From positions 1-57,488 of the forward strand of contig NZ_VUNS01000033.1 of the NCBI RefSeq assembly GCF_009695545.1: 57,488 nt of DNA, written 5' to 3'. Positions 1 to 57,488 of the stretch are shown here, piece by piece. The stretch is from Victivallis lenta. Lineage in GTDB: Bacteria > Verrucomicrobiota > Lentisphaeria > Victivallales > Victivallaceae. The stretch's first letter is position 1. Every line of letters begins with the position of its first letter. The position numbers were made by a program, and so were the translations under genes. Under the pieces are notes generated by a model. The model had not been told where the DNA came from. It saw only the letters and a program-made list of their open reading frames with translations, and searched no databases.

Positions 1-156
1 GGCGGCTGTCAAACGGCAAACGGAATAAAAGCGACCAACGGGAGCGGTTATGCCGGATTGCCGCTTGACTGACGACGGGTTCTGATGTATCTCACGCTGA
101 TTTACCCACAAATTCCCGTGAAGACCCAAAAACAAAGAAACCAAGGGAGTTATGCT
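1..156 (+). other. Left-edge segment upstream of the giant gene; possible 3' tail of an upstream gene
   Basis: Frame 1 is open from the first base to a TGA at 70-72 and would end in ...GYAGLPLD. It could be the last 23 codons of a truncated upstream gene, but frame 3 is also open for a similar distance, so neither is firm. The rest is leader for the giant gene, with a GGGAG ribosome site at 145-149. I see no clear promoter or terminator. Confidence 0.25.
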
Positions 157-3100
157 ATGAGTATCATCTACACAGTCGACCCTGCGGAAGTTGCGTCCGA
201 AACCAATTTCCACACGATTCAGGAGGCGATCGACGCGGCGGCCGGAGTTGCCGGGGCCGGGAATCCGGTGGAAATCAGGATTGCCGCCGGAATTTATAAG
301 GAGGCGCTGACATTCCCCGCCGGCAAGGGCAACATCACGCTTTCCGGCGCCCGGGCGGGAGTCGACGCCTCTTCCCCGGAGCGCGGCACAGGCGAGACTG
401 TGCTGGTCGGTTACATCCTCGGCGCCGACGGCGGCGGCGCCCTGACCAACGTGACCATCGACGGCATGACGATCGAGGCCGCTTCTCAGGCGCAGATCGA
501 GGCCGGGGAGATTCGCAACAGCGGCAATGTTCCCTATCACGGGGTGATCTGGTCGCAGTATCAGAGCGACGGCTTCACTTTGAAGAACAACATCATCACC
601 AACGCCGGAAATCCCGCCAAGGGTACGATCTGGCTTGGTGCTCAAGAGAATGCGACGATCACCGGAAACCGGGTGACCACGGTACTGCCGGACGGGGAGG
701 TCAAAAAGGAGGCCACGCTGGGAATCGGCGGGACCTCCGGCACGACCACGATCACCGGGAATGTCTTCGATTCCGCTCATAATGCCGTCAACCTGAGCGG
801 GAACAACGGCGGGGACATCACCATATCCGGGAACCACATTCTGAATGCCGCCAAATGCGGCATTCAGGTGACCAGCGCTCCCGCCGGAGGAAGCATTTCG
901 ATCACCGGCAATGTGATCGACAATTACGGTTCGGCCGTTTCCGGAAAAGCGGAGGACGAAGCGGCCATCGCTTTCCAGAAGCGCGGCGGGGCCGGGAATG
1001 AAGCGGTGGTCACCGTCACCGGCAACAGCGTCAAGGGGGATTACGATGTGCCGCTGCTCTTCTTCAGCAACAATCCCGCGGACGTTGCGGGGTCCGTCAT
1101 CAGGGACAACGTATTTCAGGGCGGCAGTTCGACCGGCGTCTACATCAAGACTTCCCAGGGAGTGCAGACCGCCGATCTGGCGGTCGCCGATAACTTCTAT
1201 CTGAATGCAGCCGGCGCCCAGCTGACGGAGGTTCCGGCTGTCCAGGTGGAGAGCGATTCGACGGTGAACACCACGCCCGATCCGGAGGCTGCCGTCATTT
1301 CTCCGGCTGTCGTCGTCGAAACCGGCGCTTCGGTCGTGATTGTCGATGCGGCCTGGGCTGCCTGCGAAGCCGGAACGCTGGTAATGGCCGGGGGAAAATG
1401 CTACACGATCGGCGTGAATGCTTTCGGGACTGTTCAGGCGGCGGCCGATGGTGTGGAAACCGGCGGCACGGTCAGGATTCAGGCCGGGGTTTACGATGAG
1501 AATCTGATGCTCACCAGGAGCATGACATTGCTCGGGGCTGCCGGAAATGGCACGGTGCTCAATGGCGGTATCGGGGCCGCCGCCGATCATATTGTCATTG
1601 ACGGGCTTTTCATTCGTCCCGGCAGTGTCAATACGGTTGATGCGAATGGCGGCGCTGCTGCCGGCGTATCAGTCGAAAAGCACGGCATTACCGGCCTGAC
1701 GGTCCGAAACTGCCGGATCGATTGCTCGGCGGCGATAGGCGGCAATGTGAAGGTTTACGGCATTACCGCCGGCTTGGGAAGCCGTTCCTATTACTCTTCC
1801 GCTGTTACGCTTGAGAATAACCGCATTACCGGTTATACGACGGGAAACGCCATTTCTGCCACGGCCCAGAACGGGATCTATCTGCGGTTTGTGAGCGGTG
1901 CGACTGTCTCCGGCAATACGGTTGAAGGCTTTTCCCACCACCTGATGCAGTTCCAGGCAGGCAGCGACGCAACGGTGACGAACAACGTTGTCCGGGATAC
2001 GGACCGTAACGGCATTCAATTCGGAGCCACTGCTTCCGGAAGCAATCTCGTAAAAGGCAATGCCGTTTCGGACTGCCGGGGAGCCAGCAGCGATGACGCG
2101 GCGATTGTGCTCCGCAATGACGGAACCGGCTCCATGACGGTAACCGGAAACGAGGTGACCGGCAATAAGACCGGCGTCTACATCTCCGAAGTTACCGATG
2201 TAACGCTGCTGGAGATCACCGGTAATATCATCGACGGCAATACGATCGACATCGCCGGCAACAGTGCGTCCGACATCACCTTGAGCGGCAACAACTATGG
2301 AGCGGATGGCGAAGCCGTCGTCAGCCAGCAGGGCGCCGGGAAGCTGGAGCCCGGAGCGTCTGCTTCGGCGGAGACCGCCACGACCTCCATTTTCATCAAT
2401 CCGGCCTGGGCGGGACAGACGACCGTTATCGGTCCGGACGGCAAATTCTACACGGTCGGCGTCAACGCCTTTACGAAGGTTGATGCGGCGGTAATCACCG
2501 CAGACACCCTTAATCTGGATGTGACCGGGCCGGCCGCCTGGCTGGGACGCCAGACCATTGATCTGAGCGGGGCTGTGGGCAAAACCACCGTTACGTTCCA
2601 CGATATCACCGACTCCACCGTCGGCGCCTATCGCACCTATTTGAAAGGTAACAACTCCACGGTCGTCACCTTCGACAATGTGACTGCTCCCTGCCACATT
2701 TTTATGGAAAATCTGAGCGAGATCGCGCTTGTCGGAAACTCGCAGCTTGAATTCACCACCTATAACAACAACGACAGTCTGAGCACGCCTACATTCACGA
2801 ATGTCGGAAAGCTGACCGTCAACGCAGGGACTCTCTGCTATTTCAGCAGTACGAATCAATACGGGTTGGGGGAAACTGTTATTTCCGGCGCCGGCACGAT
2901 CAAAACTGCCGGAAACATGCTTGTCGGCGGCAACACGAATCAATTTGTCGGAACTTTGGAGATCGCCGGCAGCGTGACGATGGAAAGCGTCGAAAGCGGT
3001 TTCGCCAACGCGTCGCAGATCATCAACAACGGCACGATGTACTGCAACGCCGCCGGCACCATGGTTTTCGGTCAGAAGATTACCGGTTCCGGCATGATCA

Positions 3101-6100
3101 CAGCCAGGAAGGAGGGCGGGACCGAGGTCGTGATTACCGGCGATCTTTCCGGCTACACCGGCAAATTCGACGCGCTTTCGGGGAACACGATCAAACTCAA
3201 CACCACGCTGAACGACACGGTCAATCTCTCTCACTCCGGCGGTTCTGCCGGGACGGTGGAGCTGAATGGGGACGGCAGCGGAAAAACGGTTACGGTCAAC
3301 AGCACGACGGATACCTCCACGGCGCTGAAGGTCTTCATGAACTGGAACGATGTTCTCGTTCAGGCCAACGGCAATGCGGAAACGAAGGTGTACGGAACCA
3401 TTTTCCTCGGCAGCAATGAGGGCGGAGCTTCCGTCTCCGACCTTGAGGTGAGGCTTTCCGCAATGAATCTGACCGGTGGGTCGGTCGGTCACATCTATCT
3501 CGGCGGCAGGGGCGATACCATCAATGACGGCGACGATGCCGATAAAAATGCGATCGTGCTGCATGTCGATTCCGCTTATTCCACGATTTACGGAGCGGGA
3601 GAAAACGGTACGGTCAACGGCGACATCACCATCAACGTCACCGATAAGGCGTGCGGTCTGCCCTCTACTTTCGCCCCGAACGGGCAGATTTATGGCGGCG
3701 GAACCGGTAATACGATCAACGGCAATGTGAATATCAATGTCAATGCCGGAGAGGCATCGGTCGGAGATATCTACGGTGCCAATGCTTCCGGGGCAATCGA
3801 CGGCGACATCAATATCACGCTTTCCTCCGGAAAAGTGAGGCAGCTGTACGGACTCCGCAACGGCAGTGCCTCCGGCAGCAGCGTGAAGAATATTGTCATC
3901 AATGTGGAAGGCGGCAGCGTCGATGATATTCGCGGCGGCAACTCCTCGGCCGGCAAGGTGCCGGGTGAATTCCGCGCCGACTGTGTGCAGATCAACCTGA
4001 CCGGAGGGGAAGTGACCGGCAAGCTTTATGGCGGGTCGCAGCTCAATGCGGGCAGGATTGACATCGTTGTTGACGGTGCATCTGCCGGGGATATCTATGC
4101 CGGCAGCAAATACGGCACTGTCGGAAATACCTCGGTTGAAGTGAAATCCGGCACGGTTTCCGGCAGCATTTACGGCGGCGGCGCCGGCGGATCGTCGGCT
4201 CTTGGTTATTCGGCTGTCGACAATGCAGAAATTGTCGTCTCCGGCGGCAATGTGACCGGAACGATTTACGGCGGCGGTTCTTCGGGGGACGCCACCGGGA
4301 ATGCTTCGATTGAAATCACCGGCGGAGAAGTCAACGACATCAGCCTTGGCGGAGCAGGCGGCGCTGTTGTCAATTCGACATTGAAAATCAGCGGAGCCGA
4401 TACCGTGGTCAATGGCAATATTACAGCCGATTCCTTGAGCGGCGATGCGGAGATATCGATCACCGGTACTGCGGTCAACGGCATTACCATGAACGCCGAA
4501 GGAAACAATCTGCTGATCAACAACGGAAGAGTCGAAGGGGAAGTCTCCTCCGACGGCGCGCTGGCTATTTCCGGCAAGGGTGTTTTCACGCAGGCGATCA
4601 CGGCGGCGACGCTGACGGCGGCGGATGGGCTGACTTTTGAAGTCTCCGCCGCCGATCTTGCGAAGCCGCTGGTCAACCTGACCGGCGCCGAAGCCAGTAC
4701 GCTCGGCAACATCACTGTGAAGCTGACCGATGGTTCCCTGAGCGATTTTGCCGGCAAACAGCTTGTGAGCGGCAATCTGGCCGGAGATGTCAACCTGACG
4801 CTCTCCGACGGCAGTTCGACGGCGGAGGTGGTCACTTCCGGCGATCTCTTTGTCAACAGCGAATGGAGCTCGAAGAAGGAAGGAGAGCTGGTCGAACTGG
4901 ATGGCAAATTCTATGTCATCGGCAAAACCGCGTTCGCTTCGGCGGATGAAGCCGCCGCGAGGGCGGCCGCCGGAGACAGCGTCCATATCCGTAGCGCGGC
5001 TTTGCAGACGCTCGGGACCGGCAAGGCCATGACTGCCGAGACGGTCTACATCGGCAAGTGGAATGCCGTAAGCGGCGATCCCGATACCGGGAACGTCGGC
5101 TCGCTGACGCTCGGCACCGGTTCCCGGCTGGCGGCGAATAAGGTTTATGTCGGTACTGCGAACGAAGTGCTCGGCGCCCGTTCCTCGCAGCTGATCGTCG
5201 AAAGCGGCGCGCAGCTCTCCACCGGCGCCGAGACGCTGAACATCCGCTACGACGGCTATGTCAAGTTCAACGGCTGGGACGGTAAGACGGTATCGAACGT
5301 CACCATCTTCAATGTCGGCGGTTTCGCCGATGTCGACGCCGCCCACCTGACCGGCAATTCGTTGCAGGTGGCAGCCGATACGACCAATCCGCTCTACGCC
5401 ACGGCCGGAGCAGCCAAACTGACCATGACCAACGGCGCAGAGCTGGTTCTGACCGGCGGCATTGAGCTTGGGCGCAAAAAGAACCGTCACGGCATTCTCG
5501 AGCTCGACAATGCCGCTGTCGTGAGCCAGAGCGGAATTGTCTATGTCGGGTGGGACACGACGACGCCGGGCGAGTTCGGCACCGGCGAACTCCATCTGAA
5601 AAACGGTGCGAGCCTGACCGCCGTCAACGTCGTCGTCAATACCGGTAGCACGGCCACGGTTGAGTCGGGCAGCTCGCTCAGGGCGGATGTCGCCAACAAC
5701 GGCGTGGTCAATGTCTCCGGCGCGGTCGACCTCTCCGGCAATTTCACTGGAAACGCCATCAATTTCAGCGGGCCGACACAGCTTTCCAGCACCGGCGGCT
5801 TCACGCATGAGGCCGGGTTGAAAACAGACTGCCTTACTGAAATCGGTGCGGGGAGTTATCAGTTCAGCTCTCTGCTGTTCGACGCGGACGCCGCAAATCA
5901 GCAGAGCGTCGAAGTCACTTTCGCCTCCGGTGCCGATGTCAGGGTATCCGGCGTCATGGAAATCGACCGCCGTGTCAACGACGTCGTGCTCGATGCCGTC
6001 AAAGGTTCGATCCGGCTTGAAGCGGGAGCATCTGTCACTGTCGGCACCGAAAGTACGAACACCGGAAAGTTCTACAACAAGGTGAAATCCTCCACGATGG

Positions 6101-7989
6101 TTGACGCCGACGCGGTCCTGACGGTCTACGGCGAGTTCCAGAACAAGGGCGAGGTCACTGTCAACGGCACGCTGAACCTTTACAGCGTCGGCGGTCTGGG
6201 CGAATCCTTCGCCGGACGCGATAAAAACAATGGAACCGTGTCTGTTTCCGGCGGAATCGTGAACTATTCCGATACGGCGTCCAGCTCCGGCTGGTTCGGC
6301 ATCGGGGCTAAAATTCACAATTCCGGCTGGGAGGATGTGACGGAAGCCGGTTCCCGGGTCGTCATCTCCGATGGCGGTTCTCTGAATCTCGCACTCCGCG
6401 AAGAAAACAGCTACGAATATGCGTTCTGCGTCGGCACCGGCGCGGAATTGAAACTTGACGGCAGCCAGGGGGCCGTTTCGGTCAACGCTGCCGGAGTGAG
6501 TCTGCTCAACAACGGTGCGATCACGATGAATGCGAACTCGATCGTCACCGTGGCCGCGTTGCAGAACAACGGCACGATCAGTATGGATTACAATTCCACG
6601 CTGGCGTTCGGGTCCTTCGAGAATGCCGGAACCATCTCCATCACTCTTGACGGATATTGCGGCGGCGAGAAGAAGCTGCTTCTGGATTACACCGGCAGCG
6701 AAACCCTGACCGGTGAATATTACAGCAAGTTGCTGGGCAGCAGCTGGAACGACGCCTGCTTCACGGTGGAGAACAATGATCTCTATCTGAATTATGATTC
6801 CGCTGTCGTGGTTTACGTCAACAGCACTTACTCGGAGGAGAACTGCGGCGGCCACACCTGGGGCGTGGACGCCTTCGCGGATCACGAGTCCGCCATGGCG
6901 AAGAACCCGGTGAGGGTGGTTTCCTGCGGCGGCGAGTTCAGCAGCACCGTCGCGTTGAACAGCAAGGAAGGGCAGATCGACGGCGGAACCTACAAGCCGC
7001 TGCTGGCCGGCCATCTGGTCAACACCGACGTCAAAAACTGGGATGACCACGAGGGAAATCTCACGGTCAGGATCAATGACGGCGCCTTCACCAGCAACGT
7101 CATCGGCGCGGACGGCGTCGCCGGCGGATCTTCGGAACGTACCGGAAATGTCTCTATGACGATTGACGGCGGAACCTTCAGCAAGCAGGTCGCCGGCGGC
7201 ATGTATCTCGCCCATACCGACAGCAGGGGCAGCGTCATTCTGACCGGAGATATCGACCTGACGATCTCCGGCGGCACGTTCGACGGGCGCATCTATGGAG
7301 GAAACTTCGGCATCAACGATACGGTTTCCGGCCGGATGTCGATGAAAGGCAACATCAACCTCACGATTGATGCGGGCAAGGCGCTGACCGTCAACGAGCA
7401 TATTTCCGCCGGTTCCAGAGGCCGCGGCACGGTGGATGGAAACGTCACCGTCACCGTCACCGGCAACGGCGACAACCTGACTTTCGACGGACTCCTTTTC
7501 GGCGGCTGCAGCGGCGACCTCTACCGTACGAACAACGGCGTCCGCACGGCCGATACAAGTGTCACGGGTGACCGGAAACTGGTGTTCGACGGCTTCAGCA
7601 ACGGGTTCGACGGCACGGTCTCCATGTTCGAAAGCGTCCGTTTTGCGGGCGGCTCTTCCGTTGCATTCACGAATGCGGCATTGAACCTCTCGGACATCTC
7701 GAACTGGGATTTTGAGTTCGGCAGCTCGTTAAGCGGCGTCAACCGTAATAATTTTGCGGGTGATACGCTCAATTTCGACCTCACCGGCTGGGCGGGCGAT
7801 CAGTGGGAAGTAATGTCCGGGAGCGCCTCGGCATTCTCCGGCTGGAACGACGCTTCCAGGGTGACTCTCGGCGGCGAATCGGCGGCATGGGATTCCGATA
7901 TCTCGGGATGGTGCAGTTCGAATTACCAGCTCACGCTGGAAGAGGACGGCGACGGCAGAAAATTGATCATTGCAGGCAAACTTGCTTAA
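157..7989 (+). CDS. Giant beta-helix repeat surface-type protein (2610 aa), no Sec signal
   Basis: The start at 157 (MSIIYTVD) is chosen because GGGAG lies 7 bases upstream; an upstream in-frame ATG at 85 lacks such a site. The first third has pectate-lyase/parallel beta-helix repeats of the N-x-I/V-x-x-N and ITGN type. The middle (about residues 1100-1400) has repeated IYGGG/IYAG turns, and the rest is Gly/Asn/Thr-rich beta-strand repeats. A short module with an aromatic residue, GK-Y, a G-x-x-AF element and a following Ala-rich helix recurs near residues 392-433, 745-783, 1564-1611 and, weaker, 2215-2256, and divides the protein into blocks. There is no hydrophobic signal peptide, LPXTG, PEP-CTERM or autotransporter barrel, and the C-terminus is ...LIIAGKLA. 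The family resembles large adhesin/autotransporter passengers, but the export route is unknown. It lies 21 bp upstream of the small-peptide cassette, so the two may be linked. Confidence 0.85.
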   Translation: MSIIYTVDPAEVASETNFHTIQEAIDAAAGVAGAGNPVEIRIAAGIYKEALTFPAGKGNITLSGARAGVDASSPERGTGETVLVGYILGADGGGALTNVTIDGMTIEAASQAQIEAGEIRNSGNVPYHGVIWSQYQSDGFTLKNNIITNAGNPAKGTIWLGAQENATITGNRVTTVLPDGEVKKEATLGIGGTSGTTTITGNVFDSAHNAVNLSGNNGGDITISGNHILNAAKCGIQVTSAPAGGSISITGNVIDNYGSAVSGKAEDEAAIAFQKRGGAGNEAVVTVTGNSVKGDYDVPLLFFSNNPADVAGSVIRDNVFQGGSSTGVYIKTSQGVQTADLAVADNFYLNAAGAQLTEVPAVQVESDSTVNTTPDPEAAVISPAVVVETGASVVIVDAAWAACEAGTLVMAGGKCYTIGVNAFGTVQAAADGVETGGTVRIQAGVYDENLMLTRSMTLLGAAGNGTVLNGGIGAAADHIVIDGLFIRPGSVNTVDANGGAAAGVSVEKHGITGLTVRNCRIDCSAAIGGNVKVYGITAGLGSRSYYSSAVTLENNRITGYTTGNAISATAQNGIYLRFVSGATVSGNTVEGFSHHLMQFQAGSDATVTNNVVRDTDRNGIQFGATASGSNLVKGNAVSDCRGASSDDAAIVLRNDGTGSMTVTGNEVTGNKTGVYISEVTDVTLLEITGNIIDGNTIDIAGNSASDITLSGNNYGADGEAVVSQQGAGKLEPGASASAETATTSIFINPAWAGQTTVIGPDGKFYTVGVNAFTKVDAAVITADTLNLDVTGPAAWLGRQTIDLSGAVGKTTVTFHDITDSTVGAYRTYLKGNNSTVVTFDNVTAPCHIFMENLSEIALVGNSQLEFTTYNNNDSLSTPTFTNVGKLTVNAGTLCYFSSTNQYGLGETVISGAGTIKTAGNMLVGGNTNQFVGTLEIAGSVTMESVESGFANASQIINNGTMYCNAAGTMVFGQKITGSGMITARKEGGTEVVITGDLSGYTGKFDALSGNTIKLNTTLNDTVNLSHSGGSAGTVELNGDGSGKTVTVNSTTDTSTALKVFMNWNDVLVQANGNAETKVYGTIFLGSNEGGASVSDLEVRLSAMNLTGGSVGHIYLGGRGDTINDGDDADKNAIVLHVDSAYSTIYGAGENGTVNGDITINVTDKACGLPSTFAPNGQIYGGGTGNTINGNVNINVNAGEASVGDIYGANASGAIDGDINITLSSGKVRQLYGLRNGSASGSSVKNIVINVEGGSVDDIRGGNSSAGKVPGEFRADCVQINLTGGEVTGKLYGGSQLNAGRIDIVVDGASAGDIYAGSKYGTVGNTSVEVKSGTVSGSIYGGGAGGSSALGYSAVDNAEIVVSGGNVTGTIYGGGSSGDATGNASIEITGGEVNDISLGGAGGAVVNSTLKISGADTVVNGNITADSLSGDAEISITGTAVNGITMNAEGNNLLINNGRVEGEVSSDGALAISGKGVFTQAITAATLTAADGLTFEVSAADLAKPLVNLTGAEASTLGNITVKLTDGSLSDFAGKQLVSGNLAGDVNLTLSDGSSTAEVVTSGDLFVNSEWSSKKEGELVELDGKFYVIGKTAFASADEAAARAAAGDSVHIRSAALQTLGTGKAMTAETVYIGKWNAVSGDPDTGNVGSLTLGTGSRLAANKVYVGTANEVLGARSSQLIVESGAQLSTGAETLNIRYDGYVKFNGWDGKTVSNVTIFNVGGFADVDAAHLTGNSLQVAADTTNPLYATAGAAKLTMTNGAELVLTGGIELGRKKNRHGILELDNAAVVSQSGIVYVGWDTTTPGEFGTGELHLKNGASLTAVNVVVNTGSTATVESGSSLRADVANNGVVNVSGAVDLSGNFTGNAINFSGPTQLSSTGGFTHEAGLKTDCLTEIGAGSYQFSSLLFDADAANQQSVEVTFASGADVRVSGVMEIDRRVNDVVLDAVKGSIRLEAGASVTVGTESTNTGKFYNKVKSSTMVDADAVLTVYGEFQNKGEVTVNGTLNLYSVGGLGESFAGRDKNNGTVSVSGGIVNYSDTASSSGWFGIGAKIHNSGWEDVTEAGSRVVISDGGSLNLALREENSYEYAFCVGTGAELKLDGSQGAVSVNAAGVSLLNNGAITMNANSIVTVAALQNNGTISMDYNSTLAFGSFENAGTISITLDGYCGGEKKLLLDYTGSETLTGEYYSKLLGSSWNDACFTVENNDLYLNYDSAVVVYVNSTYSEENCGGHTWGVDAFADHESAMAKNPVRVVSCGGEFSSTVALNSKEGQIDGGTYKPLLAGHLVNTDVKNWDDHEGNLTVRINDGAFTSNVIGADGVAGGSSERTGNVSMTIDGGTFSKQVAGGMYLAHTDSRGSVILTGDIDLTISGGTFDGRIYGGNFGINDTVSGRMSMKGNINLTIDAGKALTVNEHISAGSRGRGTVDGNVTVTVTGNGDNLTFDGLLFGGCSGDLYRTNNGVRTADTSVTGDRKLVFDGFSNGFDGTVSMFESVRFAGGSSVAFTNAALNLSDISNWDFEFGSSLSGVNRNNFAGDTLNFDLTGWAGDQWEVMSGSASAFSGWNDASRVTLGGESAAWDSDISGWCSSNYQLTLEEDGDGRKLIIAGKLA

Positions 7990-8010
7990 ATACAGGAAAG
8001 GAAACAGCAG

Positions 8011-8154
8011 ATGCAGGACGAAGAAAAGATGTGGTATGAAGCACCCGCAATCGAGGAGCTTTCCTCCCGGTTGTTCCGGGGAAGCGAAGGTGAACCGGGA
8101 GGCGAGGGGTCCGGCGGAATGCCGCCGGACGGCGACGGAGATCCGCTGGTCTAG
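8011..8154 (+). CDS. 47-aa peptide with YxxPxI leader-like motif, candidate RiPP precursor
   Basis: A short ORF (MQDEEKMWYEAPAIEEL..., ending in GDGDPLV) with an AGGAAAGGA ribosome site 8-10 bases upstream. Its TAG stop is one base before the ATG of the kinase gene, which suggests coupled translation. The N-terminal half is acidic and contains YEAPAIEEL. This fits the YxxPx(I/L) pattern by which PqqD/RRE proteins bind leader peptides, for example in lasso peptides. The C-terminal half is Gly/Pro/Asp-rich with one Ser-Gly pair and no Cys. The following RRE protein, kinase and peptidase support a role as a modified and cleaved substrate. The assignment rests on context and motif only; it could also be a small regulatory protein. 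Confidence 0.6.
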   Translation: MQDEEKMWYEAPAIEELSSRLFRGSEGEPGGEGSGGMPPDGDGDPLV

Positions 8155-8155
8155 A

Positions 8156-9019
8156 ATGTCGGAGCTGGTATTGCCGCTGCGGACCGGATCCCCGCTGATC
8201 GTGCGGGATTCGGCCGCAGGCCGGCCGGGTTGTCTGGACCGGCTGGCGCTCCTGACCGGCGGAAAGGTGCGGGATGCGGTTTCCGCCGCATCTCCCCAGT
8301 GCGAAATTACCGTGGAGGCGCCGTCCGGCCGTTCCTGCTCCGAACTGGCGGCATGGAGGCGTTATGCCCTGTTGCTGGACCGGGATAACGACGGATTCGT
8401 CATAACTCTCCGGAAAGGGGAAACGGGGTCGCCGCCGCCGATTCCGGTCGGCCTCTGGCAGCTTGGATTGCTGACCGCCTGTATTTCCGCCGTTTTGCGC
8501 GGCGCCCGGATTCTTCCGGTTCACGGCGCTTTGCTCGCCGTTTCGAAAGGCGGGCTTCTGCTGTGCGGCCAAAGCGGAATGGGCAAGAGCACGACGAGCC
8601 GGCGCTGGCAGGCGGCGGGCGGTTCCGTTCCGGCCGACGACATGGTTCTGCTGGAATGCGGCGGGGAGGAGGTGATTGCCCATCCGCTGCCGACCTGGAG
8701 CCGTTGCCGCGAATCTCTGGAGGGGGCGTCTTATCCGTTTGAACCGGCGCTTCCCGTCGCCGGAGTGTTTGCTCTGGCCCGCGGCGAGGAGCGGGAGGAG
8801 CTGAAGGAAGCTGCCTCCCGGGAGTTTTTCATGAGCATATACAGCGCGTGCTGTTGCTTCGCTTCTCCTCTGGTCAGGCTGCTGCCGCAGGAGGAACGGG
8901 AGCGGCTGCTGGCCGCCATCCGCGAAACTGCGGACCGGCTGGCGGAGGTTTCGCCGCCGACGGCTCTGTTTGCCCATCTGGACGGAAATTTGCAGAAAAC
9001 GTTAAAGGATTATTTATGA
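8156..9019 (+). CDS. HPr kinase-like (HprK C-terminal fold) protein of a peptide-modification cassette
   Basis: 287 residues from the ATG at 8156, just after the stop of the small peptide. A P-loop GQSGMGKST lies at residues 138-146, preceded by PVHGALLAV (the HG motif usual in HprK-like kinases) and followed by the Asp pair PADD near 161. The N-terminal 110 residues look like the variable domain seen in HprK-related proteins of PqqD-associated cassettes (for example SynChlorMet ScmC and paeninodin-type kinases). No HPr-binding partner is nearby, so a role in classical carbon catabolite control is unlikely. A kinase or ATP-binding maturation protein acting on the 47-aa peptide is the better inference. 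It ends in an ATGA overlap with the PqqD-like gene. Confidence 0.75.
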   Translation: MSELVLPLRTGSPLIVRDSAAGRPGCLDRLALLTGGKVRDAVSAASPQCEITVEAPSGRSCSELAAWRRYALLLDRDNDGFVITLRKGETGSPPPIPVGLWQLGLLTACISAVLRGARILPVHGALLAVSKGGLLLCGQSGMGKSTTSRRWQAAGGSVPADDMVLLECGGEEVIAHPLPTWSRCRESLEGASYPFEPALPVAGVFALARGEEREELKEAASREFFMSIYSACCCFASPLVRLLPQEERERLLAAIRETADRLAEVSPPTALFAHLDGNLQKTLKDYL

Positions 9020-9276
9020 GACTGAATCCGCTTGCAATGATGCGGGAGGAGTTTGACGGGACCGGCATTGTTTTCGACCCCGACAATAACCGGGCGATGA
9101 CGCTGAATGCTTCCGGGGTGGCTGTCTGGCGTGTGCTGAGCACCGGCGGTACGGCGGCCGATGCGGCGGTGCGGCTGCGGGAGACGTTCCGCGGCGTCAC
9201 TCCGGAACAGGCCGCCGCTGATGTCCGTAAGTTCATCGGCGCGCTGAAGGAAAAATCCCTGCTTGCCGACGATTGA
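9016..9276 (+). CDS. PqqD-like RiPP recognition element protein
   Basis: 86 residues. The core LNASGVAVWRVL, followed by a helical segment (EQAAADVRKFIGALKEKSLL), matches the PqqD/RRE winged-helix family, which holds the leader peptide of ribosomal peptides for the modifying enzyme. Length is normal for a stand-alone PqqD. It overlaps the kinase gene by 4 bases (ATGA), so the two should be made together. In known systems PqqD works with a radical SAM protein, a cyclase or a protease; here the only partners in view are the kinase and the S26 peptidase. Confidence 0.85.
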   Translation: MRLNPLAMMREEFDGTGIVFDPDNNRAMTLNASGVAVWRVLSTGGTAADAAVRLRETFRGVTPEQAAADVRKFIGALKEKSLLADD

Positions 9277-9319
9277 CCCGGATGTTGCGTGCAGCCTGCT
9301 GAAATCGGAGAAATATCTT

Positions 9320-9964
9320 ATGCGTAAAAACGGGCATAAGGGAATGGGGCCGTTCCCGGCCGGCCGTTTCATGTCGCCGTCTGCCGTATCGGCGACTCCG
9401 GTTGTTGCGCCGCATTCCGCTTTTTACTGCGGCGCAAGCATGTCGGGTGTTTTTCAGCCGGGCGACTCGCTGCGGCTGGAAGCGGTCTCGTTCGAATCGC
9501 TTCGGCCGGGCGATATTGTCGCAGTCGAGTCGGCGCCGGTTCCATATGTCCACCGGGTCATCCGGGTGAACGGAACGGAGGCCGTGACGCAGGGAGACAA
9601 CAATGCCGCCCCCGATGCGCGGCCTCTGACGCCCGGATGCCGGTTTTCTCTGGTAACCGGCGCGGTCTCTTTTCCGGGCGTTTTCAGGCCGGTTGCCGGA
9701 GGCCCGCAGGGCATGCGCCGGTTCCGCCGGAACCAATGGCGCCGGAAATTGCGTGCCGGGGCCGGGAGAGTATGGCATCGTCTGGAACCCCGGGCATTCT
9801 GGCGGATTCCGGTCCGCAGCCGTACCGTATTCCGGAATGAGATGGTTTTCGATTTTCACGGAATTCCGGTTGCCCGGGTTTCCGCGAATGGATCGGTTCA
9901 TTATTTCGGCAGCCTGAAACGGCTCCTCTTCAGATTGCCGGGAGCGGACCGTTCGGCTCCATAG
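9320..9964 (+). CDS. S24/S26 signal-peptidase-like protein, ER/archaeal (Ser-His-Asp) type
   Basis: Start at 9320 (MRKNGHKG) has a GGAG site 9 bases upstream; an in-frame start at 9263 would overlap the PqqD gene. Catalytic Ser40 lies in GASMSGVFQPGD, followed by GDIVAVES, YVHRVI with His78 in the place of the bacterial Lys, and QGDNN with Asp93. This is the SEC11-like signal peptidase pattern. No strong membrane anchor precedes the Ser, unlike housekeeping LepB, so it is probably a dedicated peptidase. The last 100 residues are Arg-rich and of unknown role. Position at the end of the peptide cassette suggests it trims the 47-aa peptide or a similar product. Confidence 0.75.
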   Translation: MRKNGHKGMGPFPAGRFMSPSAVSATPVVAPHSAFYCGASMSGVFQPGDSLRLEAVSFESLRPGDIVAVESAPVPYVHRVIRVNGTEAVTQGDNNAAPDARPLTPGCRFSLVTGAVSFPGVFRPVAGGPQGMRRFRRNQWRRKLRAGAGRVWHRLEPRAFWRIPVRSRTVFRNEMVFDFHGIPVARVSANGSVHYFGSLKRLLFRLPGADRSAP

Positions 9965-9969
9965 GCGTA

Positions 9970-9990
9970 CTCCCCCCGTCCCCGGGGGAG
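9970..9990 (+). terminator. Hairpin after the peptide cassette
   Basis: CTCCCCC at 9970-9976 pairs with GGGGGAG at 9984-9990 around a 7-base loop, 6 bases after the S26 stop. There is no T tract, so it may work only as a 3' stabiliser or a Rho-assisted end. Confidence 0.45.
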
Positions 9991-10050
9991 AGATGCAATC
10001 TGGCCGAGCTCATTTGCGGGGCGCGCCATTCCGGCCGCTGCCGTGCGGCA

Positions 10051-10728
10051 TTACTCCGCCTGCACGGCCGTGCGCATGACGCGTCGGTGGACGGCGAAAT
10101 AGGCGATGGTCACGACGGCGAGCCCGGCCAGAATCCAGATGTAATTCTCGCTGACCATGAGCTGCCCCTTCCGGACGAGTTCGACGTATCCCAGATCGCG
10201 CGACAGGTGGCCGAGCCACGCTCCCGCCGCCGTCAGGATCACGACCCAGATCCCGGCTCCCGCCGCCGTGAAGATCGTGAAGCGGCGCAGATTCATCCGG
10301 GCGAATCCGGCCGGCAGCGAGACGAGCTGCCGGATTCCGGGCAGCAGCCGGCAGACGAAGGTGCCGATGTCGCCGTAGTCGCGGAAGAACTGCTCTGCCC
10401 GCGCCAGCGTCTTTTCGCTGAGAAAAAAGTATTTTCCATATTTGTAAAGCGCCCGGCGCCCGAGGTGGAGCGCCAGATAATAGTTCACATAAGCTCCGGC
10501 GAGCGACCCCGCCGTGCCGGAGAGGACCGCCAGAGCGGCGTCCATCCAGAAGTTGCCGGTCAGCAGTTCCCCGCGGAACGCGAGGAATCCGGCCGGGATC
10601 ATCACCACTTCGCTTGGGAACGGGATGAATGAGCTTTCGACCGTCATGAAAACGAAGATGAGCAGCAGCCCCCAGATATGGGCGTGCGCCGCGAATGCTG
10701 CAATGTGTTCTGCAATGATTTCCGTCAT
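10051..10728 (-). CDS. DedA family membrane protein
   Basis: 225 residues from the ATG at 10728, which has GAGG six bases upstream; an in-frame TTG at 10740 is less likely. It shows the DedA pattern: an amphipathic N-terminus, FMTVESSFIPFPSEVVMIPAG with the conserved Glu and FPSE, a GAYVNYYLALHLGR loop, RLLPGIRQLVSLPAG (the family's R-x-x-P-x-x-R signature) and a C-terminal membrane helix. DedA proteins sit in the inner membrane and are linked to undecaprenyl-phosphate or phospholipid translocation. The convergent neighbour is the peptide cassette, and nothing nearby suggests a more specific task. Confidence 0.88.
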   Translation of the reverse strand: MTEIIAEHIAAFAAHAHIWGLLLIFVFMTVESSFIPFPSEVVMIPAGFLAFRGELLTGNFWMDAALAVLSGTAGSLAGAYVNYYLALHLGRRALYKYGKYFFLSEKTLARAEQFFRDYGDIGTFVCRLLPGIRQLVSLPAGFARMNLRRFTIFTAAGAGIWVVILTAAGAWLGHLSRDLGYVELVRKGQLMVSENYIWILAGLAVVTIAYFAVHRRVMRTAVQAE

Positions 10729-10767
10729 AAAAAACCTCAACTGACAGTGTGGACACGGGACCGCGGG

Positions 10768-10792
10768 AGCGGTTTCCGGATCGGAACCGCTT
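10768..10792. repeat. Palindromic hairpin between two minus-strand genes
   Basis: AGCGGT and ACCGCT arms flank the core CCGGATCGG. It lies between the DedA gene and the small secreted protein gene, and could end the transcript of the latter. A similar palindrome is at 20715-20737. Confidence 0.4.
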
Positions 10793-10818
10793 CCGTCATC
10801 GGAATGGAGAACGGGAGA

Positions 10819-11184
10819 TCATTGCTGTGCGGGTCCGGCCCGGACCCGCATATGCCGGGACGCAAACTGCCGGGCATGGACGGCATGGACCGGAACGCCG
10901 TTTCCGGCGGGAACGGTTTCTGCCCGGGGGAGGGGAACGGGAACCGGCGGCAGCAGGACAGGAGGAATCGGCGTGCCGCTGCGGCGCCCGGCTTCGGCCC
11001 GGCCCGGCTGCATCCGGGGCGGCACGGCCTCCTGCGTATCGTCCTGAAGCATGGCCCGCACGGTATTGCAGACGGCGCTGCCGTATTCCGGCGCGGGCCG
11101 GCTCGGCGCCGGCAGCCGGAACGCTGCGCAGAAAAACAGCAGCGCGGCCGGAAACAGCAGCAATATGGACGGACGAAACCGCAT
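10819..11184 (-). CDS. Small secreted proline-rich protein of unknown function
   Basis: 121 residues. The N-terminus (MRFRPSILLLFPAALLFFCA) looks like a signal peptide or membrane anchor, and a Cys at the end of the hydrophobic stretch could make it a lipoprotein. The rest is rich in Pro, Arg and Ala, with a PPVLLPPVPVPLP stretch. GAGG lies four bases upstream of the ATG, and a good promoter sits about 55 bases upstream. No family was recognised, and because the region is GC-rich other frames are open too; the promoter and ribosome site are the main reason to accept it. Confidence 0.5.
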   Translation of the reverse strand: MRFRPSILLLFPAALLFFCAAFRLPAPSRPAPEYGSAVCNTVRAMLQDDTQEAVPPRMQPGRAEAGRRSGTPIPPVLLPPVPVPLPRAETVPAGNGVPVHAVHARQFASRHMRVRAGPAQQ

Positions 11185-11213
11185 GGCACCTCTTTTGTTC
11201 CGTGCTTTCCCTG

Positions 11214-11229
11214 TCCCCGCACTCGGGGA
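11214..11229 (-). promoter_or_regulatory. Small hairpin in the 5' leader of the secreted-protein gene
   Basis: TCCCCG (11214-11219) and CGGGGA (11224-11229) form a 6-bp stem with a 4-base loop, just downstream of the predicted minus-strand promoter. Confidence 0.35.
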
Positions 11230-11238
11230 TAAGTACTT

Positions 11239-11267
11239 AATATATCACCTGCCGGGCATGAAAACAA
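11239..11267 (-). promoter_or_regulatory. Sigma-70-like promoter for the small secreted protein
   Basis: On the minus strand, TTGTTT and TATATT are separated by 17 bases. It is divergent from the promoter at 11312-11340. Confidence 0.5.
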
Positions 11268-11311
11268 GTTTGCGCTCTTTTCGGGCGGTGAAAAAACGGA
11301 AATGCCTCCAT

Positions 11312-11340
11312 TTGACAAATCCGTCCGTCCGCACTATATT
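11312..11340 (+). promoter_or_regulatory. Near-consensus sigma-70 promoter for the 48-aa peptide gene
   Basis: TTGACA at 11312-11317 and TATATT at 11335-11340, with a 17-base spacer. It is the closest match to consensus seen in the window and lies about 60 bases upstream of the small ORF. Confidence 0.7.
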
Positions 11341-11402
11341 ACCAGTGAGGAGAAGAGGAATCCGCGAATGGCGCGGCATTCATAAACGAGGAGGAATGAA
11401 TC

Positions 11403-11549
11403 ATGTCGAATGAGAAAAAAGAGAAGATCGAACAGATCAACCAGGACACCCCCGTGCTTCCGCAGAACATCAACGAGGCGAAGGATACTCCGGTTGATTT
11501 GCCGGTCTCCCTTCCGAAAAATCCGAACGGCGAAACTCTTTCCGAGTGA
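11403..11549 (+). CDS. 48-aa acidic peptide of unknown function in a monocistronic unit
   Basis: The ORF runs from ATG at 11403 to TGA at 11547-11549, with GGAGGAAT 7-10 bases upstream. It begins MSNEKKEKIEQINQ and carries two related Pro-rich segments, DTPVLPQNIN and DTPVDLPVSLPKNPN. It has no signal peptide or membrane segment and no Cys or Tyr. A near-consensus promoter upstream and a strong terminator downstream make it a complete single-gene unit. No family was recognised. Confidence 0.65.
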   Translation: MSNEKKEKIEQINQDTPVLPQNINEAKDTPVDLPVSLPKNPNGETLSE

Positions 11550-11562
11550 TCCCGGCCGAGTT

Positions 11563-11595
11563 GCGCTCCTCTGGAAAGGGGGGCGCTTCTTTTTT
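11563..11595 (+). terminator. Rho-independent terminator of the 48-aa peptide gene
   Basis: GCGCTCCTC (11563-11571) pairs, with some G-T pairs, with GGGGGGCGC (11578-11586) and is followed by TTCTTTTTT. Confidence 0.75.
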
Positions 11596-11828
11596 GCCCG
11601 GATATCGTATGAAGCTTGCCCTCATCGGAAGAATCGGGCGTAAAGGGAGTGCACGGAATCGCTGCCCGGCAGCCTCCTGCCGCCGTTTGCGCGTGTTTGC
11701 CGTTTATTCCGCTTCCGGCGTTTTCATGCAACAGCGGAGGACGGCAGGCCCCGGGCTGCCGGGACGGGAACCTTCCGGCCTCCGGAGACAAAAAAGGCGG
11801 CATGCACCGCCCATCCGGGAACGCGCCG
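11596..11828. other. Intergenic stretch with no recognised feature
   Basis: GC-rich sequence between the terminator of the 48-aa gene and the end of gcvH. Open frames here lack ribosome sites and family resemblance, and no clear repeat or regulatory site is seen. Confidence 0.4.
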
Positions 11829-12203
11829 TTACTTGCGAAGTTTGCGCAGGTACTTCTGGTAGGCGTCTTCGTTCATCATATCGTCGAGCTCCGAACTGTC
11901 GAAGTTGGTCAGGCGGCAGAGCCAGCCTTTTTCTTCCGGAGAGTCGTTGATGAGCCCGGGTTCGTCGGCCAGGGCTTCGTTGACCTGCGAGACGGTCCCG
12001 CTGATCGGAGAGTAGATATCCGAGGAGGCCTTGACCGATTCCACCTCGCCGAGCCGGTCCCCGATGATGAAGTCATCCTCTTCTTCGGGCAGTTCCACAT
12101 AGGTGATTTCGCCCAGCTCGTCCGCCGCGTACTCGGAAATTCCGACGGTGGCTTCCTCGCCGGATATTTCGACCCATTCATGATCCTCGGTGTAATACTT
12201 CAT
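11829..12203 (-). CDS. gcvH: Glycine cleavage system H protein
   Basis: 124 residues, the normal length for GcvH. The lipoyl-lysine is Lys58 in GEVESVKASSD, and the N-terminus MKYYTEDHEWVEI and the segment GISEYAADELGEITYVELPE are typical. GcvH carries the aminomethyl group on lipoyl-lysine between the P, T and L proteins. None of those genes nor a lipoate ligase is in the window, so this is a lone copy. It may serve a dispersed glycine cleavage system or act only as a lipoyl carrier. GAGGAAAA lies about 9 bases upstream of the start. Confidence 0.95.
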   Translation of the reverse strand: MKYYTEDHEWVEISGEEATVGISEYAADELGEITYVELPEEEDDFIIGDRLGEVESVKASSDIYSPISGTVSQVNEALADEPGLINDSPEEKGWLCRLTNFDSSELDDMMNEDAYQKYLRKLRK

Positions 12204-12310
12204 CAGGTTCGTTTTCCTCTATAATGATCACTTCACTCGATTTCAGCAATTCATTCTGCATGTTACGGCAGTAATGAATCATCAAAACGCTGAATTTCAA
12301 GTCGGCGACA

Positions 12311-12343
12311 GGCATTTTTTTATGATTTTTCCAAAAAAATGCC
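12311..12343 (-). terminator. Palindromic terminator-like hairpin after nrdG
   Basis: GGCATTTTTTT (12311-12321) is a perfect inverted repeat of AAAAAAATGCC (12333-12343) around an 11-base loop. It starts four bases beyond the nrdG stop. The A/T runs inside the arms make it unusual for an intrinsic terminator. Confidence 0.55.
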
Positions 12344-12347
12344 GGAA

Positions 12348-13070
12348 TCAGGCCGATTCGAGGATTCTTCCGGTCAGGCCGCGGACCCGGACTTCGGGAC
12401 CGAGGCGGCGGGCGATTCGCACGAGTTCCGCATCGGAGAAGGTCTCTTTGGCCGAAAGCTCGTCATCGATGACCTCGACCGGATGGTACTGCTGAAGCGT
12501 CCAGGAACGCACGCCGACGGCCTTCAGCTCGCCGTACATGGTTTCGAGCGCGGCGGCGTTGAGCAGCGCCTTGTGCACGGTCGTGCGCACATCGAGTTCG
12601 GCACCGGAATCGAGGGCAAGCCCGATGCTGCGCCGGACCTTCTGCGCGATTTCCCGGTCGGAACTGCCGGTCAGCGCCGGATAGGCGGCGGCCGGGGCCT
12701 TGTAGTCGATTCCGAACGCATCGGCGCCGCAGCTGCCGAGCAGCGCTTCGACGCGCTCCGGCAGCGTGCCGTTCGTGTCGATCTTGGCCAGATAGCCCAT
12801 CTCCCGCACCCGGCCGACCACCTCGGGCGCATCCGGGTGCAGCAGCGGCTCGCCGCCCGAGAAGACGACTCCCTCAAGCAGTCCCCGGCGGCGTTCGAGA
12901 AAATGGAAGAACTCCTTTTCTGTCACGCGCGGCTGACTGGACGGGTCGAACACGAGACACGGATTATGGCAGAACGGGCAGCGCAGGTTGCAGCCGCCGG
13001 AGAAGATGATGCAGCCGATTTTACCCGGATAATCGACCAGCGTGAATTTGACAAGTCCGCGAAAATCCAT
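12348..13070 (-). CDS. nrdG: Anaerobic ribonucleotide reductase activating protein (radical SAM)
   Basis: 240 residues from the ATG at 13070 (MDFRGLVKFTLVDYPGK), which has GGAGA six bases upstream; longer in-frame starts lack this. The radical SAM cluster motif is Cys27-x3-Cys31-x2-Cys34 in GCNLRCPFCHN, with GGEPLL following as the SAM-binding GGE motif. It is the longer form of NrdG found with many class III reductases (TIGR02495-like). It uses a 4Fe-4S cluster and SAM to install the glycyl radical on NrdD. Here that glycine is predicted to lie in the separate 43-aa protein encoded just upstream. A strong terminator separates it from that ORF. Confidence 0.93.
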   Translation of the reverse strand: MDFRGLVKFTLVDYPGKIGCIIFSGGCNLRCPFCHNPCLVFDPSSQPRVTEKEFFHFLERRRGLLEGVVFSGGEPLLHPDAPEVVGRVREMGYLAKIDTNGTLPERVEALLGSCGADAFGIDYKAPAAAYPALTGSSDREIAQKVRRSIGLALDSGAELDVRTTVHKALLNAAALETMYGELKAVGVRSWTLQQYHPVEVIDDELSAKETFSDAELVRIARRLGPEVRVRGLTGRILESA

Positions 13071-13083
13071 TTTTCTCTCCATG

Positions 13084-13113
13084 AAAAAAGCGGGCAAATG
13101 CTGATTTGCCCGC
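13084..13113 (-). terminator. Intrinsic terminator between the NrdD tail ORF and nrdG
   Basis: On the minus strand a 10-bp perfect stem (GCGGGCAAAT with ATTTGCCCGC, 4-base loop) is followed directly by TTTTTT. It lies 17 bases after the stop of the 43-aa ORF and 14 bases before the nrdG ATG, so it probably lowers nrdG expression relative to nrdD. Confidence 0.85.
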
Positions 13114-13129
13114 CCGCCGCAACGGCCGG

Positions 13130-13261
13130 TTACTTGGATGCGACCTCGAAGGTCTTGCGGTCCTTGAACTCTTCCTTCTTGCCCTTGTTCCAGTTGCTCA
13201 CCGGACGGAAGTACCCGCAGACGCGGCTGTACACTTCAGTTTTTTCTCCACATTTCGCCAT
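13130..13261 (-). CDS. Detached glycyl-radical C-terminal domain of class III ribonucleotide reductase (43 aa)
   Basis: The ORF starts at 13261 with a strong AGGAGGA site 8 bases upstream and encodes MAKCGEKTEVYSRVCGY followed by FRPVSNWNKGKKEEF. The segment SRVCGY with Gly16 matches the RVCGY glycyl-radical site near the C-terminus of fused NrdD (Gly681 in E. coli), and the WNKGK-EEF part matches the end of fused homologues. KCG at residues 3-5 matches the second half of the last CPxC zinc pair; the first half (ECP) ends the large NrdD ORF. So both the radical site and one zinc ligand appear to be supplied in trans. It is in the same frame as nrdD, 18 codons beyond its TGA, but the spacer is lower in GC and looks non-coding. 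Confidence 0.85.
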   Translation of the reverse strand: MAKCGEKTEVYSRVCGYFRPVSNWNKGKKEEFKDRKTFEVASK

Positions 13262-13315
13262 GACATCTTCCTCCTGTGTTATGATGGTGATTGGGGGTAT
13301 TTGTGATTGTTTGAA

Positions 13316-15286
13316 TCAGGCCTCCAGCGGACACTCCGTATGTTCGCCCGGAATATAGCCGTGCACCGGGCAGATGCTGAACGACGGGGTCAGCGTGAAG
13401 TACGGAATCCGGTAGTTCGTCGCGATCCGCTTCACAAGCGACGCCACGAGCCCGGGGTCGTCGATCCGCTCGCCGATGAACGCATGGAACACCGTGCCGC
13501 CCGTGTAGAGCTGCTGAAGCGGGGCCTGAAGATCGAGTGCTTCGAAAAGGTCCGACGTGTAGCCGACCGGCAGCTGCGTCGAATTCGTATAGTACGGATT
13601 GTCGGTTCCGGCGCAGATGATCTCGGGGTAACGCTTGCGGTCGAGCCGCGCGAGCCGGAAGCTCGTGCCCTCGGCCGGCGTCGCCTCGAGGTTGTAGATA
13701 TGGCCGGTCTCCTCCTGGAAATCCTTGATTTTTTCCGCCATATGCACGAGCACTTCGCGCGAGAACTCCGCACCCTCCGGGTCGCAGATCGAGCAGCCGA
13801 GGAAATTCAGACAGCACTCGTTCATGCCGACCAGGCCGATCGTGCTGAAATGGTGCTCGAGGTTCGGCAGGTAGGTCTTCGTGTACGGCAGCAGGTCGCC
13901 TTCGAGGTGCTTCTGCACGACTTTGCGCTTGATCTCGAGCGACTCCATCGCCATGCGCATGAGCCGGTCGAGCTGGCGGTAGAAGCCCTCCTTATCCTTC
14001 GCAAGGTAGCCGATGCGCGGCATGTTGATGGTCACCACGCCGATCGAACCGGTCTGCTCGCCGGCCCCGAAGAGGCCGCCGGTCTTGTTCCGCAGCTCGC
14101 GCATGTCCATCTGCAGCCGGCAGCACATGCTGCGGACGTCGCCCGGATTCAGGTCGCTGTTGATGAAGTTCTGAAAATACGGCAGCCCGTACTTGCCGGT
14201 CACTTCAAAGAGCAGCTTCGCGTTGTCGCTGGTCCAGTTGAAGTCCTTGGTCACGTTGTAGGTCGGGATCGGGAAGGTGAAGATCCGCCCGTCCCGGTCG
14301 CCCTGCGACATGACTTCGAGGAACGCGCGGTTGATCATATCCATCTCATGCTGGAATTCGCCGTAGGTCTCGTTCTGCGGCTGCCCGCCGATGATGACCG
14401 GGTTGTCGCGCAGGTCTTCGGGCACGACCCAGTCGAAGGTCAGGTTCGTGAACGGCGTCTGCCCCCAGCGGCTCGCGATGTTGAGCCCGAACACGAACTG
14501 CTGGATGTTCTGCTTCAGCTGCGGATAGGTCAGCTTGTCGCGCCGCACGAACGGGGCGAGCAGCGTGTCGAACGAACTGAACGCCTGCGCGCCGGCCCAT
14601 TCGGTCTGCAGCGTCGAGAGAAAGTTCACGATCTGCCCGGTCGCCGTATCGAAATGCTTGGCGGGCGCGGCCGATGCACGGCCGCCCCGGCCCTGAAAGC
14701 CGCGCTCGAGCAGGTCGCGCAGGCTCCAGCCCGCGCAGTAGCCGACGATGCCGCAGGAAAGGTCGTGCAGGTGGAAGTCCCCCGACGTGTGCGCCTCGGC
14801 GATCTCGGGCGGGTACATATTGGCCAGCGCGTAGTTCGCGATGACCGAGCCGGAGACATGGTTCAGCAGACTCGCGTAGGAGTAGCCGGAGTTCGAATTT
14901 TCGTTGACGCGCCAGTCCTCCTGCCCGAGATAGCTCGACACGAGCTCCTGCACGTCCATCATGAGCTTCTTCGCTTCGCGGATCTTCGTGTGGCTTGCGC
15001 GGTAGAGGATATAGAGCTTGGCGGCCTGCGAGAGCCCGCGTTTTACGAACGCATGCTCGACGAGGTCCTGAATCACCTCGACGTCGGGGATCTGGAGTTC
15101 ATCGTCATACCCTTTGTCGACCAGTTCGCGCACCACATCGTCGGCGATATGGCGGGCGACCTTGTCACTGCCCATCCCGGCGGCCTTCAGCGCTTTTCCG
15201 GCGGCGATCGCGATCCGCTGCGGATCGAACTCAACGATCCGGCCGTCGCGCTTTTTCATTTTCTGGATGGACACGGTGTTGCTCAT
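13316..15286 (-). CDS. nrdD: Anaerobic ribonucleoside-triphosphate reductase, large part lacking the glycyl-radical tail
   Basis: 656 residues from MSNTVSIQK at 15286, preceded by GGGGAAG; longer in-frame starts reach into the promoter. The N-terminal 90 residues are an ATP-cone (VSIQKMKKRDGRIVEFD...), and the NrdD barrel follows, with SMCCRLQMD and TGSIGVVTINMPR. The C-terminus is FSICPVHGYIPGEHTECPLEA. In fused homologues this leads on through a CPKC zinc pair to the glycyl-radical loop. Here the ORF stops after the first Cys of that pair, and the rest is a separate ORF 54 bases downstream. It reduces NTPs to dNTPs without oxygen. NrdR-like boxes lie upstream. Confidence 0.93.
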   Translation of the reverse strand: MSNTVSIQKMKKRDGRIVEFDPQRIAIAAGKALKAAGMGSDKVARHIADDVVRELVDKGYDDELQIPDVEVIQDLVEHAFVKRGLSQAAKLYILYRASHTKIREAKKLMMDVQELVSSYLGQEDWRVNENSNSGYSYASLLNHVSGSVIANYALANMYPPEIAEAHTSGDFHLHDLSCGIVGYCAGWSLRDLLERGFQGRGGRASAAPAKHFDTATGQIVNFLSTLQTEWAGAQAFSSFDTLLAPFVRRDKLTYPQLKQNIQQFVFGLNIASRWGQTPFTNLTFDWVVPEDLRDNPVIIGGQPQNETYGEFQHEMDMINRAFLEVMSQGDRDGRIFTFPIPTYNVTKDFNWTSDNAKLLFEVTGKYGLPYFQNFINSDLNPGDVRSMCCRLQMDMRELRNKTGGLFGAGEQTGSIGVVTINMPRIGYLAKDKEGFYRQLDRLMRMAMESLEIKRKVVQKHLEGDLLPYTKTYLPNLEHHFSTIGLVGMNECCLNFLGCSICDPEGAEFSREVLVHMAEKIKDFQEETGHIYNLEATPAEGTSFRLARLDRKRYPEIICAGTDNPYYTNSTQLPVGYTSDLFEALDLQAPLQQLYTGGTVFHAFIGERIDDPGLVASLVKRIATNYRIPYFTLTPSFSICPVHGYIPGEHTECPLEA

Positions 15287-15415
15287 CTGACGACTTCCCC
15301 TTTTCCGCGTTTGACGTTGATGTACAATACGAAATCCATGCGGCGCCGGATTCTGCCGATGCCGCCGGCCGGATATCTTCATTTCCCCGGACCGCGATTT
15401 CTCCCTCGTTTATAT

Positions 15416-15443
15416 AGCATACCACATTATATTGTTATTTCAA
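15416..15443 (-). promoter_or_regulatory. nrdD promoter with an NrdR-like box filling the spacer
   Basis: On the minus strand, TTGAAA (15438-15443) and TATGCT (15416-15421) are separated by exactly 16 bases, and those 16 bases (15422-15437) are the first NrdR-like box. Confidence 0.65.
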
Positions 15444-15468
15444 GTGAAAATTTCACAATATATTGTAT
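15422..15468 (-). promoter_or_regulatory. Pair of NrdR-like boxes upstream of nrdD
   Basis: Box 1 at 15422-15437 contains ACATTATATTGT and box 2 at 15453-15468 contains ACAATATATTGT. The centres are 31 bp apart, the tandem spacing known for NrdR operators. Against the 16-base consensus (acaCwAtATaTwGtgt) box 2 matches at 14 positions and box 1 at 12. NrdR is the ATP/dATP-sensing repressor of ribonucleotide reductase genes. The nrdR gene is not in the window. Confidence 0.75.
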
Positions 15469-15578
15469 TTTTCTTATTGTCCGTCACTATCAACGACTTA
15501 TGGGTTTTCATCAGGGATTTAGGCGTTTCCGGCCGTGCGGCGGGGCGGAAATCAGGCTGTTTTTTTCATTCCCCGGAC

Positions 15579-15607
15579 TTGTAAACGTGCGGCTTCACAT
15601 ATATAGT
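15579..15607 (+). promoter_or_regulatory. Promoter for the ABC-F / flavin reductase pair
   Basis: TTGTAA (15579-15584) and TATAGT (15602-15607) with a 17-base spacer, 33 bases upstream of the ABC-F start. Confidence 0.55.
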
Positions 15608-15640
15608 TTTAAGATCAAATAACCAGCGGGATACAGAGAT

Positions 15641-17536
15641 ATGGCGGAAACGGTATTGTGGGCGGCGGACGAGCTCCGGCTGGCCATCGGGCGGCAGACG
15701 ATTTACGACGGCGCCGAATTTTACATCAACGCGGGCGAGCGGGTCGCCCTGGTCGGGCGCAACGGAAGCGGCAAATCGACGCTGCTGCGGCTCATCACCG
15801 GCGACGAAATCCCGAGTTCAGGGAACATCACGCGGGCCCGCAATCTGCGGGTCGCCGTGCTGCCGCAGGATTTTGAAGTGGACGACGGACGGACCATCCG
15901 CGAAAACGTCGCGGACGGGCTCGCGTATTTCCGCGAACTGCAGGAAAAGTTCGAAACCGTCTCGGTCAACTCGCCCGAACACGCGCAGATCGACCATGAG
16001 CTGATGATTCACGACGGCTGGAACCTCGAAACCAAGCTCGGCACCGTGCTCGAGAAACTGAATCTCTCCCGGGAGGCGGACCGGCGCTGCCATAAGCTTT
16101 CCGGAGGCGAGATGCGCCGCGTCGCCCTCGCGCGCGCGATCATATCCGAACCGGACCTGCTGCTGCTCGACGAGCCGACCAACCATCTCGACGTCAATAC
16201 GGTGGAGTGGATCGAGAACTTTCTCGCGGAGTACCGGGGCAGCTGCCTGTTCGTGACGCACGACCGTTATTTTCTCGACCGCATCGCGAGCCGGATCGTC
16301 GAGCTCAGCCACGGCAGATTCTACAGCTACCCCGGCAGCTACGCGGAGTATCTGGCGGCCAAGGCGGAGCGCGAGGCGAATGAGGATGTCCTCGAACAGA
16401 AGCGCCGCAGCTTTCTGCGTTCGGAGATCGACTGGGTGCGCCGCTCGCCGAAGGCGCGGCTCAAGCGCAACATGGGGCGCATGAAGCGGTTCGATGAAAT
16501 CGCCGCGCAGAGCGGCCCGGTCCGCGACAGTGAAATGGAGCTGCTGATTCCAGCCGCGTCGCGGCTCGGCAACAAGACCGTCGACCTTACGGACATTGCG
16601 CTGGCTTTCGGAGGCCGGACGATCATCCGGAATTTCTCCTTCGAATTCGAGCCGGGCTCCCGGATCGGCATGATCGGCCCGAACGGCATCGGCAAGAGCA
16701 GCCTGCTCCGGATCATCACCGGGCAGCTTGCGCCGGACCGGGGGGAGGTCAGAATCGCCCCGACGGTCGAATTCAACTACATCGACCAGTCGCGCATCGC
16801 GCTTGATCCGGAGAAGACCGTGGCCGACGAGCTCAGCGAGGGAGTCGACACGATTTCGCTCGGTGCCGAGAGGATTTCGATCTGGGGGTATCTGAAGCGG
16901 TTTCTCTTTGAGGACGACCGGATCAATACGCAGGTCCGCTATCTCTCCGGCGGTGAAAAGGCGCGGCTCATGCTTGCGAAAATCCTGAAACAGGGCGGCA
17001 ATTTCCTGATTCTCGACGAACCGACCAACGACCTGGACCTTTCGAGCCTGCGGCTGCTCGAGGAGGCTCTGGCCTCTTACGGCGGCTGTGTGCTGGTGGT
17101 CAGCCACGACCGCTATTTCCTGAACCGGGTCTGTACCGGAATCCTCGGCTTCGAAGGGGACGGCGAAATCGTCTACACGCCGGGAGATTATGATTACCAC
17201 CTCGAAAAACGGCGCGCGCGTGAAGCGAAGAACGCTCCTGCGGTCCCGCCGAAACCGGCTGCCGCGCCGGAGGCGCCGAAACCGAAGCAGCCGCCGAAAA
17301 AGCTCTCCTGGAAAGAGGCGCGCGAGCTTGAGGGGATGGAAGCGGCGATTCTCGCGGTCGAAGACAGGATCGCGGAGATTGAGGCGCTCTTCGGTGAACC
17401 GGATTTCTACACGAAGCACGGCAGCGAGAGCGCCGCGCTGCAGGCCGCGCTCGATGAGGCCCGCGCCGAATCCGCGCGGCTCTACGCGCGATGGGAAGAA
17501 CTTGAAGCCAAGCGAATGGAGTTGGAACAGAAATGA
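15641..17536 (+). CDS. uup: ABC-F family ATPase, Uup type
   Basis: 631 residues with two ABC domains and no membrane segments. Domain 1 has GRNGSGKST, LSGGEMRR and LLLLDEPTNHLD; domain 2 has GPNGIGKSS, LSGGEKAR and LILDEPTNDLD. Between them is the charged ABC-F linker (about residues 240-310). After a Pro/Lys/Ala-rich stretch the C-terminus is a coiled coil (KLSWKEARELEGMEAAILAVE...), the DNA-binding-type tail of Uup. ABC-F proteins act on the ribosome, and Uup also affects transposon excision and ribosome assembly. The stop overlaps the next start (ATGA). Confidence 0.9.
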   Translation: MAETVLWAADELRLAIGRQTIYDGAEFYINAGERVALVGRNGSGKSTLLRLITGDEIPSSGNITRARNLRVAVLPQDFEVDDGRTIRENVADGLAYFRELQEKFETVSVNSPEHAQIDHELMIHDGWNLETKLGTVLEKLNLSREADRRCHKLSGGEMRRVALARAIISEPDLLLLDEPTNHLDVNTVEWIENFLAEYRGSCLFVTHDRYFLDRIASRIVELSHGRFYSYPGSYAEYLAAKAEREANEDVLEQKRRSFLRSEIDWVRRSPKARLKRNMGRMKRFDEIAAQSGPVRDSEMELLIPAASRLGNKTVDLTDIALAFGGRTIIRNFSFEFEPGSRIGMIGPNGIGKSSLLRIITGQLAPDRGEVRIAPTVEFNYIDQSRIALDPEKTVADELSEGVDTISLGAERISIWGYLKRFLFEDDRINTQVRYLSGGEKARLMLAKILKQGGNFLILDEPTNDLDLSSLRLLEEALASYGGCVLVVSHDRYFLNRVCTGILGFEGDGEIVYTPGDYDYHLEKRRAREAKNAPAVPPKPAAAPEAPKPKQPPKKLSWKEARELEGMEAAILAVEDRIAEIEALFGEPDFYTKHGSESAALQAALDEARAESARLYARWEELEAKRMELEQK

Positions 17537-18114
17537 AGAAAGTCATCTGGCCGGGCAGCACGCAGCTCGCCCCGGTTCCGGCGGTCCTGGTCGGCTGCGG
17601 CGGGCCGGGGGCGTACAACCTGATTACGATCGCATGGGCCGGAACGGTCTGCAGCAAGCCGCCGATGCTGTCGATTTCGGTGCGTCCCGAAAGGCACAGT
17701 TACGGACTGATCCGGGAATCCGGTGAATTCACGGTGAATCTGCCGACCGTCGGGCAGGTGAAGGAGACCGATTATTGCGGCGTGGTCTCCGGCGCCGACC
17801 ATGACAAGTTCAAAGAGACGGGTTTCACGCCGCTGGCGGGCTCGCAGGTCGCGGCGCCGCTGGTTGCCGAGTGTCCGCTCGGGCTCGAGTGCCGGGTGAA
17901 GCAGACGCTCGATCTCGGCAGTCACACCATGTTCATTGCCGAGATCGTCGCCGTGCAGGTGTCGGAGGAGTTCATCAATGCGGAGGGGAGGCTCGAGCTC
18001 GAGAGGGCCGGGCTCGCCGCCTACGTGCACGGCCACTATTTCGAGCTCGGCGGCGCAATCGGCCACTTCGGCTACTCGGTCCGCAGAAAACCCGGTCCGG
18101 TGGTGCGTAAATAA
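17533..18114 (+). CDS. Flavin reductase-like domain protein
   Basis: 193 residues. The segments NLITIAWAGTVCSKPPMLSISVRPERHSYGLI and then GEFTVNLPT fit the FMN-binding split-barrel flavin reductase-like family, whose members bind FMN and reduce flavin with NAD(P)H or act as flavoredoxins. CGVVSGADHDKFKETG and the C-terminal HFGYSVR also fit this group. It overlaps uup by 4 bases and is therefore co-transcribed with it. The physiological electron acceptor cannot be read from the sequence. Confidence 0.85.
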   Translation: MKKVIWPGSTQLAPVPAVLVGCGGPGAYNLITIAWAGTVCSKPPMLSISVRPERHSYGLIRESGEFTVNLPTVGQVKETDYCGVVSGADHDKFKETGFTPLAGSQVAAPLVAECPLGLECRVKQTLDLGSHTMFIAEIVAVQVSEEFINAEGRLELERAGLAAYVHGHYFELGGAIGHFGYSVRRKPGPVVRK

Positions 18115-18137
18115 CAGTCTGCGACGGCGCGCCTGAT

Positions 18138-18182
18138 CCCCCCGATGCTGTTCGCCGAATACGTCGCGGGAGCAGCGGGGGG
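18138..18182. terminator. Hairpin between convergent genes
   Basis: CCCCCCGATGCT (18138-18149) pairs with AGCAGCGGGGGG (18171-18182) with one mismatch. There is no T tract, but its place between convergent stops suggests a shared 3' end. Confidence 0.45.
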
Positions 18183-18220
18183 ATGAAATGTCCCTCCGGC
18201 TCCCGCGGCTTCCCGGACAG

Positions 18221-18646
18221 TTATTGCAGCAGGGCGCGGACGGGGGAGAAGCAGACGAACTTCCACTCGCCGCCGGTGTGCCGGCAGACCATCAGGGCTT
18301 CGACGCCGGAGGAGTTGCTGAGCGTCAGGGTGCAGGTGTCCGGGGTTTTCGCCATGCGGGTGATGCCGGAGACGGCCATGCCGCGTTCGTCATACTGCTT
18401 CAGCGCCCGGTAGGAGCCGGAGAGGGTTTTGTCCTGCAGGTCGGCGCAGTGTCTGCCGAATTCCCGCGGCGTTTTCTGTTTTGCGATCCGCTGGATATCC
18501 CGGGCGAACTTCTCCGCCGCTGCGGCGGTTTCCGGTTCCACGGCGATTTCCCGCAGTTCAGCCGGAACGGGTTCCTTCCGGAAGGACATCGAAAAGGTGA
18601 GGACGCATGCTCCGAGCAGGAGAAGGACAAGAGCGGCTTTCTTCAT
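18221..18646 (-). CDS. Small secreted protein of unknown function
   Basis: 141 residues with a clear signal peptide (MKKAALVLLLLGACVLTF; the Cys could also be a lipobox). The mature part has a helical region (AAEKFARDIQRIAKQKTPREF) followed by a beta-rich half ending VEALMVCRHTGGEWKFVCFSP, which resembles the NTF2/DUF4878-like fold of small secreted proteins. That fold is only a guess. It is the last gene of a three-gene unit with the pseudopilin (27 bases upstream) and the FMN-binding protein. Confidence 0.7.
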   Translation of the reverse strand: MKKAALVLLLLGACVLTFSMSFRKEPVPAELREIAVEPETAAAAEKFARDIQRIAKQKTPREFGRHCADLQDKTLSGSYRALKQYDERGMAVSGITRMAKTPDTCTLTLSNSSGVEALMVCRHTGGEWKFVCFSPVRALLQ

Positions 18647-18673
18647 GATTCAAACCTCTTTGCATTCCATCGG

Positions 18674-19381
<708 letters not shown>

Positions 19382-19396
19382 GGTATTCTCCAATGG

Positions 19397-20632
19397 TTAT
19401 CGGGTCAAAGCGTCGATGCGGGACTGGATGACGGCGTCGGGATCTTTCGTGAATTCTTCGAGATGTTCCCGCAGCCGGGCGAGTTCGCGCTCCTTTTCGG
19501 CAATGCGGGCGGGCATGGTCAGCGTGCCGCGCACCAGCTGGCGGGTGACCTCCTTGCGGAGCTCTTCGAGCTGCTTCGGATCGCGGCTCTGCCGGAAGGC
19601 GGCGGCCAGCCGGTTGATCTTATCCTCCTGCGCCTGTGCTTCGGGATCGCTGAACTTCATTTTGCCGGCGGATGCCGGGGAGTGCTGTTTCTGCCTGAGC
19701 GCATTCAGCCTCGCTTCGGTGGCGGCCAGCGCTTTCTCCTGTTCGGCGTTGTGCGGGGGGACGGTTTCGAGCATTCGCTCGTAATTGGCCAGGATCGCGG
19801 CTTTCAGCGCTTTGAGGTCGGCTTCCGATTTGGAGTTCTTGTATTTCTCCGCCGCGAGATCGACCGGGCTTTTGCGGCTGCCGCGTCCGGGGTGGTTGAA
19901 AAACATGAGTTTATGCTCCTCGGCGAACTTTCCGGCGGCCTCCGGCCCTTCGAGCGCGGCCACAAGGCGCAGCTGCAGCTCCTCTTCCTTCCGTTCCCGC
20001 AGCTGTTTGAGCAGTACTTGGCTGCCGGAGACGATCCGCTTCAGCGTGGCCACCCGCCGCTCAAGCTGGATGATTTCAGGATTTCGGGGCGCGGCAGTTG
20101 CCGGGACCGGGACGGCGGCGGCAGGCTGCTTCGGCTTCGGCGCTGTTTCGGCCGGTTTGAGATAGGACTCGGCCAGCTTGCGCACACCGGCCCGGATGGC
20201 GGAGCTGCTGTAAGTTGCCCCGGTTACGGTATCGACCTGTTTCCCGGGGATCTCTTCCAGCTTGAGCTTGTTCCAGCTTTCGAGGAACTTCGCGGCGCGG
20301 ACCCGGTTGAGAAACGAGGGAGTCTCCTGATTCTTGCCGATCAGGATGCCGGCGACCTGGCGGTTGTTGTCGAAGAGCACGGCGATTTCGATGGTTCCGG
20401 CATAGCCGAACTGCCGTTCGTCATCGCCGATGGTTTCGAGGTAAAGAGTGCCGAGCGTTTTCTGATTTCCGTCCCGGACGAGATAGATGCCGGGTTTCTG
20501 TTCGGCATACTCTTTCGCTTCGGGAAAGATGCGTGCGGCTTCCGCCGCAAACGGCTTGACCGGTGCAGGCGTCTCCGCTCCGCAGACAAAAAATGCGGCT
20601 GCCGCGAAAACGCCGGGAATCAGTCGTTTCAT
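19397..20632 (-). CDS. Secreted FMN-binding domain protein with C-terminal coiled coil
   Basis: 411 residues with a signal peptide (MKRLIPGVFAAAAFFVCGAE). Residues about 60-155 form an FMN-bind domain like RnfG/NqrC, ending in DTVTGATYSS. This matches the Dxx(T/S)GAT signal at which ApbE attaches FMN to Thr, here Thr140. The remainder is a Pro/Ala linker and long charged helices, probably coiled coil, with no membrane helix. The family carries electrons outside the cytoplasmic membrane. No apbE, rnf or nqr gene is in the window. AAGGAG lies 8 bases upstream. First gene of a unit with the pseudopilin and a small secreted protein. Confidence 0.85.
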   Translation of the reverse strand: MKRLIPGVFAAAAFFVCGAETPAPVKPFAAEAARIFPEAKEYAEQKPGIYLVRDGNQKTLGTLYLETIGDDERQFGYAGTIEIAVLFDNNRQVAGILIGKNQETPSFLNRVRAAKFLESWNKLKLEEIPGKQVDTVTGATYSSSAIRAGVRKLAESYLKPAETAPKPKQPAAAVPVPATAAPRNPEIIQLERRVATLKRIVSGSQVLLKQLRERKEEELQLRLVAALEGPEAAGKFAEEHKLMFFNHPGRGSRKSPVDLAAEKYKNSKSEADLKALKAAILANYERMLETVPPHNAEQEKALAATEARLNALRQKQHSPASAGKMKFSDPEAQAQEDKINRLAAAFRQSRDPKQLEELRKEVTRQLVRGTLTMPARIAEKERELARLREHLEEFTKDPDAVIQSRIDALTR

Positions 20633-20656
20633 GGGAAAGACTCCTTTTATTGTTAA

Positions 20657-20670
20657 TTAGTCTCGTCTAA
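20657..20670 (-). promoter_or_regulatory. TTAG-N6-CTAA site near the start of the FMN-binding gene
   Basis: TTAGTCTCGTCTAA, with the same outer half-sites and spacing as the palindrome at 20778-20795. It lies about 25 bases upstream of the start codon. Confidence 0.45.
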
Positions 20671-20714
20671 ATTTATTTTTACCGTAAATCCGGTCTGCTG
20701 TCATGGTGAAAGAA

Positions 20715-20737
20715 AGCGGTCCCGGATCGGTTCCGCT
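20715..20737. repeat. Hairpin in the leader of the FMN-binding operon
   Basis: AGCGG and CCGCT arms with an inner CCGGATCGG core. It is close in sequence to the palindrome at 10768-10792. Confidence 0.35.
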
Positions 20738-20741
20738 TTTT

Positions 20742-20769
20742 AATATATCGCGGGATCGGAAAAATGCAA
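20742..20769 (-). promoter_or_regulatory. Promoter of the FMN-binding operon
   Basis: On the minus strand, TTGCAT (20764-20769) and TATATT (20742-20747) with a 16-base spacer, just downstream of the 18-bp palindrome. Confidence 0.5.
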
Positions 20770-20777
20770 TGGCAATT

Positions 20778-20795
20778 AATTAGATTAATCTAATT
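20778..20795 (-). promoter_or_regulatory. Perfect 18-bp palindrome, DtxR/IdeR-like operator candidate
   Basis: AATTAGATTAATCTAATT is a perfect inverted repeat, 8 bases upstream of the -35. The TTAG...CTAA ends recall the metal-dependent DtxR/IdeR family, whose consensus is TTAGGTTAG-CTAACCTAA. The match is partial and the regulator is not in the window. Confidence 0.5.
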
Positions 20796-20883
20796 TTATT
20801 TGAAAAGAATGCCGCGGTTTGTTTTCCTGTACGTAATCTGCCGGCGGGCAGAGGATCGCGGGAAGCAAGGCCGGCTGCGGACC

Positions 20884-20920
20884 AAAAAAGAGCGGGGAAG
20901 GCGGATTGCCTTTCCCGCTC
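20884..20920 (-). terminator. Rho-independent terminator of the isomerase-like gene
   Basis: On the minus strand a GAGCGGGAAAGGC / GCCTTCCCCGCTC stem with a short loop is followed by TTTTTT. It lies 22 bases after the stop. Confidence 0.85.
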
Positions 20921-20941
20921 CCGCTGCGTGTCGCGCGAGGA

Positions 20942-21739
20942 TTACTTGTTGCCGAGCGCAAGACCGTTGGAGGTCATGTACTTGTAGCTGCGCTTGAGGG
21001 CTTCGACCATTTCCACGCGGCAATAGTCGAGCTCGACCACGATGTTGTTGACGCGGTCCGGCGTGGCGGCGACGATGGCCGGAATGGGCAGGTCGCCTTC
21101 GCCGAGCGGCAGGAGATCGACCTTGCGGTCATAGATGCCGTTGGTGATCTTGAGCTCTTCGGCGCCCTGGTGCAGGATGCCGTCCTTCATATGGAGCGCG
21201 ACGACGCGGTCGCTGAAGAGCTTCATCATTTCGACCGGGTCCTCCGTGCCGAAATTGGTCGACCAGAAAGCGTCGAGCTGGAACTTGACCTTCGGACAGA
21301 GTTCCGCATAGATTTCGTATTTCAGACGGCCGTCGATGCGCTCGAATTCCCAGTTGTGGTTGTGCTGGAAGAGCATGAGACCGGCTTTTTCGAGTTTCTC
21401 CTGCATCATCGAGGTGGTTTCGGCGGTGCGCTTGATGGCGTCGAGATCCTTGTAGTCCTCCGGGCCGTAGCCGCAGACGACGCGGTCGAGGCCGAGGCGG
21501 CCGGCGATGTCGATGGTCTCTTCGAGATTGTCCGGCTTCGCCCAGGGGGAGTGCGAGCTGTAAAGCTTGAGCCCGAGGTCGTTGATCCGTTTGAGGAACT
21601 CTTCCGGCGTCATGTTCCAGAAGCCGGCCGGCTCAACCGCCTTGAAGCCGATATCGGCAACGGTTTTCAGCACGGCGTCAAAATCCTTTTCCGCCATCTG
21701 GCGCAGTGAATACAGCTGGACAGCCAAATCTCTGGTCAT
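20942..21739 (-). CDS. Sugar phosphate isomerase/epimerase-like protein (xylose isomerase-like TIM barrel)
   Basis: 265 residues. The N-terminus LAVQLYSLRQMAEKDFDAVLKTVADIGFKAVEPAG, then GLKLYSSHSP, LFQHNHNWEF, KFQLDAFWSTNFG, VVALHMKDG and a final VVELDYC, give the ordered metal-ligand positions (Glu, His, Asp, His, Glu) of the AP_endonuc_2/xylose isomerase-like family. No signal peptide. Many Lentisphaerota and Planctomycetes genomes carry large families of such proteins, acting on sugars, inositols or keto-sugars. The substrate cannot be told. AAGGAG lies 8 bases before the ATG, and the gene stands alone with its own promoter and terminator. Confidence 0.85.
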   Translation of the reverse strand: MTRDLAVQLYSLRQMAEKDFDAVLKTVADIGFKAVEPAGFWNMTPEEFLKRINDLGLKLYSSHSPWAKPDNLEETIDIAGRLGLDRVVCGYGPEDYKDLDAIKRTAETTSMMQEKLEKAGLMLFQHNHNWEFERIDGRLKYEIYAELCPKVKFQLDAFWSTNFGTEDPVEMMKLFSDRVVALHMKDGILHQGAEELKITNGIYDRKVDLLPLGEGDLPIPAIVAATPDRVNNIVVELDYCRVEMVEALKRSYKYMTSNGLALGNK

Positions 21740-21789
21740 TTTCGATACTCCTTAAATTGGGGTTGGTGAAAATTATCGTACCTTATCTT

Positions 21790-21817
21790 ACTATATGGCA
21801 CGTTCCGCAAATGACAA
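21790..21817 (-). promoter_or_regulatory. Promoter of the isomerase-like gene
   Basis: On the minus strand, TTGTCA (21812-21817) and TATAGT (21790-21795) with a 16-base spacer. Confidence 0.5.
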
Positions 21818-21878
21818 TTGACGGAACCTCTTTTTTTTTGACTTCTTTTATATAAATCGCGGGCTTTCCCATTCACCG

Positions 21879-22697
21879 TCAGACCGATTCGAAAACGAGA
21901 CGGGGGCGGTATTCGCCGCGCGCCTGTTCCGCCTGCTCCCGCGAGGTGATTCCGGTCAGGACCAGTCCGGAATACATGCCGGAATTGTTGGCGCCGCGGA
22001 TATCGCTGGCGAGGGAGTCCCCGATGCAGAGAATCCGGCTCCGCTCCGCCATGCCGAGCTGCTCCGCCGCGAAGTCGTAGATCGCCGTGCAGGGTTTGCC
22101 GAGGTAAATCGGCTCGATGTCGGTCCCCATCTCGTGCAGGAGGAGCCGGATGCATCGGGCCTGTCCGCCGGCCCCGATGCCGATGCCGCCGGTGACGGCG
22201 TTCGGCCAGCAGGTGTCCGGATTCGGCACGATGAACGGGCGGTCGGGATGGCGGCGGAAAAAGCCGGTGAGCGCCTCCCAGCTCGTGCGCCAGTCGTAAT
22301 TGCCTTCGCCCATCAGGACGCCGCAGCACTGTTCGAGTCCGGCGAGGTCGCGTTCGAGCTTCAATCCTCCGGTGTCGCCGACCCGGCCGACCTGAAACAG
22401 CGTGCCGCGGTCCCAGCCCCGGCGCCGGGCCAGTTCCGGCAGGACGGAGAGACAGGAGATCACTTCGCTTTCGGCCGCCTCAATGCCGGCGCGATTCAGG
22501 AAGCCGCTCTTCTGCCGGCGGGTATGGTCGCCGTCGTTGGTCAGGAAGAAGAACGGCGTTCCGTCCCGGCGCAGCAGAGCGAGAAATTCGGCGGCGCCGG
22601 GGATCGGCTGCGGGCCGTAGACGAGGGTTCCGTCGATATCGAACAGGATCGCGTCGAACCGGACCGATTCCTCTCTCCAGAAATCAATGAGTTTCAT
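21879..22697 (-). CDS. HAD superfamily phosphatase, class IIA (NagD-like)
   Basis: 272 residues. DxDGT is LFDIDGTLVYGP with nucleophile Asp20 and Asp22; the second motif is FFLTNDGDHTRRQ; IYLGKPCTAIYD holds the Lys; and ILCIGDSLASDIRGANNSGMYSGLV is the acidic third motif. The large cap between motifs 2 and 3 (about residues 75-185) is the IIA cap of the NagD/AraL/PGP group, which dephosphorylates small sugar phosphates, nucleotides or pyridoxal phosphate. The usual cap residues have been kept, so it should be active. The substrate is unknown. The ribosome site is weak. Confidence 0.88.
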   Translation of the reverse strand: MKLIDFWREESVRFDAILFDIDGTLVYGPQPIPGAAEFLALLRRDGTPFFFLTNDGDHTRRQKSGFLNRAGIEAAESEVISCLSVLPELARRRGWDRGTLFQVGRVGDTGGLKLERDLAGLEQCCGVLMGEGNYDWRTSWEALTGFFRRHPDRPFIVPNPDTCWPNAVTGGIGIGAGGQARCIRLLLHEMGTDIEPIYLGKPCTAIYDFAAEQLGMAERSRILCIGDSLASDIRGANNSGMYSGLVLTGITSREQAEQARGEYRPRLVFESV

Positions 22698-22858
22698 ATA
22701 TTTTTTGTCCGATACTATACTGCTTCCCCGCCGATTTGCAACCCGGTTCCGTCGAAAGCTGCCGATACGGCTTGCATTTTTTCGCTTTTGTGCTTAGTTA
22801 TAGGATGAAGAAGGAGCATTTCAGACGGAATTACCCGTCGATTCAGAGGAGGTATCTC

Positions 22859-23818
22859 ATGAAAAAGTATCCGGAACTTACCAGGGAAACTGCCGCATTC
22901 ATCGAAGGTCTCGAAGCGAAGAACGATCCGCCGCTCTACACGCTGAGCTACCAAGACGCCCGCGCCGTGCTGGCCGCCGCGCAGTCCGGCCCGACGCCGC
23001 GGCCGGAGGCCGACGTGACGGATTTCGAAATACCGTTCGGAGAGGGCGGGGCGGTCGAATTGCGGATCGTCCGGCCGAAGGGCGGGAAGGGGCGGCTGCC
23101 GGTCGTGTTTTATATCCACGGCGGCGGCTGGGTCATGGGGGACAAAAACACGCACGACCGGCTTGTGCGCGAGATCGCCGTCCGCACCGGCGCGGCTGTG
23201 GTGTTTGTGAACTACACGCCGTCGCCCGAGGCGCAGTATCCGGTTCCGCTGCGGCAGATCATGACCGCGCTCCGCTACATCGTCGCACATGCGGACGAGC
23301 TGAAGCTCGACGCGGCCCGGATCGCCGTGGCCGGGGACAGCGTGGGCGGCAACATGGCGGCGGCGCTGACGCTGATGTGCAAAGCGGAAAACGGCCCGCG
23401 CCTCCGTTTCCAGCTGCTGCTCTACCCGGTGACCGACGCATCGCTCGACACGGACTCCTACCGGGAGTTCGCCGACGGCCCGTGGCTTACGAAAAAAGCG
23501 ATGGAGTATTTCTGGGATGCATACGCGCCGGATAAAAAGTCGCGCCGCGAGATCACTGCCTCTCCGCTGCTGGCGACGGCGGAACAGCTGAAGGGACTTC
23601 CGCCTGCCTTCGTCATCACCGATGCGAACGACGTTCTGCGCGACGAAGGGGAGGCGTACGCGGTCAGGCTCATGCAGGCGGGCGTTCCGACCGGCGCGGC
23701 CCGCTATGCCGGCACGATCCACGATTTCCTGATGCTCGATGCGGTGGCCGATACGATTCCCGCGAAGGAGGCGCTGGCGCAGGCGTGCGGCGTGCTGCGG
23801 GAGGCGCTGGCGGAGTAA
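22859..23818 (+). CDS. Alpha/beta hydrolase, hormone-sensitive-lipase (GDXG) family
   Basis: 319 residues from the ATG at 22859, with GGAGG six bases upstream; the open frame further upstream lacks a start signal. The oxyanion-hole motif HGGGWV is at residues 88-93, nucleophile Ser161 lies in AGDSVGGNMA (the GDSxGG signature), and the acid and His are expected in ITDANDVLRDEG and GTIHDFLML. No signal peptide. Enzymes of this family hydrolyse short-chain esters. The gene is divergent from the HAD hydrolase and its physiological substrate is unknown. Confidence 0.92.
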   Translation: MKKYPELTRETAAFIEGLEAKNDPPLYTLSYQDARAVLAAAQSGPTPRPEADVTDFEIPFGEGGAVELRIVRPKGGKGRLPVVFYIHGGGWVMGDKNTHDRLVREIAVRTGAAVVFVNYTPSPEAQYPVPLRQIMTALRYIVAHADELKLDAARIAVAGDSVGGNMAAALTLMCKAENGPRLRFQLLLYPVTDASLDTDSYREFADGPWLTKKAMEYFWDAYAPDKKSRREITASPLLATAEQLKGLPPAFVITDANDVLRDEGEAYAVRLMQAGVPTGAARYAGTIHDFLMLDAVADTIPAKEALAQACGVLREALAE

Positions 23819-23869
23819 GCAGGGGGGGCCGGGGCGTTTCGGGCTCCGGCGCCCGCCGCTTGTCCGTCT

Positions 23870-24544
23870 TTACGGAGTTGCGGAGATGCGGCGCTTCAGC
23901 GTCATGACGGCCAGGAGGACGAGCAGCAGCCCGCTCGACGCGGCGAAGAAAAGGTATTTCCGGAACTCTGCGCGCGTTCGCCGCACGCTCTGCCGCGTAC
24001 GCTGCTGCTGCTCCCACTGTTCGGCCTTGGCGATCTGCCGCTGCCGGTAGGAGGAGTCGATTTCCCCGCGGTGGTATTTCATAAGCGCATAGGCGAGCCC
24101 GGGCTGTTCCTGCTCCAGCGTCAGCACGCTGCCGTCCTGCGTCAGCAGTTGCCGGGTGCGGTTCCGGTGCGCCCGTTTTTCGATGGCGATGATTTCGTTT
24201 CCTCCCTGCCGGGACGGGTCGTCGGCGAGAGTGCCGAAATAGAAGTATGGATTCCCCTTTTCCCGTGTCGGCCGGCGGTCGGGCAGCAGCGGGCAGGCCA
24301 GATGCTGCAGCGCTTCCTTTCCGAGCATGGACCACCCCTCGAGGTTGTCCCGGTTCGGAATCTCCCCGCTGTTTTCGGCCGCATACGCCTTCAGCAGAAT
24401 TCCGAGCTCCTTCAGATGGTTCCGGCAGACAGCCGCCTCGGATTCCCCCGGCTGCGGAGAACAGGCCGGCAGCAGCAGTACGGCAAGAACGGACACAAGA
24501 CACGGCAGGAGACCTTTTCGCGGAAACTGCGTCGATCGGCTCAT
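23870..24544 (-). CDS. Lipoprotein with C-terminal membrane helix, pseudopilin-tail-like
   Basis: 224 residues. The N-terminus has a hydrophobic stretch ending in LLLPAC, a lipobox with Cys28. The next part, CRNHLKELGILLKAYAAENSGEIPNRDNLEGWSML, and then LACPLLPDR, resembles the globular half of Planctomycete/Lentisphaerota pseudopilins (a C-x-N-x-L-K-x-L-G helix followed by a CP motif) without the prepilin leader. A charged helix (EIDSSYRQRQIAKAEQWEQQQR) leads to a terminal membrane helix (YLFFAASSGLLLVLLAVM). The role is unknown; it may be a pilin-derived envelope protein. Confidence 0.7.
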   Translation of the reverse strand: MSRSTQFPRKGLLPCLVSVLAVLLLPACSPQPGESEAAVCRNHLKELGILLKAYAAENSGEIPNRDNLEGWSMLGKEALQHLACPLLPDRRPTREKGNPYFYFGTLADDPSRQGGNEIIAIEKRAHRNRTRQLLTQDGSVLTLEQEQPGLAYALMKYHRGEIDSSYRQRQIAKAEQWEQQQRTRQSVRRTRAEFRKYLFFAASSGLLLVLLAVMTLKRRISATP

Positions 24545-24701
24545 GAAAGCACCCCGGAGTTCGGTTGAACAATGTGTAAAACGTGGTTCACATTTACGAA
24601 TACATTATACAAGGCATTCTTTGTACAAAACTTACGTCAAAATGCTGGAATTGCTGACATTTTCATGTTATGCGGGACTGTGATGCGGAGAAGACCTCTG
24701 A

Positions 24702-25268
24702 TCAATATTGCATTTGTTTAAACTCCGATGTGTCCGGAAGCTTTTTGTACCACTCTTTCCAGATTTGCGGATCATCAGGTAACTCTTCCCGGGTTGTTTC
24801 GCGCAACAGTGACATGATTGCATGATGCGATTTTTCAAAAGGCATGTCCAATGCTTTAATCAGGGAAGAAACATTTCTGGAATCAATCTGCGCTCCAAGA
24901 TGAAGAACTGCTTGATAACGTACTGTTTGAGCAGGATGATTTAATAATGGAATCAACTCTTTTTTTTCAATTCGGATATTTCTCCTTTTACATTCCGTTA
25001 AAAGATTTGACAGTAAATGATTATCTGCAGATTTCGGTTTTTTCATAGTTGCTGCTTCATGCAAATATGATATCACTTGTTCACTTGAAAGTTCTCCTTG
25101 CTCTAACAAGTATAGTCTGAATGATGGATCTTTGTGAATAATAATTCGACCGATTAAGGATATTACACCTAAAACAATTACTATAATGATAAGAGTAAAA
25201 ATAAATATCGATAATACACGGTGCTTTTTATGAAAATCCGACAGACATTTCTTCAAAAAATTTAACAT
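24702..25268 (-). CDS. Membrane-anchored HEAT-repeat-like protein, AT-rich
   Basis: 188 residues. A single membrane helix (VLSIFIFTLIIIVIVLGVISLIG) follows a short basic N-terminus. The rest is helical, with ELIPLLNHPAQTVRYQAVLHLGA matching a HEAT/PBS-lyase repeat, then SSLIKALDMPFEKSHHAIMSLL. The coding sequence is clearly AT-rich with A/T-ending codons, unlike every neighbour, which suggests recent acquisition. No good ribosome site is seen upstream. Function unknown; HEAT repeats usually mediate protein contacts. Confidence 0.65.
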   Translation of the reverse strand: MLNFLKKCLSDFHKKHRVLSIFIFTLIIIVIVLGVISLIGRIIIHKDPSFRLYLLEQGELSSEQVISYLHEAATMKKPKSADNHLLSNLLTECKRRNIRIEKKELIPLLNHPAQTVRYQAVLHLGAQIDSRNVSSLIKALDMPFEKSHHAIMSLLRETTREELPDDPQIWKEWYKKLPDTSEFKQMQY

Positions 25269-25578
25269 AGTTCAGCTTTGGTTATGTTGGCGATAACAAT
25301 ATTTTCTATTAATCTTAATATTTTTATTCTTGTTATTATTGATTTTTTCTTTATTTCCGAAATAAAGGCTTATGTTGATCGAATATAAGATACTGCCGCC
25401 TGCGTCGCCTGTCAAGTTGGGGCGGGGATGGGGTCAATCGTGTTTTTCGTTGTTTTTTTTGGGGAGGAAATTTGAATTTGATCGGAAATCCGTTACATTG
25501 ATAGCAGCTGTTTGGATGTGAAACCCGGATGGTCCGGCGATTTTTTGCTTCCGTCAGACAATGGAAAGGAAGTTGTTT
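25269..25578. other. AT-rich intergenic region upstream of the protease operon
   Basis: 310 bases without a convincing gene. It contains a perfect inverted repeat CTTTATTT-CCG-AAATAAAG at 25349-25367. The AT-rich composition ends near 25390, where the GC-rich flank resumes. Confidence 0.5.
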
Positions 25579-27363
25579 ATGCGGTTCTGGGCCGGGTTGG
25601 CGGCTCTGGCGGTGGTCGGCGGTATCTGCACGGCGCTGGTCGGAGAGGATGCGAAGACCGGAGGAAAGAGCGAAGAGAAAAAAGATGGGTCGCTGCTTTC
25701 GAAAATCCGGAGAAATCACCAGGTCGACAGTTCGGCCGACCGCCTCAACAACAGTTTTCTGCTGGTGCGCTCCCCGGACGGGCGCGGTTCCGCGTTCATG
25801 ACCAGGCTCTGGGACCAGCCGGTGATCGTGACGAACGCCCATGTCTATCTTGAGATGAAGGAGCCCGAAGTGGTCGATATCAACGGCAAGGTCTACAAAA
25901 TCAAGGAGGTTCTCGGCTCGAAAAGCCGCGACCTGGTGATTCTTTCCTACGAAGACCCCGATCCCGATGCCGAAATGCTTTCCGCCGCCGGCGACGTCGG
26001 TGCGATTCCGCTTTCGACGAAAGTGATCGCCTACGGCAACAGCCTCGGCGACGACGTGATCGTGACGCAGACCGGCAAGCTGCTCGGCATCGGCCCGGAC
26101 AAGATCGAGACGGACGCTCCGTTCGTGGGCGGCAACTCCGGCGGCCCGGTTCTGCTGCAGGACGGCGGCGAGGTGATCGGCGTGGCGACCTATCTGCGCC
26201 ATATCGCGCCGGACAGCACGACGGTCGGCTCCAGATACGACTCCTCGCGCGTCAGGAAAGTCGTGCGCCGGTTCGCCACCCGGATCGACAACCTCCAGCC
26301 GGACGACCTTGAGCCGCTCAAGCTCAATGTGCTCGACCGGGAGCGCGAAGTCGTGAGGCGGAGCAACGACTGGGTCAGCCACATTCAGAACGTGTTTCAG
26401 AAGGAACTGACCCTGGATGAATTCAGGGAATTCAGCTCCGACTGCTTCAAGCGCGGCCGGGTCCTGATCGACGGCGAGACCGTCGAGTGGCACAGCAGCT
26501 ATCTGAAGAACAAATTCGAAACGAACCGGGAGATGATTGTGGCGGTTCTGAAATCGTTCGAGCTCGATTCGGTGGTTGAACTTTCCCGGCTCGGCGCGAT
26601 TCTCGACCGGAATGCGGAGAAGATGAGCGTCGCGCGCCGCACCGGTTATCCGGTCCGCTGCTTCTTCTGCATGGGCAGCGGCAAATATTCGAAGAAGATC
26701 GTGAATCCGCAGTACCGGCCGAACTCCGCCTATGCGCGCTATATCATGAAGTATGAAGCGTGCGCGGTCTGCGACGGGAACGGCAAGCGGCCGCTCTGGC
26801 CGGAACGGCTCTGCTTTACGGTTCCGCCCGACGTGAAGGAGGAGATGGGAAAACGGATCACGGCCGCCGGCGAGGAGTTCTGCGGGTTTCATCTCGGCGG
26901 CGAAAAGAAGGAAGAGCTGGACCGGCATATCTTCTATCGCAAGGAACCGCTCTATGTCGTTCCGAACTCGTTCGGGGAGACCATGTTTTTCGCCGGTAAC
27001 CACCAGGACCGCGCCGCGGTCTGCACGGTCCTTACCTTCATGTTCGACCGGCTGCTCGGCGTGGCGGTTCTGGTTCCGCAGACCGCGGGCGGCCTCGAAG
27101 AGGGGCTCGAACGTTACCATCACGGGAAGATCTCCGGCGCGTCGCCGATCTCGATCCGGGCCGCCAGAGTTGAGGACCGCAAGGCGCTTCCACTCGACCG
27201 CCGCGGGCGTCCGCTGCTGAAACCGATCCGGCCGGTGAATATTCAGGATGAACCGGCCTACCGGGGAATGCTGATCATGGGATACCACAACAGCCTCACC
27301 GCGCTGACCAGCCTCGATCTGCCGGTGCTGGCCAGGCGCTGCAAAGGACATGAAAACTTATGA
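25579..27363 (+). CDS. Trypsin-like serine protease with DnaJ-type zinc motifs
   Basis: 594 residues from the ATG at 25579 (MRFWAGLAALAV...), with GGAAG six bases upstream. A signal peptide or N-terminal membrane helix comes first. The protease domain has His88 in TNAHV, Asp118 in SRDLVIL and Ser187 in GGNSGGPV, the S1C/HtrA-like triad. No PDZ domain follows. Instead there is a helical region and two CxxCxGxG motifs, at Cys361 (CFFCMGSG) and Cys395 (CAVCDGNG), as in the DnaJ zinc finger. The C-terminal 150 residues are unfamiliar. It is first in a unit with three small membrane proteins (ATGA overlap with the first), suggesting an envelope quality-control or processing role. Confidence 0.85.
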   Translation: MRFWAGLAALAVVGGICTALVGEDAKTGGKSEEKKDGSLLSKIRRNHQVDSSADRLNNSFLLVRSPDGRGSAFMTRLWDQPVIVTNAHVYLEMKEPEVVDINGKVYKIKEVLGSKSRDLVILSYEDPDPDAEMLSAAGDVGAIPLSTKVIAYGNSLGDDVIVTQTGKLLGIGPDKIETDAPFVGGNSGGPVLLQDGGEVIGVATYLRHIAPDSTTVGSRYDSSRVRKVVRRFATRIDNLQPDDLEPLKLNVLDREREVVRRSNDWVSHIQNVFQKELTLDEFREFSSDCFKRGRVLIDGETVEWHSSYLKNKFETNREMIVAVLKSFELDSVVELSRLGAILDRNAEKMSVARRTGYPVRCFFCMGSGKYSKKIVNPQYRPNSAYARYIMKYEACAVCDGNGKRPLWPERLCFTVPPDVKEEMGKRITAAGEEFCGFHLGGEKKEELDRHIFYRKEPLYVVPNSFGETMFFAGNHQDRAAVCTVLTFMFDRLLGVAVLVPQTAGGLEEGLERYHHGKISGASPISIRAARVEDRKALPLDRRGRPLLKPIRPVNIQDEPAYRGMLIMGYHNSLTALTSLDLPVLARRCKGHENL

Positions 27364-27623
27364 ACACTGTCATCTGGATTATTTCCGGCATTGCCGGTGT
27401 CTCGGTGCTGGCGCTGACGTTCCGCATGTTCTTCCGGGAAGAGGGCGATTTCGGCGATGCGGTCGGGCATGTGTTCACCCCGGACATTTTCAGCGCGCTG
27501 AACGGCGAGTATTGGGAAGACCGCTGGAACACCTTCAAAATGTTCCTCTGGCTGGCCTTGGGCGCCGGTGCGTTTTTCGCGGCCCGGACGGGACTGCTGA
27601 AATTGTTCGGGCCGGAAGGGTGA
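27360..27623 (+). CDS. Small membrane protein of unknown function (87 aa)
   Basis: Two membrane helices (VIWIISGIAGVSVLALTF and FLWLALGAGAFFAART) flank a soluble loop with Asp/Phe-rich sequence. The start overlaps the protease stop (ATGA), so the two are probably translated together. No family was recognised. Confidence 0.7.
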   Translation: MNTVIWIISGIAGVSVLALTFRMFFREEGDFGDAVGHVFTPDIFSALNGEYWEDRWNTFKMFLWLALGAGAFFAARTGLLKLFGPEG

Positions 27624-27636
27624 AGGAGCTTCCGGC

Positions 27637-27873
27637 ATGGTCGTTTTTTCATTTTTTGCCGCCGGGCTCCTGACTTTTGCCGCCATGGCTGTCTCGGTTG
27701 TCTTTGCCGGGCGTCTGGCTGAATGGATCGACAACCATGTCGCCGATGAAAGAACCGTTGCGGTGGCGAAGCTGCGGATTTACCTGATCTGGCTCTTTGG
27801 CGGAATCGCGCTGTTTCTCGGGCTCTACTTCGGGATAAAAAATTTGCTGGAGATGCTTCGGGACGCGATGTAA
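27637..27873 (+). CDS. Small membrane protein (78 aa), paralogue of the next gene
   Basis: AAGGAG lies 8 bases upstream. It begins MVVFSFFAAGLLTFAAMAV and has two membrane helices separated by a charged loop (WIDNHVADERTVAVAKLR). The pattern M-x-V-x-SFFA-x-GLLT-x-A near the N-terminus and the overall two-helix layout are shared with the following 80-aa protein, so the two look like a tandem duplication. Function unknown. Confidence 0.7.
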   Translation: MVVFSFFAAGLLTFAAMAVSVVFAGRLAEWIDNHVADERTVAVAKLRIYLIWLFGGIALFLGLYFGIKNLLEMLRDAM

Positions 27874-27897
27874 ACGATTAATACGGGGGAGGGAGGC

Positions 27898-28140
27898 ATG
27901 ATTGTGATCTCGTTTTTCGCTTCCGGGTTGCTGACGGTCGCGATTGCCGTGGCGGTTCTGATTGCCGGAAAGCTGCTGGTCCGGTGGCTGGAGCGCTTGG
28001 ATACGACCCGGGAGCGGCCGTTTCGGGATACTGTCCGTTCCGTGCAGGCGATGATTGTCGGGGTTGTTCTGTTTTTCTGGCTCTTTTATTTCCTCTTCAC
28101 CCGGATTCGGCGGCTGCTGGAACATGTGTTCGGCACATGA
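27898..28140 (+). CDS. Small membrane protein (80 aa), paralogue of the previous gene
   Basis: A strong purine-rich site (GGGAGGGAGG) precedes the ATG. It begins MIVISFFASGLLTVAIAVAV, then has a charged loop (WLERLDTTRERPFRDTVR) and a second helix (AMIVGVVLFFWLFYFLF). It is the last gene of the protease unit and is followed by a terminator. Function unknown. Confidence 0.7.
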   Translation: MIVISFFASGLLTVAIAVAVLIAGKLLVRWLERLDTTRERPFRDTVRSVQAMIVGVVLFFWLFYFLFTRIRRLLEHVFGT

Positions 28141-28143
28141 AAA

Positions 28144-28177
28144 AACACCCGGCGAACTCAGCTCCGCCGGGTGTTTC
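28144..28177. terminator. Bidirectional terminator between the protease unit and the aldolase
   Basis: AAACACCCGGCG (28144-28155) and CGCCGGGTGTTT (28166-28177) form a 12-bp perfect stem. An A run precedes it and T bases follow, so it can serve both convergent units. Confidence 0.85.
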
Positions 28178-28193
28178 CGCATCGCCGCGGGAA

Positions 28194-29489
28194 TTACGGA
28201 ATCAGCTTGAACGCCTTGACCAGGTCGGCGATCTGCTCGTCGTTGATCGGGTTCATGCCGCCGAGGTTCCGGGCGCTGATCGTCGCCTTGGCGCTGTATT
28301 CGGCCACTTCCATGCGGTCGAACGCTTCAAGCAGCGTGCGGCCGCTCGAGATCATGCAGTCGTTTTCGAGCATGATGACCGGATAGCGCGGCGAGATCGT
28401 GTCGGTGATCTTCTTGAGGTCGCGGAACTGCGTGCCGAACGGGAAGGCAGGCATCTCGCGCAGCAGGATGTAGCTTTCGGGAATGACCCGCGGATCGAAC
28501 TCCTCGTGCGCGACGGTATAACCCATCAGGTGCGGCGGATTCGCGATGATCAGGGAGTTGATTTCGGGCTGCGCGTCGAAAATCGCGCGGAACAGCCACG
28601 CGGCGCGGCTCAGCTTGCGGCCGGACTCGTAGCGCATGCCCTTGACCAGCACCATGTCCTCCGGCTGGATGTTGCCGCGGTCGACGTTGCGCGGCGTGAT
28701 GAGGATGCGCTCCTTGTCGACGCGGACCGCGAAAGTCCCTTCGGTGCTCGTGAACAGCATCTGCTTGTAGGCGCGGCGGATCAGGAGCGCCATCTGGTAG
28801 CGCAGCTCCATTTCGTCGCTCGAGCGGACTTCCGGGTCGAACGGCCGGAAATCGATGTTGCGGTCGAGCTGGCTGAACTCGATTTCGGTGTCGGAAAGGT
28901 AATGCGGCGTGCCGAGCTGGCTTGCCCGCAGGATCAGCCGGGCGCAGAAATCGAGCGTCTCGAAGCGCTTGAACGCCTCCTGCAGCGTGGCTCCCGCCGT
29001 GCAGGCGCCGTGGTTTTCGAGCAGGATCGTCGAGTGTCCGGCCGAAAAGGCCGCCGCGACGTTCTTGCCGAGCGCTTCGCTGCCCGGAACCTCATACGGC
29101 GCGTAACCGACGGTGCCGCAGATCATTTTGGCGGCGGGATGCACGCTGGTGTCCGGAATCTTGCCGGCCACGCTGAACGAGACCAGCGCGGGCGGATGGG
29201 CGTGCAGGATTCCCTTGATGTCCGGCCGCATCTTGTAGATGGCGCGGTGGAACGGAAATTCGCTCGACGGCTTGTGGCGGCCTTCGACGGTGCCGTCCGG
29301 CTTGACGCAGACGATGTCCTCGCGGCGCAGCGTGCCCTTGTCGACGCTGGCCGGGCTGATCCACATATTGCCGTCGGAATCGAGGATAGAAAGGTTCCCG
29401 CCGCTGGTGGTCGTCATGCCGTAGCCGTAAATACGCTGCATGATGTCCACGATCTGGTCGCGCGGATGGACGAAATTTGTTTTGTTCAT
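28194..29489 (-). CDS. Tandem class II aldolase/adducin protein
   Basis: 431 residues from MNKTNFVHPRDQ at 29489. A longer in-frame start at 29540 falls inside the predicted promoter. The N-terminal half is a full class II aldolase domain: TTSGGNLS, SSEFPFHRAIY, ILHAHPPALVSF with the two zinc His, and ILLENHGA. The C-terminal half (about from residue 215) repeats the fold, but ANPPHLMGY and MLENDCM replace HAHPP and ENHG, so the zinc ligands are lost and it is probably structural or regulatory. Family members cleave or epimerise sugar phosphates such as fuculose-1-phosphate and ribulose-5-phosphate. The substrate is unknown. Confidence 0.88.
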   Translation of the reverse strand: MNKTNFVHPRDQIVDIMQRIYGYGMTTTSGGNLSILDSDGNMWISPASVDKGTLRREDIVCVKPDGTVEGRHKPSSEFPFHRAIYKMRPDIKGILHAHPPALVSFSVAGKIPDTSVHPAAKMICGTVGYAPYEVPGSEALGKNVAAAFSAGHSTILLENHGACTAGATLQEAFKRFETLDFCARLILRASQLGTPHYLSDTEIEFSQLDRNIDFRPFDPEVRSSDEMELRYQMALLIRRAYKQMLFTSTEGTFAVRVDKERILITPRNVDRGNIQPEDMVLVKGMRYESGRKLSRAAWLFRAIFDAQPEINSLIIANPPHLMGYTVAHEEFDPRVIPESYILLREMPAFPFGTQFRDLKKITDTISPRYPVIMLENDCMISSGRTLLEAFDRMEVAEYSAKATISARNLGGMNPINDEQIADLVKAFKLIP

Positions 29490-29527
29490 GTCTGATACGC
29501 TTTCCACGTTATTTGAGTCGGTTGCAT

Positions 29528-29556
29528 AATATACACGCATTTTCCGTTTCCGGCAA
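29528..29556 (-). promoter_or_regulatory. Promoter of the tandem aldolase
   Basis: On the minus strand, TTGCCG (29551-29556) and TATATT (29528-29533) with a 17-base spacer. Confidence 0.5.
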
Positions 29557-29567
29557 GTGAATTATCA

Positions 29568-29596
29568 TTGAAAATCATGCCTTGCGGTGTTATATT
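29568..29596 (+). promoter_or_regulatory. Promoter of typA
   Basis: TTGAAA (29568-29573) and TATATT (29591-29596) with a 17-base spacer, 44 bases upstream of the typA start. Confidence 0.6.
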
Positions 29597-29640
29597 GTAA
29601 AGATTTACTTTCAACATCCGAATGCGAGGAACAAGTCTCC

Positions 29641-31446
29641 ATGCGTGACTTAAGAAACATTGCCATCATTGCCCACGTCGACCACGGCAAGACGACGCTG
29701 GTCGATCAGATCATGCGCCAGGCCAAGATTTTCCGTGAGAACGAGGTCGTCGCCGACTGCTTTCTCGACAGCAACGATCTCGAACGCGAGCGCGGAATCA
29801 CGATTCTCTCCAAGAATATCAGCATCGAGTACAGGAACACCAAGATCAACGTGATCGACACCCCGGGACACAGCGATTTCGGCGGTCAGGTCGAGCGCGT
29901 GCTGAAGCTCGCGGACGGCGTGATCCTGCTCGTCGATTCGGCCGAGGGGCCGATGCCGCAGACGCGGTTCGTGCTCGACAAGGCGCTGCAGCTGAATCTG
30001 CGCCCGGTGGTCGTCATCAACAAGATCGACAAGCCGGACGCCCGGCCCGATGCGGTCCACACGAAGGTGTTCGACCTCTTCTGCGAGCTGAATGCGAGCG
30101 ACGAGCAGCTGGAGTTTCCGCTGCTTTACGCTTCCGGCCGCGACGGCTGGGCGGTCCGGAATCTCGACGATCCGCGTGAGTCGATCTTTCCGCTGCTCGA
30201 TGCGATTCTCGAATGTGTGCCTGCGCCGCAGCAGGTTGAAGGTCCGGTTCAGTGCCAGGTCGCCACGCTCGATTATTCGAACTTCGTCGGCCGCATCGGC
30301 ATCGGGCGCGTCTACCGCGGCACGCTCGACACCCGCAAGCCGCTGGTGATCGTCAAGCGCGACGGAACCGTTCAGAACACGCAGGTCAAGCAGCTCTTCA
30401 CCTTCGAGGGGCTCGGCCGGAAGGAGACCAGCGTGGTCGAGTGCGGCGACCTCTGCGCGATCGTCGGCGTCGCCGATATCGATATCTCCGACACGATCTG
30501 CGACGCCGAAACGCCGGAGGCCATGCCGGCCATCGCGATCGACGAGCCGACCATCTCGATGATGTTCCGCATCAACGATTCGCCGTTTTTCGGCAAGGAG
30601 GGCAAGTATGTCGGCAGCCGCCAGCTGCGCGAGCGTCTGTTCAAGGAGGTCGAGCGCGACGTCGCGCTGCGGGTAGAGGATGTCAACGGAGAGGCGTTCA
30701 AGGTCTCCGGCCGCGGCGTTCTGCACCTTGCGATCCTGATTGAAACCATGCGGCGCGAGGGGTATGAGTTCGCGGTTGCGAAGCCGCAGGTCATCTGCAA
30801 AACGATCGACGGCGTGAAGAACGAGCCGATCGAGCGGCTCAGCGTGGATGTGCCGTCCGAATTCGCCGGCAAGATCATCGAGATCGTCGGCCAGCGGCGC
30901 GGCGAGCTGATCCAGATGGAGTCGCGCGGCGTCCGGCAGCTGGTCGAGTTTTTCATCCCGACCCGCGGACTGATCGGATTGCGCAGCAAGGCGCTGACCG
31001 CCAGCCAGGGCGAGGCGATCGTCTCGCATCTTTTCGACCATTACGAGCCGTTCAAGGGGGCGATCCCGTCCCGGACGAACGGCACCATGGTCAGCATGGC
31101 GCAGGGCAAGGCGATTCCGTTTGCGATCGACGGGCTTCAGCAGCGCGGCGAATTCTTCATCGATCCGGGCACGGACTGCTACGAGGGGATGATCGTCGGC
31201 GAGCACTGCAAGGAGGGCGACCTGGTCGTCAACGTGCAGCGCGCGAAGCAGCTGACCAATATGCGTGCTGCGGGCAGCGACCGGAATATGAAGATCGCGC
31301 CGGCGCGGAAGATGTCGCTCGAGCAGGCGCTCGAATACATCGAGGACGACGAGCTGGTCGAGGTGACTCCGCTGAACATCCGGCTGCGCAAACTGTTCCT
31401 GACCGAGCTCGAACGTCGCCGGAACCGGTTTAAAACGGAAGAGTAA
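29641..31446 (+). CDS. typA: Ribosome-associated translational GTPase TypA/BipA
   Basis: 601 residues from MRDLRNIAIIAHVDHGKTT at 29641, the normal N-terminus of the family; an upstream in-frame start overlaps the promoter. G1 is AHVDHGKTT, G3 is DTPGHSDFGG and G4 is NKIDKPDAR, followed by the EF-G-like domains and the TypA C-terminal domain (FIPTRGLIGLRSKALTASQGEAIVSHLF). Length is standard. TypA binds the 70S ribosome and supports assembly and growth under stress or at low temperature. The following gene starts 2 bases after its stop. Confidence 0.97.
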   Translation: MRDLRNIAIIAHVDHGKTTLVDQIMRQAKIFRENEVVADCFLDSNDLERERGITILSKNISIEYRNTKINVIDTPGHSDFGGQVERVLKLADGVILLVDSAEGPMPQTRFVLDKALQLNLRPVVVINKIDKPDARPDAVHTKVFDLFCELNASDEQLEFPLLYASGRDGWAVRNLDDPRESIFPLLDAILECVPAPQQVEGPVQCQVATLDYSNFVGRIGIGRVYRGTLDTRKPLVIVKRDGTVQNTQVKQLFTFEGLGRKETSVVECGDLCAIVGVADIDISDTICDAETPEAMPAIAIDEPTISMMFRINDSPFFGKEGKYVGSRQLRERLFKEVERDVALRVEDVNGEAFKVSGRGVLHLAILIETMRREGYEFAVAKPQVICKTIDGVKNEPIERLSVDVPSEFAGKIIEIVGQRRGELIQMESRGVRQLVEFFIPTRGLIGLRSKALTASQGEAIVSHLFDHYEPFKGAIPSRTNGTMVSMAQGKAIPFAIDGLQQRGEFFIDPGTDCYEGMIVGEHCKEGDLVVNVQRAKQLTNMRAAGSDRNMKIAPARKMSLEQALEYIEDDELVEVTPLNIRLRKLFLTELERRRNRFKTEE

Positions 31447-31448
31447 CG

Positions 31449-32804
31449 ATGATCCGGGCGGTCCGCTGGTGCATTTCGGCTCTGTTGCTGCTGCTGGCGT
31501 GGCAGGTTCATGCCGACGCCCGTAATGTGATCGTCTTTTTCATCAACGGGGCGAATCAGGCCGGGCTTGAGTTCGCCCGGGCGGCCGGGGCGGATTTTGC
31601 GGGGTTGTCGAACCTGTCGGCGTTTCCGGTCCGTGGGACGCTCCTGCCGCTGACCGGGGAGTATCGGCATCTGCCGCTGGCGGCGGCCAATGCGGTGGCG
31701 CTCGGGAAGCCGGCCGACGATGCGGTCGGCACACTTTCGTCCGGAGAAGAGCTCGATTCGCTTGCGACGCTTGTGAAGCAGTCGGGGCGCCGGGTCGGGA
31801 TCATTTCGGATTCGCTGCTGACCGGCTGGCTGCCGGGGGCATTTTATGCGCATGAGCCCGGTGCGGACCGGGCGGAAATGGTGGCGAACTGGCTGCCGCT
31901 CTGTGACTTCAATGTATTGGCCGGAGAGGTTCCGTCGCCGGACGGAAGGTCTGCCGGTGACCGGCTCGGCGACACGATGGCGCGGATCGGCTACCGCAAT
32001 GTTCTCGATGTGAAGAACCTGACGCCGCCGGTGTCGCGGCTTTTCATCCGCCATACCGACTCTGCCGGGCGTCGTTACGCGATGGCGCGGAGGACGCGCA
32101 CGGACCGGGAGCGGTTGATCGACTACACCGCAACCGCTCTGGAGTGCCTCGAAAACCGGAATGGTTTTCTCCTGGTGGCGGAGTGCGGCAATATTGCTCC
32201 GGCCGGAGTTGAAAACGATGCTTCGATGCTGCTCGGGGAGCTGTGGACGTTCGACCGGGCGCTGGGGAAGGCGCTGGATTTCTTCAAGGCGGCTCCGGAG
32301 GATACGCTGATTGTGGTCGTCTCTTTGTATGACGCCGGGGAGCTTCGGCTGACGGGTGAGCCGGATACGGATTTCCCTTTCGGCCGTTCCCGGCTGGAGT
32401 TGCTTTGCGAATTGAACCGGGAACCGCGGACGTTCGGCCAGGCGCTGGCGCTGCTGGGGGCCGGGGAACTGTTTGCGCCGGGAGCGGAACAGCTTCGGGA
32501 GCTGCAGCGGCTTTATTTTGATGCGCCGCGTTTGATGGAGCCGCAGGTGCTGGCCGGAATGCGCGGGTTCTGGAATTACGAGCCTGACACGGTCATGCGC
32601 GATTACCGCGAATGGATTGATCGGCTTCAGGATTTGCGCGACCGGCATTACGGCGCGGGATTTTTTTCGAAACGGCCGGCGGCGGCGCTGACGCCGGTCT
32701 GGGCGATCGGCGCAGGGGCGAAGGAGTTTGCGGGGGAATACTCGCCGGAGGAATTCCACGGGAAGCTGCGCCGCGCGCTGGGGCTGGCCCCGGAACCGAG
32801 GTGA
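31449..32804 (+). CDS. Alkaline phosphatase-like pseudoenzyme, secreted
   Basis: 451 residues with a signal peptide (MIRAVRWCISALLLLLAWQVHA). The alkaline phosphatase frame is evident: NVIVFFINGAN at the place of NVIxMIGDGMG, AAANAVALGK for the SAATATALATG nucleophile region, GRRVGIISDSLLTGWLPGAFYAH for the GxSVGIVTTSRITHATPAAFAAH region, FLLVAECGNIAPAG for MVEGGRIDHAGH, VVVSLYDAGEL for VVTADHETGGL, and TPVWAIGAGAKEFAGEY near the end. At each position the metal ligands and the Ser nucleophile are replaced, so it is very unlikely to be catalytic. It lies 2 bases downstream of typA. Its role may be binding, but this is inference. Confidence 0.75.
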   Translation: MIRAVRWCISALLLLLAWQVHADARNVIVFFINGANQAGLEFARAAGADFAGLSNLSAFPVRGTLLPLTGEYRHLPLAAANAVALGKPADDAVGTLSSGEELDSLATLVKQSGRRVGIISDSLLTGWLPGAFYAHEPGADRAEMVANWLPLCDFNVLAGEVPSPDGRSAGDRLGDTMARIGYRNVLDVKNLTPPVSRLFIRHTDSAGRRYAMARRTRTDRERLIDYTATALECLENRNGFLLVAECGNIAPAGVENDASMLLGELWTFDRALGKALDFFKAAPEDTLIVVVSLYDAGELRLTGEPDTDFPFGRSRLELLCELNREPRTFGQALALLGAGELFAPGAEQLRELQRLYFDAPRLMEPQVLAGMRGFWNYEPDTVMRDYREWIDRLQDLRDRHYGAGFFSKRPAAALTPVWAIGAGAKEFAGEYSPEEFHGKLRRALGLAPEPR

Positions 32805-32902
32805 ATATAAGTAAGAGCGCCTGTGACCGGGCGATGCCGCTCACCTTACGGTTTGCGGTGTCATCCGGTGGAAGTGCTGAAACGCGCGGCGTACGGCAGG
32901 GG

Positions 32903-33628
32903 TCAGGCCAGTTCCGCCAGGGCGGTGAAGCTCGTCTGGCCGGATTTTCCGCTTCCCTCGACGAAGAGCCGGTTTCCGGTGAACTCGCCGCCGACCGACA
33001 GCACGTCCGGCTCCCTGACTGCCGCGAGATAATGCAGCTCGACGGAGCGGAACACCGGAGAGCCGCCGCGCTTCATTGCCGCGAAATCCTGTATGAGCCC
33101 AGCATATTCGGCGTTGTTCAGGTGGCCGTTCACATCTTCCATCGAATAGCGGACGGGAACCTGAAGTTCCGGCGTGAGTCCGCGTGCCGGGAGCTTCGCT
33201 TCCAGCGTGAAATAGTCGGGACGTCCGGAGTTGTCCGGCAGCTCGACCGGCAGACTTTCGAGCTTCAGCGGCCGCAGCCGCGGCAGCCCGAGCAGCAGCC
33301 AGCGGCTTGAGGCGCGGCCGATCTCGTCGCCCGCTTCGCCGACGATTCGGAACTGCCGCGCGGCATGGAGGCGGCGGAAACCGTTCGGGTAGGTCTCCAC
33401 CGTGATCTTTTCGCTGATGCGCGGCGAGCGTTCCATTTCAAGCTTCAATTTCGATAAAACCCAGATCATGCCGTTTTTCTGCAGCATTTCGAGCCCGACG
33501 CCGAGGCGCGCGGCATGATTGGCCGCCGCCTCCTGCAGGAAATCGAACCAGCCGGCCAGCCGGAGGTCGCCGCGGCGGTCGGCCTCGCGGTGGCGGACGG
33601 TGAAGTGTTCGACGTGAAAACCGTTCAT
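32903..33628 (-). CDS. Acyl-ACP thioesterase (FatA/FatB-like)
   Basis: 241 residues, a tandem hot-dog protein. The N-terminal half has HREADRRGDLRLAGWFDFLQEAAANHAARLGVG and NGMIWVLSKLKLEMERSP, and the C-terminal half has VPVRYSMEDVNGHLNNAEYAGLIQDF, where the Asn-His-x-Asn pattern (DVNGHLNN) is the family's catalytic motif. It releases fatty acids from acyl carrier protein. The start overlaps the stop of the esterase gene (TGATG), so it is second in that unit. Confidence 0.9.
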   Translation of the reverse strand: MNGFHVEHFTVRHREADRRGDLRLAGWFDFLQEAAANHAARLGVGLEMLQKNGMIWVLSKLKLEMERSPRISEKITVETYPNGFRRLHAARQFRIVGEAGDEIGRASSRWLLLGLPRLRPLKLESLPVELPDNSGRPDYFTLEAKLPARGLTPELQVPVRYSMEDVNGHLNNAEYAGLIQDFAAMKRGGSPVFRSVELHYLAAVREPDVLSVGGEFTGNRLFVEGSGKSGQTSFTALAELA

Positions 33629-35055
33629 CAGCGGACCGGTACGGCCGTGTCGAACGGCGCGGCCGGAACACCGGCGCTGTTGACGAGGTTCGGGTTGGCG
33701 ACATTATGCCAGCCGAAGCGGAGCCGGACCGGGTTGGCGACTTTGTCGGAGCTCACGATGAGCCGGTCATTCTCGATGACGCCCTCGGCCGGATGGAACA
33801 CGCCGTCTTCCCCGGCCAGCATCAGGTGCGAGACCGGCTTGCCGTCGCGGGTTCTGAGGCCGTTCGCATGCAGGAACTCAACGACGAGTTTGCCGTTCTG
33901 CGGAGTTGCCCGATAGAACTGCGGCACAAGCGCCGTGTCGTCGCCGATGCCGTAGCTCAGATAGAGCACGAGATTTGCAAGGCGGCGGGCGAGCGGAACC
34001 TTGTCGCGCGGATGGATGTCGTCCGCCACTCCGCAGTCGGTCGCGGTGATGAAACCGGCGTAGCGGTCTCCCTCGGCGAAGCGCTGCTGCGCGGCCCAGA
34101 AGTTCGGCAGCCGCGTCACCTCGGTCTTATGATAGTTGAACGGCGGCAGCTGGACGATGTAGATCGGCAGCGTCGGGTTGGCGAAGGCGTTCCGCCAGGT
34201 CCGGGCGAGCGCTTTGAGCTTGTCGCCGTAGACGGCGCCCTCGTAGTGGTTGTCCTCGCCCTGATACCAGAGCATCCCCTTCACCGCGAACGGCGTGAGG
34301 GGATGAACCATCGCATTGTAGAGGACGGTCGGCAGCCGCTGCTTGTCCTTGCGCAGCTCGGAGTCCTGCTTCGAATTCATGTCCGCGATCTGCTTTTCGA
34401 CCGTCGCGGCGGTCTCCTCGAGCCCCGGAATTCCGGCGAACGATTCGCGCGCGCTCATCGCTTCGATTCGGCAGCCGCCCCAGGAGATGTTGATCAATCC
34501 GACCGGGACCTTGATCGCCTGCTGAATGTCCCGGCCGACCAGATAGCCGACCGCCGTGAAACCGCCGACGGTCTCCGGCGTACAGAGTTTCCACTTCGCA
34601 TTGAGCGTTCTGGACGGTGTGCGGCTCCAGACGCACGGAACCTGATAGAGCCGGATTTCGGGATTTTCCGCCGCCTTGACGATCTCCGCCGCTCCGGTGA
34701 TGCCCTTGAGTCCCCACTGCATGTTGCTCTGTCCGACGCAGAGCCAGATGTCGCCGACCAGCACATCCTTGAACTGGAGCGTGTTGTCGCCTGCTACCGT
34801 AAGAACGGCGCCTTCCGCCGACGCGGGGGCGGCGGGCAGCTCGACCTTCCAGTCTCCGTTCCGGTCCGCCGTGGCCGACAGCGAGGTTTCCCGGAAGGTC
34901 ACTTTGACCGCCTCGCCGGGCCGGCCGGTGCCCCAGACACGGATCGGCGTGTCGCGTTGCAGAACCATGTAGTCGGAGAAGATCGGAGCGGTTTCGACCG
35001 CGCCGAGCGAAAACGCCGCGCCGGCAAGGGCGGCAAGCATCCAGCTGGATTTCAT
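33628..35055 (-). CDS. Sialate O-acetylesterase-like secreted esterase
   Basis: 475 residues with a signal peptide (MKSSWMLAALAGAAFSLGA). After an N-terminal beta domain comes VGDIWLCVGQSNMQWGL with nucleophile Ser110, then VGLINISWGG, VKGMLWYQGEDN (the WYQGE motif) and CGVADDIHPRDK, where Asp and His complete the triad. This is the SASA/SGNH-like family that removes 9-O-acetyl groups from sialic acids or acetyl groups from other glycans. A TAGGAG site lies 6 bases before the ATG. A thioesterase overlaps its end, and the unusual repeat region lies upstream. Confidence 0.93.
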   Translation of the reverse strand: MKSSWMLAALAGAAFSLGAVETAPIFSDYMVLQRDTPIRVWGTGRPGEAVKVTFRETSLSATADRNGDWKVELPAAPASAEGAVLTVAGDNTLQFKDVLVGDIWLCVGQSNMQWGLKGITGAAEIVKAAENPEIRLYQVPCVWSRTPSRTLNAKWKLCTPETVGGFTAVGYLVGRDIQQAIKVPVGLINISWGGCRIEAMSARESFAGIPGLEETAATVEKQIADMNSKQDSELRKDKQRLPTVLYNAMVHPLTPFAVKGMLWYQGEDNHYEGAVYGDKLKALARTWRNAFANPTLPIYIVQLPPFNYHKTEVTRLPNFWAAQQRFAEGDRYAGFITATDCGVADDIHPRDKVPLARRLANLVLYLSYGIGDDTALVPQFYRATPQNGKLVVEFLHANGLRTRDGKPVSHLMLAGEDGVFHPAEGVIENDRLIVSSDKVANPVRLRFGWHNVANPNLVNSAGVPAAPFDTAVPVR

Positions 35056-35188
35056 CGGGTACTCCTATTGTTCCCCAAAAAGTTACCCCCCCTTCCTCCT
35101 TCGCCGAGGCTGCGGAGGACAAGTCGGACTTGTCATCCACAGCGCCTGCGCGGCGGATGGTACTTTTCGGGGGCCCCGCTCTCTGAAG

Positions 35189-35337
35189 AGACCATGCCCG
35201 ACACTGCGTGTCGTGCTCGTCTCAAAAGACCATGCCCGACACTGCGTGTCGTGCTCGTCTCAAAAGACCATGCCCGACACTGCGTGTCGTGCTCGTCTCA
35301 AAAGACCATGCCCGACACTGCGTGTCGTGCTCGTCTC
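35189..35337. repeat. Four tandem copies of a 38-bp hairpin-forming repeat
   Basis: Copies begin at 35189, 35227, 35265 and 35303. Each has a 35-base unit starting AGACCATGCC and ending GCTCGTCTC; the first three are followed by an AAA linker and the last ends the array. Copies are identical as far as I can read. Each unit has CGACAC-TGC-GTGTCG as an inner perfect stem, and AGAC/GTCT arms extend the hairpin. There are no unique spacers, so it is not a CRISPR array. Confidence 0.9.
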
Positions 35338-35396
35338 CTGTGTTTCGTGCGGCTCCGCCGTACTCACACCTTCGAGAAAGGCATTGTTAATATTTC

Positions 35397-35416
35397 GATG
35401 GTATTAACATACCATC
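35397..35416. promoter_or_regulatory. Perfect inverted repeat, operator-like
   Basis: GATGGTAT (35397-35404) and ATACCATC (35409-35416) with a 4-base TAAC centre, in the AT-rich part of the intergenic region, about 150 bases upstream of the predicted operon promoter. Confidence 0.45.
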
Positions 35417-35565
35417 ACCTTAAAAAATGTCGAACTGAGAATGATGATCCGATTCTAGTATAGCATGAATCGAAAAAAAAGCAAATTCGCCGGCTAAGAA
35501 CCGGGGGATCGCGCCGTCTTAAGAATCGAAGACGTTTCAAAAGCGGAATTTTACCGTGGGGAACC

Positions 35566-35594
35566 TTGAAAATGGAAATAAACGGCATTATGTT
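35566..35594 (+). promoter_or_regulatory. Candidate promoter of the MoxR operon
   Basis: TTGAAA (35566-35571) and TATGTT (35589-35594) with a 17-base spacer, 45 bases upstream of the first gene. Confidence 0.45.
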
Positions 35595-35639
35595 CCCCTC
35601 GGTTGCCGGAATAAAAGATCGAATCAGGGAAAGTCGCAG

Positions 35640-37094
35640 ATGGGCGCAGTGAAAACGGAAGATCCGGTCGTCGCCGCCGGAAAAATGGCGGGGGCGCTGC
35701 GGCGCAGATTTGCTTCGGCCCTTTTCTGCCGCGGTTTTCTGGCCGCCTCCGGCATCGCCGGGTTTGCGGCCGGCGGGGTGATCCTCGCCGGGCGGCTGGT
35801 CGACGGCGATTGGCCGTTTGCCGCGTCCGCCGCGGCGGTGCTGGCTGGGCTCTTCGCTGCTTTGCTGTGCGGCGGCATTCATGCCAGGAAACATGTGCCG
35901 GAGCGGCGGAAGCTGCTGGTTTGGCTCGACGGCGCCGGACGCTCCGGCGGTCTGCTCGCCTCGTCGCTCGAAACGGACGGCGGCGAGTGGAGAACGCGGA
36001 TTTCTCTGCCTGCCGGGGTGCGGGTGAGGGTTTCGGCCGGGCGGTACTGGTTGCCCGCGGCGGCGGGCGCGCTGTTTCTGGCCGGCGCATTGCTGTTTCC
36101 CGCCTCCGGCATCGCCGGGCGGGACCGGCACGCGCTCGACATCTCCGAGGAGACCGCCTTGCTCGAGCAGAAGCTTGAAGTGCTTGAGGAGGAAAGCCTC
36201 ATGCCCGAGAAGGAGCTCGCCGGGCTCCGGGCGGATTTGAAAGAACTTGAGGAAAACAACCGCGCGGACGAGTCGGCGCGGACCTATGAACTGCTCGACG
36301 CGCTGTCGCGCCGGGTCGAGCTTGCCGGAGAAGAGGCGGGGCGGCAGGCCGCCGAAAACCGCGAAACACTGCAGATGCTGTCGATGGCGCTCGATTCGCT
36401 GAGTTCGCTGCCGCTCGACCAGCTGCCGCCTGAAGCGGCCGGTGAGATGGGCGGGCTGCTGCGGAAGCTTTCCGAAGAGAATCCGGAGCTGGCGGAGCTT
36501 CTGAAACAGTCCGGCGCGGCGGCGCAGCTTGACCCCGCGACGATGAAGCGCCTGGCCGAGGCGATGCGCGACTCCTCCGGGCGGCTCGAAAAACAGCTTG
36601 CGAAGCTGGTCGAATCGAAGCTGATGAAGTCCCGCTGCGCAAAACCCGGCAACTGCAGCGGCCCCGGCGGGGAATGCGGCAGCCCGGGCGCGTGCTTGCC
36701 CGAGGAGGATCTGGCGGAATGGCTCGCCCGCAACGCTCCCGGCGCCGACGGCCTCGGTGCAGTTGTGATGATGTGCATGGCGAACGGAGACGCTCCGGGC
36801 GCGGGCGGCATTTCCCGCGGGCGCGCGGATGCCGCGCTGACCTTTACCGGTTCGACCCCCGACCATCAGGGGCGGCCGGTCGATCTGGCGCTCGCCGGGG
36901 AGACCGATCCGGCGCAGAGCATGGTCGTGCAGCGCTTTGCGGCCGCTCCGCAGGCCGATGAGGCGGAGCAGAGGGCGGCCGCCGCCGGGAGCCTTCGCGG
37001 CGGCGGGGCGGCGGTGGACCGCCGCGAGATGCGTGTCTACCCCGAGCACCGTTCTGCGGTCGAGCGCTATTTCAAACCGAAGGAGGGGCGGTAA
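35640..37094 (+). CDS. Membrane-anchored coiled-coil protein with a Cys cluster, first gene of the MoxR operon
   Basis: 484 residues from MGAVKTEDPVV at 35640, preceded by AGGGAAA. Two hydrophobic segments (about residues 30-85) and a third near 135-160 give a membrane-bound N-terminus. A long acidic coiled coil follows (LLEQKLEVLEEESLMPEK... to residue about 330). Then comes a C-x5-C-x6-C-x5-C stretch in Gly/Pro-rich sequence that could bind a metal, and a soluble tail ending SAVERYFKPKEGR. No named family was recognised. Similar coiled-coil membrane proteins precede MoxR genes in PVC bacteria. The final tail could contact the MoxR ATPase. Confidence 0.75.
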   Translation: MGAVKTEDPVVAAGKMAGALRRRFASALFCRGFLAASGIAGFAAGGVILAGRLVDGDWPFAASAAAVLAGLFAALLCGGIHARKHVPERRKLLVWLDGAGRSGGLLASSLETDGGEWRTRISLPAGVRVRVSAGRYWLPAAAGALFLAGALLFPASGIAGRDRHALDISEETALLEQKLEVLEEESLMPEKELAGLRADLKELEENNRADESARTYELLDALSRRVELAGEEAGRQAAENRETLQMLSMALDSLSSLPLDQLPPEAAGEMGGLLRKLSEENPELAELLKQSGAAAQLDPATMKRLAEAMRDSSGRLEKQLAKLVESKLMKSRCAKPGNCSGPGGECGSPGACLPEEDLAEWLARNAPGADGLGAVVMMCMANGDAPGAGGISRGRADAALTFTGSTPDHQGRPVDLALAGETDPAQSMVVQRFAAAPQADEAEQRAAAAGSLRGGGAAVDRREMRVYPEHRSAVERYFKPKEGR

Positions 37095-37160
37095 ATCCCC
37101 CGTTCCCGGAATTTTTATCGAATATCATTCAACGTCCAATTTGAAGGAGGCGTGTTTTTC

Positions 37161-38210
37161 ATGAGCAGGACCGAACTGATTTCACCCGGAGAGCTGCAGC
37201 CGGTGCAGGAGCGCGCCAACCGGATTCTCGATGAACTCGACCGCATTCTGCTCGGGCACCACGAGGTGCACCGGCTGCTGCTGATCGGCATCCTGAGCCG
37301 GGGGCACATCCTGCTCGAGGGACTGCCCGGCGTCGGCAAGACGGCGCTGGTCAAGGCGCTCGGGACGCTCCTGTCGCTCGATTTCAAGCGGATTCAGTTC
37401 ACGCCGGATCTGCTGCCGAGCGACATCCTCGGTTGCAACATCCTGCAGATGATGCCGGACGGGGAGCGGAAGATGGTCTTTCAGCCCGGCGCGATCTTTT
37501 CGAACATCCTGCTTGCGGACGAGATCAACCGCGCTTCGCCGAAGACGCAGTCCGCCATGCTCGAGGCGATGCAGGAACATGCCGTGACGCTGCTCGGCGA
37601 GACGCGCCCCCTGCCGGAGCCGTTTTTCGTGCTCGCCTCGCAGAATCCGATCGAGCTTGAAGGGACCTATCCGATCCCGGAGGCGCAGCTCGACCGCTTT
37701 CTTTTCAAAATCGCGGTCGGCGGCGTGGATGCCGGAGTGCTGACCGAGATCATCGCGCACCGCCGCCGCGGTGAGCCGCCGCAGCCGTCGTTCCGGGTGA
37801 GCCGGGAGGAGCTGGCCGGACTGTTCGACGCGATGGAGCGCATCCACCTCTCCGAGCCGGTCGCCAACTACATGGCGCGGCTGGTCGCGGCCGGGCATCC
37901 GGGTTCGCCGGGGGCGCTGCCCGAGGTCGAGCGGTTCGTGACCTTCGGCGCTTCGCCGCGCGCCGCGATCGCGCTGGCCGAGTCGGCGCGTGCGGCGGCG
38001 CTGCTGGCCGGCCGGCCGTCAGTCGGCTTTGAGGATGTCAGGAGCGTCGCGCCCGCGGTGCTGAACCACCGGCTGCTGCTGAATTATCAGGCGCGGTTCG
38101 AGAAGGTGACGAGCTTCGACCTGATTGACCTCCTGCTCGACAAGGTCGATCCGGCCGGGCTCGATCTGCCGAAGGGCGTTTCGCTCGAAGCCGGGGAGGT
38201 GCGGGCATGA
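37161..38210 (+). CDS. MoxR family AAA+ ATPase
   Basis: 349 residues from the ATG at 37161; a GTG three codons earlier sits too close to the AGGAGG site. Walker A is GLPGVGKTALV, Walker B ILLADEINRASPKTQSAML, and the segments QFTPDLLPSDILG, LASQNPIELEGTYPIPEAQLDRFLF (sensor 1 region) and SPRAAIALAESARA (sensor 2) are typical of MoxR. MoxR ATPases act as chaperones with vWA proteins to insert metals or assemble envelope complexes. Here its partners are the DUF58 and vWA genes downstream. The stop overlaps the next ATG (ATGA). Confidence 0.95.
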   Translation: MSRTELISPGELQPVQERANRILDELDRILLGHHEVHRLLLIGILSRGHILLEGLPGVGKTALVKALGTLLSLDFKRIQFTPDLLPSDILGCNILQMMPDGERKMVFQPGAIFSNILLADEINRASPKTQSAMLEAMQEHAVTLLGETRPLPEPFFVLASQNPIELEGTYPIPEAQLDRFLFKIAVGGVDAGVLTEIIAHRRRGEPPQPSFRVSREELAGLFDAMERIHLSEPVANYMARLVAAGHPGSPGALPEVERFVTFGASPRAAIALAESARAAALLAGRPSVGFEDVRSVAPAVLNHRLLLNYQARFEKVTSFDLIDLLLDKVDPAGLDLPKGVSLEAGEVRA

Positions 38211-39982
38211 AGCGCCCGGTCTTCGTCATCGTCTTCGCGCTCGTCTGTCTGGCGGCGCCGTCGCTCCGGGCGGAACGTTTCGGCGCGGTTTCGGTCGAGA
38301 ACGTGCCGCAGGCGGCTGGGTCGGAGTGGCAGTCGAGCTATTTCGTCCGGGAGTTCCGGGTCGAAAACGCGGGGGGCCGCCCGGCTGAGGTCCGTATCTG
38401 CATCCGGAGTGCGGGCGATACGCCGTTCTCCACCGAGCGCAGCGTGTTGATTGCGCCCGGAGCCGTGCAGAATGTCGTGCTCTACCGGCCGCCTGCCGAT
38501 GCGGGCGGCCGATATTCCGAGTCGTTGCAGATGGAGCTGGTCATTGACGGCCGCCCGGTGAAGCATTCGCTGCTGCCGGATGCCGGGAGCTCGATCAGCT
38601 ACAAACGCTCCGGCATTCTGCTCTCCGGTTCGCTGCCTCTGCATGAGTATCGGCCGTTTTTCCGGCTGGACCGTTACGGGCGGTCGCTCGAGTCTTCCAA
38701 CATCCCGGTTGCCCAGTGGGGGAGGAATCTGCGCGATTACGCCGGGCTCCGCAGCATCTGGATCAGCTCGGAGGACGTCGTGCCGCCCGAAGTCGAGGCC
38801 GCGCTGATGAAGTGGGTGTTCAGCGGCGGCACCCTCGTGATCTGCGTCCCGCCCGGTTCGCCGTGGCCGGAGGGAACCGAAGGTCCGGACGGTGAACCCG
38901 CTGTCCGGCAGCACGGCTGGGGGAGGCGCGTCGTCTGCCGCCCGGTTCCGGCCGAGAAGTGCGCGGCGGTCGAGGCCTATCTGAAACGGTATGCCGATCA
39001 TGAAGGGAAAGGGGAGGAGAACAAACTGAACGGGCTGAAGCGGCCGGAGCTCGGGGGCGGCATGGCGCTGCTCGATTCGCTCGCTTCCAATGACGAGTTT
39101 TTCGCGCGGCCGCAGCCGCAGTCGTTCTATGACGAGCTCGGGCTCGAAATTCCGACCGTTCCGCTGCAGCTGCTGTTTTATGTCATGCTCGTATTCGTGA
39201 TCGTGATCGGCCCGGTCAACTTCCTTGTGCTCCGGAAGTTTCGGAAAGAACCGCTGATTCTGCTGACCACCCCGGCGGTCAGCCTGCTTTTCTGCCTGCT
39301 GGTCGTCGGCTTCATCACGCTGAACGAGGGGTGGTATTCGCGGGCGAAGGCGTTCGGCGTGACGCTGCTCGACCAGGAGGGGAGGCAGGCGGCGACGCTG
39401 GCGCGGCTCGGCGTTTACGCGCCGATTGCACCGGGCGGAGGTTTCACTTTCGACTCCGGCGACCTGCTGGAGTTCGCCCATGCGGGCGCGGTGCTGGCGA
39501 ATGTGGATACGGCCCAGAAGCTCGCTTCCGGGCTGCTTCAGCCGCGGATTCCGCTCTGTTATTCGGTTGTCCGGGTGTCGCCGCAGCGCGAAAAGCTGCG
39601 GATTGCGCCGGAAAAGGACGGCCTCGCGGTGGTGAACGGCCTCGGCGCCCGCCTCAACGCCCTTCTGGTGGCCGGTCCGGACGGCGGGATTTTCGTCTCC
39701 GATTCTCCGGTCGAACCCGGTGAACGGGTGCTCCTCAGGCGTGGAAAGCAGCAGGGCAGCGTGCGGAAAATGGATATGGCGCGGCTTTACCGGGCGGCGC
39801 AGCTGGCGGTTCGGGAGAAGCGCTGCGATCCGGTTTCGGGCGAGCTTCCGCCGGGGTATTACTGTGCGCTGGCGGAGGAACCGCTTTTTTACACGCCGGG
39901 ATTCCGGCCGGATCGATTCGAAGCCCGGCACGCGGTGATCGGCAAATACAGCTTTGCGGGAGAGTCGGAAGATGGAAATTAA
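38207..39982 (+). CDS. Secreted/membrane protein with internal membrane helices, MoxR operon
   Basis: 591 residues. The N-terminus MKRPVFVIVFALVCLAAPSLRA is a signal peptide, followed by a beta-rich extracytoplasmic domain and a GATase-like stretch (about residues 150-250, with IWISSEDVVPPEVEAALMKWVFSGGTLVI). Two membrane helices (LLFYVMLVFVIVIGPVNFLVL and ILLTTPAVSLLFCLLVVGFI) follow, and a beta-rich C-terminal domain ends the protein. This layout resembles membrane proteins of MoxR/vWA loci in PVC bacteria; no exact family name is claimed. It overlaps both neighbours. Confidence 0.75.
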   Translation: MKRPVFVIVFALVCLAAPSLRAERFGAVSVENVPQAAGSEWQSSYFVREFRVENAGGRPAEVRICIRSAGDTPFSTERSVLIAPGAVQNVVLYRPPADAGGRYSESLQMELVIDGRPVKHSLLPDAGSSISYKRSGILLSGSLPLHEYRPFFRLDRYGRSLESSNIPVAQWGRNLRDYAGLRSIWISSEDVVPPEVEAALMKWVFSGGTLVICVPPGSPWPEGTEGPDGEPAVRQHGWGRRVVCRPVPAEKCAAVEAYLKRYADHEGKGEENKLNGLKRPELGGGMALLDSLASNDEFFARPQPQSFYDELGLEIPTVPLQLLFYVMLVFVIVIGPVNFLVLRKFRKEPLILLTTPAVSLLFCLLVVGFITLNEGWYSRAKAFGVTLLDQEGRQAATLARLGVYAPIAPGGGFTFDSGDLLEFAHAGAVLANVDTAQKLASGLLQPRIPLCYSVVRVSPQREKLRIAPEKDGLAVVNGLGARLNALLVAGPDGGIFVSDSPVEPGERVLLRRGKQQGSVRKMDMARLYRAAQLAVREKRCDPVSGELPPGYYCALAEEPLFYTPGFRPDRFEARHAVIGKYSFAGESEDGN

Positions 39983-40946
39983 GGTACGGAATCTCGTTCG
40001 TTCGTTCGGCATGACCCGGGCGGTGGACGACATCTCATTCGAGTTCGCGGCGGGGAACGTTTTCGGTTTCATCGGCCCGAACGGGGCGGGCAAGACCACG
40101 ACGATCAGGATCATGGCGACGCTCGATCTGCCGGATTCCGGCGATGTTTTCTACGACGGCGTCTCGGTCGTCAACTACCCGGAGGAGGTGCGCCGCCTGG
40201 TCGGTTACATGCCGGATTCGCTGCCGGATTTCCGCGATATTCAGGTATGGGAGTATCTCGACTTCTTCGCGCGCAGTTTCGGGCTCCGCGGCGCGCAGCG
40301 GACCCGGACTCTGGCCGACATCGAGGAGTTCACGAACCTCGGCGGCATCCGCCGCAAATACCTGGCCGGGCTGTCGAAGGGAATGAAGCAGCGCGTGAGC
40401 CTCGCCCGCGCGCTCGTTCACAATCCCGGCGTGCTGATCATGGACGAACCGGCCGCCGGGCTCGACCCGCGCGCCCGCCTTGAGCTGCGTTCGCTGCTGA
40501 AAATTCTGTCGGGGCAGGGCAAGGCGATCCTGCTGTCGAGCCACATTCTCTCCGAGCTGCAGGACATCTGCGACGGGGCGGTCATCATCGAAAAGGGGAG
40601 GCTGCTTTCGGCCGGTACGCTTTCGCAGCTTCTCGCGCAGGCGTCGCCGGGAAGCGCCGCCGGAGCCCCGGGCGCGGAAGGAGAAGGGAAACCGGGCGTG
40701 ACGCTCCTGATCGAATGCGCGAAGTGCGAGGAGGCCCGGCTGAAGCTGCTCGAGCATCCGGCGGTCCGCGAAGTCATCATCCGCGAGGAGGGGAAGCTGC
40801 AGGCGTTTCTCGAGGGGGACGATGAAGTCGTTCCGCCCGTCATGGGGACGCTTTTCGCGGCCGGGCTGCCGGTGATGGGGTTCGCGCGCAAATCGATGGG
40901 GCTCGAGGAGCTGTTCATGAAAATCACGACCGGCGAGGTGCAGTAA
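39972..40946 (+). CDS. ABC transporter ATP-binding protein (ABC-2 exporter type)
   Basis: 324 residues from MEIKVRNLVRSFG at 39972, overlapping the previous stop by 11 bases. Walker A is GPNGAGKTTTIR, the Q-loop region VGYMPDSLPDFRD, the signature LSKGMKQRVSLARAL (with K in place of the second G), Walker B VLIMDEPAAGLD, and the H-loop LSSHILSEL. The C-terminal 100 residues form a regulatory extension. It resembles the ATPases of NatA/GldA-type exporters and should pair with the two permeases downstream. The link to the MoxR genes suggests it exports or inserts a component handled by that system. Confidence 0.92.
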   Translation: MEIKVRNLVRSFGMTRAVDDISFEFAAGNVFGFIGPNGAGKTTTIRIMATLDLPDSGDVFYDGVSVVNYPEEVRRLVGYMPDSLPDFRDIQVWEYLDFFARSFGLRGAQRTRTLADIEEFTNLGGIRRKYLAGLSKGMKQRVSLARALVHNPGVLIMDEPAAGLDPRARLELRSLLKILSGQGKAILLSSHILSELQDICDGAVIIEKGRLLSAGTLSQLLAQASPGSAAGAPGAEGEGKPGVTLLIECAKCEEARLKLLEHPAVREVIIREEGKLQAFLEGDDEVVPPVMGTLFAAGLPVMGFARKSMGLEELFMKITTGEVQ

Positions 40947-40947
40947 G

Positions 40948-42366
40948 ATGGCAAAGGCGGTCAAGCGGGAGTGGAGCGACTGGCTCAATCCGGTGCTGGT
41001 CAAGGAGATCCGGCAGTATTTCCACAACTTCGGCATTCTGGCGGTCATGGGCGTGCTGCTCGTGGTCCAGCTGATGATGCTGGTGGTCATGCAGTATCAG
41101 GTTTCCGAATCGCGCAGCGCGTTTTCCGACAGCGGCGCGGTGATGTTCGGACTGGTCGCCGGCAGCATGGGGCTGGCGGCGTTTCTGGTCTGCGCGTTCG
41201 GCGCGATGCTGCGCTTCACGGGCGAGCGGCGCGACCGGGAGCTCGATTTCTCGTACATCACGGTCATCACTCCGAACCGGATCATCTGGGGGAAGCTCCT
41301 CGGTTCGCTGGTCATGATCGTCTTCATCTATGCGCTCTGTCTGCCCTTCATGGTCATCGCGTACTTCCTGCGCGGCATTGCGATGGGCGATATGTTCCTG
41401 GTCGCGCTGGCCATGCTGCCTCCGCTGCTGGTCGCGACGCAGGCGGGCATACTGGTCGGTTCGGCCGGCAAGCGCTGGCTGATCGGCGTATTCTGCCTGG
41501 CCATGTTCTTCTTCGGCCAGCCGGCGGCGCTCTTTTTCGCCGCTTTTCTGTGGGGATTGTTTCGGGGGACGGATTCGGTCGGAGCGATCATCTTTCTCTG
41601 GTGCGTTTTCTGCGCGATCCTGCTCGGGCTGCTGTACGCCCTGAGCGTGGCGGCGGTCAGCTCGCGTTTTTCGAACCGGATGCTTCCGGTCCGGCTGTTT
41701 CTGGTCGGAACCTTCGTCTGTTCGCCGCTGATCGGGCTCGGCGTCGCGCTGGCCGGCGACATGACGGCCGATATCGGGAAGGTGATGCTGGTTTCTCTGA
41801 CGGCGGTCGGCTCGACGGTTGCCGCGCTGTGCGCCACGCTGGCGGCGTTCGAGCGGCTCGACCCCGGTGAGCGGGTCAGGCGGCAGCGGCCGCGCAATCC
41901 GGTCGGCCGGGTCTGTCATGGTCTGGTTTCAAGCGGCGCCTGGAGCGGCATCCTGCTTGCGCACCTGCTGCTGGCGGTTGCCGCGCTTGCGGTGTTTTTC
42001 GCGTACCGGCTGGACTCCGCCACCTGGTTCGACGCGTTTTTCTGGGTTTCCGGCTGCTCTTATTTCCTCTTTTATGCGAACATTGCAATCTGGGCGGCCG
42101 GGAACTGGAAGGTTCTGCCGGGGTGGTGTTACTGGGCGTTCACCGTCATCGCCTTTGTGGTTCTGCCGCTGCTGCTGAGCGGAATCGTCACTCTGGCAGG
42201 CCGCCATGATGTGGATGTCATGCTGCTGACCACGCCGTTCTGCCTGATCAATTCCAGCGGCGGCGGATGGATGCTTCTGTTCGGCCCCGCCCTGGCGGCG
42301 GGGGCGCTGCTGCTGGCCGGGTTTGCCCGGCTTTCACGGCCGGCGGAGGGCGGGAGGAGATCATGA
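40948..42366 (+). CDS. ABC-2 type permease, about 12 membrane helices
   Basis: 472 residues, almost all hydrophobic helices joined by short loops, from LAVMGVLLVVQLMMLVVMQYQ to LLFGPALAAGALLLAGFARL. The N-terminus (WSDWLNPVLVKEIRQYF) has the amphipathic segment usual before the first helix of ABC-2 exporter permeases. The start lies one base after the ATPase stop, and its end overlaps the next permease (ATGA). Confidence 0.85.
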   Translation: MAKAVKREWSDWLNPVLVKEIRQYFHNFGILAVMGVLLVVQLMMLVVMQYQVSESRSAFSDSGAVMFGLVAGSMGLAAFLVCAFGAMLRFTGERRDRELDFSYITVITPNRIIWGKLLGSLVMIVFIYALCLPFMVIAYFLRGIAMGDMFLVALAMLPPLLVATQAGILVGSAGKRWLIGVFCLAMFFFGQPAALFFAAFLWGLFRGTDSVGAIIFLWCVFCAILLGLLYALSVAAVSSRFSNRMLPVRLFLVGTFVCSPLIGLGVALAGDMTADIGKVMLVSLTAVGSTVAALCATLAAFERLDPGERVRRQRPRNPVGRVCHGLVSSGAWSGILLAHLLLAVAALAVFFAYRLDSATWFDAFFWVSGCSYFLFYANIAIWAAGNWKVLPGWCYWAFTVIAFVVLPLLLSGIVTLAGRHDVDVMLLTTPFCLINSSGGGWMLLFGPALAAGALLLAGFARLSRPAEGGRRS

Positions 42367-43622
42367 GCAGACACGCTTACGGCGACGGCTGGAATTTCTG
42401 GGTGGTCAAATACCTGCGTCAGATGCGGCACGATTTCGCGCTGCCGGTTGCAGTGATCATTCTGCTGGTGATTGAGTTCATCATCTTCCGGAGCTTTCTC
42501 GGGCAGCGGCATTACAGCCCGCAGTGGCCGTGGTGCCTGATTTTCATGTCGGTGCTGTGCGGCGTCGGTACGACGCTCTGCGTGGCGATCGGGTTCGCCG
42601 GGACGTCGTTTTCGATCGGAGGCATGCGGCCGGGACTTTCGCACTTCATGGGCTTTTCCCCGATGGATGCGAATGCGCTGTTCCGCGGTTTCGTGCTGAG
42701 CCATCTGCTGACCTTCGGGGTGCTCGCCGGCAGCTGCCTGCCCATCTGGCTGACCGGCTGCTATTTCTTCCCGGAGCGGGCTTTGACGATTCTCGCCTGG
42801 ATTTTCGATGCGTATTTCCTCACGCTTTTTCTGCTCCAGCTCGACAGCCTCCGCTGGGCCCGGGCCGATCTGATGGTGGCGCTCAGCACGCTCCCGGTCA
42901 TGCTGTTCGACTGGATTCACACTTTTTCGGACTGGACGACGGTGCTGCTGTTCGGGATTCTCGCGGCATGGCAGCTGCTGAACTTCCGCGAATCGCTGTG
43001 TCCGGCGGCCGGTGTGCAGGAGTGCCGGATGCGGTTCGGGCAGCTCGTTCTGCTGCTGGCCGGCTGGGGCATGCTTTTCGCGCCGTTCCGGGTCCGGGTG
43101 CCTCTCCTGATCGGGATGGCGACGGCCGGGGCGCTGGCGTCGATGGGCGGCGCGCTGAACCGGATTCCGCAGCGGCAGCTTGAACAGCTGCCGTCTCCGG
43201 CCTGGCGCCGTTTCGGAGCGTTTCTGGCCTATGGCAGTTCGGCCGGGGGCTGGTTCTGGTGCTGGGGCGTCGCGCTGGCGGCCTGGCTGCTGCTGCCGGA
43301 ATTCGATTCGCCGTATTTCTGGCGGTTTCTGGTGAGCTGGGGCCTGGCCTGGGCCGAGGTCGGATTCCTGATCGTCGGCTGGGCGGCGCGCCGTTCGCGC
43401 CGGAATGTTTCTGCGTTGCTGTACCATATCTCGATTCCGTTCGGGCTTTTCGTCGTCGCGGCTGCGGTTGCGGTCATCTCCGTTGCGACGGGGAGTTCGG
43501 GCGAAGCGGTGTTCCGGGACGCGGCGATGGCCGGCTGGGCTGCCGCCGCGCTGCTGTTCCTGCCGCAGATTCCGCGCATTGTGCGGGATTTCCGCTGCTT
43601 TATGGGCCGGAGGTGCGATTGA
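42363..43622 (+). CDS. Second ABC-2 type permease-like membrane protein
   Basis: 419 residues from MSRHAYGDGWNFWVVKYLRQM at 42363. About ten membrane helices. The N-terminal WNFWVVKYLRQMRHD is similar in kind to the start of the preceding permease (WLNPVLVKEIRQ). It may be the partner half of a heterodimeric exporter. It ends in a TGATG overlap with the DUF58 gene. Confidence 0.8.
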   Translation: MSRHAYGDGWNFWVVKYLRQMRHDFALPVAVIILLVIEFIIFRSFLGQRHYSPQWPWCLIFMSVLCGVGTTLCVAIGFAGTSFSIGGMRPGLSHFMGFSPMDANALFRGFVLSHLLTFGVLAGSCLPIWLTGCYFFPERALTILAWIFDAYFLTLFLLQLDSLRWARADLMVALSTLPVMLFDWIHTFSDWTTVLLFGILAAWQLLNFRESLCPAAGVQECRMRFGQLVLLLAGWGMLFAPFRVRVPLLIGMATAGALASMGGALNRIPQRQLEQLPSPAWRRFGAFLAYGSSAGGWFWCWGVALAAWLLLPEFDSPYFWRFLVSWGLAWAEVGFLIVGWAARRSRRNVSALLYHISIPFGLFVVAAAVAVISVATGSSGEAVFRDAAMAGWAAAALLFLPQIPRIVRDFRCFMGRRCD

Positions 43623-44482
43623 TGGACCGTCCGCAGTTCCGCTCCGTTCTCGCTTCGGCGCTGGCCCGTGCCGGCGGCCTCGAGCTGGCCACGCCCCGGA
43701 TGACGGCCGGGATCGACGGGCGGCGGACCGGCAGGCGCAGCGGCAACGCCCTCGAGTTTTCCGAATACCGCGAGTACCAGGCCGGCGACGACCTGCGGCA
43801 GCTGGACTGGGGCGTTTTCGCCCGCAGCGAACAGCTGATGGTCAAGCTTTACAGCGAAGAAGTCGATCCGCGCTGTGACATCGTGCTTGACGATTCCGCT
43901 TCGATGGCGACCGAAGAGGCGAAGGCGGCTGCGGCGCTCGGGCTGGCCGGACTGCTTGCGCAGGCGGCGGCCAACGCCGGTTTTTCGCTGGCTGTCTGGC
44001 ATGCGCGTGAAACGCTTGAGAAGGAGCCGTTCCCGTATCGTCCGCTCGAGTGGAGCTGCGGTGCATTCGACGGCGGCGCGAGCCCCGGCGAAGCGTTCGG
44101 CCGTTTCGCAGGCGGTTTCCAGAGCCGCGGCATCCGCATCGTCGTGACTGACCTGCTCTGGCCGGAGGAGCCGGGCCGCTTTCTGCGGCGGCTGGCCGAC
44201 GGCGCGATGCGGGCGGTCGTCATCCAGCTGCTGACGCGCGACGAACTCGATCCGGCCGTCTCCGGAACCGTTTCGCTGACGGACGCCGAGACCGGCGAGG
44301 AGCGCGAGCTGGCGGCCGACGACGCATTGCTTGCCCGCTACCGGCAGCGGCTGGCCCGCCATCAGGAACTCTGGAGCCGGGCGGCCGGAGAGTACGGCGT
44401 CCGGCTCATCCGGCTGACCGTCGAGGAGTTCTATCCGGGCTGGGATCTGCAACAGCTGTTTCGCTGCGGGGTGCTGAAATGA
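43622..44482 (+). CDS. DUF58 family protein with vWA-type MIDAS
   Basis: 286 residues. The DUF58 core SEYREYQAGDDLRQLDWGVFARS is clear, and VLDDSASM provides a DxSxS metal-dependent adhesion site. No signal peptide; DUF58 proteins are partners of MoxR. It overlaps both the previous permease and the next gene (ATGA). Confidence 0.93.
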   Translation: MDRPQFRSVLASALARAGGLELATPRMTAGIDGRRTGRRSGNALEFSEYREYQAGDDLRQLDWGVFARSEQLMVKLYSEEVDPRCDIVLDDSASMATEEAKAAAALGLAGLLAQAAANAGFSLAVWHARETLEKEPFPYRPLEWSCGAFDGGASPGEAFGRFAGGFQSRGIRIVVTDLLWPEEPGRFLRRLADGAMRAVVIQLLTRDELDPAVSGTVSLTDAETGEERELAADDALLARYRQRLARHQELWSRAAGEYGVRLIRLTVEEFYPGWDLQQLFRCGVLK

Positions 44483-46218
44483 ACCTGATCACCGGCTTCG
44501 ATCATCCGCATTTCTTCTATGCGTTTGCGGCGCTCGCGGTGCTGCTGGCGCTCTATTGGTTCTATCGCCGTTCGGTCCGGAAACAGGTTCCGGCAATCTT
44601 TTTGTGGGACCGGCCCGAGAGTACGCCGGAAAGTGGTTCGCGCCGGCAGTTCCGCCGGCTGCCGCTCTCGTTTTTCCTCGAGGCGCTGGCCCTGATTTTG
44701 CTCGTTCTGGCGGCAACGGCGCCGTTCCGCATGGCGAACGAGGCGTTTCCGGCGCTGGCCGTCGTGCTCGACAACTCATTTTCGATGCGGGCGGAGGGAA
44801 CGGACGGGGCGTCGCCGCGCTCCCTCGGGGAGGCCGAGCTCGAAAAGCGGCTGTCGGCCCATCCCGGCCGCCGCGTCCTGCTGATTCTGGCCGGGAACGA
44901 GCCGCGCCTGGTCTCCGACGGCCGGGAGCGGACGGCTGTCGGCCCGTACTGGACCGCCGACGAGCCTGCGGCCGATCTCGCCGGGGCGCTGGCGCTGGCC
45001 CGCAGCCGCTGCCCGGGAGCCGAGCTGCTGATCGTCACCGACCGGAAACCCGACTTCGAATTGGCGGAGGACACCGGCGTTTTCGCCTCCGGCGTTTCGC
45101 GCGGCAACGCGGCGCTGGTCAACGCCCGGCGGCGCGCGGGGAAGATTCTGGTTGAGGCGTTGAATGCGTCCTCATCCGAGCGGCGGGTTCGGCTGCGGCT
45201 CACGCCGGGCGGCGTGACTGAGGCGGCCGTGCTTGCTCCCGGCGAACAGCGGAAGTTCGTCTGCCGCATCCCCGCCTCCGCCCGCGGCCGCGAGGTGAGT
45301 GTGACGCTTGAGAGCGACGGCGACCCGCTCGCGTTCGACAACACGGTCATTCTGCTTTCGGAGGAGCGCCCGCCGCTGCGTTTCGCCTATGCGGCCGATC
45401 TCGCCGCCGTTCCTGCCCGGGAGCTCGATCTGGTGCTGGAATCAAATCCCGATTTCACGCGCGCCTCGTCGCCCGAGCTTGTCTTCGGCGGTCTGGAACT
45501 CGCGCCCGGGAACTATCACCGTTTTCTCTGGAATCCGGGCGGAGAGGGAAAGGACAGTGTGACGGCGGAGCCTCTCGCGGCGCAGGCCGGGCATCCGCTG
45601 ACGCGCGGACTCGGTCTTCAGGGCGTGCGCTGGAGCGCGGCTTCCGGCCCGGCGCTGCCCGGAGAAGTCCTGATCCGGCGCGGCGACACGGAGCTGCTGT
45701 CGTTCCGGCGGCGGCTCGACGGATACTGCGACATTTATCTGAATCTCGCGCCCGGCGGTTCGAACCTGAGCCGGAGTCCTGTCTGGCCCGCTTTGTTCTG
45801 GAATATCGCGGATTTTCTGCGCTCCGAACGGCCAGGGCCGGGCCGGAGGAACTGCCGCAGCGGCGAAATCGTCGAATTCAGATGGAACGGTTCCGATGGG
45901 AAGCGCGTCTCGGTCACCGGGCCGGACGGGAGCGTCCGCTCCGTCGCTCCGGTCCGCCGCCGTGTGCTTCTGGCCGGGCTGCCGCCCGGAATCAGCCGGA
46001 TCGAGGCCGGGAAAGAGAGCTGGAGCGTCTCGGTTTCGGCGCTTTCGGCCGCGGAGTCGGATCTGAGCGGGGCCGGAGAGTTCCGGCGCGCTCCGCTCCA
46101 GGTCGCGCAGATGAGGGAAAATCCGCGTTTGCCGCTCGGCTGGATCGCGTTTCTGCTCGCGGCGGCGGTTCTGCTGGCGCATCAATATAAACTCGGTGTG
46201 AAACGAGGTGGAGCATGA
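44479..46218 (+). CDS. BatA-like membrane protein with vWA-type MIDAS
   Basis: 579 residues. Near the N-terminus are a membrane helix (HFFYAFAALAVLLALYWFY), the BatA-type region with FLWDRPEST, and a second helix (FFLEALALILLVLAATAPF). A vWA domain starts at VVLDNSFSM (DxSxS). The middle is beta-rich, and a C-terminal membrane helix (GWIAFLLAAAVLLAHQY) ends the protein. The N-terminal layout matches the aerotolerance-operon type BatA domain. It is coupled to the next gene by ATGA. Confidence 0.85.
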   Translation: MNLITGFDHPHFFYAFAALAVLLALYWFYRRSVRKQVPAIFLWDRPESTPESGSRRQFRRLPLSFFLEALALILLVLAATAPFRMANEAFPALAVVLDNSFSMRAEGTDGASPRSLGEAELEKRLSAHPGRRVLLILAGNEPRLVSDGRERTAVGPYWTADEPAADLAGALALARSRCPGAELLIVTDRKPDFELAEDTGVFASGVSRGNAALVNARRRAGKILVEALNASSSERRVRLRLTPGGVTEAAVLAPGEQRKFVCRIPASARGREVSVTLESDGDPLAFDNTVILLSEERPPLRFAYAADLAAVPARELDLVLESNPDFTRASSPELVFGGLELAPGNYHRFLWNPGGEGKDSVTAEPLAAQAGHPLTRGLGLQGVRWSAASGPALPGEVLIRRGDTELLSFRRRLDGYCDIYLNLAPGGSNLSRSPVWPALFWNIADFLRSERPGPGRRNCRSGEIVEFRWNGSDGKRVSVTGPDGSVRSVAPVRRRVLLAGLPPGISRIEAGKESWSVSVSALSAAESDLSGAGEFRRAPLQVAQMRENPRLPLGWIAFLLAAAVLLAHQYKLGVKRGGA

Positions 46219-48989
46219 GTTTTATGTGGCCTGCCGCGTGGCTGCTGATTCTGCCGCTGGCGGCGTTTCTGTACTGGCATCCGTTCCGGAGCCGCTGGGT
46301 CACCGGGCTCCGGCTGGCGCTCTATCTTGCGCTCGTGCTGGCGCTTTCGGGCATTGTCGTCGAGTGGCCCGACCGGACCGGAACGCTGATCGTCGCGGTC
46401 GACCGCAGCCGTTCGATGCCGGATGACGCGAAAGAGGAGGCTGAGTCGTTTCTCCGCCGCCTCGAGGCTTCGCGTCCGCGCGACTCCCGTCTGGGCGTGG
46501 TCGCTTTCGGCGCGGAACCGGTCATCGACAAGCTGCCGGAGTCCCCCGGTTTCGACGGCCTCGAAAGCCGGATTGCGAATCCGGACGGATCGGATGTGTC
46601 GGGGGCGCTTGCGCTTGCGCTGCGCCAGATTCCGGCTGATTCGCCGGGGCGCATCCTGCTGATCTCGGACGGGCGCTGGACCGGCATGGACCCGGCTCGC
46701 GCATTTGCCGCTGCCGCCGCGCGCGGCGTTCCGGTCGACCTGCGCAGGCTGCTCCGCGCTTCGGCGCACGATCTGGCCATCGCCGGAATCGACGCGCCGA
46801 TGTCGGCCGCGGCCGGGGAGTTCTACACATTGAACTGCCGGATCGTCTCCCCGGAGCCGCAGCAGGTGACCTGCCGCATCCGGCGCGGCGACGGCGGCTG
46901 GATGGTGCGCGAGGTGAAGCTGCACCGCGGCGTCAACTTCGTTTCCTGGCGCGACCGGAGCGATCAGCCCGGCGTGGCGGATTATACGGTCGAGGTTATC
47001 GGCTCCGACCCGGCGTCGGACGAACGGCCCGGGAACAACCGGGCGCGGCGGCTGGTCTCGATCGCGGGGCGCAAGCCGGTGCTGCTGCTGTCGGAGTCGC
47101 CCTCCGGCAACCTTGCGCGGGTGCTCGCGGAGGCGAAGATTCCAGTCGTCGTCAGGCGCCCGTCCCCGGCGGAGCTGACGGCGCGGAAGCTGGCCGGATA
47201 TTCCGGAGTGATCCTTGAAAACGTCCCGGCTTCGCGGCTCGGGCCGGACGGCATGTCGCTGCTGGCCGGCATGGTCAGATCCGGCGCGCTCGGGCTGATG
47301 ATGACCGGCGGCCGCAGTTCGTTCGCCGTCGGCGGCTACTACCGTTCGCCGCTCGAGGAAATATTGCCGGTCTCGATGGAGCAGCGGCAGGAGCTCCGCA
47401 AAAATCTGCTCGCTCTCGTCGTCGCGCTGGATCGCTCCGGCAGCATGTCGGCGCCGATCGGGAACCTGACCAAGATGGATATGGCGAATCTGGCCACGCT
47501 CGAGGTCTACAGGCTGATGATGCCGCGCGACGAATTCGGAGTCATCGCGGTCGACAGCGCTGCGCATACGGTCATTCCGCTGACGCCGCGCGAGGATATC
47601 GTCGGCGGCGAAACCCGCATCCGCAGCATCGAGTCGATGGGCGGAGGCATCTTCACTTATACGGCGCTCCACCAGGCGACGAACGAGCTGATGAGGTCGA
47701 ATGCGGCGACCCGCCACCTGATCCTCTTCGCCGACGCCGCCGATGCGGAGGAGCCCGGCGCTTACCGGGAGCTGCTGGAGCGCACGAGCCGGGCCGGGAT
47801 CACGGTCAGCGTGGTCGGGCTCGGCACCGGGCAGGACAGCGACGCCGGTTTCCTGAAGGATGTGGCGCGCCGCGGCAACGGCATGATCTATTTTTCGGAC
47901 CGCGCCGACGAGCTTCCGCGCATTTTCGCGCAGGATACGTTCCTGATGGCCCGCAATACCTTCGTCGACACGCCGGTCGAGGCCGATTACACGGCGGCGC
48001 TGCGTTCGGTCTCGCAGGCCGACTTCGGCCGCTCCGCCGGTTTCGGCGGCTACAATCTCTGTTACGGCAGGGAGGGGGCCGAAATCCTCCTGGTCACCCG
48101 CGATGAATTCAAGGCGCCGATTGCCGCGGTCGGGCAGGCCGGACTCGGCCGGGTCAGCGCGTTCACCGCCGAGGCCGACGGGGAGTACACCGGGAGGTTC
48201 GCGGCCGATCCGATGGCCGGTACGCTGCTGTCGGCGCTGGCGAACTGGATGCTGACTCCGGAGTCCGGGGGAGACGATTACCTGATTACCCAGCAGCTGA
48301 CCGACGGTGTGCATCGCATCGAGCTGCATTTGAATCCGGACCGCGAGCGCGATCCGTTCCCGGCTCCGCCGGTCGTCAATTCGGTCGTGACCCGCGGCTT
48401 CGGGGCGCCCGAAACCCGGCGGGACGTCTTCACCTGGGTCTCTCCGGACCGGCTCGAAGTCAACCTGCCGCTCGAGGGAGACTCGGTTCAGCTCTGTACC
48501 GTCGTCTGGGACGGCAGGCGGCCGGAATCTCTGGCCCCGGCCGCGGCGCTCTATTCGCCGGAGTTCCGCCCGGACGGGGACGCAGTTTCCGGTGCGGATA
48601 TCGCGGAGCTGGCCGATTCGACCGGCGGCCGTGAGCTGCTGCTGCCGGACGGGCTCTGGGACGAGCTGCCGTCCCGCCTGCGCCGTTTCAACCTGACGCC
48701 GTGGATCGCGCTGGCGGCCGTGCTGCTGCTGCTGCTTGAGGTGGCGGAACGGCGGCTCGGGCTGCTTTCGCGCCTGTTCCGGAGGAGAGCGGCGACGGTT
48801 TCAGCCGTCGCGGTTGAGGGGAAAGCCGCGCTTTCCCGGGAGAAGCGCAGGAAGCGGGCCGCGGGGACGGAAAAGGCGAAGAATGCGGAGTTCCCGCCGG
48901 ACGAGCCTCCGGTTCCGCCGACAGCGGAGCCGGAGGAGCCCGGAGATTCACTCGGCGACGCCCTGCGCCGCGCCCGCCGGCGGCGTTGA
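46215..48989 (+). CDS. Large membrane protein with two vWA domains around a GATase-like fold
   Basis: 924 residues. Two membrane helices open the protein (MWPAAWLLILPLAAFLYW, LRLALYLALVLALSGIVV). A first vWA domain has VAVDRSRSM. An Ig-like segment and a GATase-like fold follow (KPVLLLSESPSGNLARVL and GVILENVPA, MTGGRSSFAVGGYY). A second vWA domain has VALDRSGSM (DxSxS), inserted before the GATase-like fold closes. A terminal membrane helix (PWIALAAVLLLLLEVAE) and a basic tail end it. Domain order matches large vWA proteins of PVC bacteria. Its 3' end overlaps the convergent membrane-protein gene by 42 bases. Confidence 0.85.
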   Translation: MSFMWPAAWLLILPLAAFLYWHPFRSRWVTGLRLALYLALVLALSGIVVEWPDRTGTLIVAVDRSRSMPDDAKEEAESFLRRLEASRPRDSRLGVVAFGAEPVIDKLPESPGFDGLESRIANPDGSDVSGALALALRQIPADSPGRILLISDGRWTGMDPARAFAAAAARGVPVDLRRLLRASAHDLAIAGIDAPMSAAAGEFYTLNCRIVSPEPQQVTCRIRRGDGGWMVREVKLHRGVNFVSWRDRSDQPGVADYTVEVIGSDPASDERPGNNRARRLVSIAGRKPVLLLSESPSGNLARVLAEAKIPVVVRRPSPAELTARKLAGYSGVILENVPASRLGPDGMSLLAGMVRSGALGLMMTGGRSSFAVGGYYRSPLEEILPVSMEQRQELRKNLLALVVALDRSGSMSAPIGNLTKMDMANLATLEVYRLMMPRDEFGVIAVDSAAHTVIPLTPREDIVGGETRIRSIESMGGGIFTYTALHQATNELMRSNAATRHLILFADAADAEEPGAYRELLERTSRAGITVSVVGLGTGQDSDAGFLKDVARRGNGMIYFSDRADELPRIFAQDTFLMARNTFVDTPVEADYTAALRSVSQADFGRSAGFGGYNLCYGREGAEILLVTRDEFKAPIAAVGQAGLGRVSAFTAEADGEYTGRFAADPMAGTLLSALANWMLTPESGGDDYLITQQLTDGVHRIELHLNPDRERDPFPAPPVVNSVVTRGFGAPETRRDVFTWVSPDRLEVNLPLEGDSVQLCTVVWDGRRPESLAPAAALYSPEFRPDGDAVSGADIAELADSTGGRELLLPDGLWDELPSRLRRFNLTPWIALAAVLLLLLEVAERRLGLLSRLFRRRAATVSAVAVEGKAALSREKRRKRAAGTEKAKNAEFPPDEPPVPPTAEPEEPGDSLGDALRRARRRR

Positions 48990-51059
48990 CGGCGGTTCCG
49001 GGATGCCCGCGTACAGCCGCTCTCCGAGCCGGAGACAGGGCAGTCCGCTATGTTCGGCCAGTTTCGGGCTCTTGAAGAGATAGATGGCGTCTCCGGGCAG
49101 GGGGCGCCCGTCCGCGAGATCCCGCAGCAGCTTGTTACGCTCCGCTTCGGTCCGCCGGTCGGGGCGGGCGAAATAGAAGTCGCCGACCGGGAGTCCCTGC
49201 AGCAGCGCCGGGGCGGCCAGTCGGGTCAGCTCCTGCGGCGAACCCTGCAGAATGACGAGGCGGCGCACCGTGTCGGCCCGGTTGCGGATCAGCCGTTCGA
49301 GCGGCAGGTTCACCGGGAATTCGACCGGGGCGGCCTGGAACCGGGCGAAACTCTCCCGGACCATCGGCAGCAGGCCCCAGCCCTGGATCGCCAGCAGGAA
49401 CGCGAGGATTCCGGCGCGGCTCCCGGGCCGGGCGTACCGGAAGAACGCCGCCGCCGCAAGCAGCATGGCCAGATACATCGGCACCCAGATGAACCGGCCG
49501 GACGAACGGAAGACACTGCAGAGCTCAGGCAGCGGCGGCGGCAGCGGCACGGTGAAGAGGATCGTGTCGTTCCAGGCGACTTTGGTCGAAACGGCGAAGA
49601 GCAGGCAGAGCCCGGCGGCTGCGCAGCTTGCGGACAGGAACTCCCCGGAGACCGGCGGCCGGACCCGGTGTCCGGCGCCTGTGAGGTAAATCGCCAGAAG
49701 GACGAGCAGGAGCATTCCGGCCCCGAGAAAGGCCTGTCCCTCGTACTGGCCCATCAGAACCGGCTGCGTTTTCAGGAGGTTGTCCGGCTGGAGCGGGTTG
49801 AAGAAGGTGTTCAGGTTGCTGCCGAAGGAGCCGAAGCGCCCGTCCCCCGTGCCGAAGGTGTAAAATCCGCCGGCCGAATGGAAGGCGAGACAGACGGCGC
49901 CGAGATAGACGCCGAATGCGGCGGCGAGCGGTTTCGCCCGGCCGCCGTCACGGAGACTCTGCAGCAGCTGCCCGCAGAAGAGGGCGCTGACCATCGCGCC
50001 GAGATAGGGGTGGATCAGGAACGTGCAGCTGCCGAGCAGGCACCAGAGGAGCAGCGTTTTCCGGGAGGGCGCGCAATAGAGCCAGAGCGCGAACGCCGCG
50101 AGCAGCACCCAGTGCGCCGCGAGCGAGGTGTGGAAATACATGCGGAAAAAGAGCGCCGGGACGAAGACGAAGAAGAGCGTGCCGGCCAGCCAGAGCGCGG
50201 TTTTGTTCGTGAAGCGCCGCAGCAGCAGTGCCGCGAAACCGCCCTGCAGCAGAAAACAGCTCAGCCCGAAGAGCCCGAGATACTGGAACCGTTCCGGCAG
50301 ATAAGCGCGGAACAGTTTGAACGCCAGGGCGAAAAGAGGAATCGAGTCGGTGTAGACGATCGAGGCGTTATGGGGATTGGCGAGCATATCGGTCAGTCCG
50401 GGCGGGAAATGCCAGGCCGAGTTCCGGAAGGCGACCCAGCCGAGATAGTGCTGGGTCGGGTCGCCGCCGCCGAGCAGCCAGGCGGTCCGCTCCGGGTCGA
50501 GCACCTTCCAGCCGAAGCTGACGAAGAAGGCGGCGCAGCCGATGAGCGTGCCGCAGAGAAAAGCCCGGCGGTATGAACGGCGGTTCCGCCGGCCGGGAAA
50601 GAACAGATAGGCCAGCAGCAGCGTCAGCAGCGCCGCCGGCAGCAGGAGGAACGGGCGGATTCCGGTCACTTCGGAGGCCGGAACCGGTTCGAGCCGATTG
50701 CCGGTGACCGCGCCTTTGCTGCGGGAGACCCGGAAACCGTCGCGGATGACGTCGAGCCGGTGGAAGATGATTTCGGAAGCATCACCCTCAAGCTCGAACC
50801 GCAGCGCAGCGGGGTCCGCCTGCCGTGGAAGCAGGAAGCGCAGCCGGGCGGACTCCGCTCCGCCGATGAACACCTCCCGTCCGAGCACGGCGCCGTCCGG
50901 AGCCGTGACGGTCAGAGCGAAGCTGCCGGGGGAACTGCATTCGAAGACGAGCTGCGTATTCCGGCAGAAGAAGAGGTACGCCGCGGCGAGGATGACGGCG
51001 ATGGCGGCGATTTTCCCGGCGGTGCGGAGCCGGGAAGTTGTGAAGAGGGCGGTGTTCAT
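48948..51059 (-). CDS. Large polytopic membrane protein, DUF6311-like
   Basis: 703 residues from MNTALFTTSRLRTAG at 51059, where the ATG overlaps the lacI stop (ATGA). About 12-14 membrane helices, an N-terminal beta domain after the first helix, and DPTQHYLGWVAFRNSAWHFPPG with NPHNASIVYTDSIPLFALAFK. This pattern (DxxQHYLGW and a TDSIPL loop) is that of the DUF6311/GT-C-like glycosyltransferase membrane family. It probably transfers sugar from a lipid carrier, but this is inference. Co-transcription with lacI is implied. Confidence 0.75.
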   Translation of the reverse strand: MNTALFTTSRLRTAGKIAAIAVILAAAYLFFCRNTQLVFECSSPGSFALTVTAPDGAVLGREVFIGGAESARLRFLLPRQADPAALRFELEGDASEIIFHRLDVIRDGFRVSRSKGAVTGNRLEPVPASEVTGIRPFLLLPAALLTLLLAYLFFPGRRNRRSYRRAFLCGTLIGCAAFFVSFGWKVLDPERTAWLLGGGDPTQHYLGWVAFRNSAWHFPPGLTDMLANPHNASIVYTDSIPLFALAFKLFRAYLPERFQYLGLFGLSCFLLQGGFAALLLRRFTNKTALWLAGTLFFVFVPALFFRMYFHTSLAAHWVLLAAFALWLYCAPSRKTLLLWCLLGSCTFLIHPYLGAMVSALFCGQLLQSLRDGGRAKPLAAAFGVYLGAVCLAFHSAGGFYTFGTGDGRFGSFGSNLNTFFNPLQPDNLLKTQPVLMGQYEGQAFLGAGMLLLVLLAIYLTGAGHRVRPPVSGEFLSASCAAAGLCLLFAVSTKVAWNDTILFTVPLPPPLPELCSVFRSSGRFIWVPMYLAMLLAAAAFFRYARPGSRAGILAFLLAIQGWGLLPMVRESFARFQAAPVEFPVNLPLERLIRNRADTVRRLVILQGSPQELTRLAAPALLQGLPVGDFYFARPDRRTEAERNKLLRDLADGRPLPGDAIYLFKSPKLAEHSGLPCLRLGERLYAGIPEPPSTPPAGAAQGVAE

Positions 51060-52030
51060 TTCCGGCCGCCTCCCTTTGCGGCGACGGACTTCGCGGAACT
51101 TTCGCGGATCTGCAGCCGGTAGTCGATGAGTGTATCCCCGGCCGGTTCCCCCGCCAGCAGCCGCCGGAACGTTTCGCAGCTCTGCCGGACGAGCTCCTCG
51201 AAGTTCTGCTCGATGCCGGAGATGGAGGGCCGGACGAAGCCGGCCGGATTCGGCTGGGTCCACGAGAGCAGGGCGACTTCGTCCGGCACCCGGACGCCGA
51301 GGACGTTGAGCGCGTGCAGCGTTTCGAGTTCGAGTCCCTCGTTCACGGTGACGAGCGCCGTCGCGCCGCGGTCGAGCAGGGATTTCACGGCTTCGATCGT
51401 GGACGGGGTGCTCCCGGTGTTCGTGGCGTAAAGCTCCGGTTCGAGTCCGTGCGCCGCAAGCTGGCTGCGGAATGCGTTTTCACGGTTCACGCTGTTCCAG
51501 TTGGACGGATCGTAAAAGCTTGAGATTCCGCCGAAGCGGCCGATGCGGCGGTGGCCGCGTTCGAGCAGGTGTCCGACGGCGAGGCGTACGGCCTGTTCGT
51601 CGTTCGAGCCGACCGTGTAGATGCCGTCGAGGTGGCGCGGGCGCGTATTGATGCAGACCAGCGGCAGGATGTGCCGGTCCCCCCAGTAGCGTTCGAGCCC
51701 GTTCTGGGCCATGACCGAGATGGCGCCGCAGAACGAGTGCTCCTCCAGCACGTCGAGCCCGGTCGAACTCAGCACTTCGACCGGGTAGTCGAGACGGCCG
51801 AGTTCGGCCGCCAGCAGCCGCAGCACGCTGCCGAAGTAGCCGTCGAACTGGTAGCCCGGCACGATCAGCGCGACGCGGCGGCAGGCGGTGCGGTAACCGG
51901 TCCGTCTCGCGCAGGCGAGCACGGACCGGCGCGTTTCAGGCGTGATCCGGGGCGAGCCGTTCAGCGCGCGCGACACGGTGGCGATCGAATAGCCGGTCGC
52001 CTCGGCGATCTCTTTCAGGGTTGGGCGCAT
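51056..52030 (-). CDS. LacI family transcriptional regulator
   Basis: 324 residues. The DNA-binding helix-turn-helix TLKEIAEATGYSIATVSRALNGSPRI is at residues 4-29, followed by the hinge and a periplasmic-binding-protein-like effector domain (VALIVPGYQFDGYFG... GLELETLHALNVLGVRVPDEVALLSW). It is divergent from the beta-mannosidase gene and coupled to the membrane-protein gene. The effector is probably a sugar of the mannosidase pathway; that is inference from position. Confidence 0.92.
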   Translation of the reverse strand: MRPTLKEIAEATGYSIATVSRALNGSPRITPETRRSVLACARRTGYRTACRRVALIVPGYQFDGYFGSVLRLLAAELGRLDYPVEVLSSTGLDVLEEHSFCGAISVMAQNGLERYWGDRHILPLVCINTRPRHLDGIYTVGSNDEQAVRLAVGHLLERGHRRIGRFGGISSFYDPSNWNSVNRENAFRSQLAAHGLEPELYATNTGSTPSTIEAVKSLLDRGATALVTVNEGLELETLHALNVLGVRVPDEVALLSWTQPNPAGFVRPSISGIEQNFEELVRQSCETFRRLLAGEPAGDTLIDYRLQIRESSAKSVAAKGGGRK

Positions 52031-52112
52031 CGGTTTTTTCCCTGGCTCCTGTGGTTTCCTTGCTTATAGTATACCGGCATTCCGGCAAAATGCCAGCGGA
52101 TTTTACATTTTT

Positions 52113-52142
52113 TGCATGAAATAACATTTTGTTTCATGCAAT
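52113..52142. promoter_or_regulatory. Perfect spaced inverted repeat in the lacI/mannosidase region
   Basis: TTGCATGAAA (52113-52122) and TTTCATGCAA (52133-52142) with a 10-base centre. It lies between the two divergent starts, 16 bases upstream of the mannosidase -35. The spacing is wider than the usual LacI-type operator, so the binding protein is uncertain. Confidence 0.5.
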
Positions 52143-52158
52143 CGGACCGGAAATGCCT

Positions 52159-52186
52159 TGACTAATCGTTTTTCTTCAATATATTG
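52159..52186 (+). promoter_or_regulatory. Promoter of the beta-mannosidase gene
   Basis: TTGACT (52159-52164) and TATATT (52181-52186) with a 16-base spacer, 47 bases upstream of the ATG. Confidence 0.6.
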
Positions 52187-52233
52187 TACGGCATGGCAGA
52201 TGAAGTGTCAAAACAACCGTTGGAGATTCTGAT

Positions 52234-54702
52234 ATGGGTTCGATGATCGATTTGGGCGGGAGCTGGACGCTCGGCTGCCCGGAATGGAACGGCAGGACGA
52301 TTGCGGCCGAGCTGCCGGGCGACAACTACAGCGCGCTTCTGGCGGCCGGGATGATTCCGGACCCGTATTTCGGACGGAATGAGGAGCTTGTCCAGGAGTT
52401 CCGCCGGTACGAGTGGGAGTTTACGCGCGAATTCGAAGTTCCGGAGGAGCTGCTTTCGAGGCGTTACGTCTATTTGAACTGCGAGATGTTCGACACGTTC
52501 GCAACCGTCTGGATCAACGGGAAGAAGGCCGTTTCGACGGAGAACATGTTCGCCTGCTGGCGTCCGGAGGTCAAGGCGCTGCTGAAGCCCGGCGTGAACA
52601 CGATCCGCATCCGCTTCAAGTCATCCGAGCTCGAGGCGAAGAAGGCGGCTGCCGGGATGCCGTTCCCGATTCCGATGAACTCGTGCAGCAAGGTCGAGAA
52701 CCTGAATCTGATCCGCAAGCCGCACTGCCACGGCGGCTGGGACTGGGGCATTACGCTGATGGCGGCCGGCGTCTATGCGCCGCTGACGCTCACCGGCGTG
52801 GACGGCGGCCGCATCGACGCGGTCTGGACCGAGCAGAAGCATGAGAAGAACCTGGTCGAGTGCACCGCCGTCGCCGAGCTGCACGCCGAAGAACCGTGCC
52901 GCACCGCCGTGACTTTCCGCTTCAACGGCGAGGAAAAGACGGTCAACGCTTCGCTGAAGGCGGGGCGCAATCTCGTCCGCGCGAAGTTCGAGGTGAAGAA
53001 TCCGCGCCTCTGGTGGCCGAACGGCTCCGGCGCACAGGAGCTCTATCCGCTCACGGTCGAAACCGCCGACCGGACGGTCGAACGCATGATCGGGCTGCGT
53101 ACCATCGAGGTCGTGAACCGTCCGGATGAGTACGGCGTATCGATGTTCTTCCGCGTGAACGGGGTCGATGTGTTTGCGAAGGGCGCGAACTGGATTCCGG
53201 CCGATGCGTTCCCGTCGCGCCAGACCGAAGCGCGCTACGAGGACCTGCTCGAATCCGCCCGCCTTGCAAATATGAATATGATCCGCGTCTGGGGCGGCGG
53301 CCAGTACGAGAAGGATATTTTCTACGAGATCTGCGACCGCAAGGGACTCATGGTCTGGCAGGATATGATGTTTTCATGCAGCCTGTACCCGTCGACCGAG
53401 GCGTTCATTGCGAACGTCATGAACGAGCTCGACTACCAGATTCCGCGGTTGAAGCACCATGCGTCGTTGGCGATCTGGTGCGGCGACAACGAAGTCATCG
53501 GTGCGACGAAATGGTATGACAAGGAGCGTGTTTCGACCTATCTTGTGAATTACGACCGGCTGAACCGCGAGCTCTGGCGCAGGGTCGAGGCGCTCGATCC
53601 GGAACGCATGTTCTGGCCGAGTTCCCCGTGCGGCGGCCCGAACAATTTCAACGACGGCTGGCACGACGACTCCTGCGGCGACATGCACTACTGGGAGGTC
53701 TGGCACGGCGCGAAGGATTTCAGCGCCTACTATTCGGTCAGGCCGCGTTTCTGTTCGGAGTTCGGTTACCAGTCGTTTCCGTCGTTCGAGACGGTCGCGT
53801 CGTTCTGCCCGCCGGACCAGTTCAACGTCTTTTCGCCGGTCATGGACCACCACCAGAAATGCGTCAGGGGCAACGCGCCGATCATCGGCATGTTCGGCAA
53901 ATATTTCCGCATGCCGGAGAGCTTCGGGGACTTCCTCTACCTGTCGCAGGTGCAGCAGGCGCTGGCGATCAAGACCGGCGTCGAATTCTGGCGTACGCTG
54001 AAGCCGCGCTGCATGGGGACGATCTTCTGGCAGCTGAACGACAACTGGCCGGTCGCGTCGTGGGCGAGCATCGAGTACGGCGGCAAATGGAAGCAGCTTC
54101 AGTACCATGCGAAGCGCTTCTATGCGCCGGTCATCGCGACCGCCTGCCGGGACCCGCAGGACGGGCAGACCCGGATCTTCGCAGTCAGCGACCTGCGGGA
54201 ACGCTGCAAAGTCACCGTCACGGCCGTGGTCAGCGATTTCGACGGGCTGCCGCAGAAGCGTTTCGAGTTCTCCGCCTCGCTGAAGCCCGGCGAGAGCCGC
54301 TGCCTCAAGGCGTTCAAGCCGGCGGAACTGGCCGGATTCAATCCGGAGGAACATTTCATGGAGCTCCGGCTTTCCGCGGAGTGTGCCGACGGAACGGCGC
54401 TTTCGTTCGAGAACACCTTCTTCTTCGATGTGTTCAAGCACTGCGCCTTCCGCCATGCCGATGTGAAAACGGCGGTGAAGGCCGGAAAGGACGGCGGGTT
54501 CGAAGTCACGCTTTCAACAGACCGCCCGGCTTTCTTCGTCACGCTCGATACGCCCGGAATACCGGGCATATTCAGCGACAATTCGCTGACGCTGCTGCCC
54601 GGGGAACCGAAGACGCTCGTGTTTTCGCCGAAAAAGGAAACCACGGCCGCCGAACTCGGCAAGGCTCTGGAAGTCAATTATCTGCGTAAAACCTACAATT
54701 GA
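52234..54702 (+). CDS. Beta-mannosidase, glycoside hydrolase family 2
   Basis: 822 residues from MGSMIDLGGSWTL with GGAG 8 bases upstream. The order of a sugar-binding domain (residues 1-180, with HCHGGWDWG), an Ig-like domain, a TIM barrel and C-terminal beta domains is that of GH2 beta-mannosidases. Acid/base Glu420 is in WCGDNEV and nucleophile Glu509 in SEFGYQS. IRVWGGGQYE and FWQLNDNWP also match. No signal peptide, so it should act in the cytoplasm on imported manno-oligosaccharides or N-glycan fragments. The lacI gene is divergent, and a serine hydrolase gene follows 19 bases downstream. Confidence 0.93.
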   Translation: MGSMIDLGGSWTLGCPEWNGRTIAAELPGDNYSALLAAGMIPDPYFGRNEELVQEFRRYEWEFTREFEVPEELLSRRYVYLNCEMFDTFATVWINGKKAVSTENMFACWRPEVKALLKPGVNTIRIRFKSSELEAKKAAAGMPFPIPMNSCSKVENLNLIRKPHCHGGWDWGITLMAAGVYAPLTLTGVDGGRIDAVWTEQKHEKNLVECTAVAELHAEEPCRTAVTFRFNGEEKTVNASLKAGRNLVRAKFEVKNPRLWWPNGSGAQELYPLTVETADRTVERMIGLRTIEVVNRPDEYGVSMFFRVNGVDVFAKGANWIPADAFPSRQTEARYEDLLESARLANMNMIRVWGGGQYEKDIFYEICDRKGLMVWQDMMFSCSLYPSTEAFIANVMNELDYQIPRLKHHASLAIWCGDNEVIGATKWYDKERVSTYLVNYDRLNRELWRRVEALDPERMFWPSSPCGGPNNFNDGWHDDSCGDMHYWEVWHGAKDFSAYYSVRPRFCSEFGYQSFPSFETVASFCPPDQFNVFSPVMDHHQKCVRGNAPIIGMFGKYFRMPESFGDFLYLSQVQQALAIKTGVEFWRTLKPRCMGTIFWQLNDNWPVASWASIEYGGKWKQLQYHAKRFYAPVIATACRDPQDGQTRIFAVSDLRERCKVTVTAVVSDFDGLPQKRFEFSASLKPGESRCLKAFKPAELAGFNPEEHFMELRLSAECADGTALSFENTFFFDVFKHCAFRHADVKTAVKAGKDGGFEVTLSTDRPAFFVTLDTPGIPGIFSDNSLTLLPGEPKTLVFSPKKETTAAELGKALEVNYLRKTYN

Positions 54703-54721
54703 TTGGCAAGGGGAGGGGAAC

Positions 54722-56119
54722 ATGAGAAAACTGCTGCCGCGTTCGACGCCGGAGGCGGAGGGGGTCTCGTCCGCCGCGCTGCTCGCGTTTTTCCGGGCGA
54801 TCGAAGAACTGGATTCCGTCCACAGTTTCATGGTCATGCGGCACGGCCGGGTGATCGCGGAGGGGTGGAAGAAACCGTATGCCCCCGAACTCCCCCATAT
54901 GCTGTTTTCGCTCAGCAAGAGCTTCACCTCCTGCGCGGTCGGGTTCGCCTGCGCGGAAGGGAAGCTTTCGCTTGATGCGCGGCTGGTCGACCTGTTCCGG
55001 GATGAATTGCCGGATCGTTACGACGAAAAGTTCGAGCGTCTGCGCATCCGTCATCTGCTTTCGATGACTTCCGGGCACGATCACTGTGCGATGGACGACA
55101 TGGAGTTCCGGCCGAACTGGGCCAGGGCGTTTTTCGAGACCGCGCTCGCATATGAACCGGGAACGCGCTTCTGTTACAATTCCGGCGCGAGCTACATGCT
55201 CGCCGCCTCCGTCGTGCGGGCAACCGGGAAGGGGCTCCGGGAGTACCTGCGGCCGCGGCTGTTCGACCCGCTCGGCATCGCGCCGCGCTGCTGGGAGCTG
55301 TCGCCGCAGGGGATCGAGGCCGGCGGATGGGGATTCAACCTGACCACCGAAGAGATCGCCTCGTTCGCCCAGTGTCTGCTTGAAGGCGGCCGGCGGGACG
55401 GGAAGCAGATCATCCCGGCCGATTACTTCAGGCAGGCGACGAGCGTGCAGGCCGACAACTCGATGAACGACCAGCCTGACTGGAAGACAGGCTACGGCTT
55501 TCAGTTCTGGCGCTGCCGGCACAATGCATTCCGGGGCGACGGCGCCTTCGGGCAGTATGCGATTGCGATGCCGGACCAGGAGATGGCGCTTGCGGTCACC
55601 TCCGGGCTGCGGAACATGCAGTCGATCCTCGACCGCGTCTGGGAGATTCTGCTGCCGGCGGCAGAGGAGAAGCCTGCGGCCCCCGCTCCGGCGGATGCCG
55701 CGGCTCTGGCAGAGGCGGTAACGCACTGGGAGATGCCGGTGCTCGGTTCCGCCGGGCGCGTCCTGCCGCTTCGCCGTTACGCCTTGTCGGAGAATGCATT
55801 GCAGTTTGAAACCATCGAGTTTGCATCATTCGACGATCATATCGAACTGACGCTCGACGGCGAAACGATGAAAGCCGGTTTCGGCCGCCGGATCGCCAAT
55901 ACGCTGTCGTGGCGGGAGCCGGTGCCGCGCCGGATGGAGGCGAGCGCCCGGTGGAATTCGGAGCGCGAGCTGGAGCTGCTGGTCTCCTGCTGCGAGACGC
56001 CGTTTCAGTGGAGCTTCCTGCTGACGGTGGAGGACTCCGGCGTCGGGCTGGTCCGCAAATCGAACCTCCTGTTCCGTACCGGGGAGTGGCCTCCTCTCGC
56101 CGGCCACCCATTGGACTGA
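54722..56119 (+). CDS. Serine hydrolase, beta-lactamase/class C family
   Basis: 465 residues with GGGAGGGG four bases before the ATG. The SxxK motif is FSLSKSFTS, the YxN-like motif CYNSGASYM, and the later GYGFQFWR/GDGAFGQYAIAMP region replaces the usual HTG. This is the large penicillin-binding/esterase-like family of serine hydrolases, which includes carboxylesterases and peptidases. The C-terminal 150 residues are a beta domain. It has no signal peptide and shares a unit with the mannosidase. The substrate is unknown; an acetyl or acyl ester on sugars is possible. Confidence 0.88.
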   Translation: MRKLLPRSTPEAEGVSSAALLAFFRAIEELDSVHSFMVMRHGRVIAEGWKKPYAPELPHMLFSLSKSFTSCAVGFACAEGKLSLDARLVDLFRDELPDRYDEKFERLRIRHLLSMTSGHDHCAMDDMEFRPNWARAFFETALAYEPGTRFCYNSGASYMLAASVVRATGKGLREYLRPRLFDPLGIAPRCWELSPQGIEAGGWGFNLTTEEIASFAQCLLEGGRRDGKQIIPADYFRQATSVQADNSMNDQPDWKTGYGFQFWRCRHNAFRGDGAFGQYAIAMPDQEMALAVTSGLRNMQSILDRVWEILLPAAEEKPAAPAPADAAALAEAVTHWEMPVLGSAGRVLPLRRYALSENALQFETIEFASFDDHIELTLDGETMKAGFGRRIANTLSWREPVPRRMEASARWNSERELELLVSCCETPFQWSFLLTVEDSGVGLVRKSNLLFRTGEWPPLAGHPLD

Positions 56120-56141
56120 TTTTCAGTTCCGAACGTCCCGA

Positions 56142-56170
56142 AAGCCCCGGAAACCCGGGGCTTCGTTTTT
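56142..56170 (+). terminator. Rho-independent terminator of the mannosidase/hydrolase unit
   Basis: AAGCCCCGG (56142-56150) and CCGGGGCTT (56155-56163) form a 9-bp perfect stem with a 4-base loop, followed by CG and TTTTT. Confidence 0.8.
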
Positions 56171-56385
56171 CAAACCGCCTGCCGGTTTTTTCCATGTGAA
56201 ATTATAAGAATCGTACATTTTCCTGTTGACATTTGGATACCGGGGATATATTTGTAATGAAGTTGTAAAACAGGAATTCAAATTGAAACCGTTATCGATC
56301 GCGCACGGCGTGCATTGAAAGCCGGGCGTGCTCTTCTTCATACGCCATTCTGCCGTATCGACGCAGGAAAACAATCTCCGAAAAT

Positions 56386-57162
56386 ATGAAAAAGCGTCAA
56401 TATAATCCTCAGCTCGCCCTTGTTTATTATTTCCGCGCTCCCACGCGATACAATTTCAGCCCGTTTGCAATTCAGCGAAATAAATTGTATGTGGAAATCC
56501 TGGTCAGCGGGGCAGCCAGCTATGAGGGAAAAGTATATCGACGCGGTACAGTATTCTGTCACACCCAGGGAGACATGACACTTCATGACTTTCCCAAGAA
56601 CCAGCCTTATCGGGTTCTGCTGCTGCTGTTTGAGAATTATAACCGTAGAAAGTGGAATCTTCCCCATATCGGGCAGTGGCGTCACCTTGCTTCGCTGGAT
56701 TCGTTTGTTCATGACGCATTGGAGGATTTTTATCTCAAGACGGACTCGGATTTGCTGTCCGAGTATCTTTTTACTTCATTGCGTCAGAACCTGCTGACTG
56801 TTCCGGATATGACGACGGATCGCAGAGCGGAATTGTCCAGGGAAATCTTTGTTGTAAGAGATAAGCTGGAACATCTGGATGAAGATATCAATTGGGAGGA
56901 GTTCTCATTGATTCGTGCTGGATACAGTCCCATTTATTTGAGAGCACTCTTCAAGGCACAGTTCAACATTTCTCCTTATCAATATCGGCTCCGTTACCGG
57001 ATACAGACTGCGTGCAGACTGCTGGCTGAAAGTACGCTGACCATTCGTGAAATTTCAGGTGAAACCCGTTTCAGGAATCTGGAAACATTTTACCGCGCTT
57101 TTAAAAAGCAGACCGGCATGACTCCTGCGCAATATCGTCAGAAAAATTCCTTGCATTCATGA
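56386..57162 (+). CDS. AraC family transcriptional regulator
   Basis: 258 residues. The C-terminal AraC domain (about residues 150-252) includes FSLIRAGYSPIYLRALFKAQFN and SPYQYRLRYRIQTACRLLAES, then IREISGETRFRNLETFYRAFKKQTGMTPAQYR, the second helix-turn-helix. The N-terminal part (RNKLYVEILVSGAASYEGKVYRRGTVF) looks like a cupin sensing domain. The ribosome site is weak and the gene is AT-richer than its neighbours. It is the last complete gene; its targets may be beyond the right edge. Confidence 0.9.
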   Translation: MKKRQYNPQLALVYYFRAPTRYNFSPFAIQRNKLYVEILVSGAASYEGKVYRRGTVFCHTQGDMTLHDFPKNQPYRVLLLLFENYNRRKWNLPHIGQWRHLASLDSFVHDALEDFYLKTDSDLLSEYLFTSLRQNLLTVPDMTTDRRAELSREIFVVRDKLEHLDEDINWEEFSLIRAGYSPIYLRALFKAQFNISPYQYRLRYRIQTACRLLAESTLTIREISGETRFRNLETFYRAFKKQTGMTPAQYRQKNSLHS

Positions 57163-57402
57163 ATCCTCCCGTCCGGACCGGGCTGGCCGGTTCCGGATGG
57201 TGTATTGATTTTTCTTAATATTCTTAAAAGTATTTATTCATTTTTGTCAATTGATAAAAGACAATTTTGCAGTATAATTAAACATTGTTTTCCATTTAAC
57301 GGTTCATGGCATGTGAAGCTGAGCAGTGAATAAAATCATGACCGGGAAATGATAAAATCGCAATAACGCCGTGTGCAAGTTTTATTGGTAAAAAACGAAA
57401 AA
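57163..57402. other. AT-rich intergenic region after the AraC gene
   Basis: No gene is seen. It contains a run of T/A-rich sequence and a promoter at 57251-57278. Confidence 0.5.
57251..57278 (+). promoter_or_regulatory. Promoter in front of the folded leader
   Basis: TTGATA (57251-57256) and TATAAT (57273-57278) with a 16-base spacer. Confidence 0.6.
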
Positions 57403-57486
57403 GAGCATGCTTGGGCTATTAATAGCCGAAATATCGATTAAGTTAGGTTAGCTACAACCAACTTAGAAAGGTATTCAAGCATGCTC
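57403..57486 (+). promoter_or_regulatory. Folded leader that would sequester a start codon
   Basis: GAGCATGCTTG (57403-57413) pairs with CAAGCATGCTC (57476-57486). Inside lie a perfect palindrome GGCTATTAATAGCC (57414-57427) and a second hairpin (57440-57464, AAGTT/AACTT and GGTT/AACC arms), so the RNA would form a three-way junction. The 3' arm contains an ATG (57481-57483) with AGAAAGG 9 bases upstream. Leaders that hide the start of a transposase gene are known from IS200-like elements, but the coding part is outside the window. Confidence 0.5.
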
Positions 57487-57488
57487 AC
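57481..57488 (+). CDS. Start of an ORF running off the right edge
   Basis: ATG at 57481 with AGAAAGG 9 bases upstream and a promoter at 57251-57278. Only the first two codons (ML) and part of a third are visible, so the product cannot be named. Confidence 0.35.

Follow-up and report, generated by a model that had tools for sequence, protein, structure and literature searches.

A 47-residue peptide is encoded in Victivallis lenta between the gene for a giant β-helix protein and three genes for a kinase, a PqqD-family protein and a peptidase. Most RRE-guided peptide maturation that is known yields cofactors or free natural products, and the locus raises the question of whether the peptide is such a product or belongs with the giant protein whose gene it follows. 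Comparison of sequences and predicted structures tilts the balance towards a RiPP-like system that matures peptides and is linked to giant β-solenoid proteins.

Layout of the locus and identity of the enzymes

The window, by which we mean the whole stretch of DNA that was analysed (57,488 nucleotides), is the entire contig C33 of a 5.5 Mb genome. The gene order on the plus strand, read 5' to 3', is giant, peptide, kinase, PqqD and S26 (Table 1). A 21-bp gap separates the stop codon of the giant gene from the ATG of the peptide and contains the purine-rich element AGGAAAGGA. The peptide gene ends with TAG at 8152-8154, a single base (A8155) follows, and the kinase starts with ATG at 8156; an ATGA overlap joins the kinase and PqqD genes. 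The preliminary description had reported the 47-residue frame with its YEAPAIEEL segment, the one-base gap and the overlap, and direct reading of the sequence reproduced all three to the base. An Rfam search of the window gave no match, and no promoter or terminator signals in it exceeded those of shuffled sequences. Farther downstream in the window (11403-11549, +), a 48-residue ORF has a strong ribosome-binding site (aggagg) and no YxP motif; its single relative, from a congeneric genome, is 59% identical over 39 residues.

Table 1. Positions of the features of the locus in the window.
Feature	Position	Strand	Evidence
Giant right-handed β-helix protein, 2634 aa	85..7989	+	Pfam Beta_helix 45 bits, NosD 35 bits
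Conserved C-terminal domain of the giant (alignment A1)	7540..7986	+	Homologue alignment; AlphaFold2 model
Purine-rich, ribosome-binding-like AGGAAAGGA upstream of the peptide ATG	7994..8002	+	Sequence read directly
Precursor-like peptide MQDEEKMWYEAPAIEELSSRLFRGSEGEPGGEGSGGMPPDGDGDPLV, 47 aa	8011..8154	+	Conserved relatives; purifying selection
RRE-type leader motif YEAPAI, Tyr9-Ile14	8035..8052	+	Alignment of 14 peptides
Predicted leader cut after Gly24, LFRG/SEG	8080..8085	+	Inference from motif in relatives
HprK-like kinase, 287 aa	8156..9019	+	Profile matches; conserved catalytic motifs
PqqD-family RRE protein, 86 aa	9016..9276	+	Pfam, NCBIfam and PDB profile matches
S26/SEC11-like peptidase, 214 aa	9320..9964	+	NCBIfam, PDB profile and fold matches; catalytic residues

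The kinase is related to HPr kinase: its profile matches HprK in the PDB (1.7e-6), aligning to 1jb1. It scores 26.9 bits against Hpr_kinase_C (cut-off 33.3), 54.4 bits against its best NCBIfam match, ScmC (cut-off 125), and 24 bits against the curated HprK model TIGR00679, whose cut-off of 240 is not reached. H123, the GxSGxGKST loop, D161-D162 and PTWS179-182 are kept, and the HPr kinase motifs HG, Walker A (GxSGxGKS/T) and DD show little or no variation among 16 aligned kinases. The enzyme probably phosphorylates the peptide. A paralogous kinase on contig C3 of the same genome scores 104.1 bits against ScmC. The PqqD protein exceeds the Pfam PqqD cut-off (55.5 versus 23.4 bits); its best NCBIfam match is ScmD, with 52.4 bits under a cut-off of 100, and its profile matches the lasso B1 protein TbiB1 in the PDB (8.5e-12).

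The peptidase gene starts 43 bases downstream of the PqqD stop codon. Both this spacing and the Ser40, His78 and Asp93 of the preliminary description were confirmed; the three residues, in SEC11-like spacing, are conserved in 41, 40 and 41 of 41 aligned sequences, that is, in at least 40 of 41 at each position. The protein scores 39.5 bits against TIGR02228, under the curated cut-off of 51.85. It shares the Ser/His/Asp motifs with S26 peptidases such as SEC11, archaeal signal peptidase I and the Ni-SOD maturation protease; SEC11C is its best PDB relative by sequence profile (1e-9), and LexA and SEC11A are among the best by fold (model pLDDT 84), matching with a probability of 1.0 but weak E-values. 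Unlike these enzymes, it lacks the N-terminal membrane helix that anchors signal peptidase I, the first 30 residues of the model being disordered, and it carries an additional long Arg-rich helix (residues 128-158) and C-terminal β-strands. Because the membrane helix is missing, cleavage by this peptidase would be cytosolic. In one Methanoregula locus (L204, 8960-10654), an ScmC kinase and an S26 peptidase form a single fused protein, which supports a joint role of the two enzymes.

Conservation of the cassette and its relation to known systems

We surveyed 137 genomes of the window's order (Victivallales-type Lentisphaeria). Runs of kinase, PqqD and S26 genes recur in at least eight of its genera, in many genomes and often with 4-bp overlaps, and the related contigs belong to gut and rumen Lentisphaeria. 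The S26 gene is present in 40 of the 137 genomes and the PqqD gene in 52, and the cassette S26, which again sets it apart from other S26 peptidases, always occurs in a PqqD genome within the order (40/40). Relatives of the cassette are extended by NTP_transf_5, ABC exporter, ScmE-type radical SAM or HlyB/HlyD genes. Within the window's genus, three genomes (G000, G128 and G134) have the A1 domain, PqqD, S26 and NTP_transf_5, and the remaining six have none of these. The peptide, the kinase, PqqD and S26 are a genuine conserved cassette. This is the unit that the preliminary description had proposed, with the conservation of the short ORF beside the three genes in related genomes as its test, and there we found both the recurring runs and the ORF, with an invariant Tyr and Pro.

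The window's genome contains five PqqD loci. On contig C24 (L006, 7671-8643), a second PqqD-S26 copy lies behind a transposase-like ORF, in a stretch where we found no kinase. In several relatives (L093, L095, L096 and L102), S26 and NTP_transf_5 are fused into one protein, which parallels the B2-N fusions of lasso clusters.

The preliminary description could not assign the locus to a named class, a statement that we revise. ScmC and ScmD are the top NCBIfam matches of the kinase and PqqD, albeit under their cut-offs, and the same S26 stands beside ScmC in full-type SynChlorMet loci of Omnitrophota, Methanoregula and a deltaproteobacterium; in one such locus (L200), ScmC, ScmD, ScmE and ScmF all exceed their cut-offs. 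The S26 genes that stand with kinase, PqqD and radical SAM genes in Omnitrophota, Methanoregula and Deltaproteobacteria also rule out a cassette restricted to Lentisphaeria. Both systems have a short YxxPx(I/L/V) precursor, the SCM-type precursors reading KYxxPxV...AKG or ARG. Because SCM loci share S26 and the precursor pattern, we regard the Lentisphaeria cassettes as divergent SynChlorMet relatives. They differ in that the window's kinase and PqqD score below the SCM cut-offs, the window's cassette has no radical SAM gene, ScmE and ScmF included, and the Lentisphaeria peptides are paired with a giant β-helix gene. The machinery in the window is best read as a trimmed, divergent SynChlorMet relative without radical SAM enzymes, linked to giants. 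Searches of a paper library turned up no account of SynChlorMet, of giants paired with PqqD or of such a system in Lentisphaeria.

A second relationship leads to phosphorylated and phosphoglycosylated lasso peptides (paeninodin, pseudomycoidin and Bsf), whose kinase/N/protease logic has been described (PMC8498205; PMC10368454). The RRE protein (B1/PqqD), the YxxPxL leader, the HprK-like kinase K, the nucleotidyltransferase-type N, the ABC exporter and protease-N fusions are shared; in lasso clusters N and the B2 protease form fusions (PMC8498205), and the related kinase BsfK transfers phosphate to Ser3 of a precursor that has a YxxPxL leader (PMC10368454). In contrast, the system described here has neither a lasso cyclase nor a transglutaminase-like B2, and S26 takes the protease role. 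The absence of a transglutaminase-type protease and, at the locus, of an Asn synthetase was stated correctly in the preliminary description: the genome has no Transglut_core3 (PF13471), and its Asn synthetase (PF00733) matches, one at C1:372987 and three weak ones, are all at a distance from the five PqqD loci. Its statement that radical SAM enzymes and an exporter are missing held for the cassette and the neighbourhood, respectively, but not for the genome, where C4 and C3 carry paralogous cassettes with ScmE-like genes (under the cut-off), C15 carries a radical SAM gene, and C26 an S26 paralogue together with an ABC exporter and NTP_transf_5.

An ordinary lasso-peptide cluster with its cyclase elsewhere in the genome is highly improbable and was rejected: the nearest PDB relatives of PqqD are lasso B1 proteins, and the YxxPx leader and the core Gly spacing are about as in lasso precursors (PMC10368454), but Transglut_core3 is missing from the genome, Asn synthetases are absent from the PqqD loci and none was seen in the relatives' cassettes, and the core has no fixed ring Asp or Glu.

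The precursor peptide and its predicted processing

The leader Tyr and Pro are invariant in the 14 aligned peptides from cassette loci, and the short ORFs of relatives carry YExPx(I/L/V/M). An HMM built from the 14 peptides matches 26 of the 137 genomes. In all nine close peptide pairs dN is smaller than dS, indicating purifying selection. Conservation, selection and controls exclude a chance short ORF, and we also rejected the peptide as a read-through tail of the giant, with which it shares a frame in the window and not in L069. Overall, the peptide is very likely an RRE-guided precursor.

An [AVIL]xG motif lies 14-19 residues past the leader Tyr in 35 of 46 peptides, compared with 15.7 ± 3.0 (maximum 26) when the 18 residues following were shuffled 2000 times. 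Because this motif agrees with the -3/-1 rule for signal peptidases, we infer that S26 cuts after the Gly, and removal of the leader by S26 is likely. The window's peptide has Phe at -3 instead of [AVIL] and does not strictly follow the rule; the Gly of the motif is missing in three relatives' peptides.

The tails of the peptides are mostly acidic, and no core region lacks a Ser or Thr. The window's core is acidic, Gly-rich and free of Cys, which also distinguishes it from SynChlorMet. Cores with Cys, as delimited by eye, occur in 6 of 7 genomes with an ScmE-like radical SAM gene versus 1 of 19 without (p=2e-4); if Cys residues before the presumed cut are counted, the values are 6/7 versus 4/19 (p=0.005). 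In two loci of radical-SAM genomes (L126 and L128), tandem peptides have the core GxSCYIDC...CP and are possible thioether peptides.

Pairing with giant proteins and competing explanations

The giant ends in ...GKLA, and its true start is possibly a downstream ATG, that of MSIIYTVDP; hydropathy (maximum 1.06) shows no hydrophobic signal at its N-terminus. Its last 149 residues align with giants adjoining other cassettes, and the extreme C-terminus of the giants is conserved, mostly as ...KLA, TLA or LA. The A1 domain has no match in Pfam. Its AlphaFold2 model is all-β (pLDDT 93), and a fold search of the PDB gave nothing at E≤0.001, the best being 2iou (pertactin-containing, E 0.28). The domain matches 37 genomes, 27 of them strongly and ten more weakly. 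PqqD is present in 27/27 of the strong-A1 genomes versus 25/110 of the others, and S26 in 26/27 versus 14/110.

Of 45 A1 giants, 24 have a YxPx peptide ORF that begins no more than 100 bp beyond their 3' end, whereas a control set of 669 other coding-like ORFs gave 12 such cases (p=1e-23), at least six of them giants whose C-terminus is of another kind. A recognisable 3' peptide is missing for 23 of 57 A1 domains, and the counts come from related, non-independent genomes in which neighbouring genes may be copied jointly. About half of the giant-peptide pairs have no adjoining cassette gene. The window's genome has six pairs (on C33, C4, C3, C1, C15 and C6). The preliminary description treated the system as one of four genes; the cassette is conserved, but the upstream giant was left out. 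Because peptides follow such giants even where there is no cassette, we count the giant as part of the system, and the peptide probably functions with it. An orphan pair on C1 (L120, 3827-4231) is followed by a seemingly frameshifted PqqD-like ORF, and in L075 (G049:C35) a giant ORF read as 5746 aa is followed by a peptide, a second giant and then kinase-PqqD-S26.

These observations suggest a working model. PqqD would hold the YEAPAI leader, as its family membership implies, the kinase would phosphorylate a Ser near the start of the acidic, Gly-rich core, and the soluble S26 would cut near Gly24 at the signal-peptidase-like motif. Where radical SAM or NTP_transf_5 genes are present, Cys cores may be modified further or the phosphate decorated. 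The mature peptide would be exported, here probably through the S26-ABC-NTP_transf_5 operon on C26, and would serve as a dedicated partner of the upstream giant, for instance in HlyB/HlyD secretion, surface anchoring or capping. The full version, in which each giant has its own phosphorylated, leader-cleaved peptide needed for secretion, anchoring or assembly, with modifications added by radical SAM enzymes and NTP_transf_5, is tentative.

Alternatively, the peptide could be a free small secreted signal or bacteriocin from a reduced SynChlorMet- or lasso-type pathway, the giant gene often standing nearby without a functional tie, as it might in an island of co-regulated surface or secretion genes. 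The same types of kinase, PqqD and exporter serve free lasso peptides, with B2 replacing S26 (PMC8498205, PMC10368454), the same enzyme types are present in SynChlorMet loci, beside which no giant gene was seen in other phyla, and the cores differ greatly from genome to genome. We consider this explanation unlikely, however, since peptides follow giants where the cassette is lacking, the A1 domain is strong only in PqqD genomes, and G107 and G116 each have several near-identical peptides after giants, unlike diversifying antibiotics. These peptides lie near contig ends and, where the contig suffices, 15-16 bp downstream of giant ORFs.

The giant itself could also be the substrate, with the kinase, NTP_transf_5 or S26 acting on its C-terminal tail and the peptide making use of the PqqD site as a regulator, pseudo-substrate or chaperone. 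The conserved C-terminus of the giants and an A1 domain that tracks the enzymes agree with this arrangement. However, the peptides themselves have the leader, the signal-peptidase-like motif and the Ser-bearing core, and Cys in their cores tracks radical SAM genes, which makes it quite improbable.

The pairing of leader-bearing peptides with the 3' side of giant genes suggests a hitherto undescribed kind of pair, made up of a giant protein and a processed peptide. If this is true, RiPP chemistry would help to build a giant surface protein instead of a free natural product. The presumed substrates stand beside dispersed giant genes and are apparently served in trans, which suggests that the modified peptides have a role in structure or secretion, and SynChlorMet-like cassettes would gain a substrate pairing that can be tested, along with predictions of their protease and of its cut rule. 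The carriers are common, poorly studied gut and rumen bacteria.

Giants in related genomes are probably secreted. Like giant adhesins that are secreted by type I systems, the window's giant is of great length and has no evident Sec signal and a conserved C-terminus, and HlyB/HlyD genes sometimes adjoin PqqD/S26; it differs in being a β-helix protein without RTX or Ig-like repeats, in its paired leader-bearing peptide gene and in a secretion route that is predicted. Of 39 cases, 10 have an HlyB-like gene less than 6 kb from PqqD. The link to secretion is weak because HlyB-like genes are common with or without the system (88 of the 137 genomes of the order, irrespective of the cassette); genome-wide co-occurrence is therefore uninformative, and co-localisation alone is useful. 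Export of the giant by type I secretion is thus conceivable and somewhat doubtful. The window's genome has an HlyB-like gene on C21, where (L007, 9625-13820) a PqqD gene is directly followed by an HlyB-type ABC gene and an HlyD-type gene and preceded by what by eye is an anti-sigma/STAS-like pair; in L083, a relative of this locus, the HlyB-type ABC protein has a C39-like domain.
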